Below are positions 1 through 64,000 of a stretch of DNA of 64,000 nt, piece after piece. The stretch comes from Ureibacillus manganicus DSM 26584. Its GTDB lineage: Bacteria > Bacillota > Bacilli > Bacillales_A > Planococcaceae. The stretch covers positions 1-64,000 of the forward strand of contig NZ_JPVN01000004.1 in assembly GCF_000772945.1 (NCBI RefSeq). The letters are read 5' to 3'. The notes below the pieces were generated by a model. The model did not search any database. It was not told the DNA's origin and saw nothing but the letters and a program-made list of their open reading frames with translations. Both the position numbers and the translations under genes were made by a program. Each line of letters opens with the position of its first letter. The stretch's first letter is position 1.

Positions 1-20
1 ACGTTTAATTCATTAACGTT

Positions 21-44
21 TTGTTGTTCAGTTTTCAAGGTTCA
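21..44 (-). promoter_or_regulatory. rRNA operon leader (boxA-like antitermination region)
   Basis: Read on the minus strand this stretch gives a CTTGAAAACTGAACAA-type motif, the conserved leader/boxA-adjacent signature found just upstream of 16S rRNA (and in spacers) in Bacillales. It lies downstream of two strong minus-strand promoters, so the 16S gene should begin just left of the window. The rRNA itself is not in the window. Confidence 0.7.
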
Positions 45-78
45 TTTATTTCGTCATCATTCGACAACGACAATTCAT

Positions 79-107
79 ATATTAACATTTTGAAAATATG
101 ATGTCAA
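79..107 (-). promoter_or_regulatory. rRNA operon promoter P2 (sigma A)
   Basis: On the minus strand a consensus -35 TTGACA (107-102) is separated by 17 bp from -10 TAATAT (84-79). It lies 72 bp downstream of a second near-consensus promoter and points to the rRNA leader at the window edge. Tandem strong promoters are typical of Bacillus rRNA operons. Confidence 0.85.
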
Positions 108-150
108 TAACTTTTTTTAAATCATCGCCTTTGTTAGCGGCGACTTTTCT

Positions 151-180
151 ATATTAACATCATTAATTCATGAAAGTCAA
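151..180 (-). promoter_or_regulatory. rRNA operon promoter P1 (sigma A)
   Basis: Minus-strand -35 TTGACT (180-175), 18-bp spacer, -10 TAATAT (156-151). It forms a tandem pair with the promoter at 79-107 and reads away from the gene at 248. A short GCCGCTAAC-type inverted repeat (about 125-143) lies between the two promoters. Confidence 0.8.
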
Positions 181-247
181 TATAATTTCATAAGTTTTTT
201 AAAGGACAACTTTTTATATTTTAAATTTAATAAAAAGGAGTAAATGA

Positions 248-901
248 ATGATTCGTAAATTTGCATTAGCATTTGCCGTTGCTCTTGTATTATTCTTTTT
301 AGTCTTTCCACAAAGAGAGGCTATTGTTTCTGTGTTCCAAATGTCTGAAGAACCAGTAGTTATAGCTAAAGGAAATTATGGACAATCCATAATAATTGAA
401 GTGTCTTTTTCACATGATGGCTTTCTTGAATGGTTAAACTCGATAAAACAACCTTATCCACTAATAATGGCAAGTGCTGATTGGATTGAACGCTCTTCTA
501 AGTATATGGATATAATTAAGAAAAAGAATATCCCTATAGGGCTACTTGGAGGAGAAGGTGCTAAGGATTATACTACGGAGTTATTCAATAAAGATCTAGC
601 TATTTACGAGAAATATTTAGAAAATAAGCCACTATGGTTCATGACCTCAGATTATAATTATACAGAGGAACTAAAACAAACTATATTTAATGAACACGTA
701 AACATGCTAACACCTTCAGTTATTTATATAGAGGGTGAAAACTTTAAGAGTGAAAAAGGCGATATAATATCCATTCCATTACACGAAAATTCTTCGTCTA
801 ATTTTGAATCAATATCGAAGTTTTTAAACTCACAAAAATTTGTATCAATTGAAGAAAATATTTTTGGGTACTCTATTAAATCTAAGAAAATGCCTGAATA
901 A
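248..901 (+). CDS. Membrane-anchored PdaB-like protein, probably non-catalytic
   Basis: 217 aa with an N-terminal membrane anchor (about residues 6-20) and an extracytoplasmic remainder. Start ATG follows AAAAAGGAG. It occupies the position of pdaB (spore polysaccharide deacetylase) next to kbaA-gerD-salA-cwlD. Residues about 70-150 (SADWIERSSKYMDIIKKKN, then IGLLGG...KDYTTE) follow the spacing of the NodB-fold segment SASWAERHPDIVERI...IGS...KNYT recalled from PdaB. The TFDxxWGD-type metal/catalytic motif and the usual His-containing GHEIGxH motif are absent. My inference is a diverged PdaB-family pseudoenzyme. Function is unknown, and homology rests on synteny plus weak similarity. Transcribed alone and ended by a strong hairpin. 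Confidence 0.5.
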   Translation: MIRKFALAFAVALVLFFLVFPQREAIVSVFQMSEEPVVIAKGNYGQSIIIEVSFSHDGFLEWLNSIKQPYPLIMASADWIERSSKYMDIIKKKNIPIGLLGGEGAKDYTTELFNKDLAIYEKYLENKPLWFMTSDYNYTEELKQTIFNEHVNMLTPSVIYIEGENFKSEKGDIISIPLHENSSSNFESISKFLNSQKFVSIEENIFGYSIKSKKMPE

Positions 902-905
902 TACG

Positions 906-953
906 AAAAGGACTAGTACATGGAATTATGTACTAGTCCTTTTCTATTTTTTT
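906..953 (+). terminator. Intrinsic terminator (convergent genes)
   Basis: Perfect 16-bp stem (AAAAGGACTAGTACAT and its complement) with a 6-nt loop, then CTATTTTTTT. It ends the gene at 248-901. The A-rich left flank may let it also serve kbaA on the minus strand. Confidence 0.9.
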
Positions 954-955
954 GA

Positions 956-1639
956 TTATGCTTTTGCTTTTTGCTTAGCTTCAAGTTTACGTGCTTTTCT
1001 ACGTTCCTCTAATCTTCTTCGATCCTCATCAGATTTAGCATTATATTTTGGTAATGCTAACAATTGGTATGCATTAACTACAACAAGTGGGAATAATAAC
1101 AGTGCAACATATGTATCAATATTACCTTGTCTACCCATTAATGCGATGATCCACTCTAACGATGTAACAACAATCATAAAGAATAAAGAAGAAACGAGGA
1201 TATGTTTCTTATTTGTTAATTGTACTTTTTTTACCGCTGTTGCAATTGACGCAGAAATTAAAAAGATAAGTAATCCACCATAGAATAACCAATCTTGAAA
1301 ACCTTTTGCACTAGGTGCAAATCGGAAAACAATTAAATCAAAAATAACAAATGCAATTAATAAAGCTTGAACCCAGTTCCATAAAGTTAATGTACGAAAA
1401 ATTCCTACACCTACTTGGTGCAATGTTAAATAAGCAAAGTATCCTGCTTGTGCAATAACGCTCATTGTAACGCCTAATAGAATCATCCAGCTAAATGCAG
1501 CTATAAATTCACCAATTTCACCTGCTGCTAAATATGGTTGAAAGAAGTTCCATCTTATGAAAATACCAGCAACACCTGTAACGATGCCACCGATGAGTAT
1601 GCACATGAAGAAAAATTTAATCCAATTTCGTATTGTCAC
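956..1639 (-). CDS. kbaA: KinB signalling pathway activation protein KbaA
   Basis: About 227 aa integral membrane protein with roughly six hydrophobic segments and a highly basic C-terminal tail (RRRLEERRKARK...). In Bacillus subtilis KbaA is required for activity of the sporulation kinase KinB, feeding the Spo0 phosphorelay. The start chosen is GTG at 1639 (VTIRNWIKFFF), which matches the known N-terminus style and has AAAGGGG about 10 nt upstream. An in-frame TTG at 1663 would add 8 residues but lies on the Shine-Dalgarno side. Neighbours gerD, salA and cwlD reproduce the B. subtilis order, supporting the name strongly. Confidence 0.85.
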   Translation of the reverse strand: MTIRNWIKFFFMCILIGGIVTGVAGIFIRWNFFQPYLAAGEIGEFIAAFSWMILLGVTMSVIAQAGYFAYLTLHQVGVGIFRTLTLWNWVQALLIAFVIFDLIVFRFAPSAKGFQDWLFYGGLLIFLISASIATAVKKVQLTNKKHILVSSLFFMIVVTSLEWIIALMGRQGNIDTYVALLLFPLVVVNAYQLLALPKYNAKSDEDRRRLEERRKARKLEAKQKAKA

Positions 1640-1793
1640 GATGAGCCCGTCCCCTTTTTTCAAATAGTCCTTGTATATTTTAACAACCGTTTGTAAAAAA
1701 AGCTAATCCATGTAAACAAACGTATACATATTCTTTTTCAAAATGTGAACAATAAATGAAAGAGAGCCTTTAAACGAAAGGACTGAACATTCA

Positions 1794-2420
1794 ATGTTAA
1801 AACGATCACTATCCCTTATATTTGTAGTGCTTTTTCTTGCAAGCTGTTCTGATGCTCCAAATCAAACGATGTCTTATGATGAAATAAAGAAAATAATGAT
1901 TGATTCGATTCAGACAGAGGATGGTAAGAAAGCACTTAGGCAGCTTCTGGAAGACCCTAGTATTCGTGATTTAGTTGTACTTGAACATGATCAAGTAGAA
2001 ACTGCAATAAAAGACACTTTATTATCTGAAGAAGCTAAGGAGTTTTGGAAAAAACAGTTTGAAGATCCTAAATTTAAAGAATCAATTGCGAAGAGTATGA
2101 AGGAACAGCAAACCGATATTATGAAGGACCTTATTAAAAATGCTACTTTCCAAGAAGATTTAGTTAAATTCTTCGGACAGCCCGAAATGCAAAAACAATT
2201 AGAAACCATTCTTAAGAGCAGTACTCTCAGAAAGCAAATGGAAGAGGTTGTTATGCAAACAATAGAAGACCCTTTACTTCAAACGAAATGGCAAGATTTG
2301 ATTAAAAAATCAGGTGAGGGAACTTCTAAGAGTAGTAAAGAAGGTGAAGGCGGCGGCGAGTCCAAAGGTGCCGATGAAGGCAGTGGCGGCGGGGACGGCA
2401 GCGGCGGTTCTGGAGGTTAA
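1794..2420 (+). CDS. gerD: Spore germination lipoprotein GerD
   Basis: 208 aa. Signal peptide with lipobox LASC (Cys18 lipidated), then a charged alpha-helical domain (about 26-170) and a Gly/Ser/Glu-rich low-complexity tail (about 173-208). GerD forms a trimeric helical scaffold in the spore inner membrane and clusters nutrient germinant receptors into the germinosome. It is expressed in the forespore under sigma G. GAAAGGA precedes the ATG. It is divergent from kbaA and convergent with salA, as in B. subtilis. The glycine-rich tail is longer than I would expect from the B. subtilis protein. Confidence 0.9.
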   Translation: MLKRSLSLIFVVLFLASCSDAPNQTMSYDEIKKIMIDSIQTEDGKKALRQLLEDPSIRDLVVLEHDQVETAIKDTLLSEEAKEFWKKQFEDPKFKESIAKSMKEQQTDIMKDLIKNATFQEDLVKFFGQPEMQKQLETILKSSTLRKQMEEVVMQTIEDPLLQTKWQDLIKKSGEGTSKSSKEGEGGGESKGADEGSGGGDGSGGSGG

Positions 2421-2456
2421 AAAAAAAGCGGATTGCGTAAACAATCCGCTTTTTTG
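2420..2456. terminator. Bidirectional terminator between gerD and salA
   Basis: Stem GCGGATTG/CAATCCGC with 6-nt loop, flanked by nine A residues on the left and six T residues on the right, so it can act on both strands. Confidence 0.9.
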
Positions 2457-3515
2457 TTATTTTTCTAATTGATTTACAACACTTTTAGCAATTTCTAGAT
2501 AGATTTTTCCTGTTGAATGCTCTGTATCATAAACTGAAGGAGCAAAATCCTCTTTTGTCCAATCAGGTTGTCCTAGAGGGACTTGTCCTAATAACTCTGT
2601 ACGCAATTCATCCGCAAGTTTAGGTCCTCCACCTTTACCGAAGACGTATTCTTTTTCTCCTGTAACTTTTGACTCAAACCATGACATATTTTCAATAACA
2701 CCAAGGATGTCATGATTTGTTTGTAAAGCCATTGCCCCTGCACGTGCTGCTACAAATGCTGCTGTTGGATGTGGTGTAGTGACAATAATTTCTTTAGATG
2801 TAGGTAGTGCTTGGTGAATATCAAGTGCTACGTCACCTGTACCTGGTGGTAAATCTAATAATAAATAATCAAGGTCTCCCCACTCAACATCACGGAAGAA
2901 CTGATCTAATACTTTACCAAGCATTGGTCCGCGCCAAACAATAGGAGCATTATTTTCAACAAAGAATCCCATTGAAATAACTTTTACTCCTAAACGGTCT
3001 ACAGGATAAATACGATCTTCTTTTACAACAGGCATCTCTTGTATACCCATCATGTCTGGAACACTAAATCCATAAATATCCGCATCAATTAGGCCAACTT
3101 TTTTACCTAATCGAGCAAGCGCAACCGCTAAGTTTACGGAAACAGTAGATTTTCCTACGCCACCTTTTCCTGATGCAATAGCAATAACTTGAACTGTAGA
3201 TAGCGGTGACAATATATCATGAGCTTCAGAAGCTGTTGCTTTTCCACGGAAACTTTCTAGAACCTCAGTAGTTAATTCTTCAAATCGAATTCCTACAGTA
3301 GATGCCCCTGCTTCTTTTAATACTTCTACAACCTTCATTTGTAATTGCATTTGCTCTGGTGTATTTGTTTTTGCAATTGCAATTTTAACGCTCACGTGTT
3401 GTTTTTCTTCTTTTATACTTACATTCAGAACCCCGTTTGTCTGTTCTAATGTTTTATGTAAAAATGGGTCTTCAAGTTTCCCTAGTATTTCTCTAACTTG
3501 TTGTTCGTTTATCAA
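2457..3515 (-). CDS. salA: Mrp/NBP35-family P-loop ATPase SalA
   Basis: About 352 aa. N-terminal DUF59/MIP18-like domain (about 1-85), then a Mrp/ApbC P-loop ATPase with deviant Walker A GKGGVGKST (about 116-124) and DADIYG and LLLDLPPGTGD motifs. The iron-sulfur-binding CxxC of ApbC is absent: the segment after ENMSWFE contains no cysteine pair, as in SalA. In B. subtilis SalA (YbaL) represses scoC and so raises exoprotease production. Start chosen is TTG at 3515 (giving INEQQVREIL), about 6-8 nt after AGGGGTG. TTG 3521 and GTG 3524 are also in frame. Convergent with gerD. Confidence 0.85.
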   Translation of the reverse strand: MINEQQVREILGKLEDPFLHKTLEQTNGVLNVSIKEEKQHVSVKIAIAKTNTPEQMQLQMKVVEVLKEAGASTVGIRFEELTTEVLESFRGKATASEAHDILSPLSTVQVIAIASGKGGVGKSTVSVNLAVALARLGKKVGLIDADIYGFSVPDMMGIQEMPVVKEDRIYPVDRLGVKVISMGFFVENNAPIVWRGPMLGKVLDQFFRDVEWGDLDYLLLDLPPGTGDVALDIHQALPTSKEIIVTTPHPTAAFVAARAGAMALQTNHDILGVIENMSWFESKVTGEKEYVFGKGGGPKLADELRTELLGQVPLGQPDWTKEDFAPSVYDTEHSTGKIYLEIAKSVVNQLEK

Positions 3516-3610
3516 GTCCAACACCCCTATATTCTAATGTAATTTTAGTATAGCATAGTGGTTAGTGAAAACTTAGTGAAAATGATTGCGTTTCCAATTA
3601 GAATATAGGC

Positions 3611-3659
3611 AAAAAAAGAAGCCATCCACTGTTACATTTGTGAATGGCTAACTTTTTTT
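3611..3659 (-). terminator. cwlD terminator
   Basis: On the minus strand an AGCCAT/ATGGCT stem with a long loop follows the cwlD stop and ends in CTTTTTTT. Seven T residues on each strand also allow bidirectional action. Confidence 0.75.
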
Positions 3660-4371
3660 ACTCAAATTCAATATTCACGTAATTTTCAATCCCATTGACA
3701 ATGGCACTAGCCATTTTCTCTTGGTATTTCTCGTCTGCTAATAAATCACGTTCTTCATTATTACTTAAGAATCCTGTTTCAATAAGTACAGCCGGAACAT
3801 CTGCCTTTTTCAGTAAATAGATTTGCTTTATTGCCAAAGCTTCACGGTCCGTATTTTGTAAAGTGTTTTTAATAGAATCTTGAACTGACTTTGCTAACAT
3901 TTCACTATTTGGGTGTCCCGTTTGATGGTAGAAAACTTGTGCGCCTCTCCATTTATCTTCTGGAATGGCATTTGCATGGATAGTAATAAAAATGTCTGGT
4001 TGGTTCGATTTCACGATTTCTTCACGCAAAAAGATATCCTGTTTTTTACGCTCTCTTAAAGTGGCAAATTCCTCACTCGGTTTATGCTCGTCCAGCACAT
4101 CTCCGTCAGTCGATCTTGTCATTATAACCTCTGCACCCATACGCTTTAATTGGTGTTCAACCTTTTTTGCAATTGCAAGTGTAATCTTACTTTCGATTAC
4201 AGCTTGAGAAGAAGCACCACCATCAACACCACCATGCCCTGCATCAACGACAATTTTTACCCCGCCTAATGGTTCAGGTAGGAAAAACTTTCTGTCAGAT
4301 GCGCTTGTCTCATATACAACCACCGCTAAACAAACTAATAAAATAACAATTAGTGCAAGCCAACGCTTCAA
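3658..4371 (-). CDS. cwlD: Germination-specific N-acetylmuramoyl-L-alanine amidase CwlD
   Basis: 237 aa, N-terminal signal/anchor (about 4-20) and an Amidase_3 zinc amidase domain. Visible motifs: VDAGHGGVDGG (Zn His), the ESKITLAIAKK glutamate, ITIHANAI (Zn His) and VLIETGFLSN (catalytic Glu). CwlD, with PdaA, makes muramic-delta-lactam in the spore cortex, the mark recognised by germination cortex-lytic enzymes. Start is TTG (KRWLALIV), 7 nt after AAGGCGGTG. A forespore/mother-cell type promoter candidate lies just upstream. In B. subtilis ybaK/ybaJ and rpsI follow here; in this genome an ABC exporter and about 27 kb intervene. Confidence 0.9.
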   Translation of the reverse strand: MKRWLALIVILLVCLAVVVYETSASDRKFFLPEPLGGVKIVVDAGHGGVDGGASSQAVIESKITLAIAKKVEHQLKRMGAEVIMTRSTDGDVLDEHKPSEEFATLRERKKQDIFLREEIVKSNQPDIFITIHANAIPEDKWRGAQVFYHQTGHPNSEMLAKSVQDSIKNTLQNTDREALAIKQIYLLKKADVPAVLIETGFLSNNEERDLLADEKYQEKMASAIVNGIENYVNIEFE

Positions 4372-4403
4372 ACTATAACACCGCCTTTTGCAACCTTTTG
4401 CAC

Positions 4404-4433
4404 TACTATACGCTTGAAAAAGGGCTTGTATGC
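4404..4433 (-). promoter_or_regulatory. Candidate sporulation promoter of cwlD
   Basis: Minus strand -35-like GCATA (4433-4429) and -10-like GTATAGTA (4411-4404) with spacing suitable for sigma E/sigma G. Known cwlD expression during sporulation agrees, but the match is loose. Confidence 0.35.
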
Positions 4434-4519
4434 GTAAAGTTTTGATTATGAAATAATAGAAAATATATTCATATCTTTTAAAAATTTAACCCTATTATCT
4501 TTAGTTTTTATTCTAAAAG

Positions 4520-4554
4520 TTAAAAGCTGTCCACCTTATTATAGATGGACAGCA
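4520..4554 (-). terminator. Terminator of the ABC exporter operon
   Basis: Stem GCTGTCCA/TGGACAGC (12-nt loop) immediately after the stop at 4562, with a minus-strand TTTTAACTTTT tail. Confidence 0.75.
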
Positions 4555-4561
4555 AGTGAGT

Positions 4562-6403
4562 TTATTCTTGGATATGAAGTTGGTTTTGTAAGTTAGCATA
4601 GAATCCTTGTTTGTTCATCAAGGATTCGTGATTGCCTTCTTCTAGTATAGAACCATCTTTAATGACTAAGATTTTATCTGCATTTTCTATTGTTTTTAAT
4701 CGGTGAGCGATGACGAAACTTGTGCGACCGTTCATTAGATTATTTAACCCTTTTTGAATATGAACTTCTGTCATTGTATCTACACTGGAAGTAGCTTCGT
4801 CTAAGATTAGAATATCAGGGTCTTCCAAAATAGCCCGCGCAATTGCTATTAACTGACGTTGCCCTTGACTTAAATTCATACCACCTGAAACAAGCATCGT
4901 TTCGTAACGCTTCGGTAAATACTTGATAAAGTTGTGTGCATAAGCTATTTTTGCCGCTTGCTCTACTTCTTCGTCTGTGGCGTCGAGTTTTCCGTATCGA
5001 ATATTATCCCGTACAGTTCCAGAGAATAAATAAGTATCTTGCAGAACTACTCCTATATGGTCTCGTAAGTTTTCCAGTCGATAGTTTTTAATATTAATAC
5101 CATCAATGAGAATCTCACCATTCGATACATCATAAAAACGATTTAACAATTGAATAATTGTCGTCTTACCAGATCCAGTCGGGCCAACAAGAGCTATTGT
5201 TTCTCCAGCTTTTGCTTTAAATGAAATATTATGAAGTACATACTTTTCTTTGTTGTATTGAAAAGCTACTTTCCTAAATTCCACATTCCCATTAAACTTC
5301 TGTTTTGAAGTAGCATTTTCAAGATCTTTTGGTTCTTCTTCTTCATCAATAATTTCAAAAACTCTCTCTGCACCAGCGATAGCAGATTGGAATGTGTTAA
5401 ATAAGTTTGAGAGCTGATTTATTGGACGTAAAAACTGTCTTGAATAAGTAATAAATGAAGCAATTACACCAATGGTAACTAAATTATTAATGGACATTAA
5501 TGCCCCAACTCCTACAACGATTCCTATTCCTAACGTGTTTATGAAGTTATTAACTGGTCCCATTAGCCCTGTGACAATTTCAGCACGCATGGCTGATTTT
5601 CTTAAATTTTCATTTGCAATATTAAACTGCTCTATTGTTTGTCTTTCTTTTCCGAACAATGTTGTAATATCTGAGTTTGAAATTGTTTCAGCAACAAATC
5701 CATTTAAACTACCTAAATCTCTTTGTTTTGCTTTATAGTTTTTACTACTTCGTTTGATGATTTGTTTTGCGGACCATAGAATACATGGGATGATAAGCAT
5801 CGTTACAATTGCGAGTATCCAATTTAAGTAAAACATTGCTATAGCAGAACCAATAACAGTTAATATTGTAGATATAATTTGGACAACACTTTGTGATAGA
5901 GCAGCATTTAAATTTTCTATATCATTTGTCATTCGACTCATTAAATCGCCTTGTTGTCGTTTATCGAAAATTGATAATGGCAACAACTGAAACTTTTCAA
6001 ATAAATGTTGTCGAAGTTTCCAGATCGTTTTTTGGGACACACGAATCATCACAAAGGTTTGCATCCATGTCAAAATAGCACCTGCGACATAGATAGCAGC
6101 AAGTAGAAGTACCATCCGAATAGTACCGTCTATATCATTTACTAATATATATTTATCTATAATAACCCCGATTAATAATGGACCAAGTAAACTTAATATA
6201 GTAGAGAAAACTACGTAAATAACAGCGCTAATTAACCCTAGTCGTTCATTTTTCAAATAAGTCCATATACGTTTAATTGTTCCCTTTTGATCTTTTGCTT
6301 TTTCTGCCGGGCCATTAAATCGACCACCAGGATGCCTTAAAACATTCCGTGCTTCCGGTGGTCTTCCATTTTGTGTAGTTGGAGGTTGTACTGAATTAGT
6401 CAT
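4562..6403 (-). CDS. ABC exporter half-transporter, catalytically complete subunit (YfiC-like)
   Basis: About 613 aa. N-terminal proline-rich cytosolic extension, six-helix type IV exporter membrane domain (about 45-340), C-terminal nucleotide-binding domain. Walker A GPTGSGKTT, signature LSQGQRQ (Gln instead of the usual second Gly), Walker B ILILDEATSSVD with catalytic Glu, and H-loop IAHRL. Start ATG at 6403 lies 8 nt after AAAGGAGG; it overlaps the upstream subunit by 8 nt, indicating translational coupling. The partner carries the degenerate residues, so the two form a heterodimeric exporter of the BmrCD/YfiBC/TM287-288 type. Substrate cannot be read from sequence; drug or peptide export is likely. 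Confidence 0.85.
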   Translation of the reverse strand: MTNSVQPPTTQNGRPPEARNVLRHPGGRFNGPAEKAKDQKGTIKRIWTYLKNERLGLISAVIYVVFSTILSLLGPLLIGVIIDKYILVNDIDGTIRMVLLLAAIYVAGAILTWMQTFVMIRVSQKTIWKLRQHLFEKFQLLPLSIFDKRQQGDLMSRMTNDIENLNAALSQSVVQIISTILTVIGSAIAMFYLNWILAIVTMLIIPCILWSAKQIIKRSSKNYKAKQRDLGSLNGFVAETISNSDITTLFGKERQTIEQFNIANENLRKSAMRAEIVTGLMGPVNNFINTLGIGIVVGVGALMSINNLVTIGVIASFITYSRQFLRPINQLSNLFNTFQSAIAGAERVFEIIDEEEEPKDLENATSKQKFNGNVEFRKVAFQYNKEKYVLHNISFKAKAGETIALVGPTGSGKTTIIQLLNRFYDVSNGEILIDGINIKNYRLENLRDHIGVVLQDTYLFSGTVRDNIRYGKLDATDEEVEQAAKIAYAHNFIKYLPKRYETMLVSGGMNLSQGQRQLIAIARAILEDPDILILDEATSSVDTMTEVHIQKGLNNLMNGRTSFVIAHRLKTIENADKILVIKDGSILEEGNHESLMNKQGFYANLQNQLHIQE

Positions 6404-8135
6404 CAAGCGTTCCTCCTTTAACAAGTTGCGTTTCTACAATCTCTTGATATGCCTTATTATTTTCCATCAAGTCGTCATGAGACCCGTGACCTACAATATA
6501 TCCATCTTCTAAGACAAGGATTTGATCCGCATGACGAATCGAAGATATTTTAGACGAAACAATAAATTTTGTGCTTTCTTTAAAGTTATCTATTATTGCC
6601 TTTTGTATTTTGCTTTCAGAAATGCTGTCTACAGCAGAAGTTGTATCATCTAATATTAATATCGCAGGTTTCCTTACAAAAGCGCGTGCCATTGCCAGTC
6701 GTTGTTTTTGCCCACCAGACAAATTGGTTGCCCCTTGTGTGATAATATGCTTTTCCTTTGCTTCGAGTTTTTCTACAAATTCATAGGCTTGAGAAGATTG
6801 TAAAGACTCGATAATCTCATCAATATTCGCATCATCTTTTCCGTATTTCACATTTTCCTCAATCGTTTTTGAAAATAGGGTTGCTCTTTGAGGTGCAAAA
6901 GCAATTGCACCACGCAATGTTTGTATATCGATCTTCTTGATCGACATGCCATCTATACGAATTTCACCTTTAGAAACTTCAAATAATCTTGGAATTAATT
7001 TTACTAAGGTAGATTTGCCGCTACCTGTAGCACCAATAATACCGATCGTCTCCCCGGGAAGTGCTTTAAATGAAATATTTTTTAAAACTGGCTCGTTTTC
7101 TTCATTGTAAGCAAAACTAACTCCAACAAACTCTACTTCACCTTTTAGTGGAGTAGTTTCTACACTTCTTGCACTTTTAATTTCTGGTGTTTCTTCTAAC
7201 ACTTCAACGATTCGATTGGCACTTGGAATGGCGCGTGCTATATTCATTAAAACTGCTGAAGAACTCATAAGGCCACCCATAATCATCATTAGATAGTTAA
7301 TAAAAGCTACAATCACCCCTACTTGGATTGTCCCATTATCTACCTTTATAGCCCCTTGCCACAGGGCGATGATAATCCCTATATTTACAACGAACATTGT
7401 TAATGGACCTAAAATACCAATAATTTGACCCGCTTTTATATTTCTTTGCATTAATGATCCATTTACTGATGTAAATTGGGCAATTTGATGCTGTTTACGA
7501 TTATAAGCTTTTACAACTCTTATACCAGCTAAATTTTCCTGTACTTTCGTGTTTACCTGGTCAATGGCTTCTTGAACTTTTAAAAATAACTTTCCAGATA
7601 TTTTCGTAAAGAAGTATATCGAAAAAGCTAAGATTGGCACTACGAACAACAGAACAGGAAAAAGCTCTCGGGCAGTGAAAAAGACAATGATGACTGCACC
7701 AATGAATGTTAAAGGTCCACGAACAAATATCTTTAGGAGCATTGTTAGCGCTCGTTGCAGTGACTCGACATCGCTAGTAATGTTAGTTATTAATTTCCCA
7801 AGAGTAAAATGGTCTTTATTACGACTTGAAAAATATGTAATAGTTTCGTATAAATCTTTTCTTATGTCCGTAGCAAAATTGACTGCCGATTTTGTCGCAT
7901 AGATAGAACAGCCTACACCACCGATTAAACCGATTATTGCGCAAAGAATCATTAAACCGAACATTGTCGCTACGTATTCAGTGTCATTATTTGCAATTCC
8001 ATCATCAATAATATGTTGCATAATCGTTGGTTGTAATAAATCCATTGCCACCTCTAATACCATCATTAAGGGGGCAATAATAGTAAAGAACATATATGGC
8101 TTTAAATATTTTGTGAGTTTAATTGCAGATCGCAT
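6396..8135 (-). CDS. ABC exporter half-transporter, degenerate-site subunit (YfiB-like)
   Basis: 579 aa. Six-helix exporter domain (about 10-310) then nucleotide-binding domain. Walker A GATGSGKST and signature LSGGQKQR are canonical, but Walker B reads ILILDDTTSAVD, with Asp in place of the catalytic Glu, and the H-loop His is replaced (IVSSKISSIRHAD). These are the hallmarks of the degenerate half of heterodimeric exporters, in which one ATP site is hydrolytic and the other mainly binds ATP. First gene of the two-gene operon; ATG preceded by GGAAGAGGCG. Confidence 0.85.
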   Translation of the reverse strand: MRSAIKLTKYLKPYMFFTIIAPLMMVLEVAMDLLQPTIMQHIIDDGIANNDTEYVATMFGLMILCAIIGLIGGVGCSIYATKSAVNFATDIRKDLYETITYFSSRNKDHFTLGKLITNITSDVESLQRALTMLLKIFVRGPLTFIGAVIIVFFTARELFPVLLFVVPILAFSIYFFTKISGKLFLKVQEAIDQVNTKVQENLAGIRVVKAYNRKQHQIAQFTSVNGSLMQRNIKAGQIIGILGPLTMFVVNIGIIIALWQGAIKVDNGTIQVGVIVAFINYLMMIMGGLMSSSAVLMNIARAIPSANRIVEVLEETPEIKSARSVETTPLKGEVEFVGVSFAYNEENEPVLKNISFKALPGETIGIIGATGSGKSTLVKLIPRLFEVSKGEIRIDGMSIKKIDIQTLRGAIAFAPQRATLFSKTIEENVKYGKDDANIDEIIESLQSSQAYEFVEKLEAKEKHIITQGATNLSGGQKQRLAMARAFVRKPAILILDDTTSAVDSISESKIQKAIIDNFKESTKFIVSSKISSIRHADQILVLEDGYIVGHGSHDDLMENNKAYQEIVETQLVKGGTLDD

Positions 8136-8340
8136 CTTTTACGCCTCTTCCTAACAGTTTTGTATGCATTTGTATACGCAGTAAGCAATACATACTTGGA
8201 TTTGAAAACAGTAAAAATTAATTAGTTTCTTATTCTATTATAAGAATGAAATCTTGGATTGATATTGTATAGTAAATCATTTCAAAATTCTACCTGTTAT
8301 ATGCTACGATAAACAAAATTAGGAAATTAGGAGGTATTGT

Positions 8341-9198
8341 ATGAAAATCCGTGTTTCAGCAGTGCAATATCATTTACATACCATTGAAAGATTTGAGGAC
8401 TTTGCAAATCAATGTGAGCACTATATAAAAGCTGCTCTTGAATTTGAAACTGAGTTTATTTTATTCCCTGAGTTTTTCACAACACAACTGTTATCTATTA
8501 AAGGAGAGAATGGGGAATCTTTAACAATCAATGATTTACCATCATTTACAGAACAGTATGTTGATACATTTACAAATTTCGCTAAGCAATATAATGTTCA
8601 TATTATTGCTGGTACACATGTTGTAAATGTAGAAGGAAAACTTCGCAATCGAGCACATCTATTTTACCCTAATGGAAATGTTGTAACCCAAGATAAACTC
8701 CATATTACACCAACAGAAGTGCATGAATGGAATATGTCAAAAGGGGATGGCCTAGAAGTTTTTGATACAGATAAAGGTAGAATTGCCCTTCTTACTTGTT
8801 ACGATATCGAATTCCCTGAGATCGTACGAATGGCTAAAGCAAAAGGAGCAGATGTTATCTTCTGTCCTTCTTGTACAGACGATCGCCATGGTTTCCATCG
8901 CGTTCGTTATACAAGCCATGCCCGCGCAATCGAAAACCAAGTATACGTTGTCCTAACTGGTACAGTGGGGGCTCTGCCAACAGTAGACTTTATGCGCATG
9001 AACTTTGGGCAAGCTGCAATTATTACACCAAATGATGTACCTTTCCCTCCAAAAGGGTTGCTAGCTGAAGGTGAAATTAATAACGATATGTTAGTTACTG
9101 CTGACCTTGACCTTGACTTATTATATCAAGTACGTGAAAAAGGATCTGTTACAACTTGGAGAGACAGACGAACTGATCTTTATACAGATTGGAAATAA
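8341..9198 (+). CDS. Carbon-nitrogen hydrolase (nitrilase superfamily)
   Basis: 285 aa, a full nitrilase-superfamily alpha-beta-beta-alpha domain with the catalytic triad visible: Glu44 in FPEFF, Lys119 in QDKLHITPTE and Cys153 in LLTCYDIEFPE. Members hydrolyse amides or nitriles; the substrate here is unknown. Start ATG has TTAGGAGG 6-7 nt upstream. A GNAT acetyltransferase follows after only 12 nt. In B. subtilis YhcX the two activities are, as I recall, one polypeptide, so this pair looks like the split form and the products probably work together. Confidence 0.85.
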   Translation: MKIRVSAVQYHLHTIERFEDFANQCEHYIKAALEFETEFILFPEFFTTQLLSIKGENGESLTINDLPSFTEQYVDTFTNFAKQYNVHIIAGTHVVNVEGKLRNRAHLFYPNGNVVTQDKLHITPTEVHEWNMSKGDGLEVFDTDKGRIALLTCYDIEFPEIVRMAKAKGADVIFCPSCTDDRHGFHRVRYTSHARAIENQVYVVLTGTVGALPTVDFMRMNFGQAAIITPNDVPFPPKGLLAEGEINNDMLVTADLDLDLLYQVREKGSVTTWRDRRTDLYTDWK

Positions 9199-9210
9199 GG
9201 GGGTTTACCT

Positions 9211-9873
9211 TTGTATCGAAGTGAACAGTTACTCTTTTCTAATGGAAAACCTGTCCGGATTATTATAAGGAATTATGAAACAAAGGATTTTGATCAACTG
9301 ATTGAAATTCAATCTGAATGTTTTCCTCCACCATTCCCTTCTGAGCTTTGGTGGAATAAGGAACAGTTAACGAATCATGTGTCACTTTTTCCGCAAGGGA
9401 CACTCTGTATTGAAATAGACGGGAAGATTGTTAGCTCCTTAACAGGATTGTGCGTGGATTTTGATCCTGAACATCCAAATCATTCGTGGGCAGAAGCAAC
9501 TGACAACGGCTATATTAAAAACCACGATCCTAATGGTAATACACTTTACATTGTAGATATTAGTGTAAGGCCTTCTTATCGCTCTTTAGGACTAGGGAAA
9601 ATTATGATGCAGTCTATGTATCAAATTGTCATTGAACTAGGATTAGACCGTTTACTTGGTGGCGGACGAATGCCTGGTTACCAAAGAGTCGCATCAGAAA
9701 TGACTGCAAAAGAATATGTCGATGCTATACTAGCTGGTAAAATCCATGATCCTGTCATTTCATTTTTACTGAGAGCAGGTCGAATGCCAATTGCGGTTGT
9801 AGAAGACTATTTAGATGATGAAGAATCATTAAATTACGGTGTTTTGATGGAATGGAAAAATCCATTTAAATAA
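9211..9873 (+). CDS. GNAT-family N-acetyltransferase (YhcX-type domain)
   Basis: 220 aa. The GNAT core has the acetyl-CoA-binding motif A region YIVDISVRPSYRSLGLGKIM (about 113-132, R-x2-G-x-G/A pattern as RSLGLGK). The acidic and aromatic substrate half (FPPPFPSELWW, about 38-48) resembles the GNAT part of YhcX-like GNAT/nitrilase proteins. Start is TTG at 9211, 7-8 nt after AAGGGGG, which overlaps the stop of the nitrilase gene. Co-transcribed with it; a terminator follows. Substrate unknown. Confidence 0.75.
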   Translation: MYRSEQLLFSNGKPVRIIIRNYETKDFDQLIEIQSECFPPPFPSELWWNKEQLTNHVSLFPQGTLCIEIDGKIVSSLTGLCVDFDPEHPNHSWAEATDNGYIKNHDPNGNTLYIVDISVRPSYRSLGLGKIMMQSMYQIVIELGLDRLLGGGRMPGYQRVASEMTAKEYVDAILAGKIHDPVISFLLRAGRMPIAVVEDYLDDEESLNYGVLMEWKNPFK

Positions 9874-9879
9874 TTTACC

Positions 9880-9920
9880 AAAAGTACTTATTCTCTTTAA
9901 GAGAAAAGGTACTTTTTATT
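9880..9920 (+). terminator. Terminator of nitrilase-GNAT operon
   Basis: Stem AAAAGTAC/GTACTTTT with an inner TTCTCTT/AAGAGAA pairing, followed by a T-rich tract. Confidence 0.8.
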
Positions 9921-9932
9921 TTTCAAATTTTA

Positions 9933-9961
9933 TTGACACTTTCTCAAAATTCACATATACA
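9933..9961 (+). promoter_or_regulatory. czrA-czcD promoter
   Basis: TTGACA (9933-9938), 17-bp spacer, TATACA (9956-9961). The metalloregulator operator starts 4 bp downstream, over the transcription start. Confidence 0.75.
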
Positions 9962-9964
9962 TAA

Positions 9965-9986
9965 TATATGAACATATGCTCATATA
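9965..9986 (+). promoter_or_regulatory. CzrA operator
   Basis: Perfect inverted repeat TATATGA-N8-TCATATA immediately downstream of the -10. This is the ArsR/SmtB-type TGAACA...TCATAT architecture seen at CzrA-regulated zinc genes, placed where a bound repressor would block initiation. Zinc-type metals would release it. Confidence 0.75.
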
Positions 9987-10006
9987 CGAAAAGAAAGGTT
10001 AAGGTG

Positions 10007-10348
10007 ATGAATTTGAGCCAAGATACAACTAAAGACGATGTACTTCGTGAACCTATTATAGATTTAGATGATGAGACATTATTTGTCGTCTCACAAACCT
10101 TTAAAGCCTTATGTGATCCAACAAGAATTCGGATTCTAAATTTTCTTTGCTCGGAAGAACATTCTGTTAATGAGATTGCAGAAAAGCTTAACTTAAGCCA
10201 ATCTTCTGTTTCACACCAGCTAAGATTTTTAAAGAACCTACGTCTTGTGAAATTTAGAAGAGAAGGTACAACGCTTTATTACTCAAATGATGATGATCAT
10301 ATTATGAATTTGCTTCAGCAAGCCATCGATCATGCGACACATACTTAG
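10007..10348 (+). CDS. czrA: ArsR/SmtB-family metal-sensing repressor CzrA
   Basis: 113 aa winged helix-turn-helix protein (recognition helix [12 protein letters not shown]). The alpha5 metal site is complete: Asp96-x-His98 followed by His109-x2-His112, the same spacing as D84/H86/H97/H100 of Staphylococcus CzrA, so zinc/cobalt sensing is expected. Start chosen is ATG 10007, with GAAAGG 8 nt upstream. An ATG at 9968 falls inside the operator and would lack a ribosome site. It is followed after 33 nt by the efflux gene czcD, which it should repress together with itself. Confidence 0.85.
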
Positions 10349-10381
10349 TTGAGATATTATTAAAGAACGGGGGCAAAAACC

Positions 10382-11341
10382 ATGGGTACACATCACCATA
10401 ATCATAGTCACCATGATCACACACATGGTGCAAATAAAAAAGTTTTGCTAATTTCGTTTATCATTATTACTGCCTATATGATCGTAGAAGCGATTGGAGG
10501 GTTTGTAACCAATAGCCTTGCCTTACTCTCTGATGCTGGCCATATGTTAAGTGATTCGGTTGCACTTGGTATAGCACTCTTTGCATTTATTTTAGGAGAA
10601 AAAGCTGCCAATCAACGAAAAACCTTTGGATATAAACGTTTTGAGATTTTAGCAGCTGTTTTAAACGGAGTTACTTTAATGCTCATTGCTGGGTTTATTT
10701 TCTATGAAGCCATTGATCGTTTTGCTAACCCACCGGAGGTTGCTACAACAGGGATGCTCATCATTAGTTCTATAGGGCTTTTTGTTAATATTCTTGTTGC
10801 ATGGATTATGCATCGTGGTGGCGATACAGAAGAAAACCTTAATATGCGGGGTGCGTACTTACACGTATTGGGTGATATGCTCGGTTCAGTTGGAGCTATT
10901 ATTGCCGCGCTACTAATGATGTTCTACGGATTTGGCTGGGCAGATCCACTAGCAAGTGTTATCGTGGCAGCGCTCGTTTTGCGCAGTGGTTTTTATGTTA
11001 CAAAATCAGCGGTGAATGTTTTAATGGAGGGTACACCTGAAAACACAAATGTAGATGATGTGATTCAAACTATTCAAAAAACAGATGGAATCATTAGTAT
11101 CCATGATTTACACATATGGAGTATTACTAGTGGTTTAAATGCATTGTCTTGTCATGCAGTAGTTATTGATTCGATGACCATTGCTGAAAGTGAAGATATG
11201 CTTCGAAAAATTGAACATGACCTGTTACATCTAGGTATTCAACACGTTACCATTCAACTTGAAACAACCGCGCACACACATGATGAATCGATCCTCTGCC
11301 AAATTAAAGGGGAAACAGGTCATCACCATCATCATCATTAA
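10382..11341 (+). CDS. czcD: Cation diffusion facilitator, Zn/Cd/Co efflux CzcD
   Basis: 319 aa CDF antiporter: His-rich cytosolic N-terminus (HHHNHSHHDHTH region, residues 4-15), six transmembrane helices, transport-site motifs SDAGHMLSDS (TM2, HxxxD) and HVLGDMLGS (TM5, HxxxD), cytosolic C-terminal ferredoxin-like domain (about 210-300), and a second His-rich end with six consecutive histidines at the C-terminus. It exports divalent metal in exchange for H+ or K+. Second gene of the czrA operon, terminator downstream. A chromosomally encoded terminal hexahistidine is unusual to see and would bind metal-affinity resins. Confidence 0.9.
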   Translation: MGTHHHNHSHHDHTHGANKKVLLISFIIITAYMIVEAIGGFVTNSLALLSDAGHMLSDSVALGIALFAFILGEKAANQRKTFGYKRFEILAAVLNGVTLMLIAGFIFYEAIDRFANPPEVATTGMLIISSIGLFVNILVAWIMHRGGDTEENLNMRGAYLHVLGDMLGSVGAIIAALLMMFYGFGWADPLASVIVAALVLRSGFYVTKSAVNVLMEGTPENTNVDDVIQTIQKTDGIISIHDLHIWSITSGLNALSCHAVVIDSMTIAESEDMLRKIEHDLLHLGIQHVTIQLETTAHTHDESILCQIKGETGHHHHHH

Positions 11342-11347
11342 AGATTG

Positions 11348-11378
11348 AGTGAATTCCTTCTGAGTTCACTTTTTTATT
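11348..11378 (+). terminator. czcD terminator
   Basis: Stem AGTGAA/TTCACT (11-nt loop) followed by TTTTTTATTT. Confidence 0.7.
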
Positions 11379-11387
11379 TATTCAAAT

Positions 11388-11417
11388 AAGCTCCTTTCAA
11401 TATTGTGAAAAGAGCTT
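11388..11417 (-). terminator. Terminator of the sugar dehydrogenase gene
   Basis: Stem AAGCTC with TTTCA/TGAAA extension just past the minus-strand stop at 11427. The T-tract (TTATTTG) is weak. Confidence 0.5.
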
Positions 11418-11426
11418 GATATCCAA

Positions 11427-12512
11427 TCATTCATTTATTAGTGAAAGGCGATATAATTTGTCGTCATTTTGTTCAGGGTTTCCTCGCCCATCTGTATTGT
11501 TAGTAACAAAATATAGATTATCATCTTCTATGAACACATCACGAATTCTACCTAAACCTGTTACAAACTGCCTTTGTTCACCTGTTTCTAGATTAAATTC
11601 TATAATTGCATTTCCCCTCAGTGCAGCAACATACAATTTAGCATTGTAATTGGCCATTCCTGAAGGCGCCCATGTATTATTTCTCCCTGAAGTAAAGATT
11701 GGTGTTACCATTCCTTCTCTTTCTTCAAAACCTTCAATTTCTGGCCAACCATAATTTAAACCAGATTCGATTTTGTTAATCTCATCATTTGCTCTATTTC
11801 CGTGTTCACTTGCATACATCGTTCCATCAAGTGCCCATGTTATTCCTTGGGGATTACGGTGTCCATAGCTATAAGTGTAAGAGTTTGGATATGGATTATC
11901 AGTTGGAATTGTTCCATCTAAATTCATTCTCAAAATTTTACCAGCTAAAGAATTCAAGTTCTGCGCTAAAGAAGTTTGTGATGCATCTCCTGCAGTGGCA
12001 TAGAGCTTCCCGTCAGGACCTATTTTTAGTCTTCCTCCATGGTGAAAGTTACCACTTGGTATTTTATCAAGAAGTACACTTTCTTCTGTCCATACATTAT
12101 TTTCTAAAATTAGTGTTACAATACGATTAAATCTACCTGCTTGATCTTCATAAGTGTAATAAGCATAAGCTCTATTAAAATCCTTGAAATCTGGCGCAAG
12201 TGTAAAACCCATTAAACCTGCCTCAGCTGATTGAGAGAGTTGCTTATTGAGTTCTACCTTTTGGCGAACAGCTTGCCCACCTTCAATTTTAGTTATTGTT
12301 CCTGGACGCTCTGTTATATAAATTGTGTCGTTTATCTTATTTATTGACCATGGTGTATTTAAATTTTGCGCAATGACCACTGGCTTTTCTGTAATTTTTG
12401 ATACTTCAATGATCGGGTCCGTACTCTGTTCTACTATGACCTCTGGCTCTGGGGGATTACAACCTGCTACTACAAGTACTAGCAAAAATGATAAAATGAA
12501 AACTTTCCTCAA
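11427..12512 (-). CDS. PQQ-dependent sugar dehydrogenase-like lipoprotein
   Basis: About 361 aa. Signal peptide with lipobox VVAGC, then a six-bladed beta-propeller of the glucose/sorbosone dehydrogenase (YliI/Asd) family. Visible motifs: GLMGFTLAPDF, SGNFHHGGRLKIGPDGKLY (catalytic His), PYSYGHRNPQGITW and SEHGNRANDEIN. Family members oxidise aldose sugars outside the membrane with PQQ and Ca. Whether this organism makes PQQ cannot be seen. Start TTG 12512 or 12515 is favoured because GGGAAG lies 5-8 nt upstream; GTG 12521 overlaps that site. Confidence 0.8.
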   Translation of the reverse strand: MRKVFILSFLLVLVVAGCNPPEPEVIVEQSTDPIIEVSKITEKPVVIAQNLNTPWSINKINDTIYITERPGTITKIEGGQAVRQKVELNKQLSQSAEAGLMGFTLAPDFKDFNRAYAYYTYEDQAGRFNRIVTLILENNVWTEESVLLDKIPSGNFHHGGRLKIGPDGKLYATAGDASQTSLAQNLNSLAGKILRMNLDGTIPTDNPYPNSYTYSYGHRNPQGITWALDGTMYASEHGNRANDEINKIESGLNYGWPEIEGFEEREGMVTPIFTSGRNNTWAPSGMANYNAKLYVAALRGNAIIEFNLETGEQRQFVTGLGRIRDVFIEDDNLYFVTNNTDGRGNPEQNDDKLYRLSLINE

Positions 12513-12580
12513 CAAAACCACTTCCCATTTTGTTATATTTGCAACAGTCTATCGCATATTTCCTTTACTTTCAAAAATAA

Positions 12581-13546
12581 CTATTTTATATAAAAGCTAG
12601 AACCATCAATGATTTCAACATCTTCCCTTTTCCGGATATCCTCCATTAAGGTAAAAAGCGCTGCGTCCTTCTTTTTTGCTTCTATCATACAATGGATTTC
12701 TTGAACTGTTCCCTTAATCTCATTTAGAAATGTAAAGAACATATTAACATCAACATAATCCGAATGATGACGGAACTCTGATTCACTTTTTGGGCTTGAA
12801 ATATGCATCTTAATCGGAAGTGTTGAATCTTTCCAAGTTGCGACTACCCTCTCCCAATTTCCTTCCCAGTTGTCATTGTGATGGTGGGCAAGATGATGAT
12901 GATAGTCAAACACGAGTGGTATCCCTAATTTTTCACATAAATATAAGGTATCATCTAGAGTAAACGATGTATCATCATTTTCAAGAATTATCATCTTCTG
13001 AATACCCCTTGGAATATCCATCCAATTTTCTATAAAGCGCTCCAGTGATTGCTCTGTATCATTGTAATTACCACCAACATGAAGGACACATCGATGAGAT
13101 GGGTTTATCTTCATGCCTTTTAACAGTAAGTAGTGCATTTTCAGTGTTTTTAGGGAGTTCTTCAGCACACCTGAATCTGAAGAATTTAAAACAACAAAAT
13201 GATCGGGATGAAAATCTAATCTCATCTTATGTTCGTTGGCAAACTCACCTATCTCTTGCAACTTTTCCTTTAGTGGTTTCATATAATCCCAATCTAGAAG
13301 TACTTCATGATTTGCAAGGGGTATCAATCTAGAAGTTAGGCGATAAAAATGAATTTCACTAAATGCATTATGTTTTAATAGCCTATGTGTATTTTCTAAA
13401 TTAGAAAGTGCAATCCGCTCTAGTTTCCTTATTGCAGCTTCACGATCTGCAAGTTTCTGAAATGCAGTATAAGTCATTGTTTTTGATGGAGAAGCATTTT
13501 TTAATTCCATACTCATTGCAACGTATCCTAATCGTACAATTGTCAT
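12581..13546 (-). CDS. uvsE: UV damage endonuclease UvsE (UVDE)
   Basis: About 321 aa TIM-barrel UVDE-family protein. N-terminal TIVRLGYVAMS, then metal-site blocks LDFHPDHFVVLNS, LHVGGNY, IILENDD, FDYHHHLAHHH and MHISSPK, matching the three-metal active site. It nicks 5' to UV photoproducts and starts an alternative excision repair route, useful to spores and sun-exposed cells. Start chosen is ATG 13546, since AGAGGTGG sits 5 nt upstream; the adjacent ATG 13549 and GTG 13555 overlap or crowd that site. Monocistronic. Confidence 0.9.
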   Translation of the reverse strand: MTIVRLGYVAMSMELKNASPSKTMTYTAFQKLADREAAIRKLERIALSNLENTHRLLKHNAFSEIHFYRLTSRLIPLANHEVLLDWDYMKPLKEKLQEIGEFANEHKMRLDFHPDHFVVLNSSDSGVLKNSLKTLKMHYLLLKGMKINPSHRCVLHVGGNYNDTEQSLERFIENWMDIPRGIQKMIILENDDTSFTLDDTLYLCEKLGIPLVFDYHHHLAHHHNDNWEGNWERVVATWKDSTLPIKMHISSPKSESEFRHHSDYVDVNMFFTFLNEIKGTVQEIHCMIEAKKKDAALFTLMEDIRKREDVEIIDGSSFYIK

Positions 13547-13614
13547 CATTTCCACCTCTAGGCTAGTATAGGAAAACTTTGAATGTAGTAGTCACTTGTT
13601 TTAATTTCTAAGTA

Positions 13615-13651
13615 AAAAAGACTCTCCTTTATGGAAGAGTCTTTTCTATTT
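13615..13651. terminator. Hairpin terminator upstream of uvsE
   Basis: AAAAAGACTCT...AGAGTCTTTTCTATTTT, an 8- to 9-bp stem flanked by A and T runs. It could end transcription in either direction. No intact gene on its left is served, so it may belong to a lost gene. Confidence 0.65.
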
Positions 13652-13882
13652 TGTTGAAACATTACTCGTTTTGTACTGCACCTTCTTCTGATACATTAAC
13701 ACTCTTTTGAACTTCTTTATTTTTATCAATCCTTATCAACCGTTATTTTATGGAACGGTTAAGAATGTATGAATTACAACAAATTAATCTTAGTGTAGAA
13801 CCAGTTTTAATGAAGTTAAAAGATAATCCCATTTCCAAAGTTGCATTACAATTTGGAATCAGATGACTTAAATTCGTATGAA
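13652..13882. other. Non-coding gap with possible gene remnants
   Basis: On the minus strand a short open C-terminal-like stretch (DKNKEVQKSVNVSEEG, about 13665-13735) ends with a stop but has no start or upstream body. On the plus strand 13750-13866 encodes 38 residues (ERLRMYELQQINLS...) whose end, NPISKVALQFGIR, looks like part of a helix-turn-helix. Neither has a convincing ribosome site. The stretch may be decayed coding DNA; I cannot name the source. Confidence 0.3.
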
Positions 13883-13911
13883 AGGGTTCGTCTAATTTTG
13901 AGACGAACCCT
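13883..13911 (-). terminator. SASP gene terminator hairpin
   Basis: Perfect 11-bp stem AGGGTTCGTCT/AGACGAACCCT with a 7-nt loop, 14 bases beyond the SASP stop. The T-tract is poor, so termination is inferred from the stem and position. Confidence 0.55.
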
Positions 13912-13924
13912 AAAAAGGAAAAAT

Positions 13925-14182
13925 CTATTTTTTACTTAAGTTTTCTTGAGCCATTTTTACAAGCTCTTTTACCATATTTCCACCTAATCTTCCGCCAACT
14001 TTACCCGCTTCCTCGGAAGTAAGTTTTCCGTTATATCCATTGTTTAACGGTACACCTATTTCTTTTGCAATTTCATACTTCGCTTGCTCAGGGTCATTTG
14101 TACCAGCAACTTTTGCTTTTAATTGATCTAGTCCTTGTCGTGCTTCTGGAACTAGAATTTTATTCTTATTTCTGCGTGACAT
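13925..14182 (-). CDS. Alpha/beta-type small acid-soluble spore protein
   Basis: 85 aa. It has the two conserved SASP blocks: YEIAKEIGVPLNNGYNG around the GPR protease cleavage region, and LTSEEAGKVGGRLGGNMVKELV in the C-terminal DNA-binding helix region. These proteins coat spore DNA, force an A-like form and protect against UV and heat; GPR degrades them at germination. Start ATG follows AAAGGAGGG. A CATTATAAT element sits about 25 nt upstream, as for a forespore sigma G -10, but no good -35 was found. Basic N-terminus (SRRNKNK). Confidence 0.9.
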   Translation of the reverse strand: MSRRNKNKILVPEARQGLDQLKAKVAGTNDPEQAKYEIAKEIGVPLNNGYNGKLTSEEAGKVGGRLGGNMVKELVKMAQENLSKK

Positions 14183-14275
14183 AGATTTCCCTCCTTTTCA
14201 ATTATAATGTCCTAAAGGAGACAAAAAAATGTTATGTATTTAAATCGGTGCAGTGAGAATCTTCCTATTTAAATA

Positions 14276-14304
14276 TTAAAATACATATAAAAGTATGGTA
14301 ATAT
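14276..14304 (+). promoter_or_regulatory. Candidate promoter of the nickel/peptide importer operon
   Basis: Extended -10 TGGTAATAT (TAATAT at 14299-14304) with TTAAAA 17 bp upstream. An imperfect TGAAT-N11-ATTCA repeat follows at about 14312-14333, between promoter and gene, a possible regulator site. Confidence 0.4.
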
Positions 14305-14371
14305 ATTTGAGTGAATTCTATTGGACTATTCATCAAGGAATTAGCTTAAATTTTATGAAAGCAGGATGTGA

Positions 14372-15340
14372 ATGAGTCAATTTATTTTGAAGCGGATTGT
14401 CGAGTCATTGATTGTTTTATTCATTGGCAGCATGCTTTGTTTTATTTTTATCCGAATGCTTCCAGGAGACCCAGCAGCAGCTTTATACGGAGATCAGCTC
14501 CAAAAAATGAGTGAAGCCGATCGTGTTCGTATTAACGAAAACCTCGGTCTTAATGAGCCAATCTTCAACCAATATGGAAAATGGCTTTCTCAAGTTTTTC
14601 ATGGAGAATGGGGACAGTCATTAAGTTCCGGAGAGAATGTCACCACAATTGTTGTACAAGCATTGCAACCGACATTTATGTTAATGTTGTCCTCCCACTT
14701 AATAATTTTTGTTCTTGCTATCGTGTTTGGTATCATATCAGGATATTTCCGAAAATCCTTCATTGATCAGGCCATCACTGTAGTAAGTTTTTTATTTATG
14801 TCCATACCGTCTTTTTGGCTCGCAATTATACTTATGCTGTTTTTCTCTGTATATTTAAGGGTTCTGCCAACGTCTGGTATTGGAAATAGCAATTGGGGAG
14901 AGTTTCTTCGCTATATCATTATGCCTTCACTGGTTATCGCTTTATCTCATGTTGGTTATTATATTCGTCTCTTACGAAATCATATTGCTACTTCAAAAGA
15001 AAGTGGATTTGTATTTGCACTAAAGGCACGGGGTATTCCTGAGCATTTAATTTTGCTCAATCACCTGATTCCGCATGCATTTATTCCATTTTTATCTTTT
15101 ACAGGTATGTCAATTGCAGTTTCACTAGCAAGTTCTGTTTTAGTAGAGACCATTTTTTCTTGGCCAGGTATCGGAAGGCTTGCTTTGAAATCTGCTCTTA
15201 CACACGATTATCCCGTACTTTTAGCAGTAATAATGCTAAGTATGTTTTTTGTCATTACTGTTAACCTTTTGGTAGATCTAATATGTGCGTGGATCGATCC
15301 TCGCATACGTACAAATTTCCTTGAGGAGGGAAAAAAATGA
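14372..15340 (+). CDS. ABC importer permease, NikB/DppB type
   Basis: 322 aa, six transmembrane helices, BPD_transp_1 domain with the DppB/OppB-type N-terminus (ILKRIVESLIVLFIGSMLCFIFIRMLPGDPA) and the EAA loop near residues 205-235 (ALKARGIPEHLILLNHLIPHA). First gene of a four-gene importer operon: permease, permease, fused ATPase, binding protein. The Opp/Dpp/Nik family imports peptides or nickel complexes. Position beside urease favours nickel. ATG follows AGGATGTG closely. Confidence 0.75.
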   Translation: MSQFILKRIVESLIVLFIGSMLCFIFIRMLPGDPAAALYGDQLQKMSEADRVRINENLGLNEPIFNQYGKWLSQVFHGEWGQSLSSGENVTTIVVQALQPTFMLMLSSHLIIFVLAIVFGIISGYFRKSFIDQAITVVSFLFMSIPSFWLAIILMLFFSVYLRVLPTSGIGNSNWGEFLRYIIMPSLVIALSHVGYYIRLLRNHIATSKESGFVFALKARGIPEHLILLNHLIPHAFIPFLSFTGMSIAVSLASSVLVETIFSWPGIGRLALKSALTHDYPVLLAVIMLSMFFVITVNLLVDLICAWIDPRIRTNFLEEGKK

Positions 15341-16173
15341 TTGTAAAACATTCATGGATGCTGAAAGCTACGTCTATCTCCTTCCTAATTTTAATTGTTG
15401 TTACTTTTATGGCTCCTATCTTTACGCCATATGAACCCCAGACTGTAAATATGTCGAAGGTTCTTCATCCACCCGATTTCATGCATTTGTTTGGAACAGA
15501 TGAACTTGGGCGTGATGTTTTATCTCGACTATTACATGGAGGGCAAGTTTCTCTCCTCGTTGGTGCAACAGCCATGTTTGTCTCAATTATTATAGGAGTA
15601 AGTTACGGGGCAATTAGTGGTTTTGTGGGCGGTTTTATTGACCGTGTATTGATGCGGTTTTTAGATGCCTGTTTAAGCATTCCCTCCCTTATTCTCATGA
15701 TTGGTTTACAGCTTCTTTTTTCTCAAGGTTTAATAACAATTATTTTTGTTATTAGTTTAACAAGTTGGATGCCGGTTGCTCGAATGATTCGTACAGAAAT
15801 TATGGTTATGAAAAATGATGTATTTATTCAAGCATCGAAAGTTGTAGGTGCGACACCTATACGGCTCTTGTATAGACACTTGCTACCACAATGTTGGCCA
15901 ACTATTACAATCATGGCGATTAGCGGCATCAGTCATGCAATTCTTGCGGAAGCAACACTTAGTTTTTTAGGAATTGGGATTCCACCTCATGAACCTTCCT
16001 GGGGAAATATGCTTATGGACGCACAAAGTCATTTACTTTCAGGAGCTTGGTGGCTAGCGTTCTTCCCTGCTATGTGCATAATTATTACTATTCTTGCAAT
16101 AACATCTTCTGGGGAGTTACTGCAAGATAGATTTGAAGGCTATAAGTTCAGACAGGTAGGAAAAATACGATGA
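15337..16173 (+). CDS. ABC importer permease, NikC/DppC type
   Basis: 278 aa, six transmembrane helices with the DppC-type signature HLFGTDELGRDVLSRLLHG (about 46-64) and EAA loop ASKVVGATPIRLLYRHLLPQ (about 165-184). Overlaps the preceding permease by 4 nt (ATGA) and the following ATPase gene by 4 nt, so all three are translationally coupled. It forms the heterodimeric membrane channel with the upstream permease. Confidence 0.75.
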   Translation: MIVKHSWMLKATSISFLILIVVTFMAPIFTPYEPQTVNMSKVLHPPDFMHLFGTDELGRDVLSRLLHGGQVSLLVGATAMFVSIIIGVSYGAISGFVGGFIDRVLMRFLDACLSIPSLILMIGLQLLFSQGLITIIFVISLTSWMPVARMIRTEIMVMKNDVFIQASKVVGATPIRLLYRHLLPQCWPTITIMAISGISHAILAEATLSFLGIGIPPHEPSWGNMLMDAQSHLLSGAWWLAFFPAMCIIITILAITSSGELLQDRFEGYKFRQVGKIR

Positions 16174-17723
16174 AATATTTACTAGAAATTGAAAATCTCA
16201 AAATCAGCTCTCATGACCAATTATTCGTATCAGATGCTACTTTTAGTGTAAAGAAAGGAACCCTTACAGCACTAATCGGAGAAAGCGGTTCTGGTAAAAG
16301 TTTGACTGCTAGAGCAATTATTGACTTACTTCCACAAGGTTTTAACGTTACTTCTGGGTCAATTAAATTCGCTGGAGAAAATCTATGTAAAGTGAGCACA
16401 AATAGGAAATATCGAGGAAAGAACGTTGGAATAGTATTTCAGGATACATGGCAAACATTCGATCCAATTAAAACAATCGGATATCACTTTTTGGAATTGT
16501 TTCGTGTTCACACAACATTAAAGAAACATGAAGCAAAAGAAAAAGCCCTACACCTATTAAAGCTTGTGAAAATGGATAATCCTGAAATAATCTTTCGTTC
16601 ATATTCTCATGAGTTATCCGGTGGAATGAGACAACGTGTTCAGTTGGCATTAGCAATCGCATTAAATCCCCAGCTACTTATTGCAGATGAACCAACCACA
16701 GCTCTTGACTTGAAAATTCAATCGGACATTCTTTCACTTATTAAAGAATGGCAAAAACAAACAGGTAGTGCCGTTCTGTTTATAACACACGATCTTGGTG
16801 TAGTAGCAGAAATTGCAGATGAAGTAATTGTGATGAGCAATGGAAAAGTTGTCGAAATTTCTCCGATAGAGGATTTGCTTGAAAACCCTAAATCGGAGCA
16901 GGCTAAACAACTTCTAAAGGATTACCATGTACTTTCGAAATCTGCAAAAACATCTCTTAGTTTAAAAGAAAAGTTAATAATAAAAGTCGATCAAGTTTCA
17001 AAGACTTATATAAAGAAGACTTTGTTTAAAAAAGAAAAGATAGAAGCTGTTAGCAATGTCAACCTACATATTAATTATGGTGAGATTGTCGGATTAATAG
17101 GTGAAAGCGGTGGTGGTAAAAGTACTTTAGCTCGTCTAATACTAAAGCTTGAAAACACTAGCAGCGGGAAGGTGTATTGGTATGGCGAAAACGCGAATCG
17201 TAGTAGCGTACAATGGGTGCATCAGGACCCTATTGCATCCTTTGACCCGAGATGGACAGTCGAGAAAATTATAGGAGAAGGTTATGATTATTGGAAGAAG
17301 GGCAAAGGATCTAAAAAAGACTTGGTGGTAGCTGCTTTACATAAAGTCGGACTTTCATCATCAACTTTGTCTTTATATCCGCACGAACTTTCAGGCGGTA
17401 TGAGACAAAGAGTTTCTCTTGCCCGCGCTCTATTAGTCGAACCTGAGCTGATTGTGCTTGATGAGCCATTTGCAAATCTAGATATGAGCTCACAATCAAG
17501 AACAATATCGCTTATCCAATCATTGAATGAGCGTGAAAAAATGTCGTTCTTTTTCATTTCACACGATATACGAGCAGCGATGGCACTTTGTCAACGTATT
17601 TATGTAATGAAAAAAGGAATGATTGTTGAAGAGACTTATCCTTCAAACCTTTTCCAATCAGCTAATAATTATACACAAGAGCTATTATCAGGAATGCCGA
17701 TGATCGATAATTACAAAAAATAG
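16170..17723 (+). CDS. Fused two-domain ABC importer ATPase (NikD-NikE type)
   Basis: 517 aa containing two complete nucleotide-binding domains in one chain. Domain 1: Walker A GESGSGKS (about 37-44), signature LSGGMRQR, Walker B LLIADEPTTALD. Domain 2 (from about 270): Walker A GESGGGKST, signature LSGGMRQR, Walker B LIVLDEPFANLD. H-loops FITHD and FISHD are intact. It replaces separate DppD/DppF or NikD/NikE subunits. Coupled to the permease by a 4-nt overlap; the binding-protein gene follows after 28 nt. Confidence 0.85.
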   Translation: MKYLLEIENLKISSHDQLFVSDATFSVKKGTLTALIGESGSGKSLTARAIIDLLPQGFNVTSGSIKFAGENLCKVSTNRKYRGKNVGIVFQDTWQTFDPIKTIGYHFLELFRVHTTLKKHEAKEKALHLLKLVKMDNPEIIFRSYSHELSGGMRQRVQLALAIALNPQLLIADEPTTALDLKIQSDILSLIKEWQKQTGSAVLFITHDLGVVAEIADEVIVMSNGKVVEISPIEDLLENPKSEQAKQLLKDYHVLSKSAKTSLSLKEKLIIKVDQVSKTYIKKTLFKKEKIEAVSNVNLHINYGEIVGLIGESGGGKSTLARLILKLENTSSGKVYWYGENANRSSVQWVHQDPIASFDPRWTVEKIIGEGYDYWKKGKGSKKDLVVAALHKVGLSSSTLSLYPHELSGGMRQRVSLARALLVEPELIVLDEPFANLDMSSQSRTISLIQSLNEREKMSFFFISHDIRAAMALCQRIYVMKKGMIVEETYPSNLFQSANNYTQELLSGMPMIDNYKK

Positions 17724-17751
17724 TAAAATTGTACTGCAAAGGTGGAAACTA

Positions 17752-19323
17752 ATGTATAAGAATATTAAGTTTATTTTCGTTGCTATTGCTTTTTTTAGTG
17801 TTTTTGTATTGGCCGGATGCTTAGGAGATAACAAAGAACAGGTGGACACTGCTGAAAAAAAACAGCTTATCTATGCTGTCGAATCGGAAATTAAGAAAGT
17901 GAATCCAATTCTTGATGAAAGTCAGGAAATCGACACGCTTCTTTTTCGTGGTTTAACGAAACCAGATGAGAACAATAACCCGCAGCCTGATTTAGCAGAA
18001 AGCTGGAATATATCTGAGGATAACCTGACATATACATTTCAGCTTCGTAAAGACGCTGTATGGCAAGATGGTCAACCGGTAACAGCGAAGGATGTTGCCT
18101 TCACATTCAATAAAATTATAGATCCATCGACAAATACTCCTATTTCTGGCGAGTTCAATCAGTTAAAGTCAATTGAAGCAACAGAGGATTATGAGATTGT
18201 CATCACACTCCATCATCCATATCCGCCTCTATTAGATAAGTTAAAAGTCGGCATCGTACCAGAACATATATTACGTAATGAAAATATAAATGAAACAGAC
18301 TTTAACCAGAATCCTATTGGCAATGGACCTTTTAAATTAAAGGAATGGAAAAGTGATGATACGATTATTTTGGAACGTAACAGTAGTTATTATGGACCTG
18401 CACCAAAGCTAGAGGAAGTCATTTTTAAAGTTGTGCCTGATGCTAATACGCGAGTATTGCAGCTGAAAACAGGTGAGATTGACCTAGCATTGCTCGAACC
18501 AAATCAACTTGCAAGCATACACGAAGATGATCCCTTCACTGTACATGAAATATCTACAGCAGATTACCGGGCAGTAATGTATAACCTTCGTTTACCACTA
18601 TTTCAAGATAAACGTGTTCGTCAAGCGATGAATTTAGCAGTAAAACGAGAGGAATTGGTAACAGGGGTTCTAGCCGGGAAAGGTGAACCTGCTTATGGCC
18701 CACTTCAAAAATCATGGGCAGGTATCCCACAAAAAGAGTGGTATACTTATGACCCAGAAAAAGCACAGCAGCTTTTAATAGAAGCAGGATGGGTAAAGGG
18801 TGCTGACGGCATTCTTACTAAGGACGGTGAGCGCTTTGAATTTGAACTCGTTTCACCTATTCAAGATAAGGTACGCGTTGCACTAGCCAATGTCGTATCT
18901 GAGCAATTAAAGCCACTTGGTATAATAGCAGTTCCAAAGCCAATTGACCAACATGCGGTAGACTATGATGGGGAAGATGCACTAATAATCGGGTGGGGGA
19001 GTGAGTTTGACCCTGACGATCACACATACCGTCTTTTCCATAGCAACGAAATTGGAGATGGAAAATATAATTTCGGAGCGTATCAGAACCAAACTGTAGA
19101 TGAACTACTTATAAAAGCCCGTACTGCGACTAACACAGAAGATAGAAAAAACTATTACAGGAAGTTTCAAGAAGAACTAGCCATAGATCCAGCCTATAAT
19201 TTCCTAGTTTATCTTGATGCACTGTACGGAGTTAATAAAAACGTAAGTGGAATAAGTAATCGTACACTTGGTCACCACGGATTCGGAATCCTATGGAACA
19301 TTGAAGAATGGGATAAGGAATAG
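17752..19323 (+). CDS. Solute-binding lipoprotein, family 5 (probable nickel-binding)
   Basis: 523 aa. Lipobox VLAGC with Cys23; SBP_bac_5 domain with typical blocks (LAESWNISEDNLTYTFQLRK; VWQDGQPVTAKDVAFTFNKI; NPIGNGPFKLKEW; DKRVRQAMNLAVKREELV). It captures substrate for the upstream permeases. SBP_bac_5 proteins bind peptides, opines or nickel chelates. Nickel is inferred only from the adjacent urease operon, which has no other transporter. Start ATG follows AAAGGTGG. Last gene of its operon. Confidence 0.75.
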   Translation: MYKNIKFIFVAIAFFSVFVLAGCLGDNKEQVDTAEKKQLIYAVESEIKKVNPILDESQEIDTLLFRGLTKPDENNNPQPDLAESWNISEDNLTYTFQLRKDAVWQDGQPVTAKDVAFTFNKIIDPSTNTPISGEFNQLKSIEATEDYEIVITLHHPYPPLLDKLKVGIVPEHILRNENINETDFNQNPIGNGPFKLKEWKSDDTIILERNSSYYGPAPKLEEVIFKVVPDANTRVLQLKTGEIDLALLEPNQLASIHEDDPFTVHEISTADYRAVMYNLRLPLFQDKRVRQAMNLAVKREELVTGVLAGKGEPAYGPLQKSWAGIPQKEWYTYDPEKAQQLLIEAGWVKGADGILTKDGERFEFELVSPIQDKVRVALANVVSEQLKPLGIIAVPKPIDQHAVDYDGEDALIIGWGSEFDPDDHTYRLFHSNEIGDGKYNFGAYQNQTVDELLIKARTATNTEDRKNYYRKFQEELAIDPAYNFLVYLDALYGVNKNVSGISNRTLGHHGFGILWNIEEWDKE

Positions 19324-19345
19324 AATACTTTTTAGAAAATTAAAG

Positions 19346-19385
19346 AAGCTGTCTAGATAGAAACACTTTCTAGACAGCTTTTAAT
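19346..19385 (+). terminator. Terminator of the nickel/peptide importer operon
   Basis: Near-perfect 12-bp stem AAGCTGTCTAGA/TCTAGACAGCTT with an 11-nt loop, then TTTTAAT. Confidence 0.85.
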
Positions 19386-19410
19386 ACATATTTAATGGTT
19401 AATTTTCTTG

Positions 19411-19884
19411 TTATTCGCAGAGGTTCTTTTCTTGCTCCACTACTTTTTCATAAATCTCTGATTCTATTAACTGTACTTGGTCATCATCAAGCTTTTGCTG
19501 AGGTTGAGGGTGGAACCATTGAATTTCCCCTTCATGCACAAAACCTTTAAATTCTTCACCTTGAATTTGCAAGGTAAATTGTTGACGCTCATGGACCCTA
19601 TCTTCAAATGCGGTTGTTATTTCAATATCTTGAATGCCGCTTGAAATTCCATATTGTCTCATTAAGTCATAGATCGTAGATTCAACTATCTCCATTTTAT
19701 GTTCGCCAATCATTTGTTTTGGGTGAGGATGAAGCCATTGAATCTCTTCTTCATGGAAATGGCCTTTAAATTCATTGCCCTCTATATTAAAAGAGAATGC
19801 GTAACGCTCATGGATACGGTCTTCAAACACTGTTTCTACTTCAAAACCTTTTAATACAGGTTTTGCATTTTTTTCTTCAGACAT
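19411..19884 (-). CDS. Orphan protein with two tandem ~65-residue repeats (YheE/DUF5342-like?)
   Basis: 157 aa, no signal or membrane segment. Two copies of one domain. Repeat 1 (about 12-70) has VFEDRIHERYAFSFNI, FKGHFHEEEIQWLHPHP and VESTIYDLM. Repeat 2 (about 83-142) has AFEDRVHERQQFTLQI, FKGFVHEGEIQWFHPQP and IESEIYEKV. Each unit looks like a small beta-rich fold with conserved HER, HE and W-HP. It recalls the small YheE (DUF5342) family, a guess from memory. His/Glu clusters could bind metal. Start ATG 19884 lies 7-8 nt after GAGGGGG. It sits between the nickel importer and ureD but shows no shared operon. Function unknown. Confidence 0.6.
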   Translation of the reverse strand: MSEEKNAKPVLKGFEVETVFEDRIHERYAFSFNIEGNEFKGHFHEEEIQWLHPHPKQMIGEHKMEIVESTIYDLMRQYGISSGIQDIEITTAFEDRVHERQQFTLQIQGEEFKGFVHEGEIQWFHPQPQQKLDDDQVQLIESEIYEKVVEQEKNLCE

Positions 19885-19956
19885 CCTAAACCCCCTCACA
19901 AAAATCTTCTACATAAAGTATTCTCAATAGATTACAGTAAATATACTTTCCTTGCA

Positions 19957-19988
19957 ATAAAAAATGCCCGGAGAACTTACCGGGCCTT
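19957..19988 (-). terminator. Terminator of the urease operon
   Basis: Stem GCCCGG/CCGGGC (8-nt loop) eight bases after the ureD stop, followed on the minus strand by ATTTTTTATT. Confidence 0.9.
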
Positions 19989-19995
19989 ACAATTT

Positions 19996-20820
19996 TTAAT
20001 ATTTTCTTAATGAGCTCGGAACCGTCTCGAACCACGATTTTTTAATTAGACGGTGACAATTGTCAAAAATACGTTCGATTAGCTGGGTTGAGTGAGCTAA
20101 AATACGTATACTTAGTCCTGATACTGGAAGTCGAGATAGTCCAAATTTAAAATCTGTACTTTCTTCTTGAATCATTTCATAAAGTTCGTCAAGAAGGCTG
20201 TTATTAGTTAGTTCACTTACAACAATCATAGAACCCAAATGAGTATACCCTTCCATAAATCCTATTCCTGAAATAGAGTGCTTTCCTGGAGTTAATTTAA
20301 TATGATCGAACACTCCAAGTTGCCCATCTAAGTAGATTTCAGTCACTAATTGGACGGTATTATAGCTGAACTTTTCTCCATTTGGAGACCAGCCTGGTGT
20401 CAGAATATCTGTATATATAAACGTTGCGCCTGTTTCCATATGAATTACATTTTTTTGCTTATAATGGGCATTCTGATAAGCAATAAGTGGATCAGGCAAA
20501 TATTCTAACAAACTGCCTTTCTTAAGGGTAATCTCTGTCTCTTGATATGCCAAGCTTTTAGGAGTTTTATATACTTTTGTCGCAGATTGGGTTGTTAAAA
20601 TAACCTCTGCTCCCGCATCTACAGAAATCTCCATTCTATATCGGTCCCCGTCTAAATATCCACCGCCTGGATTTAGAAGATAATAACACACCTGTCCGGA
20701 ATCATCATGATAGATTGGGCGCATAACCTTTAATGCACCTTGAAAGTACGCCCTTTTTGCAACTGTTTTTCCATTTCGGTTTTCAAGGTCTAAGGATAGA
20801 ATACCAGTCCAGTTTGACAT
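19996..20820 (-). CDS. ureD: Urease accessory protein UreD (UreH)
   Basis: 274 aa UreD-family protein: ILSLDLENRNGKTVAKRAYFQG at the start, LLNPGGGYLDGDRYRMEISV and TTQSATKVYKT, the most conserved blocks. UreD binds apo-urease and with UreF and UreG delivers nickel to the active site, acting as a tunnel for metal transfer. Last gene of ureABCEFGD; its ATG is 1 nt after the ureG stop. The order with ureD last is one of the usual Gram-positive arrangements. Confidence 0.92.
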   Translation of the reverse strand: MSNWTGILSLDLENRNGKTVAKRAYFQGALKVMRPIYHDDSGQVCYYLLNPGGGYLDGDRYRMEISVDAGAEVILTTQSATKVYKTPKSLAYQETEITLKKGSLLEYLPDPLIAYQNAHYKQKNVIHMETGATFIYTDILTPGWSPNGEKFSYNTVQLVTEIYLDGQLGVFDHIKLTPGKHSISGIGFMEGYTHLGSMIVVSELTNNSLLDELYEMIQEESTDFKFGLSRLPVSGLSIRILAHSTQLIERIFDNCHRLIKKSWFETVPSSLRKY

Positions 20821-20821
20821 G

Positions 20822-21430
20822 TTATTCTAACCCTTTTAATAAAGCATTTTTCGTAATCCAGTCGATTACCTCATCAAGTCCTTCATTATTCTTTAAGTTT
20901 GTAAACACAAACGGCTTATCTCCTCGAAAGACTTTTGTATCCTTTTCCATTACTTCTAGGCTAGCGCCTACAAATGGAGCTAAATCAGTTTTGTTAATGA
21001 TGAACAGATCTGATTTAATCATACCTTGTCCACCTTTTCGAGGGATTTTTTCTCCTTGTGCCACATCAATAATGTATATTGAGAAATCCACTAACTCGGG
21101 ACTAAATGTAGCTGCAAGATTATCTCCGCCACTTTCAACAAAAATTAGTTCCACATCTGGATGGCGTTTCATTAATTCATCAATAGCGGCAAAGTTCATA
21201 GATGCATCTTCACGTATTGCAGTGTGAGGGCAACCACCTGTTTCCACGCCAATAATTCGGTCTTCTGGTAGTACACCGTTTTGCATTAAAAACTTAGCAT
21301 CTTCTTTTGTATAAATGTCATTTGTAACGACTGCCATACTTACTCCTTCAAGATGGCGAGTCAGTTTTTCCACAAGCATTGTTTTTCCTGCTCCAACAGG
21401 TCCTCCAACACCGATTTTAATTGGTTCCAT
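20822..21430 (-). CDS. ureG: Urease accessory GTPase UreG
   Basis: 202 aa SIMIBI-class GTPase. P-loop GGPVGAGKT (about 8-16), the CPH nickel/zinc motif in [17 protein letters not shown], switch region [17 protein letters not shown] and guanine-specificity INKTDLAP. A UreG dimer carries nickel and GTP hydrolysis drives its insertion into urease. It sits between ureF (about 40 nt gap) and ureD. Confidence 0.95.
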
Positions 21431-21471
21431 TTAAAAAATCCTTCTTTCTTTACTAAATGATTAATAACAAA

Positions 21472-22158
21472 CTAAGACATAAAAATTCGAATATTAACTC
21501 GTTCATGCTTCATTTGTGATAATTCAAGTCCTGGGGAAACAATTCCGAAGTCATCTAAAGACAGCTTTAATATTTTCTCAACCGCTTCAGATAATTCAGG
21601 TATGAATTTATAAATAATCGTTTGTCCTGCTGTTTGGCCAAGTGGTATGGCTCGCACTGCATTTTGTACTTGACTAGAAATAGCAGAATACAAATAGTAT
21701 AGAATCGTATTTGATTTTGTTATGCCAAGACTATGGGCAACCATTGAAAAAACAATAGATGGGTGACCGAACGAGTTCTTTTTACGAATTTCATCTCTGT
21801 ATTGTGAGAGGATTGGCAAACCGTATAATGTCTCTGTAAGTTTTAGCATTCGATCTCCGATCATTTGCGTTCCTTCACGAGTTTCACGCGGCAAATTTTG
21901 AACTGTTAGCATTCGGTCCAGCTTCCAAATTTGCGAGTGTTCATTATTCATTAGTGCATCGTAAACAAGCATACACGCTAGCCCATCTGTATAGATAAGC
22001 TGTTCATGAAGATATAGTTTGAGCCATTGAAAAAAAGTCTCCTGGTCGTGTACTTTTCCTTCTTGTATGTAACTCTCCAAACCAAAAGAGTGACTAAACG
22101 CTCCTGTAGGAAAGTTGGAATCACACAGCTGAAACAATGGGAGAATATTATTATCCAT
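21472..22158 (-). CDS. ureF: Urease accessory protein UreF
   Basis: 228 aa all-helical UreF. N-terminal [20 protein letters not shown] block and ESYIQEG, C-terminal conserved tail [16 protein letters not shown]. It acts as GTPase-regulating partner of UreG and bridges UreD and UreG in the activation complex. Its start overlaps the end of ureE by 8 nt, so translation is coupled. Confidence 0.93.
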
Positions 22159-22606
22159 GACTGTGACCTATATGACGGAATGCCTGTTTCACTTTACGAT
22201 CTTCACGTTTAAACGGAATATCAAGCTCTTTAAGTAATTCTTCTACCAAATAATCATATTGAACGAGCATATCGTCGGCCTCAAATTGAGCTGGCAAGTG
22301 TCGATTGCCCAGCTGATGTGCAATTGTCCCCATTTCTTTTATGCTTCTAGGACTAATAATAAGGAGATCCTCTGTTAACACGTCGATAACAATCATGTTT
22401 TTATCGTCCATATATAATACGTCACCTGCTAAAAGATCGCGCTGTTCTTTTAAACGAATACCTATCTCGTTTCCATGGTCTGTTTTAACCCGCTGGATTC
22501 GTTTTACTAAATGAGCACTTTCTAAGTACACTTTTTCAATATGACGTTTTTCAATTTCGCTTTTATCCATCTTTTCGATATTCGTTACAATTTTTTCAAT
22601 AATCAA
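22151..22606 (-). CDS. ureE: Urease nickel metallochaperone UreE
   Basis: About 151 aa: N-terminal peptide-binding domain ([11 protein letters not shown]...), C-terminal ferredoxin-like metal domain with [10 protein letters not shown] (conserved nickel-binding His), and a short histidine tail, GHSHG. Start chosen is TTG at 22606 (giving the usual IIEKIV N-terminus), 6-7 nt after GAGGTG. The longer open frame to 22666 runs into ureC and adds non-conserved residues. It hands nickel to UreG. The brief tail suggests delivery rather than storage. Confidence 0.88.
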
Positions 22607-22616
22607 TACTTTCACC

Positions 22617-24329
22617 TCAGAATAGGAAATAACGCTGCCCCATTGGCACAGTATCAACTGGGTCACATGTCAGCAGCTCACCGTTTACTCTTACTTCATA
22701 TGTTTGCGGATCCACCGTAATTTCAGGTGTTTCAAAGTTTAGTTTCATATCTTTCTTCGTTAGCGTACGTATTCCACCGACAGGAAGTATGATTTTTTCA
22801 AGTCCAAGTTTTTCATGAACACCGTCATCATAAGCTGCTTGAGAAATGAAAGTAACTGAGCTTTTTGACAATGCCTTTCCATATTGAGCATACATAGGAC
22901 GATAAATATATGGTTGTGGCGTCGGGATAGAAGCATTTGCATCTCCCATTAGCCCAGTAACAACTAGTCCATTTTTAATAACCATTTCAGGTTTTACTCC
23001 AAAGAATTTTGGAGACCAAAGCACAAGATCCGCCATTTTTCCAATTTCAATAGACCCTACATGTTTAGAAATACCATGTGTGATAGCTGGGTTAATTGTA
23101 TATTTTGCAATATAGCGCTTAGCTCGGTTGTTATCGGCATATTCACTGTCACCTTGCATAATTCCTCTTTGCTTTTTCATCTTATCCGCAACTTGCCATG
23201 TACGAATAATTACTTCTCCTACGCGACCCATTGCTTGCGAATCAGAACTAACCATACTAAAAACACCCATGTCTTGTAGAATATCTTCTGCTGCAATCGT
23301 TTCCCTTCTTATTCTTGAATCAGCAAAAGCGATATCTTCCGGAACAGAAGGATTTAAATGGTGACAAACCATTACCATATCAAGATGCTCATCTATTGTA
23401 TTAATCGTATAAGGGAGGGTAGGGTTTGTTGATGATGGTAAAATATTAAGGAAGCTGGCTGATTTAATTAAATCCGGAGCATGTCCACCACCAGCACCTT
23501 CCGTATGGTACATGTGAAGAACCCTCCCCTTCACTGCTGCCATCGTATTTTCCATAAATCCGCTTTCATTTAAAGTATCTGCGTGTAGTGCAACTTGAAT
23601 GTCATATTCATCCGCTACTCTAAGCGCGTAGTCAAGAGACGAGCCCGTAGCACCCCAGTCTTCATGAACTTTAAGACCAATAACCCCAGCTTTAACTTGC
23701 TCAACTAAGGGTGACATTGAAGCGGCATGTCCCTTACCCGTAAAACCAATATTAATAGGGAGACCTTCTGCAGCTAATAACATACGGTGTATATTCCATT
23801 CACCTGGTGTAACTGTAGTGGCTTTCGATCCTGCTGCTGGTCCTGTACCGCCACCAATCAATGTTGTTGTTCCAGATGTTAACGCTGTTTGAACTTGTTC
23901 AGGATTAATAAAATGAACATGTGTATCAATCGCTCCAGCAGTAACAATTAGTCCTTCACCAGCAATAATCTCTGTTGAAGCACCAATGATAATATCCACA
24001 TTATCAGTAATTAGCGGATTACCACTTTTACCAATACCAAATATTTTCCCATCACGAATCGCTAAATCTGCTTTGTAAATTCCCGTGTAATCTAAAATAA
24101 CAACGTTCGTAATAACTGTATCTGCCACGCCATCACCGCGTGTTGCAAGTGGATGTTGGCCCATACCGTCCCTAATAACTTTTCCGCCACCAAAGACAAC
24201 TTCTTCTCCATACTTTGTATAATCTTTTTCTATTTGAATAAATAAGTTCGTATCAGCAAGACGGATAGAGTCTCCAGTTGTTGGTCCGAACATTTCAGCA
24301 TATTGTTTTCTGGACATTTTAAAACTCAT
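22617..24329 (-). CDS. ureC: Urease subunit alpha (catalytic) UreC
   Basis: 570 aa, full family length. Metal ligands are all visible: His137 and His139 in DTHVHF, the carbamylated Lys220 in GLKVHEDWG, His249 in VALHAD, His275 in [12 protein letters not shown] and Asp363 in SSDSQAMGR. The mobile-flap Cys322-His323 is in MVCHHLNP. It hydrolyses urea to ammonia and carbamate at a di-nickel site. The start ATG overlaps the ureB stop by 4 nt. Separate ureA, ureB and ureC indicate the ordinary bacterial (UreABC)3 enzyme. Confidence 0.97.
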
Positions 24330-24649
24330 GATTTACCCTCGCTTTTTAATGCTCCATCTACTTTATTATTGAAGCCATACACACGGCGTTCTCCAGCAAA
24401 ATCGATGAGCTGGATTTCTTTTTCATCGCCAGGTTCAAAACGAACAGCTGCTCCAGCTGGAACGTTTAAACGTTTCCCGTATGCCTCTTCGCGATTAAAT
24501 TGAAGAGCTTCATTTACCTCATAAAAATGAAAATGCGATCCGACCTGAATTGGACGATCACCCATGTTCGTAACTGAAATCGTAATAATTTCTTTTCCTT
24601 CATTACAAATAATATCTTCTTCTTTTAAAATGTATTCTCCTGGTATCAT
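24326..24649 (-). CDS. ureB: Urease subunit beta UreB
   Basis: 107 aa with the typical N-terminal [11 protein letters not shown], the [19 protein letters not shown] core and IPAGxAVRFEPG-type block ([16 protein letters not shown]). Structural subunit packing against UreC. It lies 17 nt downstream of ureA and overlaps the ureC start by 4 nt. Confidence 0.95.
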
Positions 24650-24666
24650 TAAGGAATTCCTCCTAA

Positions 24667-24969
24667 CTATCGTATTGGGCTATGAACAGTCACCAATTTT
24701 GTACCATCTGGAAAAGTAACTTCAACCTGAATATCATCGACCATTTCAGGTATCCCATCCATTACATCTTCTCGAGATAAGATGGAAGCTCCGTACTCCA
24801 TCAATTCGGCAACCGTCTTACCATCCCTTGCACCTTCTATTACTTCATATGTAATAAGTGCAACGGCTTCCGGATAATTTAATTTTAATCCCCTTTCTTT
24901 CCGGCGCCTTGCAAGATCAGCAGCCACTACTATCATTAGCTTGTCTATTTCCCTTGGCGTTAAATGCAT
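24667..24969 (-). CDS. ureA: Urease subunit gamma UreA
   Basis: 100 aa, standard length. Conserved [32 protein letters not shown] and [11 protein letters not shown] motifs. First gene of ureABCEFGD. ATG preceded by AAAGGTGG. The leader upstream contains a terminator-like hairpin, and the nearest candidate promoter lies about 130 bp upstream. Confidence 0.95.
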
Positions 24970-25001
24970 TCATTAAAACCACCTTTTATTATTTTGTATA
25001 A

Positions 25002-25031
25002 TAAAAAACTCCCTTTTTAGAAAAAAAGGGG
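25002..25031 (-). terminator. Terminator-like hairpin in the ureA leader (possible attenuator)
   Basis: On the minus strand CCCTTTTT-TTCT-AAAAAGGG is followed by AGTTTTTTATT, an intrinsic terminator shape. It lies about 33-60 nt upstream of the ureA ATG and downstream of the candidate promoter. It may attenuate urease transcription or protect the operon from read-through. Confidence 0.55.
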
Positions 25032-25095
25032 TCACGACCTAAAGTTTAATATAATTGTTATCCCCCCAATTACCCTAATAATCTTCCTTTAGAAG

Positions 25096-25124
25096 ATATT
25101 AGCATATTAAATTTTAAAGGTAAA
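25096..25124 (-). promoter_or_regulatory. Candidate urease operon promoter
   Basis: Minus-strand TTTACC (25124-25119), 17-bp spacer and extended -10 TGCTAATAT (TAATAT at 25101-25096). A transcript would carry a leader of about 120 nt. The rest of the ureA-tetR gap (25125-25310) is AT-rich and shows nothing I can name. Confidence 0.5.
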
Positions 25125-25315
25125 TTATTAGTGAAATGATTTTAATGTACAATAAAAGTTATTTCTTTAATAGTATTATTTTATAGAAAATTTAGTAGAC
25201 CTATGAACAGGTATTACAGTATTTCGTATAATATTAAAACTATTAAACAATCTGTTAATGCAAGGAATATTTAGAAGATATAAAAGATCTAATTAATATT
25301 TCTTGATTTTTATAC

Positions 25316-25327
25316 ATGAACGTTCAT
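25316..25327. promoter_or_regulatory. TetR-family operator, candidate
   Basis: Perfect 12-bp palindrome ATGAACGTTCAT ending 7 bp before the Shine-Dalgarno of the TetR gene. Placement and form suit autoregulation. Confidence 0.55.
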
Positions 25328-25349
25328 TATTATAGGGGAGGTGAACAAC

Positions 25350-25922
25350 TTGGCACGCGAAAGAAAATTTACAAAAGAGGAATTATATCACGCAGTAAAG
25401 CATTTACTACTTAAACATGGTTATGATGGTTTTACTTTTACTGTACTTGCAAGCTTCCTTGATGTTTCAAGAGCTGCAATTTATAAATATTATGACAATA
25501 AAGAAGAACTAATTAGTGAATATATGGTTTATGAACTAATTAAGTTTTTGAATGATCTAAAGGCAATTGGCGAAAAGAAAACATTTAACGAGCAATTTGA
25601 TGCTTTGTTTGATATGATTTTTGCCGATTTGAGTCTATACGAAATTCGAGCGATGGGCATGCAAATCCCCATTATCAATAAGAAAATCAAAAACAATAAA
25701 CAAAAAATAAGTGGGATTATTGTTGAATTGTATTCATCATTACAACAGTTTGTAGAGTTAGGGAAAGAGGAAAAAGTGTTCAAGAAAGATATCCCTAACA
25801 ACCTTATTTTAGGAATGATTTTTGAAACGGTGAATATCCCAAATCGCGGTAATATTCCACTTCCTGAATGGGTAGAGATGATTAAAGACGTTATTTGTCA
25901 CGGATTATTTACAAAAGATTAA
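25350..25922 (+). CDS. TetR/AcrR-family transcriptional regulator
   Basis: About 190 aa. N-terminal helix-turn-helix (FTKEELYHAVKHLLLKHGYDGFTFTVLASFLDVSRAAIYKYYDNKEEL; the recognition segment is SRAAIYKYY) and a helical ligand domain. Start chosen is TTG 25350, 8 nt after GGGGAGG; the GTG at 25341 lies within that site. A palindrome lies just upstream. It probably represses itself and the adjacent MMPL-type exporter. Inducer unknown. Confidence 0.8.
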   Translation: MARERKFTKEELYHAVKHLLLKHGYDGFTFTVLASFLDVSRAAIYKYYDNKEELISEYMVYELIKFLNDLKAIGEKKTFNEQFDALFDMIFADLSLYEIRAMGMQIPIINKKIKNNKQKISGIIVELYSSLQQFVELGKEEKVFKKDIPNNLILGMIFETVNIPNRGNIPLPEWVEMIKDVICHGLFTKD

Positions 25923-25951
25923 TTGACACTAGTGTAACTTTCGAGTAATAA
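25923..25951 (+). promoter_or_regulatory. Promoter of the MMPL transporter gene with overlapping palindrome
   Basis: TTGACA (25923-25928), 17-bp spacer, TAATAA (25946-25951), beginning right at the TetR gene stop. A perfect 10-bp palindrome ACACTAGTGT (25926-25935) overlaps the -35. GTGTAACTTT (25932-25941) recurs inverted at 25987-25996. Confidence 0.5.
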
Positions 25952-25956
25952 TTAAA

Positions 25957-25983
25957 TAGCGGTATCACACCGTTATTTTTTAA
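25957..25983 (+). terminator. Terminator/leader hairpin between TetR and MMPL genes
   Basis: AGCGGT/ACCGTT stem with a 5-nt loop and a following ATTTTTT. It lies downstream of the candidate MMPL promoter, so it may end the tetR transcript or attenuate the MMPL one. Confidence 0.55.
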
Positions 25984-26027
25984 TCCAAAGTTACACATCC
26001 GTCACTTTTGAGAAAGGACTTAAAATT

Positions 26028-28130
26028 ATGAAAAACTTATTGCAACAAATAACAGACCGAGTTTCGACTAGAAAGGGGAGTTGGATAACTCTTAGTATTT
26101 GGATACTTGCGATGGTCATATTGACTGTAGCTGTCCCAAGTGTAAGGGATTATCAGGTTACTTCTATTGACTCTCTCCCTGAGGAAATGCAGTCTGTCAT
26201 TGCCAGTGAGAAAATTGAAGAATATTTTGGTGATAGTGAATTACTACCAGCAATCTTAGTATTACAATCAGAAGATGAGGTACTATTAGAGGATTTAGTC
26301 ACTATAACAGATTCGATTATCGAAAAAGAGTTTGAAGGTTTGAAAGAAATTGTTCCAATGGGGAAATTGCCAGAACCAGCAACAAACGCATTCTTTTCTG
26401 AGGATCGTACAACTGCTATCATTCCAGCAAATTTAGACTCTAATCTAGATACTAAAGAAGTAAACGTTGTTTTAGAAGAAATTGCAGCCATTGTAAACGA
26501 TCAAACGGATTTGAATTTATATGTGACTGGCCCTGCTGGAATCGCCGTAGATACTACAGATTTATTTACAAGAGCCGATGTTGTTTTAATATTAGCCACT
26601 GTTGGGATTATTTTAGTTCTTTTAATTGTAATATATCGTTCACCTTTAATAGCATTTATTCCGCTACTAGCAGCAGTGTTTGTTTACCAAATTGTTACTC
26701 AGTTGCTTGGATTGCTAGGAAAATCAGGACTGTTAATGAGTTCTCAGTCGGTGTCCATTATGTCAGTGTTGCTGTTTGCAGCAGTAATTGATTATTCATT
26801 ATTTGTATTCTCTCGTTTTAAAGAAGAATTAAAACATTATGAAGACAAATATACAGCCATGAAAGTTGCGATGAGAGGAACAGGATTGCCTGTCTTCTAT
26901 TCTGGCGGTACAGTATTTTTAGCTATGATTGTTCTTTTCTTTGCCAATTTAGGGGACTATCAAAACTTAGCACCTATTTTCGGTACCGCTTTAGCGGTGA
27001 TTATGATTTCATCTGTTACACTTGTACCAGCCTTATTTACAATCTTTGGTAGAAAATCATTCTGGCCAGTTATTCCAAAGGTTGGTGATACTACTGTAAA
27101 GCCAAATTCAATTTGGAGTAAAATAGGACGTTTTGTTACGAAAAAACCTATTGTTTCATTATTAGTTATCGGTATTTTTATATTAGTAAGTGCATCTTAC
27201 AATGTAAATTTAAAATATGAGTTTGACTTGATCAAATCTTTCCCAGAAGATATGCCTTCTAGGGTTGGTTATGAAGCATTAGAAGAAAAATTTGCACCAG
27301 GTGACCTCGCGCCAACTACGGTATTATTGGAGTCTAAAACTGAAGTCTCCGAAGAAAATCGTCAGGCTTTATTAGACGCATTAGCGAGTCAGGATTACGT
27401 TAACACTGTACGAGTAGATAATCAAACAGAGGATGGTAAAGTATTATCCTATAGCCTTACATTTGATGATAGCCCATATGCAATTGAATCCATCAATGCA
27501 TTAGAAGTGATTCAAGAAAAAGCAGATGAAATATTAAATGCTAGTGACATTGAGGGTACCTTATATTTTGCTGGTGAAACAGCATCATCTCTTGATGATC
27601 GAAATACGAACGATCGAGATCTTATTGTGATTGTATTGTTAGAGACTATATTGATTTTTGTTATGCTTATTTTCCTAACAAAGTCCATTAAAATGCCAAT
27701 ATACATGATGGGAACGATCCTTGTTTCCTTCTTTGCAGCATTAGGACTAGGAATGTTTTTAACTAATCTATTTTTTGGTATCGATACAATTAGCACTCGA
27801 GTGCCAGTATACGCATTCATATTCCTTGTTGCACTTGGAATCGATTATAATATTATCTTAGTGTCTAGGTTCTTAGAAGAACGTGAAAAGCATTCTGTAA
27901 GAGAAGCAACACAAATAGCAGTTGCAAGTACTGGTGGCGTGATATCTTCTGCAGGTATTATTCTTGCAGCTACGTTTGCTGTTCTTATGACACAGCCAAT
28001 TCAACTATTATTTGTATTTGGATTTATCGTAGCGGTTGGTATATTGATTGACACGTTCTTAATAAGAGGAATTTTACTGCCAAGTATAATTGTCTTATTA
28101 GAAAAGGATAAAGCAAAGAAAGAGATGTAA
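26028..28130 (+). CDS. MMPL/RND-family membrane exporter (YdfJ-like)
   Basis: 700 aa built as a tandem repeat. Each half has one N-terminal helix, an extracytoplasmic loop domain and a bundle of five helices (first half about 15-340, second half about 375-690). Conserved SSD/MMPL features include VIDYSLFVFSRFKEEL and LGIDYNIILVSRFLEER (the GxDYxxxxxxRxxEE pattern twice, carrying the proton-relay Asp-Tyr). It likely exports lipids, fatty acids or drugs using the proton gradient. ATG preceded by GAAAGGA. The partner TetR gene is upstream and a strong terminator follows. Confidence 0.85.
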   Translation: MKNLLQQITDRVSTRKGSWITLSIWILAMVILTVAVPSVRDYQVTSIDSLPEEMQSVIASEKIEEYFGDSELLPAILVLQSEDEVLLEDLVTITDSIIEKEFEGLKEIVPMGKLPEPATNAFFSEDRTTAIIPANLDSNLDTKEVNVVLEEIAAIVNDQTDLNLYVTGPAGIAVDTTDLFTRADVVLILATVGIILVLLIVIYRSPLIAFIPLLAAVFVYQIVTQLLGLLGKSGLLMSSQSVSIMSVLLFAAVIDYSLFVFSRFKEELKHYEDKYTAMKVAMRGTGLPVFYSGGTVFLAMIVLFFANLGDYQNLAPIFGTALAVIMISSVTLVPALFTIFGRKSFWPVIPKVGDTTVKPNSIWSKIGRFVTKKPIVSLLVIGIFILVSASYNVNLKYEFDLIKSFPEDMPSRVGYEALEEKFAPGDLAPTTVLLESKTEVSEENRQALLDALASQDYVNTVRVDNQTEDGKVLSYSLTFDDSPYAIESINALEVIQEKADEILNASDIEGTLYFAGETASSLDDRNTNDRDLIVIVLLETILIFVMLIFLTKSIKMPIYMMGTILVSFFAALGLGMFLTNLFFGIDTISTRVPVYAFIFLVALGIDYNIILVSRFLEEREKHSVREATQIAVASTGGVISSAGIILAATFAVLMTQPIQLLFVFGFIVAVGILIDTFLIRGILLPSIIVLLEKDKAKKEM

Positions 28131-28144
28131 TTTTATATGAATAT

Positions 28145-28178
28145 GAGCCTGAGGGATTATTTCCTCAGGCTCTTTTAT
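28145..28178 (+). terminator. MMPL gene terminator
   Basis: Perfect 10-bp stem GAGCCTGAGG/CCTCAGGCTC with an 8-nt loop, then TTTTATAT. Confidence 0.9.
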
Positions 28179-28190
28179 ATGCGAAAGACG

Positions 28191-29273
28191 TTAATATGGC
28201 TTTTTTTGATAAAAATAATTGGGCTTTTTCACTTCATTGTTATATGGCTTATGGTATATATGTGTAGTTGCTGGAGATACCGGTGGAATAAGCCAAACCC
28301 AATTTCCTGTAACTTGTCTATTAGCTTCCGCCTCTTTTTCTTCGAACAACTTAAACTGGTGGGCTGCTGTATGGTGATCCACAATACTAACACCATCTTC
28401 CTTAAAAGAATATAAGACGGCGGCATTAAGTTCTACAAGTGCTCGGTCTTTCCATAAAGATATATTACTTTTCGTGTCTGCCCCCATGAGAGATGCTACT
28501 TTGGGCAGCATATTATATCTTGAATCATCAGCTAAATTACGTGCGCCGATTTCTGTCCCCATATACCATCCGTTAAATGGGGCAGCTGAATATGTAAGTC
28601 CTCCAATTTCAAGACTCATTTCTGTAATAATTGGGACTGCATACCATTTAAGCTCGAGGTCCTCAAACCATTCGTATTGTGAGTGTCTTAGTGGTACTTC
28701 CATTACGAGATGTTGTGGGATGTCAAACAGTTTTGGAGGGTTTTCATCTAGTTGTATAACGATTGGGAGCAGGTCAAACTGTCCATATTTTGGTTCCCAG
28801 CCGAGTGCTATACAAGCTTCAGTGAACTCAAGGGAATGTGGATCCCCAATTATTCCATCTTCCATACGATATCCTGCATAACGAATCAATTGATGATTCC
28901 ATAGTCGAACTTTCTTTGTTGGTGTGTTCTGGTGAAAAACTGATATCGTTGGTCGTATACGTCCTTCATTTGTTGCATATTCAATATGTCGCAACAGTGC
29001 ATTAAATATATCTTCTTCCGTGTTTAAATGCCTCTCGTCGAACGTAGTTAAACTGTTCCAAAACAGCCTTCCAATACAACGATTACTATTTCGCCAAGCT
29101 AATTTTGCACCATAATCAAGTTCTTCTGTTGTATGGATATAATAACCTTGTTGTTCAATCATTTCTTTTACTTCAGCTAATCGTGATTGTAAGTGTTGCT
29201 CTGATTTATGTAATTCTTTATAACTTAACTCGAGAAATTCTTTTGCTTCTTTCCATAATAGAGTGTTGTCCAA
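28191..29273 (-). CDS. nos: Nitric oxide synthase, oxygenase-type (bNOS)
   Basis: About 360 aa oxygenase domain only, as in Bacillus. Heme-thiolate Cys66 is in AWRNSNRCIGRLFW, the arginine-binding Glu in GWYMGTEIGARNL and the tetrahydrobiopterin-side region in VTGNWVWLIPPVSPA. It makes NO and citrulline from arginine using a non-dedicated reductase; NO protects against oxidants and antibiotics. Start chosen is TTG 29273, 7 nt after TTGGAGG. The longer frame to 29297 includes the ribosome site itself. Single gene, converging on the MMPL terminator. Confidence 0.93.
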   Translation of the reverse strand: MDNTLLWKEAKEFLELSYKELHKSEQHLQSRLAEVKEMIEQQGYYIHTTEELDYGAKLAWRNSNRCIGRLFWNSLTTFDERHLNTEEDIFNALLRHIEYATNEGRIRPTISVFHQNTPTKKVRLWNHQLIRYAGYRMEDGIIGDPHSLEFTEACIALGWEPKYGQFDLLPIVIQLDENPPKLFDIPQHLVMEVPLRHSQYEWFEDLELKWYAVPIITEMSLEIGGLTYSAAPFNGWYMGTEIGARNLADDSRYNMLPKVASLMGADTKSNISLWKDRALVELNAAVLYSFKEDGVSIVDHHTAAHQFKLFEEKEAEANRQVTGNWVWLIPPVSPATTHIYHKPYNNEVKKPNYFYQKKPY

Positions 29274-29669
29274 TATAAAACCTCCAATGAAGTTCAATCC
29301 AAGCTAACTATAACACAGTTCAAATGCACTAGAGCGTTAACGATTTAGCAAATATAACTGTGTTTTACATATTTGACACAATACTTTCGTTTTTTTGTAA
29401 GGGCAATTGAAAAATCTTATCAGAACCCCAATTAACCCCACAAATAACTAAATCTCACAACCCCAGAATTGTTGAGTTTTTTCCAACAAGTTTCTTTCTA
29501 TTTTTAGCAATTTTTTAATTGCTTTTGGTAAATGATAAACACCTTTTTTCTCTTTGTAATAATGCAATACACTTAGGGACAGAATAAAGCAGAACATATA
29601 GATACTTCAATACGTAAATATTTTTATTGAAATAATAAAGTGAAACTTCTAGCCAGAAAGGAATTCATG
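29274..29669. other. Intergenic region between nos and the BCCT carrier
   Basis: AT-rich divergent spacer. The only structure I see is an 18-bp palindromic element AGCAATTTTTTAATTGCT (29506-29523) followed by TTTTGG. It could be a weak terminator or a binding site. No ORF with a ribosome site and no promoter I would defend. Confidence 0.4.
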
Positions 29670-31202
29670 ATGAAAAAGGTTTCGAACGTATTTTGGATCT
29701 CAGTGATGATTGTTCTAGCTGCATGTATATTCGGTGTTGTTGCACCAAAGAATTTCGAAGAAGTAACAGGAAATATACAAGCATTTCTTACATCAACTTT
29801 CGGTTGGTATTACTTAATTTTAGTTACAATTATTGTAACCTTTTGTATTTTTCTCATTTTCAGTCCAGTGGGAATCATAAAGTTAGGAAAAACAGATGAA
29901 GAACCTGAATTTACAAGAGCCTCTTGGTTTGCAATGTTATTTAGTGCAGGTATGGGAATTGGTCTTGTATTTTGGGGAGCGGCAGAACCACTTTCTCATT
30001 TCATGACCCCTCCTCTAGCTGAGCCAGGTACTGATGCAGCTCATAAAGAAGCAATGAGGTACACTTTTTTCCATTGGGGTATTCATGCATGGGCAATTTA
30101 TGCGATAGTAGCATTATCTTTAGCCTACTTCAACTTCCGTAAAGGAGAACCTGCCCTTATATCTGCTACTTTGAAGCCTGTACTAGGAAAAAAAGCAATG
30201 GAAGGAACTCTCGGTACTATTATTGATGTATTAGCTGTTGTAGCAACAGTTGTTGGAGTTGCAACAACTCTAGGATTTGGCGCAACACAAATTAATGGGG
30301 GACTATCTTTTTTATTTGGAATTCCAAGTAATTTTACCGTTCAATTAATTATCGTTGTTATTGTTACCATTTTATTTTCCATCTCAGCATCAACTGGATT
30401 AGGGAAAGGGATAAAAATTTTAAGTAATGCAAATATGATATTGGCAGTTTTACTACTAGTATTAATGTTTATCATAGGACCAACTCTCCTTACCTTAAAT
30501 ATGTTAACAGACTCTCTTGGTGGCTACATACAAAATATTGTTCAGATGAGCTTCCGTATTGCTCCACTAAATGAAGAAGATCGTTCTTGGATTAATGGTT
30601 GGACAGTCTTTTATTGGGCATGGTGGATCTCTTGGTCACCATTTGTAGGTATTTTTATCGCTCGTGTATCGAAAGGAAGAACGATTCGAGAATTTGTCAT
30701 CGGAGTGTTATTACTTCCTACTCTTGTCTGCTTTATTTGGTTTGCGGTATTTGGTACAGCAGGAATTGAGGTTCAAAAATCAGTAACTCATGATATATCT
30801 CAATTAGCAACAGAAGAAGTTTTATTTGCAATTTTTAACGAATTACCTTGGTCCACAATTTTATCGATCATTGCAATTGCACTTGTTAGTGTATTCTTCA
30901 TTACCTCAGCAGATTCAGCAACCTTTGTGCTTGGTATGCAAACAACTTATGGTTCACTTAACCCATTAACGGCAGTAAAACTAACTTGGGGGATTTCGCA
31001 GTCAGTTGTGGCTTTAGTATTAATATATAGTGGTGGATTACAAGCACTGCAAAATGCATTAATCATAGCTGCATTTCCTTTTTCTTTTATTATGATTTTA
31101 ATGATGATTTCACTTTACAAATCATTAGTTAAAGATAAAAAAGAACTGGGGTTGTATCATAAACCAAAGCCAAGGAAAAAAGGAGAAAATCAAAAAAATT
31201 AG
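29670..31202 (+). CDS. BCCT-family betaine/choline-type transporter (OpuD-like)
   Basis: About 510 aa, twelve transmembrane helices. BCCT signatures: [17 protein letters not shown] (about 88-104) and [19 protein letters not shown] (about 315-333), the latter the conserved Trp-rich substrate-binding helix, then [13 protein letters not shown]. It imports glycine betaine or another quaternary ammonium osmolyte with Na+. The GMGIG segment fits sodium-coupled members. Short basic C-terminal tail. ATG 29670 is 7 nt from AAAGGA; GTG 29640 would add 10 residues without a ribosome site. Confidence 0.85.
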
Positions 31203-31221
31203 CTAAAAAGTTATTAGTATG

Positions 31222-31261
31222 TAAACTGGATTTCATTGTACATTGAGATCCAGTTTTTATA
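31222..31261 (+). terminator. BCCT gene terminator
   Basis: Stem AAACTGGAT/ATCCAGTTT with a 16-nt loop and T5. Confidence 0.75.
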
Positions 31262-31271
31262 TTCAAGTTCT

Positions 31272-31311
31272 AAAATAGAAAAAACCCTTTCTCGAATTTC
31301 GAGAAAGGGTT
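31272..31311 (-). terminator. rplM-rpsI operon terminator
   Basis: Perfect 14-bp stem AACCCTTTCTCGAA and complement, followed on the minus strand by TTTTTTCTATTTT. It closes the ribosomal superoperon on this side. Confidence 0.93.
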
Positions 31312-31330
31312 GAAACGTTGAAAGTAATAA

Positions 31331-31723
31331 TTAACGTTTTGAGAACTGAGGCGCACGACGAGCACCTTTAAGACCGTATTTTTTACGTTCTTTCATACGT
31401 GGGTCACGAGTTAGTAAACCTGCAGATTTAAGTGCTGGACGGAAATCTGGGTCAACTTGTAGTAACGCACGAGCGATACCGTGACGGATTGCACCAGCTT
31501 GACCTGTGAATCCACCACCGTTTACGTTTACGTGTACATCATAACTACCTTTAGTTTGAGTTGCTTCTAATGGTTGGTTGATGATTAAGTGTAAAGTTTC
31601 GAATGGTAAGTACTCTTCGATAGTACGGTTGTTGATAACGATTTTACCTTCGCCTGGTACTAGACGTACGCGAGCTACTGAGCTTTTACGGCGACCTGTG
31701 CCGATATATTGTACTTGTGCCAA
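31331..31723 (-). CDS. rpsI: 30S ribosomal protein S9
   Basis: 130 aa, full length. N-terminal [16 protein letters not shown] and the C-terminal tail [16 protein letters not shown], whose terminal Lys-Arg contacts P-site tRNA. Second gene of rplM-rpsI, 22 nt after rplM. The right-hand boundary of the accessory block lies just past its terminator. Confidence 0.98.
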
Positions 31724-31745
31724 GTGTATATCCTCCTCTAATTAA

Positions 31746-32183
31746 TTATCCGCGAAGCTCGTAAGCTTCTGGTTTTTGTGCTGCATGTGGATGTTCTGCT
31801 CCAGCGTATACGTGAAGTTTAGAGAACATTTGACGACCTAAAGAGTTTTTAGGAAGCATCCCTTTAACTGCTAATTCAAGCATTTGACGTGGGTATTTTT
31901 CTTTCATTTCACCAGCTGTGCGTTGTTTTAAACCACCAGCGAATTGAGTGTGACGGTAGTAAATTTTACCTTCTAATTTGTTACCTGTTAATTCAATTTT
32001 CTCTGCGTTGATGATGATCACGTGATCTCCAGTGTCAACGTTTGGTGTGAATGTTGGTTTATGTTTACCGCGTAAGATAGAAGCTACTTCAGAAGCTAAA
32101 CGTCCAAGAGTTTGGCCTTCTGCGTCAACTACTAACCATTTACGCTCTACTTCGTGACCTTTAGCCATGAATGTTGTACGCAT
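31746..32183 (-). CDS. rplM: 50S ribosomal protein L13
   Basis: 145 aa with [36 protein letters not shown] and the [12 protein letters not shown] region. Early-assembly 23S-binding protein. ATG 32183 is 8 nt after AGGAGG. A leader element upstream resembles the known L13 autoregulatory RNA. Confidence 0.98.
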
Positions 32184-32237
32184 GTATATATCCTCCTAAT
32201 CGATTCGATTACCGTTATTTTTCATTATATAATCACT

Positions 32238-32294
32238 TATAAGATTCGGGGCTTATCCGTGGTTGGTAATGAAAATACCATATGTCATCTTATA
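32238..32294 (-). ncRNA. L13 leader-like autoregulatory RNA element
   Basis: Minus-strand leader of rplM. Outer stem TATAAGAT/ATCTTATA encloses a GGTA...TACC hairpin followed by ACCAACCACGGATAAGCCCC. Position and the CCACGGATAAGCCC block recall the L13-leader family of Bacillales, where L13 binds its own mRNA. A TTGACT box overlaps upstream (about 32311-32306), but its spacing to TATAAG is only 15 bp. Confidence 0.5.
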
Positions 32295-32351
32295 ATATTT
32301 TTCGAACTAAGTCAAGAAAAAATATGAACACCTGGAGAAGTTGTTTTTTCT

Positions 32352-33092
32352 TCAATAAAATACCTTTTCCAAATACAAACCGTGTGGTGGTGCTGTTTTG
32401 CCAGCACTTCCACGGTCATTTGATGCAATGATTTCTTTCAATTGACTTGCAGCGCGTTTTTCAGTGCCGACTTCCCAAAGTGTACCCGCAATTATTCTTA
32501 CCATGTTATATAAGAATCCATTGCCTTCGATGATCATATGTAATTCCTGATCATGCCATTCAAAATCCAATGTATGGACTGTACGGACTTTATCAACAAC
32601 GCTTGTGTTTGCGGCGCAAAAGCAAGAAAAATCATGAGTACCTACAATGTATTGGGCAGCTTCTTTCATTTTACCTATATTCGGTTTAACACCATTCGTA
32701 TCTACTGCGTAATACCTACGAAATGGACTTTGTACATTGTTGCAATTCCAAATGTACCGATAACGCTTGCCTGTCACGCTAAAACGGGCATGGAAGTCAG
32801 AAGGAACCTCTTCTACCTGCATTACTCGGATATCACTTGGTAGTTGAACGTTTAATGCCTTCTGATAACGATCTGTTGGTATTGATAAATTCGTATCAAA
32901 ATGAATAACTTGTCCAGTTGCATGAACTTTTGAATCTGTACGTCCACTCGCTGTAATTCGTACCATTTCACCTTTATGCATTTTGGATAATACTTTTTCT
33001 ATTTCGAGCTGAACCGTTCGTTCGCCTGGTTGCACTTGATAGCCTGAAAACAGTGTGCCATCATAACTTATCGTTGCCTTTAAACGACGCAA
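32352..33092 (-). CDS. truA: tRNA pseudouridine(38-40) synthase TruA
   Basis: 246 aa. KATISYDGTLFSGYQVQPG N-terminus, catalytic Asp in TASGRTDSKVHATGQV and C-terminal GNGFLYNMVRIIAGTLWEVG. It modifies uridines in the anticodon stem-loop of many tRNAs. Downstream of ecfT by 13 nt and upstream of rplM, as in Bacillus. Confidence 0.95.
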   Translation of the reverse strand: MRRLKATISYDGTLFSGYQVQPGERTVQLEIEKVLSKMHKGEMVRITASGRTDSKVHATGQVIHFDTNLSIPTDRYQKALNVQLPSDIRVMQVEEVPSDFHARFSVTGKRYRYIWNCNNVQSPFRRYYAVDTNGVKPNIGKMKEAAQYIVGTHDFSCFCAANTSVVDKVRTVHTLDFEWHDQELHMIIEGNGFLYNMVRIIAGTLWEVGTEKRAASQLKEIIASNDRGSAGKTAPPHGLYLEKVFY

Positions 33093-33105
33093 ACAAGATC
33101 ACCCC

Positions 33106-33903
33106 TTAAGTACGTAGATAGATTAATAATGCTGCTAGTGCAATTAACACTACTAAACTAATGGAATCGCGCCAATCCCATTTTAGCTTTCTGTAACGTG
33201 TTCGACCCTCGCCTCCACGATAGCCTCGAACTTCCATCGCAGTTGCTAGGTCTTCAGCACGTTTAAATGCACTCACAAATAGTGGGACCAATAATGGGAC
33301 AACTGCTTTTATACGATCTTTTAAAGGTCCTGCACTTAAATCAGATCCACGTGCCATTTGCGCTTTCATAATTTTATCTGTCTCATCCATTAATGTAGGA
33401 ATGAAACGTAACGCAATTGACATCATTAATGCTAATTCGTGTACAGGAAGCTTTACTTTCTTTAACGGATTTAATAACACTTCAATTCCATCTGTAATGG
33501 ATATAGGAGATGTCGTTAAAGTTAATACAGAAGTTACAAAAACAAGAACAACAAATCGAATGGAGATGTAAATCCCTTGCCTAACCCCTTCTTCATATAT
33601 CTTAAAAAATCCTAATTCAAATACGATATTACCTTCTCTTGTAAAAATAATGTGTATTAAAAATGTAAATACTAACAATATTAATACTGGCTTTAAACCG
33701 TTAATTAAGAAATATAGACGGATACGAGACAACAAAATAATAAATAATGTAAAGGCTAATAATAGCCCGTACGTAATTGTATTATTTGCAAGAAATACTA
33801 TAATGATAAATGCAAAAACAAAAACCAATTTAGATCGTGGATCAAGTCGATGAACAAAGGAGTCTCCAGGAATATAGCGACCAAAGATCATTTTTTCCAT
33901 CAT
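33106..33903 (-). CDS. ecfT: ECF transporter transmembrane subunit EcfT
   Basis: 265 aa with about five to six helices and the two cytoplasmic coupling-helix signatures, MARGSDLSAG and MEVRGYRGGEGR, that bind the ATPases. With EcfA1 and EcfA2 it energises various vitamin/metal S-components encoded elsewhere. Its start overlaps the ecfA2 stop by 4 nt. Confidence 0.95.
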   Translation of the reverse strand: MMEKMIFGRYIPGDSFVHRLDPRSKLVFVFAFIIIVFLANNTITYGLLLAFTLFIILLSRIRLYFLINGLKPVLILLVFTFLIHIIFTREGNIVFELGFFKIYEEGVRQGIYISIRFVVLVFVTSVLTLTTSPISITDGIEVLLNPLKKVKLPVHELALMMSIALRFIPTLMDETDKIMKAQMARGSDLSAGPLKDRIKAVVPLLVPLFVSAFKRAEDLATAMEVRGYRGGEGRTRYRKLKWDWRDSISLVVLIALAALLIYLRT

Positions 33904-34772
33904 TGCTCATCACTCTCCCTTTTCACTGAATGAGAAATTTCTAACGCCAATTCTTCTTCAGTTAAACAGATTTTGGAGAGCTTTTTATCCATTAACTTCT
34001 CAACTTTGTGTTGGAATTTAATAATACGTGGTAATTCTAATCGATAACTTTCTAGCGTTTTTGCATCAGCAAAAATATCACGTGGTGCACCAGTTAATAC
34101 ACAGCGTCCCTCATGCATAATGGCTAGATTGTCAGCATATCTTGCAGCATCTTCCATACTATGTGTTACAAGAATCGTTGTTAAACCTTGTTCTTTGTGA
34201 AGTTGATAGAACATGTCCATTATTTCCCGTTGTCCACGTGGGTCAAGCCCAGCAGTAGGTTCATCTAACACTATCACTTCTGGTTGTAAGGCAAGTACAC
34301 CTGCTATTGCAACGCGTCTCATTTGCCCTCCAGACAAATCAAATGGAGACTTTTCTAAAACTGAATTAGGTAGTCCTACAAGGCCAACTAAGTCCCTTGC
34401 ACGTTGTTCTGCTTCCTCTGGAGAGACGCCAAAGTTCATCGGTCCAAACATAATGTCTTTTAAGACTGTTTCTTCGAATAATTGATGTTCTGGAAATTGA
34501 AAAACAATACCCACTTTTTGGCGAATCGGTTTTAATTCTTTTGCCTTTTTCCCAGCAACAATTACTCGTTCTCCAATATGTACTTCACCCTTTGATGGTT
34601 TTAGTAACCCATTAAAGTGTTGCAATATCGTAGATTTACCTGATCCAGTGTGACCAATAATAGCTTGATATGTCTTACTTGGAATCTCTAAATCCACATC
34701 AAATAATGCACGCTTTTCAAAAGGTGTGCCCATTGAATACGCGTAACTTACTTGTTGAAGTTTGATGTCCAT
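33900..34772 (-). CDS. ecfA2: ECF transporter ATPase EcfA2
   Basis: 290 aa. Walker A GHTGSGKST (about 38-46), Q-loop FQFPEHQLFEE, signature LSGGQMRR and Walker B VIVLDEPTAGLD. The C-terminal extension (about 235-290) is typical of EcfA proteins. It overlaps ecfA1 by 25 nt, giving tight coupling and equal dosage. Confidence 0.95.
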   Translation of the reverse strand: MDIKLQQVSYAYSMGTPFEKRALFDVDLEIPSKTYQAIIGHTGSGKSTILQHFNGLLKPSKGEVHIGERVIVAGKKAKELKPIRQKVGIVFQFPEHQLFEETVLKDIMFGPMNFGVSPEEAEQRARDLVGLVGLPNSVLEKSPFDLSGGQMRRVAIAGVLALQPEVIVLDEPTAGLDPRGQREIMDMFYQLHKEQGLTTILVTHSMEDAARYADNLAIMHEGRCVLTGAPRDIFADAKTLESYRLELPRIIKFQHKVEKLMDKKLSKICLTEEELALEISHSVKRESDEQ

Positions 34773-35593
34773 AGATCATTCACCAACTCTTCTTCTGTCA
34801 TATGTTCCCCAATTAAACTAACCCCGTTTGCTTTAAGTAATTTTGTCATTCTCATCGCAAATGGCAGTTCTAATCCAAACTCCACTAGTTTATCCCCTAG
34901 TGAGAATACTTCTTGTGGAGAGCCTTCAGCATATTTTTTACCATCATTCATAAACAGTATACGGTCAGCGAGTAGCGCCTCCTCAACATCGTGAGTAATG
35001 GACAAAACAGTTAATCTAGTTTCTTCTCGCAATTCTTGTACTGTATTTAACACCTCTGCACGTCCTTGTGGGTCAAGCATTGCAGTTGCTTCGTCTAGAA
35101 TGAGTATCTTTGGACGCATTGCTAACGCGCCTGCAATCGCAACACGCTGTTTTTGCCCACCTGATAGATGGTGAGGTTCATGATTTAGAAATGAGTCCAT
35201 ATTAACCTGTTTTAACGATGTATGAACACGTTTTACCATTTCTTCATGCGGAACTCCGTTATTTTCTAAAGCAAAAGCTACATCATCTTGAACTGTTGCA
35301 CCAACGAACTGATTATCAGGATTCTGAAAAACCATTCCAATTTGTGTGCGCGTTTCCCACAGGTTTTCTTCTGTTAATACGTTTTTCATAACATGAACTT
35401 CCCCTTCTTGGGGAAATAATAGACCGCTAATAATTTTAACCATGGTAGATTTACCTGATCCGTTATGACCAACAATTGATATCCATTCACCTTCATTTAT
35501 CGTAAACGATACGTTTTGAACAGCTTTACGTGCATCTTTTACCTCTGGTGTATATGAAAAACTTACATTATTAAACGACAGTATCTCACTCAA
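34748..35593 (-). CDS. ecfA1: ECF transporter ATPase EcfA1
   Basis: About 281 aa. Walker A GHNGSGKST, Q-loop FQNPDNQFVGATV, signature LSGGQKQR and Walker B ILILDEATAMLD. Start chosen is TTG 35593 (SEILSFNNVSF), 8 nt after GAGAGGAG. The open frame to 35629 adds non-conserved residues that include the ribosome site. First gene of ecfA1-ecfA2-ecfT-truA. Confidence 0.93.
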   Translation of the reverse strand: MSEILSFNNVSFSYTPEVKDARKAVQNVSFTINEGEWISIVGHNGSGKSTMVKIISGLLFPQEGEVHVMKNVLTEENLWETRTQIGMVFQNPDNQFVGATVQDDVAFALENNGVPHEEMVKRVHTSLKQVNMDSFLNHEPHHLSGGQKQRVAIAGALAMRPKILILDEATAMLDPQGRAEVLNTVQELREETRLTVLSITHDVEEALLADRILFMNDGKKYAEGSPQEVFSLGDKLVEFGLELPFAMRMTKLLKANGVSLIGEHMTEEELVNDLWTSNFNK

Positions 35594-35998
35594 GTATAAT
35601 GCTCCTCTCAGGCTTACTCTACTCATCACAACGTATAGATCTTTTCTTTATGTTTTTGCATCAATAAGTCATTTTAAAACTTCCACATATACAAAAATAA
35701 GGTACGTTAACAATCAGCAGAAGCTTTCTGGAATGGAACGTATCTTATTTTTACATATGTATTTAACTTTAAACAATTTGGTATCTATCATTAAAAACTG
35801 TAAATATATTACAATTTTAATAGAATAAAAAAGCGCGCACCTCATTCAGAGAAATGCGCCTTAGCGTATTTTATTGTAAAAGCTTGGCTGCTCATTTCCA
35901 AGCCTTTATGAATGAGGTGCGGAGAGCTAGACGAGACGCCGTCACTAAGGACTCGCTCATTATAACGCTCATGCCATTTTATTGTCGTATAAATCATT
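35594..35998. repeat. Intergenic region with nested inverted repeats between ecfA1 and rplQ
   Basis: The outer arms CGCACCTCATTCA (35836-35848) and TGAATGAGGTGCG (35909-35921) are a perfect 13-bp inverted repeat. Inside, AAGCTTGG...CCAAGCCTT (about 35880-35905) forms a second stem. The sequence 35922-35975 (GCTAGACGAGACGCCGTCAC region) is less AT-rich than its surroundings. No ORF is convincing. It may be a dispersed palindromic repeat, a small RNA or decayed mobile DNA. The rest of the gap is AT-rich and featureless. Confidence 0.5.
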
Positions 35999-36036
35999 TT
36001 AAAAAAAGGGTCCGGATTCAACCGGTGAACCGGACA
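35999..36036 (-). terminator. Alpha operon (rplQ) terminator
   Basis: Minus-strand GTCCGGTTCA/TGAATCCGGAC stem with one bulged base, then CCTTTTTTT. Confidence 0.85.
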
Positions 36037-36065
36037 CCTACTTTGGCAGTATTGTAAGAATTAAA

Positions 36066-36446
36066 TTAAACTAATTCAATTACAACTACAGGCGCACCGT
36101 CTCCACGGCGAGGACCTTTTTTAAGGATACGAGTGTAACCACCTTGACGATCTGCGTAACGTGGTGCTACATCGTTAAATAACTTTTGTAAAGCAAATGT
36201 AGATGTTTCATTACCATTCTCATCAGTTGTTGTTGCAACTTCACGACGGATGAATGCAGCAGCTTGACGACGAGCATGTAAATCTCCACGTTTACCTAAA
36301 GTGATCATTTTTTCTACAACAGAGCGTAATTCTTTCGCACGAGCTTCTGTTGTTTCAATGCGTTCGTTAACGATTAAATCAGTAGCTAAGTCACGTAGTA
36401 ACGCTTTACGTTGAGAACTTGTACGACCAAGTTTTCTGTAACCCAT
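36066..36446 (-). CDS. rplQ: 50S ribosomal protein L17
   Basis: 126 aa. [19 protein letters not shown] start and [23 protein letters not shown] end are diagnostic. ATG 36446 is chosen because GAAGGAGGG lies 7 nt upstream; the longer frame reads through this site. Last gene of the alpha operon, followed by a terminator. Confidence 0.97.
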
Positions 36447-36491
36447 AGATGTTCCCTCCTTCAATTGATCTAAGTCTTGCAAAAAGCATGA

Positions 36492-37436
36492 TTAGTCTTC
36501 TTTACGTAATCCTAAACCAAGCTCTTCTAATTTCGCTTTTACTTCTTCTAATGATTTACGACCAAGGTTACGTACCTTCATCATGTCATCTTCTGATTTA
36601 TTAGCAAGCTCTAATACCGTATTGATACCAGCTCGTTTTAAACAGTTGTAAGAACGAACAGAAAGATCAAGTTCTTCGATAGTCATCTCTAAAACTTTTT
36701 CCTTTTGATCTTCTTCTTTTTCAACCATGATTTCAGCCGTTTGAGCTTCGTTCGTTAAACCAACAAAGATATTAAGGTGCTCAGTTAAAATTTTTGCGCC
36801 GAGCGAAATCGCCTCTTTTGGACCAATGCTTCCATCAGTCCACACATCAAGTGATAATTTATCGAAGTCAGAATTTTGTCCGACACGAGTATTTTCTACT
36901 TGAAAATTAACGCGTGAAACTGGAGTGTAAATAGAGTCGATCGGGATCACGCCGATAGGAAGATCTTCACGTTTGTTTTGATCAGCAGGAGTATACCCAC
37001 GGCCACGACGTGCATACATACGAATACGTAAATGACCATTTTTAGCAATTGTTGCAATATATAGATCTGGATTTAAAATTTCAACGTCACTGTCATGTGT
37101 AATATCAGCAGCTGTAACTACCGATTCACCTTTCACATCAATCTCAATAACTTTTTCTTCGTCAGAGTAGATTTTAAGTGCAAGTTTTTTAATATTCAAG
37201 ATAATAGAAGCAACATCTTCAACTACACCTTCAACAGTAGAGAATTCATGTAGTACTCCGTCGATTTGAATACTAGTAACAGCAGCTCCTGGAAGTGAAG
37301 ACAGAAGGATCCGACGTAAAGAATTACCCAAAGTGTTTCCATATCCGCGTTCAAGCGGTTCAACAACAAATTTACCATGTTTGGAATCTTCGCTGATTTC
37401 CACAGTTTCAATCTTTGGTTTTTCAATTTCGATCAT
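36492..37436 (-). CDS. rpoA: RNA polymerase alpha subunit
   Basis: 314 aa. N-terminal dimerisation domain ([28 protein letters not shown], about 26-53), linker with EEDQKEK, C-terminal domain with [20 protein letters not shown] (about 250-269), which contacts UP-elements and activators. Between rpsK and rplQ as in all Bacilli. ATG preceded by GAAGGAGG. Confidence 0.98.
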
Positions 37437-37558
37437 TCAATTTACCCTCCTTCAAAACATCGAATGTATTAGGTTCATACCATCATATACTACTAATAAT
37501 TGCACAACTTAGCGTTTAGCACAAAGATGATGACTTAAGAGAACTTAAGATGCACCCA

Positions 37559-37969
<411 letters not shown>

Positions 37970-37972
37970 TTA

Positions 37973-38338
37973 TTATTTTTTCTTGTTCGCTACAGTTTTA
38001 CGAGGACCTTTACGCGTACGCGCATTATTTTTCGTATTTTGACCACGAACAGGTAAACCACGACGGTGACGGATACCACGGAATGATCCGATTTCCATTA
38101 AACGTTTGATGTTTAATGAGATTTCACGACGTAAGTCACCTTCTGTTTTATAAGAATCTAATTGTTCACGGATTAGGTTTAGTTCATCTTCAGTTAAATC
38201 GCGTACACGAGTTTCTTCAGATACACCAGCAGCTGCTAATACTTTTTTAGCAGTTGTTTTACCAATACCGTAAATGTATGTTAATGAAATTACAACGCGT
38301 TTGTCGCGAGGAATGTCAACACCAGCAATACGTGCCAT
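37973..38338 (-). CDS. rpsM: 30S ribosomal protein S13
   Basis: 121 aa. [20 protein letters not shown] start, the helix-two-turn-helix near [11 protein letters not shown], and the basic tail [19 protein letters not shown] reaching the decoding-site tRNAs. First of the rpsM-rpsK-rpoA-rplQ group after rpmJ. Confidence 0.98.
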
Positions 38339-38362
38339 ACTTTTAGTGCACCTCCTTCTAAA

Positions 38363-38476
<114 letters not shown>

Positions 38477-38513
38477 CTAACCCAACCTCCTTATTATTTC
38501 GGAGTGCAAAAGA

Positions 38514-38732
38514 TTATTTAAAACGGTATGTGATACGACCGCGAGTTAAATCGTAAGGAGATAACTCTATAGTAACCTTATCTCCAGGTAAAATTCTGAT
38601 AAAATGCATGCGAATCTTTCCAGATACGTGAGCAAGAATCGTATGCCCATTTTCTAATTCTACCTTAAACATCGCGTTTGGCAAAGTCTCAACTACTGTT
38701 CCTTCGACTTCAATTACATCGTCTTTCGCCAT
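38514..38732 (-). CDS. infA: Translation initiation factor IF-1
   Basis: 72 aa OB-fold: [21 protein letters not shown] and the [10 protein letters not shown]-like block ([20 protein letters not shown]). ATG 38732 chosen over the adjacent upstream TTG. Immediately upstream lies the decayed map gene, so infA may now depend on read-through from adk or on its own promoter. Confidence 0.97.
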
Positions 38733-38771
38733 CAACCCTATCTCCCTTCTATATGCAACTTTTTCCGATTC

Positions 38772-39116
38772 TCAAATTTGAGAAACCATCCAATTGTTTT
38801 CTTCAAAAGAAGCAACACCATTAACATATGCATGGATTGTATGAGAGATGTTCGAAAGACGCTCGTCTGGTTTCGCTTCACACAATCCACGGAAATACAA
38901 AATCCAACTAATAGATTATGTAATCCACATTGTTTAACGATAGCCGGAATGTCTTGGATGAGAGATTCATACCCGTTTACACAGATGCTTCCACGAAACC
39001 CTTAACACACTTTTTAGTGTCATCCTATTTAAAATAAGCATTACACTTTATAAGTGTATACCGGGCACAATATGCTTTTGCAACTCTCATTAATTTTTTG
39101 TTGCACCGCAGTTCAC
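38772..39116 (-). pseudogene. map: Decayed methionine aminopeptidase gene (map remnant)
   Basis: Between adk and infA, where Bacilli normally carry map, no intact gene exists. Minus-strand frames show scattered MAP-like blocks in the correct order. ELQKHIVPGI (39086-39057) matches the family's ELxKHIxPGI. GFRGSICVNGYESLIQDIP (39001-38945) matches GFPGSICxSVNEExVHGIP. GFCISVDCV (about 38905-38879) resembles GDIISIDIG. AKPDERLSNISHTIHAYV (38876-38823) matches AKPGNRLSDISHAIQTYV. The blocks are in different frames with stops, the spacing is shortened by deletions, and the C-terminal catalytic half is missing. This is a frameshifted, truncated relic; a functional MAP must be elsewhere in the genome. 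Confidence 0.8.
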
Positions 39117-39152
39117 GCGCGAAAAATAGTTTAGTTCGCCTAATGCCGGGTA

Positions 39153-39824
<672 letters not shown>

Positions 39825-39870
39825 CTAATTCAGCTGGCATAGGAAACTATTCGTTTCCTATTTACCAACA

Positions 39871-41166
39871 TTATTTCATAAAGCCTTTATAATGACGTTT
39901 AACTAATTGTGATTCTAACTGTTTCATTGTTTCTAGAGCAACCCCGACTACGATAATAACACTAGTACCACCAATTTGCGCTGAGGCAGGTAGATTCATG
40001 AAATTAATAAATAGGATCGGTAGAACAGAGACAACAACTAAGAATAGAGCACCTACAAAAGTTAAACGATATAAAACTTTTGTTAAGTAACTTTGCGTAT
40101 CACTACCTGGACGAATACCAGGAATGTAAGCACCTTGTTTTTTCAGATTATCTGCTAAGTTTTCAGGATTCACTTGGATAAATGCATAGAAGTAAGTGAA
40201 TGCAGTAATTAGTGCAATATATACTAACATACCAACAGGTTTTGTGTAATCAAACGTATTAGTAATGAAGGTAGTTACACTATTTTGCCCGAAGAACATA
40301 GCTAATGTCTGAGGTGTAACAATGAATGCCATTGCAAAGATTACTGGGATAACCCCAGCAGCATTTACTTTTAACGGTAAATGGGTTTGCTGTCCACCTG
40401 CTTGAGATGCACGACCTGCAACACGTTTAGCATATTGAATTGGAATTTTACGAAGTGCTTGTTGCACGTAAATAACTCCAACAACAATTGCTAAAAGAAT
40501 TACTACTAAAAGAGCAAGGATGATAATCTTAATGAAAAGTTGATCTCCAGCACCTTCAAGTTGTTGTGCGTAGATTTGGTTTACTGCTGTTGGAATTGCA
40601 GCAACAATCCCGGCAAAGATAATGATTGATATACCGTTACCTACACCATGTGCAGTAATTTGTTCACCTAACCACAATAGGAATGCAGTACCACCAGTTA
40701 AAACAATTGCAATAGTTATGTAAGACATTACACTAGTGTCAGTGATTAATTGTCCGCCATACATTTGGTTAAATCCAAATGACATCGCAAATGCTTGAAG
40801 GAATGCAAGGATGATTGTAAAGTAGCGTGTAAACTGTGCAAGTTTGCGGCGTCCAACATCACCTTGTTTAGCCCATTCAGAAAACTTAGGTACAACGTCC
40901 ATTTGTAGTAACTGAACGATAATTGATGCTGTAATGTAAGGCATAATTCCCAATGCAAAGATTGAGAAGTTTGCCAATGCCCCACCACCGAAAGTATTTA
41001 AGAAGCCAATTAAGTTAAATTGATCGGCTACTTGTAATACTCCAGCATCTACGTTTGGTACCGGAATGAAAGTTCCGATACGAAACACCAGTAGCATTAA
41101 TAATGTAAAGATGATTTTATTTCTTATATCTCGAACACGCATGAAGTTAGAGATTGTCTGAAACAT
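39871..41166 (-). CDS. secY: Preprotein translocase subunit SecY
   Basis: 431 aa with ten transmembrane helices; the plug/TM2 region GGALANFSIFALGIMPYITASII (about 60-82) and GIRPGSDTQSYL are visible. Central channel of Sec export. Its start overlaps the rplO stop by 1 nt. Confidence 0.97.
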   Translation of the reverse strand: MFQTISNFMRVRDIRNKIIFTLLMLLVFRIGTFIPVPNVDAGVLQVADQFNLIGFLNTFGGGALANFSIFALGIMPYITASIIVQLLQMDVVPKFSEWAKQGDVGRRKLAQFTRYFTIILAFLQAFAMSFGFNQMYGGQLITDTSVMSYITIAIVLTGGTAFLLWLGEQITAHGVGNGISIIIFAGIVAAIPTAVNQIYAQQLEGAGDQLFIKIIILALLVVILLAIVVGVIYVQQALRKIPIQYAKRVAGRASQAGGQQTHLPLKVNAAGVIPVIFAMAFIVTPQTLAMFFGQNSVTTFITNTFDYTKPVGMLVYIALITAFTYFYAFIQVNPENLADNLKKQGAYIPGIRPGSDTQSYLTKVLYRLTFVGALFLVVVSVLPILFINFMNLPASAQIGGTSVIIVVGVALETMKQLESQLVKRHYKGFMK

Positions 41167-41606
41167 TAAATCACCTCTGTTGTTCCACCAGCATTTTCAA
41201 TAGCTTCTTTAGCTGATGAAGAGAACTTGTGAGCTTTTACAGTTAGCTTTTTATTAAGAGTTCCATTACCTAGAATCTTAATGCCAGCTTTTTCATTACT
41301 CACAACACCAGTTTCAACTAATAATGCAGGTGTTACTTCAATGCCATCTTCAAAACGATTTAATGTATCAATGTTCACGATAGCGTATTCTTTACGGTTA
41401 ATGTTCGTAAAGCCGCGTTTAGGTAAACGACGGAAAAGTGGGTTTTGACCACCTTCAAATCCAGGGCGTACTCCGCCGCCAGAACGGGCGTTTTGTCCTT
41501 TGTGACCTTTACCTGCAGTTTTACCGTTACCAGAACCGATACCACGACCAACACGGTTGCGTTCTTTACGTGAACCTACCGCTGGTTTTAACTCATGAAG
41601 TTTCAT
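41166..41606 (-). CDS. rplO: 50S ribosomal protein L15
   Basis: 146 aa. [21 protein letters not shown] start and Gly-rich [20 protein letters not shown] extended arm that penetrates 23S rRNA. Coupled to secY. Confidence 0.98.
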
Positions 41607-41641
41607 ATGGGTGGCACCTCCTTGTTCATTGTTTAGGGATA

Positions 41642-41824
41642 TTAATTTTCTTTTATAGTAACTAAGTGAGCTACTTTGTCTAACATTCCGCGGATAGCTG
41701 CGTTATCAGCATGTTCCACAGTTTGGTTAAGTTTGCGTAAACCTAATGCCTCAACTGTTTTGCGTTGAGCAGGTTTTGCACCAATAACAGATTTAGTAAG
41801 GGTGATCTCTAGTTTGTTAGCCAT
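41642..41824 (-). CDS. rpmD: 50S ribosomal protein L30
   Basis: 60 aa. [20 protein letters not shown] and [20 protein letters not shown] are the diagnostic blocks. Between rpsE (14 nt) and rplO. Confidence 0.97.
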
Positions 41825-41837
41825 TATGATTCCCCCC

Positions 41838-42338
41838 TTATCCTAATAATTCTTCCACTGATTTACCGCGAAGTTTTGCAACTTCCTCTGCGCGTTTTAG
41901 TTCTTTAAGACCTGCGATTGTAGCACGAACCATATTAATAGGTGTGTTTGAACCTAGAGATTTTGAAAGAATATCAGTAATACCAGCAAGTTCAAGTACA
42001 GCACGTACTGGACCACCAGCGATAACTCCTGTACCAGCAGATGCAGGTTTAATTAAAATTTTACCTGCGCCAAAGCGACCGTGTACTTCGTGTGGAGTAG
42101 TTCCACCAACACGTGGTACTTCAATTAAGTTTTTCTTCGCATCTTCAACAGCTTTTTTGATTGCGTCTGGAACTTCTTGTGCTTTACCAGTACCGAAACC
42201 AACATGACCGTTTCTATCTCCAACAACAACTAGTGCTGAGAAGCGGAAGCGACGTCCACCTTTAACAACTTTAGCAACGCGGTTGATCGTTACTACGCGT
42301 TCTTCAAATTCAAGATTGTTTGCGTCAAATCGACTCAT
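41838..42338 (-). CDS. rpsE: 30S ribosomal protein S5
   Basis: 166 aa. [20 protein letters not shown], the spectinomycin-loop region, and [20 protein letters not shown]. Helps mRNA unwinding and decoding fidelity. Confidence 0.98.
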
Positions 42339-42359
42339 GAAGTATGTCCCTCCTTCTTA

Positions 42360-42719
42360 TTAAAATTCTAAGCCGTTTTCACGTGCAGCTTCAGCTAAAG
42401 CTTTAACACGTCCATGATATAAGTAACCACCGCGGTCAAATACTACGTTTGTAATATTTTTTTCCACAGCACGTTTAGCGATAATTTGACCGATTTTTGC
42501 TGCAGCTTCAGCATTGTTACCAGCACCCTCAAAATCTTTTTCTTGAGTTGATGCACTAACAATTGTTACACCTGCAACATCATCAATAAGTTGCGCATAA
42601 ATGTTCTTGTTTGAACGGAATACGTTTAGACGTGGACGTTCTGCAGTACCAGAAATTTTAGTACGAACACGCGCATGACGTTTTTTACGAACTTGATTTT
42701 TATCTTGTTTCGTAATCAC
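42360..42719 (-). CDS. rplR: 50S ribosomal protein L18
   Basis: 119 aa. [20 protein letters not shown] and [20 protein letters not shown]. Binds 5S rRNA with L5. Starts with GTG, AAAGGAGTG about 10 nt upstream. Confidence 0.97.
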
Positions 42720-42753
42720 TGTGAGGTCACTCCTTTCTAACGCTTATCTAGCA

Positions 42754-43293
42754 TTATTTACCTGTTTTACCTTCTTTACGACGAACTTGTTCGCCTTCGT
42801 AACGAATACCTTTACCTTTGTAAGGCTCTGGTGGACGTACAGCACGGATGTTTGATGACAATGCACCAACACGTTCTTTGTTGATCCCTTTAACAATAAC
42901 TTTTGTGTTTGAAGGAACTTCGATTTCTAAACCTTCTTCAGGTGTGAACTCTACTGGATGAGAGTATCCAACGTTTAATACAAGTTTATTGCCTTGTAAT
43001 TGCGCACGATAACCAACACCGATAAGTTCTAGTGAACGAGTAAATCCTTCAGAAACACCAGTTACCATGTTTGCTAATAAAGCACGAGTTGTACCGTGGA
43101 TCGTACGGTGTTCTTTTGATTCAGTAGGGCGTGTTAAAGTAATCACGCTGCCTTCTTGTTCGATTTTAATATCTTGATTAAAAGTTTGAGTAAGTTCGCC
43201 TTTAGGTCCTTTAACAGTTACAGTGTTATCATCAGCGATAGTAACTGTTACGCCTGCTGGAACCTCGATTGGTTTTTTACCTACACGAGACAT
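42754..43293 (-). CDS. rplF: 50S ribosomal protein L6
   Basis: 179 aa, two homologous domains. [18 protein letters not shown] start and [20 protein letters not shown] near the end. Sits by the sarcin-ricin loop at the factor-binding site. Confidence 0.98.
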
Positions 43294-43323
43294 ATAGTTG
43301 CACCTCCATTCGTTTATAGCATA

Positions 43324-43722
43324 TTACCAAATGTAAGCTAAGATTTCTCCGCCAACTTGTTTAGCACGAGCTTCTTTATCAGTTACAACACCTTGAGAAG
43401 TTGATACTAAAGCGATACCTAAGCCGTTTAATACTTTTGGTACTTCGTTTGTTTTAGCGTAAACACGTAGTCCAGGTTTTGAAATACGTTTTAAACCAGT
43501 AATAACACGTTCATTATCTTTACCGTATTTTAAGAAGATACGGATGATACCTTGTTTGTTGTCTTCAACATACTCTACATCACGGATGAAACCTTCACGC
43601 TTTAAAATTTCAGCGATTTGTTTCTTTAAATTTGAAGCTGGAACTTCTAATTTCTCGTGACGAACCATGTTCGCATTACGAATGCGAGTAAGCATATCTG
43701 CAATTGGATCAGACATTGTCAT
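43324..43722 (-). CDS. rpsH: 30S ribosomal protein S8
   Basis: 132 aa. [20 protein letters not shown] and [18 protein letters not shown]. In other bacteria S8 represses the spc operon; no S8-site-like hairpin was checked in detail here. ATG 8 nt after AGGAGG. Confidence 0.97.
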
Positions 43723-43751
43723 ATATTTTACCTCCTTCCCAAATTAGGGGA

Positions 43752-43955
<204 letters not shown>

Positions 43956-43958
43956 TTA

Positions 43959-44498
43959 TTACTTTTGGAACGGCATACCGAATTGTGTCAATAACTCGCG
44001 AGCTTCTTCATCAGAATTCGCAGTCGTTACGATCACGATGTCCATACCGCGTACCTTTGAAACTTTATCGTAATCGATCTCAGGGAAAATTAATTGTTCT
44101 TTTACACCTAAAGTGTAGTTACCGCGACCGTCAAATGCTTTTTTAGATACACCACGGAAGTCACGTACACGTGGAAGTGCAATTGCGATTAATTTATCTA
44201 AGAATTCATACATACGGTCACCACGTAATGTAACTTTCGCACCGATTGGCATACCTTCACGTAAACGGAAACCTGCGATAGATTTTTTCGCTTTAGTTAC
44301 AACTGGTTTTTGACCTGTAATAATTGTTAATTCTTCTACAGCAGCATCAAGTGATTTTGAGTTTTGAACAGCGTCACCAACACCCATGTTAATAACGATC
44401 TTTTCAACTTTAGGCACTTGCATAACAGATTTATAGTTAAATTTGCTCATTAGAGCTGGAGAAACTTCTTTTGAATACTTTTCTTTTAGGCGGCTCAT
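43959..44498 (-). CDS. rplE: 50S ribosomal protein L5
   Basis: 179 aa. [19 protein letters not shown] and [20 protein letters not shown], ending [20 protein letters not shown]. Binds 5S rRNA in the central protuberance and touches P-site tRNA. Confidence 0.98.
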
Positions 44499-44526
44499 GT
44501 TCGTACCTCCCTTCTTATTTTACTTA

Positions 44527-44835
44527 TTAGTCGATTACTGCACCTGATTTTTTTGCAACACGAACTTTTTTGCCATCTTCGATTTTGTAACCTACACGAG
44601 TCGGCTCGCCAGATTTAGGATCGATTAGCATTACGTTCGATACGTGGATTGCTGCTTCTTGGCTTACAATACCACCTTGTGGGTTTAACTGGTTAGGTTT
44701 AACGTGTTTTTTAACGATGTTAATACCTTCAACAAGAACACGGTCTTTTTTAGGGAAAGCTGCTAATACTACGCCTTCTTTACCTTTATCTTTACCAGTA
44801 ATAACTTTTACTTTGTCGCCTTTTTTTACATGCAT
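44527..44835 (-). CDS. rplX: 50S ribosomal protein L24
   Basis: 102 aa KOW protein: [23 protein letters not shown] 44835 chosen because AAGGAGG lies 9-10 nt upstream; the longer frame to 44877 is non-conserved. Assembly initiator of the large subunit. Confidence 0.97.
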
Positions 44836-44932
44836 TATGTGTCGCACCTCCTTGATTGGTACTGTCATGTAAATCAATTTTATTATTTTAAATACCCTAC
44901 ACCTACAGAAGGATTGCTTCTGCTTTTAGAAA

Positions 44933-45301
44933 TTAAAGAACTTCTGGTGCTAGAGATACGATTTTCATGAAGTTGCTATCACGTAATTCACGTGCAACAG
45001 GTCCGAAAATACGTGTTCCACGAGGGGATTTATCTTCTTTGATAATTACACAAGCGTTTTCGTCAAATTTGATATAAGTACCATCTTTACGACGTACACC
45101 AGACTTCGTGCGAACAACAACAGCCTTTACAACGTCACCTTTTTTGACAACGCCCCCTGGTGTTGCTTTCTTAACTGTACATACAACGATATCGCCGATG
45201 TTAGCAGTTTTACGTCCTGAACCGCCTAGTACTTTGATCGTTAATACTTCACGAGCACCTGAGTTATCAGCAACTTTCATACGACTTTCTTGTTGGATCA
45301 T
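44933..45301 (-). CDS. rplN: 50S ribosomal protein L14
   Basis: 122 aa. [20 protein letters not shown] and [20 protein letters not shown]. Intersubunit bridge protein. GGGAGGT precedes the ATG. About 100 nt separates it from rplX. Confidence 0.98.
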
Positions 45302-45343
45302 TTAGGTTACCTCCCTTCGGAAATTAAACATCCGAAAATGTTA

Positions 45344-45607
45344 TTAAATAATAACCGCTTTTTCTACGATTTCCAATAGACGGAAACGTTTTGTAGCTGA
45401 AAGTGGGCGAGTTTCCATGATACGTACGATATCACCGATTTTCGCTTCATTTAATTCATCATGAGCTTTGAATTTTTTAGAGTATTTTACACGCTTACCG
45501 TATAACTTGTGTTTTTTATGTGTTTCAACAAGAACGGTTACTGTTTTGTCCATTTTGTCAGAAACTACACGGCCAGTGTAAACTTTGCGTTGATTACGCT
45601 CAGTCAT
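45344..45607 (-). CDS. rpsQ: 30S ribosomal protein S17
   Basis: 87 aa OB-fold: [20 protein letters not shown] and [13 protein letters not shown]-type block ([14 protein letters not shown]). Primary 16S-binding protein. Confidence 0.98.
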
Positions 45608-45632
45608 ACTTTACAACCTCCTTTATCATCAG

Positions 45633-46254
<622 letters not shown>

Positions 46255-46256
46255 AA

Positions 46257-46913
46257 TTATTTGCCTCCTTCCACAGAGTTCTTCTTCGTAGGAAGGACTT
46301 CACCACGGTAAATCCATACTTTAACACCTAATTTACCATAAGTTGTGTCAGCTTCTGCGTGAGCATAGTCGATGTCTGCACGAAGAGTATGAAGTGGAAC
46401 AGTTCCTTCACTATAATGTTCAGCACGCGCGATATCAGCGCCACCTAAACGACCAGATACTTGTGTTTTAATTCCTTTTGCACCAGCACGGATTGTGCGT
46501 TGGATTGCTTGTTTTTGAGCACGACGGAAAGATACGCGGTTCTCAAGTTGACGAGCGATATTTTCTGCTACTAAACGAGCATCAAGATCAGCTTTTTTAA
46601 TTTCAATAATATTAATGTGCACACGTTTACCAGTTGTATCACTTAGGTATTTGCGTAAGTTTTCAACTTCTTGACCGCCTTTACCAATTACCATACCTGG
46701 TTTCGCAGTGTGAATTGTAATGTTAACACGATTTGCAGCGCGTTCGATTTCTACTTTAGAAACAGCAGCTTCTTTTAAAGCAGACTCGATATACTTACGA
46801 ATTTTGATATCTTCGTGTAAAAGAGTAGCATAGTCTTTTTCAGCGTACCATTTTGACTCCCAGTCACGAATAATACCAACTCGTAATCCTATTGGATGTA
46901 CTTTTTGACCCAC
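46257..46913 (-). CDS. rpsC: 30S ribosomal protein S3
   Basis: 218 aa. [20 protein letters not shown] start, KH domain [18 protein letters not shown] and C-terminal [20 protein letters not shown]. Part of the mRNA entry tunnel helicase. Confidence 0.98.
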
Positions 46914-46916
46914 GGA

Positions 46917-47261
46917 TTAACCCTCCTTCTTCTCTGATACCACTACAGTAATGTGGCTTGTGCGTTTGTTAATTGCGCTTGCACGTCCTTGAGCACGTGG
47001 ACGGAAACGTTTTAATGTTGGTCCTTCATCAACAAAGATTTCAGAAACAACTAGGTTATTTACATCTAATTCATAGTTATGCTCAGCGTTAGCAACTGCA
47101 GATTTCAACACTTTTTCAACGACTGGAGACGCCGCTTTTGGAGTATGACGTAAAATTGCAACTGCCTCACCTACTTGCTTACCTCGGATTAAGTCTACAA
47201 CTAGACGTACTTTACGAGGAGCGATACGCACTGTGCGAGCGATAGCTTTAGCTTGTGTCAT
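46917..47261 (-). CDS. rplV: 50S ribosomal protein L22
   Basis: 114 aa. [20 protein letters not shown] and the beta-hairpin loop [20 protein letters not shown] lining the exit tunnel (macrolide-relevant). Sequence appears wild-type-like. Confidence 0.98.
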
Positions 47262-47283
47262 TCGAATTTACCTCCTCTCAAAA

Positions 47284-47562
47284 TTAGCGTCTTGTTTTCT
47301 TGTCATCCGCACCGTGACCTTTGTAAGTACGAGTTGGTGCGAACTCGCCTAATTTGTGACCTACCATATCTTCAGTTACGTATACAGGAACATGTTTACG
47401 TCCGTCATATACAGCAATTGTTAACCCAATGAAGTTTGGGAAGATAGTAGAACGGCGAGACCAAGTTTTAATTACTTGTTTTTTCTCTGAACCTTCTTGT
47501 GCTTCGACCTTTTTCATTAAATGATCATCGACAAAAGGTCCTTTTTTCAAGCTGCGACCCAT
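47284..47562 (-). CDS. rpsS: 30S ribosomal protein S19
   Basis: 92 aa. [20 protein letters not shown] and [20 protein letters not shown]. Head protein paired with S13. Confidence 0.98.
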
Positions 47563-47622
47563 TTAGGAACCTCCCTCCGTGACATCACCACGGTACGACT
47601 AGCGAACCGTAGCTCCATCACT

Positions 47623-48453
47623 TTATTTTTTACGACCACGAATAATTAACTTATTAGTTTTATTCTTTTTCTTACGAGTTTTAAGGCCAAGAGCCGGTTT
47701 ACCCCAAGGTGTCATTGGAGATTTACGTCCGATTGGTGAACGTCCTTCACCACCACCGTGTGGGTGATCATTAGGGTTCATTACAGATCCACGTACAGTT
47801 GGGCGTTTACCTAACCAACGAGTACGACCTGCTTTACCAATGTGGATAAGTTCGTGTTGTTCATTACCAACTTGACCGATTGTTGCACGGCAAGTAGCTA
47901 ATACTAAACGTACTTCACCAGATTGTAAACGAACGATTACATATTTACCTTCACGACCAAGTACTTGCGCAGAAGTACCAGCTGAACGTACTAATTGTCC
48001 GCCTTTACCAGGTTTTAACTCGATGTTATGGATTGTAGTACCCATTGGAATGTTAGAAAGTGGTAATGCATTACCTACTTTAATATCAGCTTCTGGACCA
48101 GAAACGATTGTTTGACCAACTTCTAATCCTTTTGGAGCTAAGATGTATGTTTTTTCACCATCAGCGTAATTAATTAATGCAATGTTAGCTGAGCGGTTTG
48201 GATCATATTCGATAGTAGCAACGCGTCCAGGAATGCCATCTTTCACACGTTTAAAGTCAATAATACGGTATTGACGTTTGTGACCACCACCATTATGACG
48301 AACAGTAATTTTACCCTGGTTGTTACGACCAGCTTTGCGTTTTTTAGGAGCAAGTAACGATTTCTCTGGTTTAGATGCTGTAATTTCCGCAAAGTCAGAT
48401 GCCGTCATATTACGACGACCATTTGAGGTTGGTTTATACTTTTTAATCGCCAT
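47623..48453 (-). CDS. rplB: 50S ribosomal protein L2
   Basis: 276 aa. [20 protein letters not shown] and [20 protein letters not shown], which contains the conserved peptidyl-transferase-proximal His. Needed for subunit joining. Confidence 0.98.
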
Positions 48454-48511
48454 GTGTTTTCCCTCCTTCTTAATTGTTCATGTCTGTTCTTATGAAATCT
48501 CTATTTATGAA

Positions 48512-48790
48512 TTAAAAAATTTCGATTTCGTTAGAATCAGCAGTTAATTTAACGATCGCTTTACGACGTTTGTTTGTGTAACCACCGAATTTACCTACGC
48601 GTTTGAATTTACCTTTGTAGTTCATGATGTTTACTTTCTCAACTTTTACTCCAAAGATTTCTTCTACAGCGCTTTTTACTTCCGTTTTGTTCGCACGAAC
48701 ATCAACTTCGAAAGTATATTTTTTCTCAGCCATAAGCTCAGAAGAACGCTCAGTAATGACCGGACGTTTTAAAATATCACGTGCTTCCAT
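48512..48790 (-). CDS. rplW: 50S ribosomal protein L23
   Basis: 92 aa. [20 protein letters not shown] and [20 protein letters not shown]. Docking site for trigger factor and SRP at the tunnel exit. Start overlaps the rplD stop by 1 nt. Confidence 0.97.
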
Positions 48791-49413
48791 TATCCAAGCA
48801 CCTCCTCAACTTTTTCTACTGCAGCTTTTGTGAATACAACTTTTTCGTGACCTACAAGGTCAAGAACGTTGATACCAGAAGCTGTTAAAACAGTTACACC
48901 AGGGATATTACGAGCAGATAATGCTACGTTTTCATCTAATTCAGCAGTAACAAATAATGCTTTTTTAGCAATGTTTAAGTTACCTAAGATTGCTTTGAAG
49001 TCTTTTGTTTTTGGTGCATCTAATTGTAATGCATCAAGAACAAGGAAGTTTTGTTCTACAACTTTAGCTGATAAAGCAGATTTAAGAGCTAAGCGACGAA
49101 CTTTCTTCGGTAATTTGTAAGCATAGCTTCTTGGAGTTGGTCCGAATACGATACCACCACCACGCCATTGTGGAGAGCGGATAGATCCTTGACGAGCACG
49201 ACCAGTTCCTTTTTGGCGCCATGGTTTACGTCCACCACCAGCAACTTCTGAACGGTTTTTCACTTTGTGATTACCTTGACGTAGAGAAGCACGTTGAGCA
49301 ACTACTGCGTCGAATAATACCGCTTCATTTGGCTCGATTCCGAAAATCGCATCGTTTAATTCGATTTCACCAACTGAAGCACCTGTTTGACTAAGTACAG
49401 ATACTTTTGTCAT
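48790..49413 (-). CDS. rplD: 50S ribosomal protein L4
   Basis: 207 aa. Tunnel loop [20 protein letters not shown] and [19 protein letters not shown]. In enterobacteria L4 represses the S10 operon; whether it acts on the structured leader here is unknown. Confidence 0.98.
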
Positions 49414-49439
49414 TCCTGTTTCCTCCTTTCTTCGAGAAA

Positions 49440-50069
49440 TTATTTAGATTTTACAGCTGATTTCACTGTAACTAATGCTTTTTTAGAACCAGGAACATTA
49501 CCTTTAACAAGTAGTAAGTTACGATCTGCATCAACTTTAACAATTTCTAAGTTTTGGATTGTAACTACATTACCACCCATTTGACCAGGTAATTTCTTTT
49601 GTTTGAATACGCGGTTTGGAGCAACCGGACCCATAGAACCAACACGACGGTGGTAACGAGAACCGTGAGACATAGGTCCACGAGATTGTCCGTGGCGTTT
49701 AATTGCGCCTTGGAAACCTTTCCCTTTAGTTACGCCTGTTACGTCTACTACTTCGCCTTCAGCGAAAATTTCTACTTTGACTTCCTGACCAACTTCGTAT
49801 TCTGCAACGTTTACGTTACGGAATTCACGAATGAAGCGCTTAGGAGCAGTATTCGCTTTTGCTACATGACCTTGTTGTGGTTTGTTTGAAAGCTTAACGC
49901 GTTTGTCTTCAAAACCAACTTGGACTGCTTCGTAGCCATCAGTTTCAACAGTTTTCTTTTGAAGCACTACGTTTGGAGCAGCTTCGATAACTGTTACTGG
50001 GATTAAATCTCCGTTTTCTGCGAAAACTTGAGTCATACCAATTTTTCTACCTAAGATTCCTTTAGTCAT
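49440..50069 (-). CDS. rplC: 50S ribosomal protein L3
   Basis: 209 aa. [20 protein letters not shown] and [20 protein letters not shown], then [20 protein letters not shown]. Early assembly protein near the peptidyl-transferase centre. Confidence 0.98.
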
Positions 50070-50116
50070 TTGTCACACCTCCTGTGATATTTAAAAGTTT
50101 CTATTTGTTTTTACCA

Positions 50117-50548
<432 letters not shown>

Positions 50549-50553
50549 TCAAC

Positions 50554-50582
50554 ATTATACATAATAAAAAAAGAATAAGCAA
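50554..50582 (-). promoter_or_regulatory. S10 operon promoter
   Basis: Minus-strand TTGCTT (50582-50577), 17-bp spacer, consensus -10 TATAAT (50559-50554). Start expected near 50547. The stretch 50583-50735 up to the next terminator is AT-rich with nothing else recognised. Confidence 0.75.
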
Positions 50583-50738
50583 GTGTTTTTTGCTAAAACT
50601 ATTTAATATTGTTATTGCTGGATGTTTGTAGCTGTCTGTATGATTTTTAAGACCTTTTACAGTATATATAAATTACCTACAGTTATCAATTGTTTTAATA
50701 ACATTTTATACTGGTAATTTAATCAATTGGTTCTAAAC

Positions 50739-50770
50739 ATAAAAAGTAGCCTCATTTTAGAAGCTACTCT
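50739..50770 (-). terminator. Terminator of the YuiF-like antiporter gene
   Basis: Stem AGTAGC/GCTACT with a 12-nt loop and minus-strand TTTTTA tail, after the stop at 50793. Confidence 0.7.
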
Positions 50771-50792
50771 TATTTGTTGTCTTGTTCTTTTT

Positions 50793-52109
50793 CTATAATA
50801 TAAACGTAATTGCGATCCATCCAAATAAAACTAATGGGATATTATAGAATATAAATGTTGGTACACATGTGTCCCATATATGATTGTGTTGTCCGTCGGC
50901 ATTTAATCCTGACGTTGGTCCTAATGTTGAGTCCGATGCAGGTGAACCAGCATCACCTAGTGCACCAGCTGTACCTATTAAAGCAATAATAGCTAACGAA
51001 CTTAACCCTAGCTCTAACGATAATGGAACAAAGATTGCTGCGATAATTGGGATTGTTGCAAATGATGATCCAATTCCCATCGTTACAACTAACCCGATAA
51101 TTAACATCAGCAATACCGCCAAACTAACATTACCATTTAACATATCCAAAGTGTCTTCCACTAGTAATTCCACATGCCCGGTTGCATTTATCACGGCAGA
51201 AAACCCATTAGCTGATATAATTACAAATCCGATAAAGGCCATCATACGTAAACCATCGGATAAAATCGCATCTGCTGCTGTCCACTTTAATGCACCTGTA
51301 ATATACAATACAAGAATTCCAGCAAGTGCAGCCATAATCATCGAATCTGTATTAACTTGTACTATTACCGCAATAAGTAATGACAAAACGGTAAACAAAA
51401 TATTTCTCTTATTAATAGTAACTTCTAACTTTTTCTCTATTATATCTATGTCTTTATATTGCCGAGGTTTACGGAAGTAGAAGAATGCACAAATCAGTCC
51501 TACAACCATCCCTAATACCGGTATAGCCATTGCTTTTGATATTTGTCCAATTTCTATCGGTAACCCTGCAAGGCCCATTTGTGTCGCAATTATATCTTGA
51601 TATATAAAACCAAACCCATATGGTAGAAAGATATAAGGTGTAATTAATCCGAATGTTAAAATACATGCGATTAATCGACGATCCACTTCCAACATATTTA
51701 ATATCTTTAAAATTGGTGGTATTAACAGCGGAATAAAGGCGATATGTATTGGTATTAGGTTTTGTGAAAAAATCGCCATCATAAGTAAAAACAGAAAGAC
51801 TAATGCTTTTACTAAACCTTTCTTTTGCGAACGACCATTTCCGTTTACAATCTTTAATATTCTATCTATTAGTAATTCCGTTATACCGGTTTTAGATATA
51901 GCTATAGCAAACCCACCAAGTAGACCATAGCTTAAAGCGACTTGCGCTCCCCCACCTAAGCCATTATGAAAAGCATCTATAGTATCCATTAATGTCATGC
52001 CGCCGGATAACCCACCTACAACAGCCCCAATTACTAAAGATAGGACAACATTGACACGTAATAAGCTTAAGACTAACATAACGAAAACTGCTATTAAAAC
52101 TGCATTCAT
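50793..52109 (-). CDS. Na+/H+ antiporter family protein (YuiF-like)
   Basis: 438 aa with about eleven hydrophobic segments. Conserved GLGGGAQVALSYGLLGGFAIAISKTG (about 51-76) and IGSSFATIPIIAAIFVPL, GDAGSPASDSTLGPTSGLNADGQHNH (about 385-410) are typical of the NhaC-related YuiF/YhaU-type Na_H_antiport family. Substrate could be Na+/H+ or an amino acid. Single gene inserted between the Bce module and rpsJ. The nearest proven gene in the usual Bacillus order here would be ybaC or rpsJ, so its presence is an insertion. Confidence 0.75.
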   Translation of the reverse strand: MNAVLIAVFVMLVLSLLRVNVVLSLVIGAVVGGLSGGMTLMDTIDAFHNGLGGGAQVALSYGLLGGFAIAISKTGITELLIDRILKIVNGNGRSQKKGLVKALVFLFLLMMAIFSQNLIPIHIAFIPLLIPPILKILNMLEVDRRLIACILTFGLITPYIFLPYGFGFIYQDIIATQMGLAGLPIEIGQISKAMAIPVLGMVVGLICAFFYFRKPRQYKDIDIIEKKLEVTINKRNILFTVLSLLIAVIVQVNTDSMIMAALAGILVLYITGALKWTAADAILSDGLRMMAFIGFVIISANGFSAVINATGHVELLVEDTLDMLNGNVSLAVLLMLIIGLVVTMGIGSSFATIPIIAAIFVPLSLELGLSSLAIIALIGTAGALGDAGSPASDSTLGPTSGLNADGQHNHIWDTCVPTFIFYNIPLVLFGWIAITFIL

Positions 52110-52189
52110 GATTAAACCCCATACTTTCTAATACTAATATACTAACGTGTTAAAGTGTATTCGCATCTAGTATAAATGTCAATGCAAAT

Positions 52190-52231
52190 AAAAATCGTTA
52201 TAATTTTCCCTAAATTCGAGAAATTATAACG
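52190..52231 (-). terminator. bceB-like gene terminator
   Basis: Perfect 11-bp stem CGTTATAATTT/AAATTATAACG followed on the minus strand by ATTTTTATTTG. Confidence 0.8.
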
Positions 52232-52244
52232 ACTTTCTTCTATC

Positions 52245-54221
52245 TTATAGTGAATTCCTAACTACCTTTTTATAATATTGAATCGAGAGCACAGCAAATA
52301 CTGCATACATCAAAATGTAGAGACTCATTATTATCAATAAAGGGGCCTCAAATTCTGTACCAAATAAAAACCACCCTGATTTCACCGCAAAGTAACTATG
52401 GAATAATCCAATAAGTAACGGGACACAAAAACTAAACAGTTGTTTTGCATATATACCTTTCAAAAGGTGTGATGTAGAGAAACCAATTTTTCTTAATGTT
52501 GTATAAGACTCTTTTTCATCCTCAGCTTCTGCCATTTGTTTAAAGTATAAAATACTTCCTGTAGTTAATAAGAACGCTAAACCTAAGAAGGCTGTTACGA
52601 AAATGGTCATCCCAAAGGTTGCTATGTTTTGTTTACGTAGTTCTTCATAAGATGATGGAGTGTGTATAAAAGGATGACCTTCTACTATCTCAAGTTCAAT
52701 TCCTCGTACTTCTGCTAAACTTTTATAAATGGCCTCTGCCTTTTCAATATCATCTTTATCAGTTAAATTTATTCCTATTTGAGTTCTAACTAATCCACTT
52801 TCAGCAATATCTTCGAACAATTCGTCCGTTACAACTAGAACTGGCCCTCCCATATTTACCGCACTATATAATAAGAAATCTTTTCGTATATCAGTAACAA
52901 ATAAAGACACTTCTAAGTCATCTGTTTTTGCTACTAAGTTCTTCTCTTTCTGAAGTGGCATAATTTCAGACAGTATATTCACATAACTAGTCAATATCGC
53001 TTCACCTTCATTAATATCAACGTTTGGTACCCTCTTATTGAAATCATTTATAGATATAACGCTAGTTTCCATTTCATTAGTGAATAAAGGACTATCCTTT
53101 AAATTATCACTGATCAATTCCTCAATATTTAGTTCTACTTCAGACATCTGGTAGAATTCTTTTTCAAACTCAATTCCTCCATCTGTCAGTAAATCAAGAA
53201 ATTCAATACCTTGATCGTCAATAATCATATAATCGTACGGTGAAGACTGTCTTGCATTATTTTCCGATGAATAATATGAAATGTACGAGAGACTTGTAAT
53301 CCCTATCGCTAATGCCGTTAATGTTGTAATTAATGTTAACGATTTTGCGTTAGATTTCATTCTGTGCATTATTGGCGAAACAGCCAATACATCGACTACA
53401 TTTAAATGGCCTTTCTTTCTAATTCGTAACAGATTCATTAAGAACGCTACAGAGTAACGGAAAAATAAAAATGTACCAAAAATTGTTGATACTAAAATTA
53501 TTAACATATTTAAAAAGAGATTACTCGCTGCATTTGCATCTGCAATATTAAACAATTGTGTTGATTTATAATAACCGTAAATGATTAGTGCAATGCCTAT
53601 AATCCCCATAATCATTTGGAATAAACCAAATGGCTTAATACGCTCGTCTGCTTTTTTTGACGCATTAAAAAGTGATAATAGCGATACTCTTTGAATTATC
53701 CATATCATTTGAAGAAGAATTACAACTAAAAGAATAGTAAATACAAATATTGATTGTCTTAATGCTTCAAATGAAAATGTTAGATCTACAACTGCCTCTA
53801 GTTCTACTAATCTTAGAAGAATCATCGCAAAAACCCTTGAGCTTAAATAGCCAAATAACATCCCTACACCAACAGCAAGGATAAATAATATGATATTTTC
53901 TAAAGCAATTAGCCTTACTACTAACCCCTTCGTCATCCCGATTAGTTGATATAAACCGATTTCTTTACTTCGTCTTTTCATGAAAAGATGATTTGCATAT
54001 AAGACAAAAAACGTCACTATAAAATAAAGTATATAACTTGCAACTTCAAATCCAGTACTTGCAGTTCCGCTTGATTTTAATGTTTCAATAACGGATGGAT
54101 TAGTGTATAACGTTGTAAAAGAAAAACATAGTGTAACACTAAAAATAAGAGCGAAGAAATAGAGATAATAATGCTTTAAATTTTTCCTCATACTTCGGAG
54201 TACTAACTTACTAAGCGTCAT
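52245..54221 (-). CDS. Bce-type ABC transporter permease (antimicrobial peptide resistance)
   Basis: About 658 aa. FtsX/MacB-like domains with ten transmembrane helices and a large extracellular domain (about 320-520) between helices 7 and 8, the sensor/substrate domain unique to BceB-type permeases. N-terminal [20 protein letters not shown] is typical. ATG 54221 overlaps the end of the ATPase gene by 11 nt. Such permeases both remove cell-wall-active peptides (bacitracin, lantibiotics) and signal to their kinase. Exact peptide cannot be read. Related paralogues: BceB, PsdB, YxdM. Confidence 0.85.
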
Positions 54222-54972
54222 ATCCGTCACCACCCAGCACACTTTGGGTATTTAATATTTGTTGGAAAAACTGATTTCGTGATTTGTCCCCTCGGTATAA
54301 CTCTGTATATATTTGTCCGTCTTTTAAAAATAGCACTCTGGAACAGAAACTTGCTGCCACTGAATCATGCGTTACCATCATGATAGTTACAGACTTTTGT
54401 TGATTTATTTTTTCTAAATTAGTAAGTAATGCAGTTGCTGACTTTGAATCTAGGGCCCCAGTTGGCTCATCTGCAAACACTAATGTTGGATTTGCGATTA
54501 AAGCTCGTGCCGCAGAAGTACGTTGCTTTTGACCACCTGATATTTCACTTGGATATTTGTTTAATATATCGGTAATCCCTAATAAGCCTACCAGTTCTTT
54601 CAAACGATTTTCAGCAGCAACTTTAGGTAGTTTACTGATAGAGAGTGGTAGTAGAATGTTTTCTTTAACAGTTAAAGTATCAAGCAAGTTGTAATCTTGG
54701 AAGATGAAACCTAGTTGTTCACGTCTAAAGTTGGCTAACGCTTTTTCTTTCATTCCTCTTAAATTTTGCCCGTTAATTTCTACAATACCCTCTGTTGGAA
54801 AGTCAATAGAGCATAATACGTTTAGCAACGTTGTCTTCCCGGATCCAGAAGGTCCCATGATTCCTACAAATTCTCCTTCATTTACTTCTAAATCTATTCC
54901 TTTTAACACTTCATGTGCGTTTGACTTTTTCCCATATGTTTTCCTTACTTTTCTTCCTATTAATACAGCCAT
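54211..54972 (-). CDS. Bce-type ABC transporter ATPase
   Basis: 253 aa. Walker [10 protein letters not shown] (about 39-47), Q-loop [12 protein letters not shown], signature ISGGQKQR and Walker [13 protein letters not shown]. MacB/LolD-type ATPase partner of the downstream permease. ATG preceded by AGAGGAG. Transcribed separately from the upstream kinase gene, with a terminator/operator between them, the standard Bce arrangement. Confidence 0.88.
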
Positions 54973-55017
54973 GTAATATGCTCCTCTCTATTAACTATTT
55001 TCATTTTATCGTTAACA

Positions 55018-55047
55018 ATTAATTTCTTCCCTTGTTTTAGATGACAA
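55018..55047 (-). promoter_or_regulatory. Candidate promoter of the Bce-type transporter operon
   Basis: Minus-strand TTGTCA (55047-55042), 18-bp spacer, ATTAAT (55023-55018). The response-regulator-type palindrome is about 15 bp upstream of the -35, a suitable place for activation. The boxes are weak, as in activated promoters. Confidence 0.4.
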
Positions 55048-55082
55048 AATAAAACGGTAGGTGACAATTTTGTCATCTACCG
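55046..55082 (-). terminator. bceRS terminator overlapping a BceR-type palindrome
   Basis: Stem CGGTAG-A-TGACAA with AA loop and complement, then TTTTATTTT on the minus strand, starting inside the kinase stop codon. The core TGACA-AAAT-TGTCA (55062-55075) fits the TNACA-N4-TGTNA pattern bound by BceR-like regulators, so the same DNA may be both terminator and operator. Confidence 0.75.
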
Positions 55083-56089
55083 AGAATGTGTTGATATTCA
55101 TTTTGATTTGGGAATTGTAATGTAACAATCGTACCTACATTTTCCTTTGAATTAACAAAGATTGTTATTCCTAATTTTTCTGCTGCATTATTTGCTAAGT
55201 ACAGTCCCATACCGGTAGATTGAAATGATTCTCTTCCTACTGTACCAGTAAAAGATTTTTGAAAGATTCGTGGTAAATCTTCGTCCGGTATTCCAATACC
55301 TTGATCTTTAATATGAAGCAATAAGTGACCCTTAGCATCCATCTCAGTATATAGATTGATATCTGTATTTTCATAACTGTATTTTATTGCATTTGATAAT
55401 ATTTGCCTAACGATAAAGGAAAGCCACTTTTTATCTGTTATTACGCAACAATCTAGACCATCAATCTGAAACCCTAAGCCTTTTTCCATACACCACGACT
55501 GAAAATCTTTTATTTCCTTATGGACGATTGGTTTTAAAGTAACTGTTTCAAATCTGTTATCTTTTTCAATAGTATCTAATCTAGTGTTATGGAGCTGTTG
55601 ATCGAGTAGATAATTTATACGTACCCATTCCTTATCAACTTTTTGCTTAATTCTATAATCATCAACTTGTTCAATCATTAGCTTCATTGCAGTAAGTGGT
55701 GTCTTCATTTCATGAATCCAAGCAAGAACATCTTCTGTATCCTCTTGCGTTCTTACTTTCATTGAATTTAATCTAAGATCCTTTGCTTGCAGGATTGTTA
55801 CGATATGTTCTAAATACTTCCTTTGATATGGTGATAATAGTTCACCATTTATTTCGGGAATATTATTATTTTCAAATATATTTCCTAGGAAATTTTTTAA
55901 TTGTGTTGTTTCTTTAAAATAGCGCCAAATCAAAAACATTACGAACAAGATGATTATTATTAAATTAAAGTATCCAACTGATATCCCAGCTAAACCTATA
56001 TCAAGATAGAATAATCCATTGATGACGACAAGTAAGGATAAAAAGAATACAATCCATGCGCATCGTTCCCTGAGAAATAATAAGATCAT
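55073..56089 (-). CDS. Bce-type intramembrane-sensing histidine kinase
   Basis: 338 aa. Two N-terminal helices (about 10-28 and 36-54) separated by a very short loop, hence no extracellular sensor. DHp region AWIHEMKTPLTAMKLMIEQ (phospho-His about 131), ATP-binding N-box QILSNAIKYSYEN and G-boxes DQGIGIPDEDLPRIF and GMGLYLA. Such kinases detect drug through the transporter rather than directly. Lies 3 nt after the regulator gene; its stop is inside the terminator stem. Confidence 0.88.
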   Translation of the reverse strand: MILLFLRERCAWIVFFLSLLVVINGLFYLDIGLAGISVGYFNLIIIILFVMFLIWRYFKETTQLKNFLGNIFENNNIPEINGELLSPYQRKYLEHIVTILQAKDLRLNSMKVRTQEDTEDVLAWIHEMKTPLTAMKLMIEQVDDYRIKQKVDKEWVRINYLLDQQLHNTRLDTIEKDNRFETVTLKPIVHKEIKDFQSWCMEKGLGFQIDGLDCCVITDKKWLSFIVRQILSNAIKYSYENTDINLYTEMDAKGHLLLHIKDQGIGIPDEDLPRIFQKSFTGTVGRESFQSTGMGLYLANNAAEKLGITIFVNSKENVGTIVTLQFPNQNEYQHILGR

Positions 56090-56092
56090 ATG

Positions 56093-56782
56093 TCACCTCT
56101 TTTGTGTTACTGCCATATATCCTAGTCCTTTTTTAGTTACGATGACATCAATAAGCCCAATCTCTTCAAGTTTAATCCTTAATCGATTCACATTCACTGA
56201 TAATGTATTGTCATTAACAAATCGTTCATCATCCCACAACTTCCTCATTAACTCATCCCTTGACACTATATGGTCCACTTGCTGGACAAGTACACGTAAT
56301 ATAAAAAGTTCATTTTTAGTTAGCTCAATTGATTGGTTGTGATGATTAATTGTTCCTTTTGCGTAATCAATGATAGCATTATTCCATCGAGCAATATCTG
56401 TTTGTTCATCTGAATAGTCATATGTACGACGAAGTAATGCCTGCACCTTTGCTAGAAGAACTTCCATATGAAATGGTTTTTGAACAAAATCATCTGCACC
56501 TAATTGCATTGCCATTACCATATCCATTGGATGATCACGAGATGATAAGAAGATAATAGGAACTTTTGAAAAAGCTCTAATTTCTCGACACCAATGGAAT
56601 CCATCAAATGCAGGAAGCTGAATATCAATAATGACTAAATGAGGTTTTTCCTCTAAAAAATAATCCATCACTTTTTGAAAATCTATTGGACCTACAACTT
56701 CAAAAGTCCATTGTTGAAATCTGTCTTGTATTGTTTCAAAAATTGATGGATCATCTTCAATAAGTAAAATTTTAAAATCCAC
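56093..56782 (-). CDS. Bce-type response regulator (OmpR family)
   Basis: 229 aa. Receiver domain with acidic pair EDD (about 9-11), phospho-Asp in VIIDIQLPAFDG (about 53) and conserved Lys in DDFVQKPFH. C-terminal winged helix with LTKNELFILRVL and NTLSVNVNRLRIKLEEIG. It likely activates the ABC transporter genes through the TGACA-N4-TGTCA site. A TTACATTGTAA palindrome (56804-56814) lies in its own promoter region and could indicate autoregulation. Confidence 0.88.
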   Translation of the reverse strand: MDFKILLIEDDPSIFETIQDRFQQWTFEVVGPIDFQKVMDYFLEEKPHLVIIDIQLPAFDGFHWCREIRAFSKVPIIFLSSRDHPMDMVMAMQLGADDFVQKPFHMEVLLAKVQALLRRTYDYSDEQTDIARWNNAIIDYAKGTINHHNQSIELTKNELFILRVLVQQVDHIVSRDELMRKLWDDERFVNDNTLSVNVNRLRIKLEEIGLIDVIVTKKGLGYMAVTQKR

Positions 56783-56861
56783 AGATTTTCACCTCTCATT
56801 AGTTTACATTGTAACATGTATTTCCAATAGATAATGTAAAGAAGAATAGTAAAAAATCTTA

Positions 56862-56905
56862 AAATAAAAAAACCAACTCTAAGGCGTCCCTTAAAGTTGG
56901 TTTTA
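56862..56905 (-). terminator. tuf terminator
   Basis: 10-bp stem AAAACCAACT/AGTTGGTTTT with a 16-nt loop, then minus-strand T7. Confidence 0.9.
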
Positions 56906-56922
56906 AAGCTAATAAAAGCTAA

Positions 56923-58110
56923 TTATTTTTGGATAGTAGCTACTACACCAGCGCCTACAGTACGTCCACCCTCACGGATAGAGAATTTAGTACCTTCTTC
57001 AAGAGCGATTGGAGAGATTAGTTCTACAGTCATTTCGATGTTGTCACCAGGCATAACCATTTCTACGCCTTCTGGTAAGTTGATAACACCAGTTACGTCA
57101 GTTGTACGGAAGTAGAACTGAGGACGGTAGTTAGAGAAGAATGGAGTATGACGTCCACCTTCTTCTTTTGATAAAACGTAAACTTCAGCTTTGAAGTTTG
57201 TATGTGGAGTGATTGAACCTGGTTTAGCTAATACTTGTCCACGTTGGATTTCTTCACGAGCAACACCACGTAATAATGCACCGATGTTGTCTCCAGCTTC
57301 AGCATAGTCTAATAATTTACGGAACATTTCTACACCAGTTACAGTTGTAGATTTAGCTTCTTCAGCAAGACCGATAATTTCTACTACGTCTCCAACTTTA
57401 ACTTGACCGCGTTCAACACGACCAGTTGCAACTGTTCCACGACCAGTAATAGAGAATACGTCCTCAACTGGCATCATGAATGGTTTGTCAGTTTGACGTT
57501 CTGGAGTTGGGATATAGCTATCAACAGCATCCATTAACTCAACGATTTTTTCTTCCCATTCTGGTTCACCTTCAAGAGCTTTAAGAGCTGAACCTTTAAT
57601 TACAGGAATGTCATCACCAGGGAAGTTGTATTCAGAAAGTAGGTCACGGATTTCCATCTCTACTAATTCTAATAATTCTTCGTCATCAACCATATCACAT
57701 TTGTTCATGAATACTACTAAGTAAGGAACACCTACTTGACGAGAAAGTAAGATGTGCTCACGAGTTTGTGGCATTGGGCCGTCAGCAGCAGAAACTACTA
57801 AGATACCGCCGTCCATTTGTGCAGCACCAGTGATCATGTTTTTAACATAGTCAGCATGTCCTGGGCAGTCAACGTGTGCATAGTGACGAGTTTCAGTTTC
57901 ATACTCTACGTGAGAAGTATTGATTGTGATACCACGTTCTTTTTCTTCTGGAGCGTTATCGATATCTGCATAAGATTTTGCAGTACCACCCATTTTTTTA
58001 GAAAGAACTGTAGCGATTGCAGCAGTTAAAGTAGTTTTACCATGGTCAACGTGTCCGATTGTACCAACGTTAGCATGCGTTTTCGAACGGTCAAATTTTT
58101 CTTTAGCCAT
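56923..58110 (-). CDS. tuf: Elongation factor Tu
   Basis: 395 aa GTPase. G1 GHVDHGKTT (about 19-27), switch regions [29 protein letters not shown] and [15 protein letters not shown], domain 2/3 [17 protein letters not shown]. Delivers aminoacyl-tRNA. Last gene of the str operon, 135 nt after fusA; a TGTTTGG...CCAAACA hairpin (58160-58192) lies in this gap. Confidence 0.98.
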
Positions 58111-58159
58111 TAGAGAAAGCCTCCTATAATCTGTTTTATTGTTTTTTTATATGTTACAA

Positions 58160-58192
58160 CTGTTTGGCAAGAATGTCATTCTCACCAAACAA
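58160..58192. repeat. Two-tier inverted repeat between fusA and tuf
   Basis: Outer arms TGTTTGG/CCAAACA and inner GAATG/CATTC. No T-tract follows directly, so it may be a processing or stability element rather than a terminator. Confidence 0.5.
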
Positions 58193-58245
58193 TCATAGCT
58201 TACAAATTATTTATACTTGATACAAGGTGAAATTTCAAATATTAA

Positions 58246-60321
58246 TTATTCACCTTTATTTTTTTTGATAATTTCTTCAGCAATTGATTTAGGTACATCT
58301 TCATAGTGATCGAACACCATTGAGAATACACCACGACCTTGAGTTGCTGAACGTAATGTAGTAGCATATCCGAACATTTCAGCAAGTGGTACCATAGCGC
58401 GAACTACTTGTGCATTACCACGAGCTTCCATACCTTCTACACGACCGCGGCGAGAAGTGATGTTACCCATGATATCACCAAGATATTCTTCAGGAACTAC
58501 AACTTCTACTTTCATGATTGGCTCTAAAAGAACCGGACTACATTTTGATGCAGCAGCTTTAAGTGCCATAGAAGCAGCAATTTTAAATGCCATTTCGTTC
58601 GAGTCAACATCATGGTAAGAACCATCATATAATTTCGCTTTAATATCGATTAATGGATAACCAGCGATTACACCGCGGTCAAGTGAGTCACGAAGACCCG
58701 CTTCAACTGCAGGAATGTATTCACGAGGAACAACCCCACCGACTACTGCGTTTTCGAACTCAAATCCTTTACCTTCTTCGTTTGGAGAGAACTCAATCCA
58801 AACGTCACCATATTGACCACGTCCACCAGATTGACGAGTAAATTTACCTTGAACTGCCGCAGAACCACGGAAAGTTTCACGGTAAGAAACTTGAGGAGCA
58901 CCTACGTTACATTCAACTTTAAATTCACGTTTCATACGATCAACTAAGATATCAAGGTGCAATTCACCCATACCAGAGATGATTGTTTGACCAGTTTCTT
59001 GGTCTGTGTGTGCACGGAAAGTTGGATCTTCTTCTTGAAGTTTTTGTAAAGCTTGACCCATTTTATCTTGGTCAGCTTTCGATTTCGGTTCAACTGATAA
59101 AGAGATAACTGGTTCTGGGAAATCCATTGATTCTAAAATCACATGGTGTTTCTCATCACAAAGTGTGTCACCAGTTGTAGTATCTTTAAGACCTACAGCA
59201 GCAGCGATATCTCCAGCGAATACTTTTGAAATTTCTTCACGAGAGTTAGCGTGCATTTGAAGGATTCGACCTACACGTTCACGTTTACCTTTTGTTGAGT
59301 TTTGTACGTATGAACCTGATTCTAAAATACCAGAGTATACACGGAAGAATGTTAATTTACCAACATAAGGGTCAGTCATAACTTTGAAAGCAAGTGCTGC
59401 AAATGGTTCTTCATCGTTTGCATGCTTTTCAACTTCTTCACCATCATCATCAATACCTTTAATTGCTTCTACGTCAGTTGGAGCTGGTAGATAGTCAACT
59501 ACAGCATCAAGCATTAATTGTACACCTTTGTTTTTGAATGAAGTTCCACAAACAACAGGATAGAATTGAACTGAAAGAGTTGCTTTACGGATACCCGCTT
59601 TTAACTCTTCTAGAGTAATTTCTTCACCTGCGAAGTATTTCTCCATTAGTTCTTCATCTAGTTCTGCAACAGCTTCAATCAATTTTTCACGATATTCTTC
59701 AGCTTGTGCTTTATATTCTTCTGGAATATCACCAACCGTGATATCAGTACCAAGGTCGTTACCATAAGTAGTAGCTTTCATTTCAACTAAATCGATGATT
59801 CCTGAGAATTGATCTTCTGCACCGATTGGTAATTGAATTGGGTGAGCATTTGCTTGTAAACGATCATGTAGTGTTCCTACTGAATATAGGAAGTCTGCAC
59901 CGATTTTATCCATTTTATTTACATATACAATACGTGGTACTCCATAAGTTGTCGCTTGACGCCATACAGTTTCTGTTTGAGGCTCAACACCTGATTGAGC
60001 ATCAAGTACTGTTACTGCACCATCAAGTACACGTAAAGAACGCTCAACTTCAACAGTGAAGTCTACGTGTCCTGGTGTATCAATGATGTTAACACGGTGT
60101 CCTTTCCATTGAGCTGTTGTCGCAGCAGAAGTGATTGTAATACCACGTTCTTGCTCTTGCTCCATCCAGTCCATTTGAGAGGCACCTTCGTGAGTTTCGC
60201 CGATTTTATGGATTTTACCTGTGTAATAAAGGATACGCTCAGTTGTTGTTGTTTTACCAGCATCAATATGGGCCATAATTCCAATATTACGTGTATTCTC
60301 TAGTGAAAATTCGCGTTTCAT
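58246..60321 (-). CDS. fusA: Elongation factor G
   Basis: 691 aa. [20 protein letters not shown] start with P-loop [43 protein letters not shown], and domain [22 protein letters not shown]. Drives translocation and, with RRF, ribosome recycling. ATG 60321 is set by GGAAGGAG 10 nt upstream; the extra frame to 60342 is not conserved. Confidence 0.98.
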
Positions 60322-60430
60322 AGGAAAATTTTCTCCTTCCAATTTGGTTTAGACTATATTGTAAATATGCCTAAGCATATTTTATCCAATATTTCAAAAG
60401 AATGATTACTCGAGTTGCATTCTTTACGAA

Positions 60431-60521
60431 ATCTTTGAAAAGCGCTTAGGCTGTTAACATCATTTTGTCAAACAAAACAATGTTAAACTAGTACTAGCAA
60501 GAAGCTAGTACATAGTCTAAA
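60431..60521. repeat. Paired inverted repeats between rpsG and fusA
   Basis: GTACTAGC-aagaa-GCTAGTAC (60491-60511) lies 10 nt past the rpsG stop, and TTAACAT/ATGTTAA arms (about 60453-60486) adjoin it. They may modulate read-through or mRNA processing in the str operon. Confidence 0.5.
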
Positions 60522-60992
60522 TTACCAGCGGTAGTGAGCGAATGCTTTGTTTGCTTCTGCCATTTTGTGCATATCTTCACGTTTTTTAACTGAAGCTCCA
60601 GTGTTATTAGATGCATCTAGAATTTCGTTAGCTAAACGTTCTTCCATAGTTTTTTCACCACGAAGACGAGAATAGTTAACTAAATAACGAAGACCTAAAG
60701 TAATACGACGTTCTGGACGTACTTCAACTGGTACTTGGTAGTTAGAACCACCAACACGACGAGCACGTACTTCAAGTACTGGCATAACGTTGTTTAAAGC
60801 TGCTTCGAATACTTCTAATGGTTCTTGACCAGAACGTTCTTTCACTAATTGGAACGCACCGTATAGAATTTTTTCAGAAGTACCTCTTTTACCATCAATC
60901 ATCATTTTATTGACTAAACGAGTTACTAGTTTTGAATTGTAAATTGGATCTGGTAACACGTCACGTTTGGAAACAGGACCTTTACGAGGCAT
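60522..60992 (-). CDS. rpsG: 30S ribosomal protein S7
   Basis: 156 aa. [20 protein letters not shown] and [20 protein letters not shown], ending [12 protein letters not shown]. Primary binder of the 16S 3' major domain and a str-operon regulator in some bacteria. Confidence 0.98.
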
Positions 60993-61066
60993 GTGTTTTC
61001 CTCCTTTCGAAAATTATCTCTTTTATATATTTCAAGTTGCCCGTTGTATTTTCTACAATTGATTTT

Positions 61067-61084
61067 GAATCGTGCGCACGATTC
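61067..61084. repeat. Perfect 18-bp palindrome between rpsL and rpsG
   Basis: GAATCGTGCGCACGATTC, further flanked by GATTTTGA (61061-61068) and TCAAAATC (about 61093-61100) arms. It lies in the 154-bp rpsL-rpsG spacer, an unusually long gap. It could be a regulator site or an RNA hairpin. Confidence 0.6.
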
Positions 61085-61146
61085 ATATGAACTCAAAATC
61101 GTGTATATCAACCAACAAGGCTATCTAATTGTTTTAGAAAACTAAA

Positions 61147-61566
61147 TTATTTTTTCTCTTTTGGACGTTTTGTTCCATATAGAGAACGAGATTGCATACG
61201 GCCGTTAACACCAGCAGTATCAAGAGCACCACGAACGATATGGTAACGTACCCCTGGTAAGTCTTTTACACGTCCACCGCGGATTAATACTACGCTGTGT
61301 TCTTGTAAGTTGTGACCTTCACCAGGAATGTAAGCAGTAACTTCGATTTGGTTTGTTAAACGAACACGAGCATATTTACGTAACGCTGAGTTAGGTTTTT
61401 TAGGTGTCATTGTACCAACACGAGTACAAACTCCACGTTTTTGAGGTGATTTAACATCTGTTAAAGATTTTTTAAAGCTGTTATATCCTCTGTTTAACGC
61501 TGGTGAATTTGATTTCGTGCTTTTTGATTTACGAGGCTTACGTACTAATTGGTTAATTGTAGGCAT
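61147..61566 (-). CDS. rpsL: 30S ribosomal protein S12
   Basis: 139 aa. [20 protein letters not shown] and the decoding loop [20 protein letters not shown], whose streptomycin-determining lysines look wild-type, then [23 protein letters not shown] preceded by GGGAGG. Confidence 0.98.
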
Positions 61567-61666
61567 CGGTTTTTCCTCCCTTCATTCTTTCATGTAAATC
61601 CACATATCCAGGTGGTTCATTTTTTGGGTAAAAAACAAAGTCTTTGTGAATCAAACACAAAAACTA

Positions 61667-61915
61667 TTAACGAGCAATTGCAACAATTGCAGCATCTACG
61701 GAGATACCACATGCTTTACCAAGCTCTTTTTTTGACTTAACGAGATTGATCGGTATACCGATTTCTTTCGCAAGAATTATAACTGGATCGGTTACTCGGG
61801 CTTCTGCATCAAGCGCAACGACAAGTTCTTCTACTTGGCTAGCTTTTATAGCTTTAATTGCTTGTTTTGTCCCTATGATTGTTTTACTAGCCTGTTTGAC
61901 TTTTTCATAAGACAT
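61667..61915 (-). CDS. rplGB: L7Ae-family ribosome-associated protein RplGB (YbxF)
   Basis: 82 aa L7Ae/L30e fold: SYEKVKQASKTIIGTKQAIKA and VVALDAEARVTDPVIILAKE. Binds kink-turn RNAs in Bacillus. ATG 61915 (8 nt after GGAGG) is preferred to 61921. Between rpoC and rpsL as in B. subtilis. Confidence 0.92.
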   Translation of the reverse strand: MSYEKVKQASKTIIGTKQAIKAIKASQVEELVVALDAEARVTDPVIILAKEIGIPINLVKSKKELGKACGISVDAAIVAIAR

Positions 61916-62001
61916 TTGCATATCCTCCGAAGTACAGACAGTTAACTATCAACCTTAAGTATATTATCACTACTAAAATAAACTGTCAAATGTTTTTTTA
62001 G

Positions 62002-62046
62002 AAAAACACGATTTTTCGCCAATGATAGCGAAAATCGATGTTTTTC
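62002..62046. repeat. Long hairpin with T-tracts between rpoC and rplGB
   Basis: Arms of about 17 bases (ACACGATTTTTCGC...GCGAAAATCGATGT) with an 8-nt loop and T runs on both sides. Could terminate rpoBC transcripts or attenuate entry into the str operon. Confidence 0.55.
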
Positions 62047-62091
62047 TTATGCGGATTTCCATAAAAGCTTAAATTAACTATCCGCGATTAA

Positions 62092-62125
62092 ATTCCAAGG
62101 AGAAAGTTTCTCCTTGGAATGATTT
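62092..62125 (-). terminator. Stem-loop after rpoC
   Basis: Perfect 13-bp stem ATTCCAAGGAGAAA with a 2-3-nt loop, 18 nt beyond the rpoC stop. The minus-strand T-tract (TTTAATC) is weak, so partial read-through into rplGB-rpsL is likely. Confidence 0.6.
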
Positions 62126-62137
62126 TATTCTATTTTA

Positions 62138-64000
62138 TTACTCAGCAGATGTAAGTTCTTCCATTGCATCTACTGAATCTTCTTTGATTTTAATTTGACG
62201 GTAACGTTGCATACCTGTACCAGCAGGAACAAGTTTACCAATAATTACATTCTCTTTCAGACCAAGAAGCTCATCACGTTTACCTTTAATAGCAGCGTCT
62301 GTTAACACACGAGTTGTTTCTTGGAATGACGCAGCAGATAAGAATGACTCAGTTTCAAGAGATGCTTTTGTAATACCAAGGATCACTGGGCGGCAAGTTG
62401 CAGGTACTTTACCAGCAATAATTATTTCCTTGTTTGCTTCAGTAAATTGGTGGATATCTAGTAATGAACCTGGTAGTAAATCTGTGTCTCCTGCTTCAAT
62501 AACGCGAACTTTACGAAGCATTTGACGCACCATTACTTCAATATGTTTGTCTCCAATTTCTACCCCTTGCATACGGTAAACTTTTTGTACTTCTTTTAAT
62601 AAATACTCTTGTACTGTAGCAACATCTTTTACTTTTAAGAGTTGTTTTGGATCAATTGAACCTTCAGACAGAATTTGACCTGGGTTCACAAATTCACCAA
62701 TTTGAACTTTTATACGAGCGTTATATGGTGCTTGGTATTTACGCGTTTCAATTTCGCCTTGAATTGTTATTTCTTTTAAGCCTTCACGAATTTCGTCAAT
62801 TTCAATAACGTTACCTTTTATCTCTGAAATAACTGCTTGCCCTTTAGGATTACGAGCTTCAAAGATCTCTTGGATACGTGGAAGACCTTGTGTAATATCG
62901 TTACCAGCAACCCCACCTGTATGGAATGTACGCATTGTTAACTGTGTACCAGGTTCACCAATCGATTGAGCTGCAATAATACCTACTGCTTCTCCTACTT
63001 CGACTTCTTCACCTGTTGCTAAGTTGATACCATAACATTTTTTACATACACCATGTTTTGTGTTACATGTGAATGCAGAACGAATTGTCACTTCTTCAAT
63101 ACCAGCATCTATAATTACACGAGTAACATCTTGTGTAATTAACGCATTGCGTTCAACGATTACCTCACCTGTTTCAGGATGGTAAATCGTTTTCTTCGCA
63201 TGACGGCCCTCAATACGCTCATCAAGACCTTCAATAATTTCAGATCCTTCTCTTAATGCGCCGATAGTTAATCCACGGTCTGTTCCACAATCGTCTTCAC
63301 GAACGATAACATCTTGTGCAACGTCTACTAAACGACGAGTTAAGTAACCAGAGTCAGCTGTTTTTAATGCTGTATCGGCAAGACCTTTACGAGCACCATG
63401 CGTCGAGATGAAGTATTCCAATACCGTTAAACCTTCACGGAATGAAGATTTGATTGGAAGTTCGATAATACGACCAGCCGGGTTGGCCATAAGACCACGC
63501 ATACCAGCAAGCTGAGTAAAGTTAGATGCGTTACCACGGGCACCAGAGTCACTCATCATGAAGATTGGGTTTGTTTTTGGTAAAGAGCCCATAAGTTTAG
63601 ACTGGATTTCATCTTTTGCTGCTGACCAGCTAGAGATTACTCGGTCGTAACGTTCTTCTTCAGTAATCAGACCTCGACGGAATTGTACAGTTACTTTATC
63701 AACTTTTTTCTGCGCTTCTTCTAGGATTTCACCTTTATTCGGTAATACCACGATATCAGATACACCTACAGTGATACCTGCTTTTGTTGAGTATTTAAAT
63801 CCTAAGTCCTTCATACGGTCAAGCATTTTAGACGTTTCTGTAATGTGGAAACGCTTGAACACTTCCGCAATGATACTACCTAAGAATTTTTTACGGAATG
63901 GGTTAATTAATGGAGCATCATCAAAGTGTTTTTTCAACACAGTTTGACGTTGAACAGTGATTTTTTCTTGTTCAGATAATGCACTGTATCCTTCGCTTGC
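62138..64000 (-). CDS. rpoC: RNA polymerase beta' subunit, C-terminal part (cut by window edge)
   Basis: About 620 residues open to the right edge. [23 protein letters not shown] is the bridge-helix/trigger-loop region, [21 protein letters not shown] precedes it, and zinc-binding cysteines are in [34 protein letters not shown] is the trigger-loop end of the catalytic core. The frame has no stop through 64000; the internal GTG at 63940 is not a start. Its N-terminal half and rpoB should lie to the right. Confidence 0.97.

Follow-up and report, generated by a model that had tools for sequence, protein, structure and literature searches.

The gap between adk and infA in the S10-spc-alpha cluster of Ureibacillus manganicus DSM 26584 descends from mapA, the methionine aminopeptidase (MAP) gene of the spc operon. 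Based on the conservation of its remains, we consider it probable that the dead gene has been exapted as a leader or intercistronic RNA serving infA-rpmJ-rpsM-rpsK-rpoA-rplQ, and that in many genera it includes an internal promoter.

The window analyzed here is a stretch of 64,000 nucleotides (contig NZ_JPVN01000004.1, our C52; genome 4.05 Mb), in which the cluster lies on the minus strand and the adk-infA gap measures 420 nt (Table 1). The initial annotation, made from this sequence alone, had placed a decayed map gene at 38772-39116. That span proved too narrow, as the element occupies 38733-39152. A gap of 387-436 nt with the same blocks was found in all 24 Ureibacillus loci that had both flanks.

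Table 1. Coordinates of the adk-infA element, its parts and its flanks in the window.
Feature	Position	Strand	Basis or remark
adk, upstream flank	39153..39809	-	ORF of 218 aa with GAGKGTQ and TGDMFR
Whole element, adk-infA gap built of mapA remains	38733..39152	-	Profile matches; same gap in genus loci
Block B1	39054..39086	-	MAP codons ELQKHIVPGIH; identity 0.918
Stem-loop P3x, B1-B2 interval	39002..39061	-	Closing arms take in the decayed -10 site
TGTTAA at the TATAAT site of other genera	39002..39007	-	MAP codons Tyr-Asn; promoter-like box lost
Block B2, GGGTTTCGTGGAAGCATC	38984..39001	-	MAP codons GFRGSI; identity 0.991
Block B3	38944..38976	-	MAP codons (V)NGYESLIQDIP; identity 0.832
Variable stem-loop P4, B3-B4 interval	38889..38943	-	Stability against shuffles
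Block B4, hairpin P5 (GGATTGTGTGAAGC.../...CATACAATCC)	38834..38888	-	MAP codons GLCEAKPDERLSNISHTIQ; identity 0.979
B4 core, GTCTTTCGAACATCTCTCAT	38841..38860	-	Exact in 43/82 family gaps
Stem-loop P6, immediately upstream of the infA ribosome-binding site	38768..38787	-	Stability against shuffles
infA Shine-Dalgarno, AGAAGGGAG	38742..38750	-	Sequence; relatives have AGAAGGGAG or AGAGAGGAG-type
infA, downstream flank (ATG at 38732)	38514..38732	-	Followed by rpmJ, rpsM, rpsK, rpoA, rplQ

Ancestry of the gap and loss of mapA

A MAP profile made from 29 intact mapA proteins of other families of the class was compared with 82 distinct gaps between adk and infA from the window's family, the window's own included. 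Left out of the 82 were ten of the 48 loci of one set that did not have both adk and infA (chance pattern matches or contig ends), and L034-L041, which repeat the same places. Sense-frame matches were obtained in 79 of the 82 gaps at E<1 and in 47 at E<1e-3, and antisense matches in none, while 1640 dinucleotide shuffles yielded two matches at E<1 and none at 0.01. In the window the profile matched MAP residues 130-155 (YFRGLCEAKPDERLSNISHTIHAYVN; 20.3 bits, E 1.1e-7 for six frames) and, in a different frame, residues 58-81 (GFRGSICVNGYESLIQDIPA; 9.3 bits, E 2.6e-4). Nothing past residue 155 was matched, indicating that the catalytic C-terminal half is gone, and an open mapA frame of about 248 codons was absent, its pieces lying in different frames with stops between them.

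The profile and the reading of open frames agreed with the initial annotation in finding MAP-like blocks on the minus strand, in MAP order, in different frames and separated by stops, with the C-terminal half missing. Its individual blocks fared unevenly. ELQKHIVPGI lines up by eye with EELKKHIKPGI in intact mapA and is kept in relatives, but alone it is non-significant (-0.3 bits); the ELQKHIVPGIH of the window corresponds to EELKKHIKPGIS of L030, where mapA is intact. GFCISVDCV, which had also been named as a MAP block, falls in the variable part before B4 and was not matched by the profile; chance resemblance is the best reading of it. Intact mapA follows adk in L030, and infA lies at most 340 nt behind mapA in 26 of the 29 intact loci. 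The gap has both homology in MAP order and the syntenic place, the marks of mapA-pseudogene ancestry, and the sister genomes carry the same element at this place and no unrelated one.

When mapA was used as the query, the best MAP was only 34-40% identical in all 51 genomes of the family (19 genera). A search of the order, in which the 81 genomes all belonged to the same family and overlapped the 51, gave 33-40% identity in every one, and in the class sample 100 of 121 genomes had a mapA match at E<=1e-60. The loss of mapA appears from this distribution to predate the family. Three M24-peptidase matches were present in the U. manganicus genome: a gene of 247 aa on contig C33, which is a type I MAP (TIGR00500, 300 bits; 37% identical to the mapA of L030), and frames of 361 and 377 codons. 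The second map elsewhere in the genome postulated by the initial annotation was therefore found, and mapA ancestry and the loss of the operon enzyme are supported by the profile matches and broken frames. What did not stand was the picture of a relic in ordinary decay, since the blocks outlast synonymous sites, stem-loops are kept, a spacing is fixed and retention is parallel in a second family. PMC1266368 describes map as essential in B. subtilis and yflG as dispensable, each of the two restoring MAP function when present in multicopy, which makes it plausible by analogy that the second MAP took over from mapA.

Loci of three further families were read by eye. In L208 (family f12) the gap is 512 nt and mapA is gone from the operon, and an open frame resembling the KOW-type gene that usually sits behind mapA seems kept. 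The gaps of L207 (family f9; 173 nt) and L029 (family f10; 84 nt) have no recognizable mapA remains, and such lineages may have lost mapA without the element being kept.

Conservation of the blocks and of a promoter-like site

Mean pairwise identities of the blocks among the 24 Ureibacillus loci (276 pairs) ranged from that of B3 to that of B2 (Table 1), against reference values of 0.697 for the fourfold sites of adk and infA and 0.600 for the rest of the gap. When the divergent clade L024-L027 was compared with the rest, B2 had an identity of 0.994, B4 of 0.958 and B1 of 0.809, with fourfold sites at 0.565; B3, at 0.605, was no better than this synonymous level, which counts against the reading we prefer. 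By codon phase, B4 identity was 0.991, 0.964 and 0.982 at positions 1, 2 and 3. The third codon position is as well conserved as the first two, and the selection is therefore not on protein. The block and fourfold identities together show a constraint that neutral decay does not leave, and purifying selection on DNA or RNA of map origin is well supported by them.

The blocks are also found beyond the genus. Among 200 family genomes, a 20-nt piece of B4 occurred with no more than one mismatch in g1, g23, g29, g30, g31, g32, g34 and g35. A 23-nt piece had 45 stretches among 84,980 species genomes, all of them in Lysinibacillus, Ureibacillus, Solibacillus, Metasolibacillus, Caryophanon or 'Bacillus ndiopicus'. 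The gaps with the exact B4 core represent nine genera, and ACATCWCTCAT was present in 66 of the 82 gaps (16 genera). In the divergent genera the adk-infA gap was at the same place in 29 of 29 loci and recognizable parts were kept, with exceptions that count against our reading: B4 was lost in g28, and little was kept in g20, the genus in which B1, recognizable in the others, was not. Synonymous constraint was scanned in 241 windows over 42 intact mapA genes. It was strongest in a window spanning the -35-like codons (TKQGAIPS; z 4.1, ratio 1.60), reached about z 2 in the B4 region (HAIQTYVE) and was not raised at the -10 codons. This codon constraint is modest, comes from statistics that ignore kinship and is suggestive only.

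The sequence TATAATGG was located at the start of B2 in 49 of the 82 gaps (15 of 19 genera). In 35 of these 49 gaps (10 genera) RTGCAW lay exactly 23 nt upstream of TATAAT; at 47 other offsets together it occurred four times, in one genus. The 17-nt spacers were only 0.39 identical between genera, and the distance from B1 to TATAAT ran from 56 to 102 across the 45 gaps measured. Codon arithmetic traces RTGCAW-N17-TATAAT to the MAP codons (x)AIPSFKGYN. In the class sample the pattern was present in 25 of 299 genomes, 11 of the window's family and 14 others; among the latter it lay in an open mapA frame in 12 (f14, f29, f33, f44) and in a relic in one (G464, f51), the remaining genome, G409, being left out of the frame reading.

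Several results for this site count against our preferred reading. In Ureibacillus, TATAATGG was at the start of B2 in none of 23 gaps, so that TATAAT has been lost genus-wide, and the window gap contained no consensus promoter and no terminator. The sigma-A -35 consensus is TTGACA, with which RTGCAW agrees at only three of six positions. We also considered B1 as a promoter (TTGCAA-N17-TATAYA) and rejected it: the spacing is 16-19 in some genera and the spacer is itself conserved. In favour of our preferred reading, PMC4495994, citing Boylan et al. 1989, describes the rpoA unit of B. subtilis as starting upstream of infA.

A second family, f51, was sampled with 30 genomes. Intact mapA was found in all 15 loci read from g131, g132 and g133 (frames of 252-258 codons), and mapA was broken in all 11 genomes of g126, g128, g129 and g130, the gaps being 479-791 nt where measured. 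RTGCAW-N17-TATAATGG was retained in 10 of these 11 relics, the exception being in g129, which is without that part, and TCGAACRTCTCTCATGC was retained in all 11. In g126, where adk fourfold identity is only 0.48 (205/425), TTATAATGGTT, TCGAACGTCTCTCATGCAATTCA and TATGCCGGACATGGGATTGGTCAAGA were common to the four relics aligned (of five, L202 being left out), bar one letter in TTATAATGGTT. Two considerations temper this result: TATGCCGGACATGGGATTGGTCAAGA is a third stretch, kept in g126 and lost in the window's family, which counts against our reading, and the relics of g128 and g130 may be recent, in which case their retention would need no selection.

Because intact genera lie inside f51, its losses of mapA are best taken as separate from the loss in the window's family. 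In a weakly supported adk protein tree, built from 40 rows without g128 and with one g129 genome present twice, all 19 family rows shared one side with a long-branched f9 row. The f51 relics required three label changes, and the tree agrees with separate losses. Loci L181-L211 of f51 display stages from largely whole to compacted relics beside intact genera, and mapA appears to have broken on two or more occasions inside this family.

Folding of the gap RNA and alternative explanations

The whole window gap folded more stably than 100 of 100 shuffles (z -2.86). Stem-loops were sought in 46 gaps from eight genera, of which the patterns caught 35 for P3x, 38 for P4 and 32 for P6. The mean z was -2.66 for P3x (32 distinct segments, 6 genera), -1.62 for P4 (36 segments, 7 genera) and -2.05 for P6 (27 segments, 7 genera), and 23, 14 and 15 of these segments, respectively, beat 95% of their shuffles. 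Taken singly, 9 of the P3x, 22 of the P4 and 12 of the P6 segments fell below that level, and this counts against our reading. The sequence between the blocks varies in letters and length across genera and on average retains the capacity to form stem-loops; the P6 stems of three Metasolibacillus (g34) loci, for instance, are GAUUACC/GGUAGUC, GGUUAUC/GAUAAUC and GAUUAUC/GAUAAUC.

The P5 region gave an 88-nt fold of -24.1 kcal. In a comparison of up to three loci per genus, the hairpin formed in g1, g22, g23, g26, g29, g30, g32, g34 and L076 (g35), and g31 has the same arms in sequence. Both arms have changed together in g26 (UUAUGAG with CUCAUAA; L052-L054); in L086 of g18, B2 can supply an arm. 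P5 was not formed in the folds of g19, g20, g21, g24, g27, g33 and L090, a further result against our reading. In the alignment, double changes were seen in 2 of 33 pairs (covariation term 0.01), a score reached by 2 of 500 shuffles and one that related sequences can reach without structure. Formal covariation is weak, as there is almost no variation in the conserved helices.

The RNA element is without a match in Rfam 15: no model gave a match within the gap at E values up to 1, either in the window or in nine other loci. Elsewhere in the window, at the rpsM leader (38306-38406, minus strand), there was a sub-threshold match to RF00140 Alpha_RBS (25 bits against a gathering cut-off of 38). 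Weak RF00140 matches were also seen downstream of infA in seven of nine other loci, one of the misses, L201, ending before rpsM. An S4-type leader may thus be present at rpsM, below the cut-off.

Longer-range pairing was considered as well. RNAalifold predicted the helices ACCCG/CGGGT and UGCUUCC/GGAAGCA from 54 sequences, and we do not claim them. It is speculative that B2 acts as a switch, its GAAGCA pairing with either a 5' UGCUUYC or a 3' UUGCUUC. A switch that frees the infA ribosome-binding site through UUGCUUCU is also left as speculation, because the g30 site reads AGAGAGGAG, breaking the pairing. In the g126 relics L196 and L201-L204, GAATTCATGAGAG, close to the start, has its complement, CTCTCATGCAATTC, at a later position, and TGAGAG in B1 of the window's family matches CTCTCA in B4; long-range pairing is possible in both. 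The adk tail reads ..LLQGSRS-like in much of the family (39153-39179 in the window) and ..LLGGLNK in L030, and its codons could form part of the 5' portion of the RNA.

Two alternatives remain live. An element acting as DNA only, that is, an internal promoter with regulator binding sites and an RNA without function, would account for the fixed spacing of RTGCAW-N17-TATAAT in 10 genera and in 10 of 11 f51 relics. We regard it as unlikely, since in Ureibacillus the box is gone but B2 and B4 are nearly invariant, and since variable stem-loops are maintained, also upstream of the promoter-like site. A small RNA with a trans-acting or housekeeping role, cut from the operon transcript or started within it, seems rather less likely still. 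Its expected features are present (a length of about 400 nt, several stem-loops, near-invariant blocks and the fold z of -2.86), but in every gap read the element is flanked by adk and infA and extends into the ribosome-binding site of infA, and none of the Rfam families matches it.

The slow decay of a plain pseudogene, with MAP resemblance left by chance, would fit the broken frames, the deleted C-terminal half and the second MAP gene, but it is already contradicted and very improbable: across the 24 genus loci the blocks stand far above synonymous sites, third codon positions included, parts are recognizable across 19 genera, the promoter-like spacing is exact and f51 shows parallel retention. 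A hidden protein, made via frameshifts or as a truncated MAP-like peptide, is scarcely credible despite stop-free stretches of up to 157 codons over the gap in some genera, as the frames differ between species, stops and indels separate the blocks, the catalytic half is missing and B4 is conserved at third codon positions as at the others.

Proposed origin and comparison with known systems

Together, the conservation of the blocks, the kept stem-loops, the fixed spacing and the parallel retention are signs of selection on DNA or RNA, not of fading. A leader and promoter region for infA-rpoA would be the most economical function, because the element has a fixed place, runs into the infA ribosome-binding site and holds a promoter-like site in many genera. 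We propose that the mapA coding sequence held an internal promoter for the alpha-operon genes together with RNA signals for them, and that a second MAP gene made the mapA protein dispensable. The embedded signals would then have stayed under selection as other mapA sequence was deleted, and the remnant would have been converted into a non-coding cis-acting element before the family radiated. Since the -10 box has decayed in Ureibacillus, the element would there most likely act as a structured intercistronic RNA in a read-through transcript, and it may set infA translation, or mRNA processing or stability, between the spc and alpha parts. More tentatively, the general case may be that a core-operon enzyme gene held promoter and RNA signals in its codons, and that the protein was lost in at least two families and the signals kept, giving rise to a new class of structured leader RNA.

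The element was described nowhere in the open-licence PubMed Central literature searched. In Lysinibacillus and its relatives it is likely to be a point at which IF1 and RNA polymerase alpha are controlled, and it offers a many-species natural experiment on the fate of regulatory information in a coding sequence once the protein is unneeded. The intact gene, partly broken genes and the converted element all occur in living relatives, so that the shaping of codons by the signals of the next gene is directly testable.

Internal promoters occur inside the coding sequences of operons, and RTGCAW-N17-TATAAT resembles them in being encoded, in several families with intact mapA, by MAP codons. The difference is that here, in two families, the promoter-like site persists although its host gene is dead. 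Among eukaryotic pseudogene-derived regulatory RNAs, Xist arose from a protein gene and PTENP1 is another example; the likeness is the passage from a protein gene to a functional non-coding RNA, which here is suggested from sequence. Unlike those RNAs, the gap element is bacterial and in cis, inside the spc operon, where it replaces an enzyme gene described as essential in B. subtilis in PMC1266368. The type I MAP pair of B. subtilis, map and yflG, from the same source, includes the same kind of gene as the remains and a second MAP that could take over, whereas here mapA is gone.

The gap element is also comparable to ribosomal-protein leaders, such as the S4 leaders of alpha-type operons and RF00140 Alpha_RBS (PMC7247131). 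Like them it would be structured RNA beside a ribosomal-protein operon, and it is placed as such leaders are, ahead of infA, rpmJ, rpsM, rpsK, rpoA and rplQ. It differs from them in having no Rfam match and in its derivation from a dead enzyme gene, and autoregulatory binding is putative here.
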